In this document: positions 1 through 11,312 of the stretch, piece by piece
Layout: each line of letters starts with the position of its first letter
Position numbering within the stretch: the first letter of the stretch is position 1
Source: Paracoccus sp. (in: a-proteobacteria)
GTDB taxonomy: Bacteria > Pseudomonadota > Alphaproteobacteria > Rhodobacterales > Rhodobacteraceae
Direction: 5' to 3'
DNA: 11,312 nt
Assembly (NCBI GenBank): GCA_031178645.1
Contig: JAPSIP010000027.1
Coordinates: 1-11,312, forward strand
Program-made: the position numbers and the translations under genes
Notes under the pieces: generated by a model
Seen by the model: the letters and a program-made list of their open reading frames with translations, nothing else
Database searches by the model: none
What the model was told of the DNA's origin: nothing

Positions 1-1
1 C

Positions 2-853
2 GCGGCGGTGCTGATCCACGAGGCGATCGGCGACCAGCTGACCTGCGTCTTTGTGGACCACGGCCTTCTGCGGCTGAACGAGGCCGAGGAAGTCGTGACC
101 ATGTTCCGCGACAACTACAACATCCCGCTGATCCATGCGGATGAAAGCGAACTGTTCCTGGGCGCGCTGGAAGGCGTTTCCGACCCCGAGGTCAAGCGCA
201 AGACCATCGGCCGGCTGTTCATCGACGTGTTCCAGCGTTACGCATCCGCCATCGACGGGGCCGAGTTCCTGGCCCAAGGGACGCTTTATCCCGACGTGAT
301 CGAGAGCGTCAGCTTCAGCGGCGGTCCTTCGGTCACTATCAAGTCGCACCACAATGTCGGCGGCCTGCCCGAGAAGATGGGCCTGAAGCTGGTGGAACCC
401 CTGCGCGAGCTGTTCAAGGACGAGGTTCGCGCCCTGGGCCGCGAACTGGGCCTGCCGGACAAGTTCATCGGCCGCCACCCCTTCCCCGGTCCCGGCCTTG
501 CCATCCGCTGCCCCGGAGAGATCACGCGCGAGAAGCTGGACATCCTGCGCCGTGCCGATGCGGTCTTCATCGACCAGATCCGCAGGCACGGGCTGTATGA
601 CGAGATTTGGCAGGCCTTCGTCGCCATCCTTCCGGTCCGCACCGTGGGCGTGATGGGCGACGGGCGCACCTATGACTTTGCCTGTGCGCTGCGGGCCGTG
701 ACCTCGGTCGACGGGATGACGGCGGACTACTATCCTTTCACGCACGAGTTTTTGGGCGAAACCGCAACCCGCATCATCAACGAGGTCAAGGGCATCAACC
801 GCTGCACCTATGACATCACCTCGAAGCCGCCGGGCACGATCGAATGGGAATAA
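2..853 (+). CDS. guaA: GMP synthase (glutamine-hydrolysing), C-terminal part
   Basis: This is the 3' part of guaA, which makes GMP from XMP, ATP and glutamine in the cytoplasm, the last step of de novo guanine nucleotide synthesis. The frame is open from base 2. The first visible codons ([10 protein letters not shown]) lie just after the place where the ATP-pyrophosphatase P-loop SGGVDS would be, so the glutamine amidotransferase domain and the P-loop are outside the window. Visible family marks are FVDHGLLR, the [12 protein letters not shown] stretch, [13 protein letters not shown] of the C-terminal dimerisation domain, and the canonical end [13 protein letters not shown] before TAA at 851-853. 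Only 27 bases separate it from the next gene on the same strand, with no terminator seen, so read-through is possible. The identification is secure; it is partial only because of the window edge. Confidence 0.97.
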
Positions 854-880
854 ACCATCTGACGCCTTGAAAGGACCATC

Positions 881-1687
881 ATGACCTGCGCCTGCGGCCA
901 TCACCACCACCCCCGCCACCATCACGGTGCCAAGGGCACGCCCGTGCCGATGAAGGCGCCGATGCTGGGCCTGACGGGGCGGCTGATCTGCGCGGATGCA
1001 GGGCAGATGATGACGGCCCTGTCGCTGCTGCCCGATCACATCCGGCAAAGCCGCGAGGAGCCGGGCTGCCTGCGCTTCGACCTGTGGCAGGACGAGGATC
1101 CACTGGTCTGGAACCTGTCCGAACTGTTCGTCGACGCCGACGCCTTTGCCGCGCACGGCGTGCGGACAAGGGCCAGCGACTGGGGACGCGACAGCGCGGG
1201 GATCGGCCGCGATTTTCACCGCCACGAGGTGATCCCGGTCATCCGGCGCGAAACCCGGCAGGATCTGGATGCCATCGACGCCCTGCTGCGCGAAGCCTTT
1301 GGCGGCGAGGCCGAGGCGCAACTGGTCTGCCGCCTGCGCGCAGATGGCGACCTGTCGCTGTCGCTGGTGGTCGATGCCGGTGGCGCCATCCTTGGCCATG
1401 CCGCCCTGTCGCCCCTGGCGGCCGATCGCCCTGCCCATGCGCTTGCCCCCGTCGCGGTCGCACCCAAGGCGCAGCGGCTTGGCATCGGCACGGCCTTGGT
1501 CCGCGAGGCCGTGTCATGGACCGATGAAGCCTCGGTCGTGGTGCTGGGCGATCCGGGCTATTACGGGCCGCTGGGTTTTCTGCCGGCCGATCTGGTTTCC
1601 CCCCATGGCGGGCCGGGCTTGCAGATGATCGGCGATCTGCCCCGCGGGACCGCTGTGCGCCACGCCCCGGCTTTCGCCGCCCTTTAG
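881..1687 (+). CDS. His-rich ABM-domain / GNAT acetyltransferase two-domain protein
   Basis: The protein has 268 residues and three parts. Residues 1-16 form a Cys/His-rich tail (CACGHHHH then HHH) that could bind a metal. Residues about 28-115 resemble the antibiotic-biosynthesis-monooxygenase (ABM, ferredoxin-like) fold, with EEPGCLRFDLW near 59-69 and the AF-AAH pattern near 88-92. Residues about 118-268 are a GNAT acetyltransferase of the YhbS type: acetyl-CoA loop QRLGIG at 198-203 and VLGDPGYYGPLGF at 221-233. The start at 881 is preceded by GAAAGGA (869-875) at good spacing; an in-frame ATG at 950 would remove the His-rich tail. Substrates of both domains are unknown. ABM proteins act on quinols or other small molecules, or only bind ligands; YhbS relatives acetylate small molecules or proteins. 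Downstream of guaA, possibly co-transcribed. Domain calls are from pattern reading; the GNAT half is firmer than the ABM half. Confidence 0.85.
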   Translation: MTCACGHHHHPRHHHGAKGTPVPMKAPMLGLTGRLICADAGQMMTALSLLPDHIRQSREEPGCLRFDLWQDEDPLVWNLSELFVDADAFAAHGVRTRASDWGRDSAGIGRDFHRHEVIPVIRRETRQDLDAIDALLREAFGGEAEAQLVCRLRADGDLSLSLVVDAGGAILGHAALSPLAADRPAHALAPVAVAPKAQRLGIGTALVREAVSWTDEASVVVLGDPGYYGPLGFLPADLVSPHGGPGLQMIGDLPRGTAVRHAPAFAAL

Positions 1688-1699
1688 GCGCCGTCAGCC

Positions 1700-1727
1700 T
1701 TGCGGATCGGTCCGGGTGGGTTACATC
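1700..1727 (+). promoter_or_regulatory. possible weak sigma70-type promoter for the M3 peptidase
   Basis: TTGCGG at 1700-1705 and TACATC at 1722-1727 are separated by 16 bases in the short gap before the peptidase gene. The match to TTGACA/TATAAT is partial, and GC-rich alphaproteobacterial promoters are hard to read by eye, so this is only a candidate. Confidence 0.25.
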
Positions 1728-1740
1728 TGGGACAGGCATG

Positions 1741-1746
1741 AAAGGA
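1741..1746 (+). promoter_or_regulatory. ribosome binding site deciding the M3 peptidase start
   Basis: AAAGGA lies 6 bases before the ATG at 1753. An in-frame ATG at 1738 sits upstream of this site and has no comparable Shine-Dalgarno of its own, so 1753 is preferred as the start. Confidence 0.6.
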
Positions 1747-1752
1747 ATCCGC

Positions 1753-3570
1753 ATGGCAGGACAACCGATTTACGATGCGCGCGAGCCGGTCTCGGGCAGC
1801 GAGTTTGGAAACCTTCCGGCATGGGATCTGACCGACCTCTATCCCGCGCCCGATTCCGCCGAACTGACCGCTGACATCGCCCTGCTGGAATCCGAAGTCA
1901 CGGGTTTCGCCGCCCGCTATCAAGGCAAGCTGGCCGACCTGACCCCGACCGAGATGCTGGCCTGCATCGAGACCTATCAGCGCATCGACATCACGGCCGG
2001 GCGGATCATGTCCTATGCCGGGCTGCGCTATTACCAGAACACGACCGATCCGGCGCGGGCCAAGATGATGGGCGACCTTCAGGGCCGCATCACCGACATC
2101 ACCACGCCGCTGGTCTTCTTCAGCCTGGAATTCAACCGCATCCCCGATACGACCTATGAAGCCGTCTTTGCGGCAGCCGATGGACCCGCCCGCTACAAGC
2201 CGATGTTCGACCGGATGCGCGCGATGCGCCCCCACCAGCTTTCCGATGAGCTGGAGCAGTTCCTGCACGACGCGTCCGTGGTCGGCGCCGCCGCCTGGAA
2301 CCGACTGTTCGACGAAACCACCGCCGCGCTCGAGTTCCGGGTCGATGGTGAGGTGATGGGCCTGGAAGCCACGCTGAACCTGCTGACCGACCATGACAGG
2401 TCGCGCCGCGAGGCCGCCGCCCATGCCCTGGCCAAGGTCTTCGGCAAGAACGTCACCTTGTTCGCGCGGGTGCACAACACCCTGGCCAAGGAAAAGGCCA
2501 TCGAGGACAAGTGGCGCAAGATGCCCACGCCGCAGTATGGCCGCCACCTGTCGAACCATGTGGAACCCGAGGTGGTCGAGGCGCTGCGCAATGCCGTCAC
2601 CGCCGCCTATCCGCGCCTGTCGCACCGCTATTACGCGCTAAAGGCCAAGTGGCTGGGCCTGGACAAGCTGCAGGTCTGGGACCGCAACGCGCCGCTGCCC
2701 ACCGCCCCCGCCCGCACCATCGGCTGGGACGAGGCACGGCAGACCGTGCTGGACGCCTATGCTGGCTTTTCGCCCCGGCTGGCGGAACTGGCCGAGCCCT
2801 TCTTCGACAAGGGCTGGATCGACGCCGCCGTCACCCCTGGCAAGGCGCCTGGCGCATTCGCCCATCCGACCGTGACCACCGTTCACCCCTATGTGCTGCT
2901 GAACTATCTGGGCAAGCCGCGCGACGTGATGACGCTGGCCCATGAGTTGGGCCACGGCGTCCATCAACGTCTGGCGGCGGGCCAGGGCGAACTGTTGTCA
3001 TCGACGCCCCTGACCTTGGCCGAAACGGCATCGGTCTTTGGCGAAATGCTGACCTTCCGGGCGCTGCTGTCCAAGGCCACCGACCCGGCCGAGAAGAAGG
3101 CCCTGCTGGCCGGCAAGGTCGAGGACATGATCAACACGGTCGTCCGCCAGATCGCCTTCTATGATTTCGAATGCAAGCTGCACGCCGCCCGCGCCGAGGG
3201 GGAACTGACCCCCGACGACATCAATGCGCTTTGGATGTCGGTGCAGCATGAAAGCCTGGGGCCCGTCTTCGAGTTCATGCCGGGGTATGAAACCTTCTGG
3301 ACCTATGTACCGCATTTCGTTCACTCGCCCTTCTACGTCTATGCCTATGCCTTCGGCGACGGGCTGGTGAACGCGCTTTACGCCACTTATGAAGCCGGGC
3401 TGCCGGACTTCCAGGGCAAGTATTTCGACCTTTTGTCCGCTGGGGGATCGAAGCACCACAAGGAGCTGCTGGCCCCCTTCGGGCTGGATGCCTCGGACCC
3501 CAGGTTCTGGGACAAGGGGCTGTCGATGATCGAGGGCTTTATCGACGAGCTTGAGGCATTGGAGGCATAG
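1753..3570 (+). CDS. M3 family oligoendopeptidase (PepF-type)
   Basis: This is a cytoplasmic zinc metallopeptidase of family M3 (oligoendopeptidase F group), which cuts short peptides during peptide recycling. From the ATG at 1753 it has 605 residues, the usual PepF length. The zinc site is clear: HELGH at residues 397-401 supplies two His ligands and the general-base Glu, and Glu424 in LAETAS, 27 residues after the first His, is the third ligand. The N-terminal half is the helical oligopeptidase F region; the C-terminal region contains the family-like stretch FVHSPFYVYAYAFGDGL. There is no signal peptide, so it should stay in the cytoplasm. The ATG at 1738 (5 more residues) is less likely because the ribosome binding site lies between the two ATGs. 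The gene is followed directly by a paired hairpin. A second peptidase of a different family comes next. Substrate preference cannot be read from the sequence. Confidence 0.93.
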   Translation: MAGQPIYDAREPVSGSEFGNLPAWDLTDLYPAPDSAELTADIALLESEVTGFAARYQGKLADLTPTEMLACIETYQRIDITAGRIMSYAGLRYYQNTTDPARAKMMGDLQGRITDITTPLVFFSLEFNRIPDTTYEAVFAAADGPARYKPMFDRMRAMRPHQLSDELEQFLHDASVVGAAAWNRLFDETTAALEFRVDGEVMGLEATLNLLTDHDRSRREAAAHALAKVFGKNVTLFARVHNTLAKEKAIEDKWRKMPTPQYGRHLSNHVEPEVVEALRNAVTAAYPRLSHRYYALKAKWLGLDKLQVWDRNAPLPTAPARTIGWDEARQTVLDAYAGFSPRLAELAEPFFDKGWIDAAVTPGKAPGAFAHPTVTTVHPYVLLNYLGKPRDVMTLAHELGHGVHQRLAAGQGELLSSTPLTLAETASVFGEMLTFRALLSKATDPAEKKALLAGKVEDMINTVVRQIAFYDFECKLHAARAEGELTPDDINALWMSVQHESLGPVFEFMPGYETFWTYVPHFVHSPFYVYAYAFGDGLVNALYATYEAGLPDFQGKYFDLLSAGGSKHHKELLAPFGLDASDPRFWDKGLSMIEGFIDELEALEA

Positions 3571-3627
3571 GGGGCTGCCGCCCCCATCCGCTGCGCGGAT
3601 TCCCCCGCGGATATTTTTGCACAGAAG
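3570..3627 (+). repeat. paired-hairpin intergenic repeat / probable terminator of Rhodobacteraceae type
   Basis: Two perfect hairpins stand side by side. The first is GGGGGC (3570-3575), loop TGCC, GCCCCC (3580-3585). The second is ATCCGC (3586-3591), loop TGC, GCGGAT (3595-3600). They are followed by CCCCCGCGG and ATATTTTTGCACAGAAG, which runs into the next gene. The first stem begins inside the TAG stop of the peptidase gene. The run of T after the hairpins fits intrinsic termination. From memory, similar sequences (a GC stem, a second stem, then GATATTT and an AGAAG tail) are scattered between genes in Rhodobacter and Paracoccus genomes, so it is probably a dispersed repeat; that part is knowledge, not visible here. 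The final AGAAG also appears to serve as the ribosome binding site of the dipeptidase. Confidence 0.7.
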
Positions 3628-3636
3628 ATGGTGGCG

Positions 3637-4818
3637 ATGCTGAAACGGATCCTTGTGGCGGTGGCGGTGCTGGTGGTCGTGGCTGCGGCGGCGTTCTTTG
3701 TTCTTGCGCCTGGCTATGTCGAGCGGGCGCTGAACCCGCTGCGGATGCCCGCCGAAGGCTGGCCGGTGTCGGACGAGGCGCAGGCGCTGCATGACCGGCT
3801 GGTGATCGGCGACTGGCATTCCGACGCGCTTTTGTGGGACCGCGACATCCTGCGCCGTGCCAACCGCGGCCATACCGACGTGCCGCGCCTGCTGGAAGGC
3901 AATGTGGCGGTGCAGGTCTTCACCACCGTGACAAAAAGTCCGCGCGGTCAGAACTATGACCAGAACAGCACCGAGGCGGCGGACAATATCACGCCGCTTT
4001 TCATGGGCCAGTTGCGCCCGGTGCGGTCGTGGTTCTCGCTGCGCGAGCGGGCCCTGGTGCAGGCCGAAGCCTTGGCTCGGGCCGCCGAGGAAGCGTCAGA
4101 CCGGCTGCGGCTGATCCGCACACGGGGCGATCTTCAAGCCGTGCTGGATGCGCGGGCGGGCGGGCAGCCCGTCCTGGGCGCCCTTCTGGGGTCGGAAGGC
4201 GGGCACCCGCTGGAAGGTGACCTTGCCAATCTTGACGTTCTGCATGAGGCCGGCTTTCGGCTGATTGGCCTGACCCATTTCTTCGACAATGAACTGGGCG
4301 GCAGCCTGCATGGCGAGGGCGGGTCGGGGTCAGGCTTGTCGGATTTCGGCCGGCAGGTTGTTCTAGCCATGATCGACCGTGGCATGGTGATCGACCTGGC
4401 CCATGCCTCGCCCTTGATGGTGCAGGACGTGCTGGCGATCCCCGAGGCTCGGCCCGTCTTGTCCCATACGGGCATCCACGGCCATTGCGGCAGTGCCCGG
4501 AACCTGGACGATGATCTGGTGCGCCAGATCGCGGCAAAGGGCGGCGTGATCGGGATCGGCTTCTGGGCCGATGTGGTCTGCGGTGCCACACCCGGCCATG
4601 TTGCCGAAGCCATTGTTGCCGCCATCGATCTGGTGGGCGAGGATCACGTCTCGCTGGGGTCGGACTATGACGGGTCGGTCGGCGTGCCATTCGATGCGGC
4701 CAATCTTGCGGCGCTGACCCAGGCGCTGCTGGACGAGGGCCTGTCCGAGGATCAGATCGCCAAGGTCATGGGCGCCAACATGATCCGTTATCTGAACGAA
4801 ACCCTGCCAGAGGCCTGA
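3637..4818 (+). CDS. membrane-anchored M19 family (renal-type) dipeptidase
   Basis: This is a peptidase family M19 enzyme, a binuclear zinc dipeptidase that splits dipeptides, in some members including D-residue dipeptides. Residues 4-24 form one hydrophobic stretch after MLKR, with no clear cleavage site, so it is probably a signal anchor holding the enzyme at the periplasmic face. Family positions are present: H61 and D63 in DWHSD, E187 in GSEGG, H214 in LTHFFDN, H256 in DLAHAS, H277 in LSHTG, the RNLDDD stretch, and D343 in GSDYDG. From the ATG at 3637 it has 393 residues, a usual length. The ATG at 3628 (396 residues) directly abuts AGAAG (3623-3627), whereas 3637 is 9 bases away, so 3637 is preferred. 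Its stop overlaps or abuts the rbsD start. Function as an M19 dipeptidase is well supported; the substrate is not known. Confidence 0.92.
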   Translation: MLKRILVAVAVLVVVAAAAFFVLAPGYVERALNPLRMPAEGWPVSDEAQALHDRLVIGDWHSDALLWDRDILRRANRGHTDVPRLLEGNVAVQVFTTVTKSPRGQNYDQNSTEAADNITPLFMGQLRPVRSWFSLRERALVQAEALARAAEEASDRLRLIRTRGDLQAVLDARAGGQPVLGALLGSEGGHPLEGDLANLDVLHEAGFRLIGLTHFFDNELGGSLHGEGGSGSGLSDFGRQVVLAMIDRGMVIDLAHASPLMVQDVLAIPEARPVLSHTGIHGHCGSARNLDDDLVRQIAAKGGVIGIGFWADVVCGATPGHVAEAIVAAIDLVGEDHVSLGSDYDGSVGVPFDAANLAALTQALLDEGLSEDQIAKVMGANMIRYLNETLPEA

Positions 4819-4820
4819 TG

Positions 4821-5204
4821 ATGAAACGCACGAAGCTGTTGCATTCGGAACTGTCCGGGCTGATTGCCTCGATGGGTCACGGCGACCTGCTGGTCATCGG
4901 CGATGCGGGCCTGCCCGTCCCGCCGGGCGTGCGCTGCATCGACCTGGCCGTGACGCGGGGCGTCCCGCGGTTCTTCGATGTGCTGGATGCCGTTCTGGCC
5001 GAGATGGTCGTGGAACGCGCGGCCTGGGCCGACGAGGCTTCGGACGATCTGGACGCTGCGCTGCGGGACCGTGACCTGGGCGAAACTTGCCAGGTTGCGC
5101 ATGAGGCGTTCAAGGCGCTGACCCGGCAGGCCCGCGCCGTCGTGCGCACCGGAGAGTTTACCCCCTATGCCAATGTCTGCCTGTGGTCCGGCGTCGCCTT
5201 TTGA
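4821..5204 (+). CDS. rbsD: D-ribose pyranase (RbsD/FucU family)
   Basis: RbsD is a mutarotase that interconverts the pyranose and furanose forms of D-ribose, helping feed ribose to ribokinase in the cytoplasm. The 127-residue protein matches the family end to end: SELSGLIASMGHGD with His20, IGDAGLPVP with Asp28, IDLAVTRGVPRF, and the C-terminal RTGEFTPYANV followed by SGVAF. His20 and Asp28 fall at the same numbers as in Escherichia coli RbsD when the ATG at 4821 is used. The ATG at 4818, overlapping the dipeptidase stop TGA by one base, adds one Met. AGAGG at 4809-4813 suits 4821 slightly better (7 bases). Translation is probably coupled to the dipeptidase. No ribose transporter, ribokinase or regulator is nearby, so its sugar could be ribose from nucleoside turnover or another pentose or fucose-like sugar. 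Confidence 0.93.
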   Translation: MKRTKLLHSELSGLIASMGHGDLLVIGDAGLPVPPGVRCIDLAVTRGVPRFFDVLDAVLAEMVVERAAWADEASDDLDAALRDRDLGETCQVAHEAFKALTRQARAVVRTGEFTPYANVCLWSGVAF

Positions 5205-5251
5205 CGCCGCGGAACCCGCTGGGCCAAACCGCGTTCGGTCGCAGATCGTGC

Positions 5252-5258
5252 AAAGGAG
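5252..5258 (+). promoter_or_regulatory. strong ribosome binding site of the small lipoprotein gene
   Basis: AAAGGAG lies 7 bases before the ATG at 5266. It is the best Shine-Dalgarno on the plus strand of this window and fixes the start of a very short gene that could otherwise be read as a longer open frame. Confidence 0.75.
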
Positions 5259-5265
5259 TAGAAGG

Positions 5266-5403
5266 ATGCAGAAGACCTTGATCGGCCTCGGCGCCATTCT
5301 TGCCATGATGACGCTGGCAGGCTGCCAGACGGCACAGGGGATCGGCCGCGATGTGTCTACCGCGGGCCAGGTGATCCAGCAGGAAACCGCCGAGGCGATG
5401 TGA
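5266..5403 (+). CDS. entericidin-like small lipoprotein
   Basis: The protein has only 45 residues. Residues 1-19 are a lipoprotein signal peptide (MQKTLIG, then a hydrophobic run) ending in the lipobox LAGC, with Cys20 as the lipidated residue. The mature 26 residues start CQTAQGIGRDVSTAG and match the entericidin EcnA/EcnB family pattern (GxGxDhxxxGxxhxx). Entericidins are small envelope lipoproteins first described as a toxin/antidote pair in enterobacteria; in alphaproteobacteria single copies are common and their job is unclear. Only one copy is present here, so a toxin/antidote pair is not supported. The start is set by a strong ribosome binding site. A terminator-like hairpin follows within 6 bases, so it is probably a short, separately ended transcript. 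The family call is good; function is unknown. Confidence 0.87.
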   Translation: MQKTLIGLGAILAMMTLAGCQTAQGIGRDVSTAGQVIQQETAEAM

Positions 5404-5408
5404 TCCAG

Positions 5409-5432
5409 GGGCGGCCTTCCGGGGCCGCCCTT
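5409..5432 (+). terminator. terminator-like hairpin after the small lipoprotein gene
   Basis: GGGCGGCC (5409-5416) pairs perfectly with GGCCGCCC (5423-5430) around the 6-base loop TTCCGG. Only two T follow, so the U-tract is weak, but an 8-base GC stem just behind a stop codon and before a new ribosome binding site fits an intrinsic terminator. Confidence 0.6.
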
Positions 5433-5469
5433 GAACCTTCCGGCATCCTTGCATGGACAGGAGATTGCG

Positions 5470-5850
5470 ATGCGACTGATGTTTCTCGCGGCGCTGCTGC
5501 TGCCCTTGCCGGCACAGGCCTTTACCGCGCAGAACGGCATGACGGCGGTGCAGACGAGCCCGTCCGAGATCTCGGTCCTCCACGATGTGCGGCGGGCCGA
5601 CACGGATTACTGGTGCGCGGCGGGCGATTTTGCGCAGCGTGCCCTTGGGTTGCCGGGCAAGACGCGGATCTGGCGTGCCTCGCCCAAACCGCGGGGGGCG
5701 GGGGAAGGGATCATCTTCACGCTGGATCCCGCCAAGGCCGCCGAGGGGGCGGGCATTTCCCAGTTCGGCAGCGGGCAAAGGGACGGGTCGATCCCGGCGG
5801 CGATGGCAGTGGGCAGCTATTGCCGGGTGATCGTGCCCTATTTTGACTGA
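5470..5850 (+). CDS. small secreted protein of unknown function
   Basis: I do not recognise a named family. The protein has 126 residues with a typical Sec signal peptide: MRLM, a hydrophobic core, and AQA at 15-17, predicting cleavage before Phe18. The mature part of about 109 residues has exactly two cysteines, Cys49 (in DYWCAAGDFA) and Cys118 (in GSYCRV), which could form one disulfide in the periplasm. It contains no repeats or membrane segment. The start at 5470 is supported by ACAGGAG (5457-5463), 6 bases upstream; an earlier in-frame ATG at 5431 lacks such a site and would bury the signal peptide. It follows the lipoprotein terminator, and its stop is 3 bases from the stop of the convergent GAF gene. 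I believe similar secreted proteins occur in other Rhodobacteraceae, but I cannot verify that here. Confidence 0.8.
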   Translation: MRLMFLAALLLPLPAQAFTAQNGMTAVQTSPSEISVLHDVRRADTDYWCAAGDFAQRALGLPGKTRIWRASPKPRGAGEGIIFTLDPAKAAEGAGISQFGSGQRDGSIPAAMAVGSYCRVIVPYFD

Positions 5851-5853
5851 CGT

Positions 5854-6336
5854 TCAGCCAGCTAGGGCCTCAAGTCGGCTGGCCACGAGATTTGAGTGCG
5901 TTTCGACCAGGTGAAGCGCGTCCTCGGTCAGGTCGGGGCGCGGTTCGGGGCTGAGAAAGCAGAACATGCCGAAGACGCTGCCGTCGGGCCGATGGACCGG
6001 GACGGACAGGTGGCTGCCGATGGGGATCATCTGGGTGATCGGCAGGTCGGTCGCGATCTTGTGGCGGCTGGTGTCGGGCATGAGGCGGGGCAGGTTGCCG
6101 TCGATGATGTGCTTGCAATAGATTTCGCGCAAATCCATGCTCTGGCTGGGCTGGATCATCGCCTCAAGCCCCGGGGCGCTGACGGCGCGGAAGACGGCGC
6201 GGCTGTCCATGAATTCGGACAGGTAGGCAACCTCCATCCCCAGCGTTTCGCGCACTGTTTCCAGCGATAGCTGAATGGCCGCGTGATCGGCGGTGTTTTC
6301 GGCAACGGCGGACAGGGCGGGCGAAAGGCTGGGCAT
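5854..6336 (-). CDS. stand-alone GAF domain protein
   Basis: The protein has 160 residues and is almost entirely one GAF domain, a small-molecule or signal sensing fold of the cytoplasm. Visible pattern: LGMEVAYLSEF (32-42), a Cys at 74 in IYCKHI, the IPIGSHLSVPVHRPDG stretch (104-119) and FGMFCFLS (122-129), ending in a helix that could make dimers. The sequence style is that of the N-terminal GAF domain of GAF-EAL cyclic-di-GMP phosphodiesterases of alphaproteobacteria, but no EAL, GGDEF, kinase or DNA-binding part follows; the frame ends at TGA (5856-5854). It may be a partner in trans, or a shortened relic; the reading frame is intact and GC-rich, so decay is not evident. The start at 6336 has a weak upstream GAAGA. 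Ligand and partner are unknown. Confidence 0.85.
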   Translation of the reverse strand: MPSLSPALSAVAENTADHAAIQLSLETVRETLGMEVAYLSEFMDSRAVFRAVSAPGLEAMIQPSQSMDLREIYCKHIIDGNLPRLMPDTSRHKIATDLPITQMIPIGSHLSVPVHRPDGSVFGMFCFLSPEPRPDLTEDALHLVETHSNLVASRLEALAG

Positions 6337-6371
6337 GGCATCTTCGTTAAGCGACAGGATTGCAGGCTAGC

Positions 6372-6422
6372 ACGACCAAGGCGGTGGGCGAGGTTGGAAA
6401 TGCCTTGGGTTTTAGGGGTCGT
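6372..6422. repeat. imperfect inverted repeat upstream of the RAYT gene
   Basis: CCAAGGC (6376-6382) pairs with GCCTTGG (6402-6408) around 19 bases, and the flanking ACGA (6372-6375) can pair with TCGT (6419-6422) across an uneven bulge. It lies in the 126-base gap between the divergent GAF and transposase genes. It could be a regulatory site, a structured leader or a remnant of a repeat mobilised by the RAYT, or chance. Confidence 0.35.
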
Positions 6423-6462
6423 CGTTAACGGCTTGTGAACGGGAATGGGCGATCATGGGGGG

Positions 6463-6768
6463 ATGTCGCGCTATCTTGGCCCTCGCCTGCCCGGCGTTCC
6501 GATCTTCTTCACCGTCGCCTTGACGCAGCGCGGCAGCCGGCTGCTGGTGGAACAGGTCGAGGGTTTATGCGATGCCGTGAGGGTGACGCGGGCGGAACGG
6601 CCTTTTACGATCGACGCATGGGTGGTCTTGCCAGATCACCTGCATTGCATCTGGCGCTTGCCCGAGGGGGATTGCGACTATGGCGTCCGGTGGGGAGCGA
6701 TCAAGGCGCGGTTTTCACGAGCGGTGAGAGGAACGGTGGGGTGGAACCCCCCCTTACACTGCTCTTGA
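6463..6768 (+). pseudogene. truncated REP-associated tyrosine transposase (RAYT, Y1-transposase family)
   Basis: The 101-residue reading frame starts MSRYLGPRLPG and contains FFTVAL, WVVLPDHLHCIW with the HUH metal motif (His59, His61), and WGAIKARFSRAV, the normal order of a RAYT related to IS200/IS605 transposases. Full members run on to about 150-190 residues with a stretch like WQRRFWEH and a catalytic Tyr region before HINPVKHG; all of that is missing. The coding match fades after VGWNPPL (residues 92-98) and stops at TGA (6766-6768), exactly where the sequence turns AT-rich. It therefore lacks the Tyr nucleophile and should be inactive. The lost 3' half is not found between the next gene and lepA, so insertion with deletion, or replacement, is more likely than a clean insertion. 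The start at 6463 follows the family; an ATG at 6445 is also in frame. Confidence 0.82.
6735..6753 (+). repeat. REP-like hairpin at the truncated end of the RAYT gene
   Basis: GGTGGGGT (6735-6742) pairs with ACCCCCCC (6746-6753) around loop GGA with one mismatch. It encodes the VGWNPPL end of the truncated transposase and lies directly before the change in base composition. RAYTs act on short GC-rich palindromes (REP sequences), so a target-like hairpin here is plausible, but this is inference from shape only. Confidence 0.35.
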
Positions 6769-6782
6769 TACTTGAAAGCCGC

Positions 6783-6811
6783 TCAACTTTCCGAGAATGT
6801 GTGGCTATGAT
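6783..6811 (+). promoter_or_regulatory. possible promoter of the DUF262-HNH gene
   Basis: TATGAT at 6806-6811 is a good -10-like hexamer 17 bases before the first ATG of the gene. The -35 region is poor (TCAACT at 6783-6788, 17-base spacer). If used, the leader would be about 10-15 bases, just enough for the GGAA at 6822-6825. It lies within the AT-rich segment, suggesting the gene carries its own promoter. Confidence 0.35.
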
Positions 6812-6831
6812 CTTACGGCACGGAAATTATG

Positions 6832-8202
6832 ATGAATGAACAAGATGCGGCGATCTATAACTCGGAAGAATCAGTCAATCTAGAAACGCTGATATTCTCA
6901 GACGCTGATGATGAATACGCAACGGAAAGTGCATCTGCTCTTGCCCCAATGCGTTATGACACAATGCAGCGCAAGGTTAAAGATCTTCTATCGGACTACA
7001 GCACCGGCGACCTAGATCCGAGGCCTTCGTTTCAGCGAGGGTATGTTTGGGACAAAGCAAGAGCATCCAAACTGATAGAGTCAATATTATTGAATGTTCC
7101 TCTTCCTCTCATTTATACAGCAGAAGAGCAAGATCAGCGTGAGGTGGTCATAGACGGGCAGCAGAGATTACTGTCCGTTTTTGGCTTTATCCAAAATAAG
7201 TTCCCTCGTGACGGTTCTGAATTCAAGCTAAGAGGACTTAAATTTCTGCCAGAACTCAATGGCAAAACCTTTGACCTACTACCTGAAAAAGAAAGAAGAT
7301 ATATTCAAAAGTATATATTCCAAGTAATACGGATCAGTGGCGACACTCAGCCTGATGTAAAGTTTGAGATATTTGAGAGGCTGAACTCAGGATCAGTAAC
7401 GTTAAATGCACAAGAATTAAGAAACTGCGTTTTTAGAGGAAACTTCAATCAGCTTCTGAAAGATTTAGCTAACTTGTCTGATTTTAGAAAACTGCTTGGT
7501 GGCGCATCAACAGTGCGAATGCTTGACGCTGAGCTGGTTTTGAGATTCCTAGCATTTCTCGATAAAACCTATCTTAATTACCCGGGAGCGATGACCTCTT
7601 TCCTAAACGAATTTATGAATGATAATAGAAACATAGATGTCAAGAAATCTCAGCATTTTTCTGATAAATTCCGACATGCAACATCGTTGTCTTATTCAGT
7701 ATTCGGCTCTCATGCTTTCAAGAAATTCACTGTCGGTAAGCACGGTAGTGAAAATGGCTCTTGGGAGAGGGCATTCAATCGCCCCCTCTACGATGTAGTA
7801 ATGTGGGGATTTACACGATATGAGAAAAATCAGATTTTCCCCCATATTGATGCTATCAGAGATAATCTTATCGAGCTTATGACAACTGACCCTATCTTTG
7901 TGGATACGATTACTTCCGCCGTTGGAGACAGAACGAAAACCACTTATCGCTTCGAAGCTTGGCGTGACCGCCTTAAGTCGATTGTAACCAATGAAAAGTC
8001 CCAAAGATCATTCTCGCAAATTGTTCGCAAAAATCTCTTTGAGCAAGATCCGACCTGTGCTCTTTGCAAGAACACCATTGTCATGTTCGATGATAGCCAT
8101 GTTGACCATATTGTGCCGTTCTCAAAAGGAGGCCTCACGAAGGAAGAAAACGCACAGATCACCCATCGCTATTGCAATCAGTCAAAGTCGGCCTCGCTAT
8201 AG
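6832..8202 (+). CDS. DUF262 (GmrS/ParB-like) - HNH endonuclease fusion, probable defence protein
   Basis: The 456-residue protein joins two domains. Residues about 1-38 are an acidic lead-in. A DUF262 domain starts near residue 40, with RPSFQRGYVWD (64-74) and the nucleotide-handling motif DGQQR (108-112), as in GmrS, SspE and other restriction-like proteins; FERLNSG and LNAQELRNCVFRG follow. A middle region (about 215-395) is unassigned. Residues about 400-456 are an HNH nuclease: C409-x2-C412, D425-H426 in VDHIVPFSKGG, N440, H445, and CNQSKS from C448. By family, DUF262 binds or hydrolyses nucleotides and the HNH cuts DNA, often modified or phage DNA. It differs from GmrSD and SspE, which carry DUF1524-type nucleases and are longer. 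GGAA (6822-6825) favours the ATG at 6832 over 6829. Base use is strikingly AT-rich with many AGA, ATA and TTA codons, unlike all neighbours: a horizontally acquired gene. No dnd, ssp, brx or methylase gene is nearby. Confidence 0.9.
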   Translation: MNEQDAAIYNSEESVNLETLIFSDADDEYATESASALAPMRYDTMQRKVKDLLSDYSTGDLDPRPSFQRGYVWDKARASKLIESILLNVPLPLIYTAEEQDQREVVIDGQQRLLSVFGFIQNKFPRDGSEFKLRGLKFLPELNGKTFDLLPEKERRYIQKYIFQVIRISGDTQPDVKFEIFERLNSGSVTLNAQELRNCVFRGNFNQLLKDLANLSDFRKLLGGASTVRMLDAELVLRFLAFLDKTYLNYPGAMTSFLNEFMNDNRNIDVKKSQHFSDKFRHATSLSYSVFGSHAFKKFTVGKHGSENGSWERAFNRPLYDVVMWGFTRYEKNQIFPHIDAIRDNLIELMTTDPIFVDTITSAVGDRTKTTYRFEAWRDRLKSIVTNEKSQRSFSQIVRKNLFEQDPTCALCKNTIVMFDDSHVDHIVPFSKGGLTKEENAQITHRYCNQSKSASL

Positions 8203-8208
8203 AAGTTT

Positions 8209-10008
8209 TCACCCATCCATCTTCAGCGCCTGAATAAACGCCGTCTGCGGGATCTCCACCTTGCCGAACTGGCGCATCTTCTTCTTGCCGGCCTTCTGCT
8301 TCTCCAGCAGCTTCTTTTTCCGCGTCGCGTCGCCGCCATAGCATTTGGCGGTCACGTCCTTGCGCATGGCCGACAGCGTTTCGCGCGCGATCACGCGGGC
8401 GCCGATGGCGGCCTGGATCGGGATCTTGAACATGTGCCGGGGGATCAGTTCCTTCAGCTTTTCAACCATGACGCGGCCCCGCGCCTCGGCGCGGTCGCGG
8501 TGGACCATGATGGACAAGGCGTCCACGGGTTCGTCATTGACCAGGATCGACATCTTGACCAGGAAATCCTCGCGGTATTCGCTGATCTGGTAATCGAAGC
8601 TGGCATAGCCCTTGGTCACGGATTTCAGGCGGTCGTAGAAGTCGAAGACAACCTCGGCCAGGGGCAGGTCATAGACGACCATCGCGCGGCTGCCGGCATA
8701 GGTCAGGTCCAGCTGGATGCCGCGGCGGTCCTGGCACAGCTTCAGCACGTCGCCCAGGTATTCGTCCGGCACCATGATCGTGGCCTTGATGCGCGGTTCC
8801 TGGATATGGTCCACATGGGTCAGGTCGGGCATGTCGGCGGGGTTGTGCAGGTCGCGGACCTCTCCGTCGCGCATGTGCAGCTTGAAGACCACGCTGGGGG
8901 CGGTGGTGATCAGATCCAGGTCGTATTCGCGTTCCAGCCGGTCGCGGATCACCTCGAGGTGCAGCAGACCCAAGAAGCCGCAGCGGAAGCCGAAGCCAAG
9001 CGCGGCCGAGGTTTCCATTTCGTAGCTGAACGAGGCGTCGTTCAGGGCCAGCTTCTCGATGGCGTCGCGCAGGGCCTCGAAATCGTTGGCATCGACGGGG
9101 AACAGGCCGCAGAAGACCACCGGCTGGGCCGGCTTGAAGCCTGGCAGCGCCACCTCGGCACCCTTCTTTTCGTGGGTAATCGTGTCGCCCACGCGGGTGT
9201 CGCGGACCTGCTTGATGGATGCGGTGAAGACGCCGATCTCTCCCGGTCCCAGTTCGGCGATGTCCACCATCTGCGGGGTCAGGACGGCCAGCTTGTCGAT
9301 GCCATAGACCGCGCCGGTCTGCATCATCTTGACCCGCTCGCCCTTGCGGATCACGCCGTCCATGACGCGGATCATCACGACGACGCCCAGATAGGCGTCG
9401 TACCAGCTGTCCACCAGCATGGCTTTCAGCGGCGCGTTGCGGTCGCCCTTGGGGGCAGGCAGGCGGGTGACGATGGCTTCCAGCACGTCGGGGATGCCCA
9501 GGCCGGTTTTCGCGGAAATCGGGATCGCGTCGGAGGCGTCGATTCCGATCACCTCCTCGATGTTTTCCTTGACACGCTCGGGTTCGGCGGCAGGCAGGTC
9601 GATCTTGTTGAGGACCGGCACGATCTCGTGGCCCGCGTCGATGGCTTGGTAGACATTGGCCAGCGTCTGCGCCTCGACCCCCTGGGATGCGTCCACGACC
9701 AGCAGCGATCCCTCGACCGCGCGCATGGACCGGCTGACCTCATAGGCAAAGTCGACGTGGCCCGGCGTGTCGATCAGGTTCAACACATAGGTCTGCCCAT
9801 CCTTGGCGGGATAGATGATGCGGACGGTGTTGGCCTTGATGGTGATGCCCCGTTCACGCTCGATATCCATGCTGTCCAGCATCTGGGCCTTCATGTCGCG
9901 GTCGGCGACAGTGCCCGTCGACTGGATCAGCCGGTCGGCCAGGGTGGATTTGCCGTGGTCGATATGGGCCACGATGGAGAAATTGCGGATCAGGGAAAGT
10001 TCGGTCAT
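8209..10008 (-). CDS. lepA: elongation factor 4 (LepA), ribosome back-translocating GTPase
   Basis: LepA is a translational GTPase related to EF-G that acts on ribosomes, with roles proposed in back-translocation, initiation and 30S assembly, notably under ionic stress. From the ATG at 10008 the protein has 599 residues, the family length. GTPase motifs are in order: AHIDHGKST (14-22), RERGITI (51-57), DTPGH (80-84), NKID (134-137) and SAKTG. The LepA-specific C-terminal domain is present, ending in the lysine-rich stretch after [10 protein letters not shown] and in QALKMDG. A TTG at 10023 in frame would add 5 residues, but [19 protein letters not shown] is the normal start. The upstream Shine-Dalgarno is weak. 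It lies 49 bases after the transporter gene on the same strand. Its stop is 6 bases from the stop of the convergent DUF262-HNH gene, marking the right edge of the acquired DNA. Confidence 0.97.
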
Positions 10009-10022
10009 GGCCGGCCTATACA

Positions 10023-10036
10023 AGGGCTTTGGCCCT
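10023..10036 (-). other. short hairpin in the gap before lepA
   Basis: AGGGC (10023-10027) and GCCCT (10032-10036) form a 5-base stem with a 4-base loop in the gap between the transporter stop and the lepA start. On the minus strand it is followed by TTGTATAGG, not a T-run, so it is at best a weak terminator or a leader hairpin of lepA; chance is possible. Confidence 0.25.
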
Positions 10037-10057
10037 GCGGGAAGGGGATTTCGCAGC

Positions 10058-10939
10058 TTACAGCGCGGCCAGTTGCGCCCGCCGCAGCCGCGCCTCTCTC
10101 CACATCGAATAGATCCCCGCGCCCGCGATCAGCCCGGCCCCCAGAAGCGTCGCCGCGTCGGGCCTTTCGCCGAAGACGATCACCGCCAGAAACATTGCGA
10201 ACAGCAGGCGGGAATATCGGAAGGGCGCGATCACCGCGATCTCGGCGATACGGGTGGCGATGACCATGGTGATATAGCCCAGAAGGCCAAAGCACAGGGT
10301 CGCCGCCATCAGCGCCCCCTGCCCAGCCGAGGGCGTGATCGGCTGCTGGCCGCCGATGGTCATCAGGATCAGGCCCGCGATGCCCATCGACCCGAAGGCC
10401 CCGGCCGACAGCAGGCCCGACCCCACTTCGGGCGGCAGGCGACGCGTCACCAGGTCGCGGACTGCCAGCGTCATAACGGCGATGATCGCCAGAACCGAAC
10501 TGAACTCGAAGGCCGCAGTCCCCGGTTTCACGATCAGCAGCACGCCCGCAAAGCCCGCCGCGATGGACATCCAGCGGCGCCAGCCCACCTGTTCGCCCAA
10601 GAAAAGCGCTGCGCCCAAGGTCATCAGCAGGGGCTGCGCCTGAAGGATGGCCGAGGCGATGGACAGATCGCCGGTGGCAAGCGCGGTGACAAAGGTGATG
10701 GCGCAGACGCCTTCGCACAGGTTGCGCAGCGCCACCTGCGGCCGCAGCAGGTTGCGCAGGCGCAGGCCTTCGGCGCTGAAGGCGATCCACAGGCCGAAGA
10801 CCGCCATGCCGGCAAAGCCGATCACCGCCAGCAGTTGCCCAGTGGGGATGCGGCCCGACAGGCCTTTCAGCAGCGCGTCCTCGCAGGCGAAGGCGGCCAT
10901 CGCCAGGACCATCAGCAGGGCCGCGCGCAGGTTATGCAT
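10058..10939 (-). CDS. DMT-superfamily (EamA) transporter
   Basis: The 293-residue inner membrane protein has about ten hydrophobic segments arranged as two EamA repeats (about residues 6-137 and 145-281), the usual drug/metabolite transporter layout. The first repeat ends in [23 protein letters not shown] and the second in [21 protein letters not shown], both typical EamA signatures. Positive residues near the C-terminus (REARLRRAQ) should lie inside the cell. Family members export or import small metabolites, including amino acids, purines and S-adenosylmethionine; the substrate here cannot be read. The ATG at 10939 is supported by GGAGGT five bases upstream. The first 8 bases overlap the end of the HAD gene (ATGCATAA), so the two are translated from one message. 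lepA lies 49 bases downstream on the same strand. Confidence 0.9.
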
Positions 10940-11312
10940 GGTGGACCTCCAGCCGCGCGATCAGGTCGGGCAGGTTGGCGATGGTGTCCAGCCGGTGCGC
11001 GCGGGGATGATCCGGCGCCTCGGCATGTTCGACGGCCCAGGTCAGGTCGTGCGGGATGAAGACGCCGTGCCCGCCCAGCTCCACCACCGGCAGCACGTCG
11101 CTTTTCATCGAGTTGCCGACCATCATGAAGCGTTCGGCCGCGACATCGGCGCGAAACAGGACGCGGGCATAGGTTTCGGGCGACTTGTCAGCCAGGATCT
11201 CGACCGCGTCGAAGCGTTCGGCTAGGCCGGATGCGGCGATCTTGCGTTCCTGGTCGATCAGGTCGCCCTTGGTGATCAGGATCAGCCGCCGGTCGGCCAA
11301 GGCATCGAGCGC
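10932..11312 (-). CDS. HAD-family hydrolase, 5' end outside the window
   Basis: The frame is open to the window edge (first visible codon 11312-11310) and ends at TAA (10934-10932), giving 126 visible C-terminal residues. ILITKGD followed by QERKI and SGL, the DKSPETY stretch with its Lys, and MVGNSMKSDVLP, which corresponds to HAD motif IV, identify a haloacid dehalogenase-superfamily phosphatase. The nucleophile motif DxDxT and the cap lie upstream, beyond the window. The substrate is unknown; such proteins are usually cytoplasmic phosphatases of sugar phosphates or nucleotides. A TTG at 11300 is only an internal codon, not the start. It overlaps the transporter start by 8 bases and contains that gene's ribosome binding site, so the two form an operon. 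Confidence 0.87.
   Translation of the reverse strand, partial: ALDALADRRLILITKGDLIDQERKIAASGLAERFDAVEILADKSPETYARVLFRADVAAERFMMVGNSMKSDVLPVVELGGHGVFIPHDLTWAVEHAEAPDHPRAHRLDTIANLPDLIARLEVHHA
10945..10950 (-). promoter_or_regulatory. ribosome binding site of the DMT transporter, inside the HAD gene
   Basis: On the minus strand GGAGGT stands 5 bases before the ATG at 10939. It is a full-consensus Shine-Dalgarno embedded in the last codons of the HAD gene, which fixes the transporter start and indicates coupled translation. Confidence 0.8.

What the first reader, a model, noticed from the sequence alone, without database searches (positions are those of the whole stretch)
6760..8208. Solitary DUF262-HNH gene on an AT-rich island: candidate single-gene anti-phage or restriction-like system
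Seen: the segment is far more AT-rich than its surroundings (hand counts: bases 7261-7320 have 18 G/C of 60, bases 9001-9060 within lepA have 36 of 60). It encodes one intact protein with FQRGYVW and DGQQR of DUF262 and a complete CxxC/DH/N/H/CN HNH site. Known: DUF262 with a nuclease domain occurs in GmrSD, SspE and related defence proteins. Inference: a compact one-gene system of about 456 residues, with a Cys-type HNH in place of DUF1524, without modification genes beside it, would target foreign or modified DNA alone. I know of no named system with exactly this layout, but I cannot search.
Basis: partly seen in the sequence, partly recalled or inferred. Interest (0 to 1): 0.72.

Follow-up and report, generated by a model that had tools for sequence, protein, structure and literature searches.

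The report
Lone DUF262-HNH nuclease in defence slot
A single foreign-looking gene for a predicted DNA-cutting defence protein sits directly behind the housekeeping gene lepA, in a spot where related bacteria carry different foreign genes, several of them defence-like; the protein type is already described, the spot appears not to be.

Summary
Window 6829-8202 (+) encodes 457 aa: DUF262/GmrSD_N plus a C-terminal Cys-type HNH, on a 42% GC segment in 65% GC surroundings. The most likely role is a one-protein, Type IV-like restriction system; no activity was testable.

By sequence, residues 28-386 fit Menshen NsnA best (E 8e-90), but no such partner lies beside it, and 20 relatives' loci show no common partner.

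The more unusual result is the place. Of 99 usable lepA loci of the same genus (inferred Paracoccus), 40 have an AT-rich segment at the lepA 3' end, mostly with different cargo. Seven of 19 cargo loci scanned match PADLOC models at E<=1e-10, against 1 of 40 control proteins. GTAG-tagged REP hairpins mark the far end in 15 of 33 loci, and a RAYT transposase gene is often next. Slot-positive strains share a distinct lepA 3' tail. In the window RAYT homology stops at such a REP. My paper searches found no report of this hotspot. How the cargo moves is not shown.

The parts
6829..8202 (+). DUF262-HNH gene (457 aa; second ATG at 6832 gives 456 aa)
6976..7431 (+). DUF262 / GmrSD_N domain, residues 50-201, ParB/Srx-like fold
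   Evidence: Pfam E 1e-29; model aligns with BrxU, SspE and ParB chains
7033..7038 (+). QR motif, residues 69-70
7153..7167 (+). DGQQR motif, residues 109-113, predicted NTP pocket
   Evidence: role from PMC10952713 passages
7372..7386 (+). FxxxN motif (FERLN), residues 182-186
   Evidence: motif named in PMC12137116 passages
8056..8193 (+). HNH nuclease domain, residues 410-455 (CxxC, DH, N, H, CN)
6761..8208 (.). AT-rich slot between the REP-like sequence and the lepA stop codon
   Evidence: 42.3% GC; other cargo in other strains
6735..6760 (-). degenerate GTAG-REP-like hairpin inside the RAYT ORF; RAYT homology stops at its tag end
   Evidence: weak hairpin, z -1.36
6445..6768 (+). truncated RAYT (REP-associated tyrosine transposase) ORF, 107 aa
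   Evidence: NF047646 E 7.3e-25, profile 7-88 of 146; relatives end-to-end
8209..8241 (-). lepA 3' tail of the slot-positive type (2 of 3 AT codons, ...GATGGGTGA)
8209..10023 (-). lepA, convergent with the cargo gene, 6 bp between stops

Best explanation
A horizontally acquired one-gene, Type IV-like DNA restriction protein carried in a strain-variable slot behind lepA. Shown by computation: the two domains, intact conserved motifs, foreign composition, no close orthologue in the relatives searched, and a site with changing, often defence-like cargo. Inferred: DUF262 binds an NTP at QR/DGQQR and senses a mark on incoming DNA (base or backbone modification, or another non-self sign); the helical middle passes an NTP-driven shape change to the C-terminal HNH, which nicks or cuts that DNA. 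A similar DUF262 protein works in Menshen beside a predicted OLD nuclease; here the module carries its own HNH, so no partner need be assumed. The cargo probably reached the slot by exchange between strains, with lepA on one side and the REP/RAYT side on the other; a deletion between a cargo-end REP and a REP inside RAYT would explain the cut RAYT gene.
Confidence: 0.6

Rival explanations
1. Abortive or partner-dependent defence: the protein is an NsnA-like sensor that needs a host or distant partner and harms host DNA on infection, not a self-sufficient restriction enzyme.
For: Best sequence match is NsnA; PMC12373910 says two of its GmrSD systems are extremely toxic and that two-gene ParB_n systems exist.
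Against: No recurring neighbour in 20 loci; HNH complete in 117 of 120 listed relatives (by Pfam label). NsnB in the own genome gave only E 2.6e-4 and 4.2e-4, and that model matches all 14 control genomes, so the search is uninformative; NsnC was not searched; the assembly is 71.5% complete.
Confidence: 0.2
2. A phage- or plasmid-borne nuclease of another use (packaging, competition between elements), stranded in the chromosome.
For: DUF262 matches in 784 plasmid records and 34 phage records; L027 relative next to a terminase (by eye).
Against: Plasmid and phage matches mostly cover the N-terminal part only: 18 of 784 and 1 of 34 records cover 80% or more of the query. No phage gene seen in the window; other strains carry defence-like genes at the same place.
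Confidence: 0.12
3. For the slot: the lepA tail is selected, not transferred. Cargo read from the lepA message favours an unstructured lepA end, so the tail changes after cargo arrives; REPs are only the usual flanks of RAYT; cargo moves by ordinary homologous recombination.
For: At least nine cargo ORFs of 100 aa or more start within 8 bp of the lepA stop on the same strand. RAYT genes are usually flanked by GTAG REPs or other inverted repeats (PMC3733652 passages). Twenty other REP pairs have no AT-rich cargo beside them. No second copy of the tail.
Against: Strains with convergent cargo, the window among them, have tails of this type too. The GGGT/GAGT end is in the slot-positive member only in 28 of 36 nearest pairs and in the negative one only in 0.
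Confidence: 0.45

Closest known systems
Single-gene GmrSD systems with ParB_n + HNH (PMC12373910, section 10 read)
   Same: One protein, DUF262/ParB_n plus HNH nuclease, no modification gene
   Different: Those were taken from Enterobacteria; which of the tested ones are HNH types I could not see; identity to this protein not compared
GmrSD / BrxU / SspE (PMC4619093 and PMC10952713 passages)
   Same: DUF262 with QR, DGQQR; helical middle; C-terminal His-Me-type nuclease
   Different: Cys-type HNH PF01844 in place of DUF1524; shorter (457 aa); no BREX or Ssp genes recognised in the window
Menshen NsnA (PADLOC PDLC03877)
   Same: Residues 28-386 match 32-383 of the 385-position NsnA model, E 7.7e-90
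   Different: HNH added after residue 386; no OLD-type NsnB recognised beside it
GrwAB, Dazbog, PD-T4-2 (PMC12137116 and PMC10952713 passages)
   Same: DUF262 proteins in defence systems; PD-T4-2_A model matches at 7.3e-46
   Different: GrwAB and PD-T4-2 are multi-gene; GrwA has DUF1524
Core-gene defence hotspots (PMC10121019, PMC10250203; search listing and start of abstract only)
   Same: Fixed chromosomal site with changing defence cargo
   Different: Here mostly one small cargo unit between the lepA stop and a REP/RAYT side, with a distinct lepA tail
RAYT/GTAG-REP elements (PMC3733652 passages)
   Same: RAYT gene with GTAG-tagged hairpins, REPs also inside genes
   Different: Foreign cargo between lepA and the REP/RAYT; I saw no such case in the passages

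Membership tests
GmrSD in the strict sense | N-terminal DUF262 with QR, DGQQR and FxxxN | tested here: met
GmrSD in the strict sense | C-terminal DUF1524 (PF07510) | tested here: not met
   No PF07510 at E<=0.1; PF01844 HNH instead
GmrSD in the wide sense (ParB_n plus HNH or DUF1524, PMC12373910) | ParB_n/DUF262 and an endonuclease domain in one protein | tested here: met
   definition
GmrSD in the wide sense | NTP-stimulated, modification-dependent DNA cleavage | not testable with these tools
   needs the purified protein
Menshen | NsnA-type DUF262 protein | tested here: met
   PDLC03877 E 7.7e-90
Menshen | NsnB (OLD-type) and NsnC beside it | tested here: not met
   No OLD/ATPase ORF recognised around the gene: neighbours are RAYT and lepA, and eight window ORFs scanned against Pfam show none. 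NsnB elsewhere in the genome: uninformative
Ssp / SspE | SspE-type protein with sspABCD | tested here: not met
   SspE model only E 2.6e-4 over residues 48-87; no ssp genes recognised among the window ORFs scanned
Defence hotspot (fixed site, changing defence cargo) | Different cargo at one conserved site, enriched in defence models | tested here: met
   the control proteins are mostly core genes, so the enrichment test is rough
RAYT/REP element at the slot | RAYT gene with GTAG-tagged REPs beside it | tested here: met
   NF047646; REPs at the border in 15 of 33 slot-positive loci; degenerate in the window
Integrase-type island | Direct repeat of the target gene end at the far side | tested here: not met
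   Best match 18-24 of 36 bases, shuffles reach 20-24

The most novel reading that the evidence does not exclude
The lepA 3' end and a GTAG-REP/RAYT unit together form a cassette-exchange site: mostly one-gene defence cassettes, often ending in a REP hairpin and often reading from lepA, are swapped at a fixed lepA tail by the RAYT single-strand transposase, an integron-like arrangement that would give RAYT genes a host benefit and a defence role. The window would be a cassette whose REP recombined with a REP inside RAYT and so froze it.
Probability: 0.15. Interest if true: 0.85.

Novelty: new variant of a known kind. Interest (0 to 1): 0.52.

Why it matters
The gene adds a compact member to the DUF262-nuclease defence proteins and shows an NsnA-type module with its own nuclease, so the role of DUF262 can be tested in one protein. 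The slot gives a fixed address in this genus where new defence genes can be looked for: several of its cargoes have no known family. The tie between a RAYT/REP unit, a distinct lepA tail and defence-like cargo gives a testable lead on what RAYT genes do and on how very small defence genes move with no integrase seen beside them.

Tried and rejected
A second copy of the lepA tail (an attR-like repeat) was sought within 5 kb downstream in the 36 slot-positive and 9 intermediate loci: best matches are 18-24 of 36 bases, and shuffled tails reach 20-24. The comparison took the best of six searches against single shuffles, so it leans towards finding a copy, and still found none. A plain integrase-type island is not supported.

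Rfam (gathering scores) and tRNA genes: none in the window.

REPs as general cargo markers: 20 other REP pairs from five genomes (G003, G012, G024, G084, G088) had no AT-rich segment within 2.6 kb. This speaks against 'every REP carries cargo'.

Clade effect on the lepA tail: mean identity of the lepA body is 0.892 within slot-positive, 0.884 between groups and 0.888 within slot-negative strains. The 36 pairs are greedy nearest neighbours, not strictly independent lineages; no tree was built.

First scan of genome contigs with one sequence found no relative; the scan with the alignment found 110, of which 80 were kept. The first REP pattern had the wrong spacing and is discarded. A looser REP rule gave 21 of 41 loci; I use the stricter 15 of 33. 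Rows left out: 3 of 102 loci too short; G035, whose lepA end my pattern missed, is absent from the tail counts. G047 holds 630 N, 61 of them in the 400 bases that class it; it was kept. Promoter scan: no site upstream of the gene. Foldseek against PDB was not run; re-aligns Foldseek's own ranking. The viral library gave DUF262/GmrSD_N-type proteins at TM (query) up to 0.37. Papers: in the listings returned by four searches I saw none that joins RAYT with defence cargo or names a lepA defence hotspot; 514, 275, 0 and 1,107 papers matched, 20, 20, 0 and 10 were listed. In the one opened for 'lepA' (PMC9122126) the match is an author name. Subscription papers are mostly not held.

Full report
What is there. 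Window 6829-8202 (+) holds an intact 457-aa ORF. Pfam finds GmrSD_N/DUF262 (PF03235, E 1e-29, residues 50-201) and HNH (PF01844, E 1.2e-8, residues 410-455), and no DUF1524 at E<=0.1. In an alignment of 28 relatives QR, FERLN, CxxC, DH, N, H and CN are invariant, and so is DGQQR but for its middle Q, which is nearly invariant. The family is large: 4348 proteins at E<=1e-3 among 8000 scored candidates; 117 of the 120 listed have both domains.

Is the layout known? Yes. [quoted passage not shown] Representatives of 15 groups were tested; five systems besides the three already studied showed activity against T-even phages. Which of these are HNH types I could not see. PMC4619093 (passages) describes GmrSD as mainly fused proteins often encoded near defence and mobility genes.

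Partners. In 20 loci with relatives I saw no recurring neighbour (gene names are mine, by eye from protein beginnings; three relatives, L006, L020 and L023, look split). Two Rhodobacteraceae carry the gene directly behind parE (L002, L003); others sit by trpC (L005), ureC (L006), between lysA and dapF (L010), before dnaX (L012), and one just before a prophage terminase (L027). Two lie near type I restriction genes (L015, L016), one near a MazEF-like pair (L012). DUF262 matches occur in 784 plasmid records (18 covering 80% or more of the query) and 34 phage records (1 such).

Sister strains. Of 148 genomes searched, the own one included, 23 have a match at E<=1e-3; after the own gene the best is 33% identical (G055). 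The window's genome is an incomplete assembly (2.03 Mb, 421 contigs, 71.5% complete). The genus is inferred as Paracoccus: contig C2 of G055 (99,949 bases) has the length and match position of the P. pantotrophus plasmid NZ_CP044424.1.

The slot. Close lepA relatives have other AT-rich genes between lepA and the RAYT gene or the next shared genes. lepA was found in 117 of 121 same-genus genomes. I used 102 of these loci: 100 fetched, G012 and the window; the others end at contig borders or were not fetched. Of 99 long enough, 40 have an AT-rich segment of at least 400 bp, 38 of them beginning at the lepA stop. The 1 kb behind lepA is under 50% GC in 23 of 92 loci, against 20 of 2205 control windows further out (Fisher p 2e-22, but the windows overlap). 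DNA of the first 200 bp is shared with 0.3 other genomes on average in slot-positive loci and 3.4 in slot-negative ones.

The cargo. I scanned 20 proteins from 18 other loci, chosen for a long callable ORF. PADLOC matches at E<=1e-10: G003 (AriA 7.5e-32, Old 2.9e-30, also GajA and NsnB models), G051 (AbiU 3.4e-82; AIPR in Pfam), G046 (PDC-S59 3.9e-13; TIR in Pfam, STAND-type weakly), G084 (TIR; PDC-S66 6.5e-20), G155 (RelA_SpoT; PDC-S33 1.4e-61), G087 (DUF2971; PDC-S31 6e-27). With the window 7 of 19 loci; control 1 of 40 proteins of the same loci, 40 taken of 70 eligible; Fisher p 9e-4, and 0.0026 for 6 of 18 without the window. The other 12 loci had weak matches (G054 6e-4, G010 2e-3) or none at E<=0.01; of these G088 has DUF7946 and G006 DUF6414 in Pfam.

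The lepA border. Slot-positive strains (36; first 400 bp under 53% GC) end lepA with TGGGTGA in 24, GGAGTGA in 6, TGGGTAG in 3, TGGGTAA in 2 and TAGCTGA in 1; the 55 slot-negative strains (58% or more) have many other ends, TGGGTGA in 7 and GGAGTGA in 1. Two or three of three AT-type tail codons (TTT, ATT, TTG) occur in 31 of 36 AT loci, 6 of 9 intermediate and 17 of 56 GC loci. Synonymous identity is 0.93 versus 0.64 in the four codons just before these, and not consistently different further upstream. In 36 nearest pairs of slot-positive and slot-negative strains the GGGT/GAGT end is in the positive one only 28 times and in the negative one only 0 times; for AT codons it is 26 to 2 with 8 ties.

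The far border. GTAG-tagged REPs with a stem of at least 6 bp lie within 250 bp of the AT/GC change in 15 of 33 slot-positive loci and at 0 of 6600 random points from 3.5 kb outwards in the same loci; in 50 slot-negative loci they are rare. Copies per genome are 1 to 79 in 12 slot-positive genomes and 0 in the 4 slot-negative ones tested.

RAYT. A RAYT of this type is in 33 of 121 same-genus genomes. Comparing its coordinates by hand, it lies within 5 kb of the lepA 3' end in 29, cannot be placed because lepA is at a contig end in 2 (G021, G072), and is elsewhere in 2 (G014, G059); G015 has a second copy elsewhere. Of 36 matches 17 contain stop codons, some perhaps past the natural end. Four RAYT genes (G012, G024, G152, G006) contain an in-frame REP that four others (G051, G044, G040, G084) lack; in the window close RAYT homology stops at the tag end of that internal REP. 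In G024 the cargo-end REP and the RAYT-internal REP have the same orientation, so a deletion between direct repeats would give the window's arrangement; this is inference. The window's REP-like sequence folds only weakly. A translated search aligns decayed residues up to 6858, so a short degenerate RAYT remnant beyond 6760 is not excluded.

How it may move. Shown: fixed site, changing cargo, shared tail, REP border, RAYT linkage. Not shown: any mechanism. Exchange by homologous recombination over lepA and the REP/RAYT side is the plain reading; gene transfer agents, known from this bacterial order, would suit the size (recalled, not tested). RAYT-driven exchange is the bold reading; against it, REPs elsewhere have no such cargo, no second tail copy was found, and 14 or so slot-positive strains have no RAYT of this type.

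Verdict. Observation confirmed; interpretation partly supported. The protein is a new member of a described kind. The lepA-REP/RAYT slot was not seen in print in the listings and is the part worth following; it is why I rate the whole a new variant of a known kind.

Noticed in passing
window 6761-8208 and lepA 3' flanks of same-genus genomes (L131-L230): Strain-variable AT-rich cargo slot between the lepA stop and a REP/RAYT side, with a distinct lepA tail
   Followed up: yes
L122 (G012), L137 (G024), L142 (G152), L149 (G006): RAYT genes that contain an in-frame GTAG-REP (reads VGWNPTLR), which RAYT genes of other strains lack
   Followed up: partly
L002 9995-11329 and L003 6031-7365: Relatives of the gene stand directly behind parE (by eye) in two Rhodobacteraceae: perhaps a second such slot
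   Followed up: no
L027 9989-11308: A relative stands just before a prophage terminase (by eye), so the family may also serve phages
   Followed up: no
L131 (G038) and L181 (G029), behind lepA: Both cargoes begin with a similar VFVAGGMP protein; in G038 transposase-like pieces follow (by eye)
   Followed up: no
L137, L138, L142, L165 slot ORFs (G024, G010, G152, G043): Slot proteins of 235-426 aa with no Pfam match at E<=0.01: candidates for unknown defence genes
   Followed up: no
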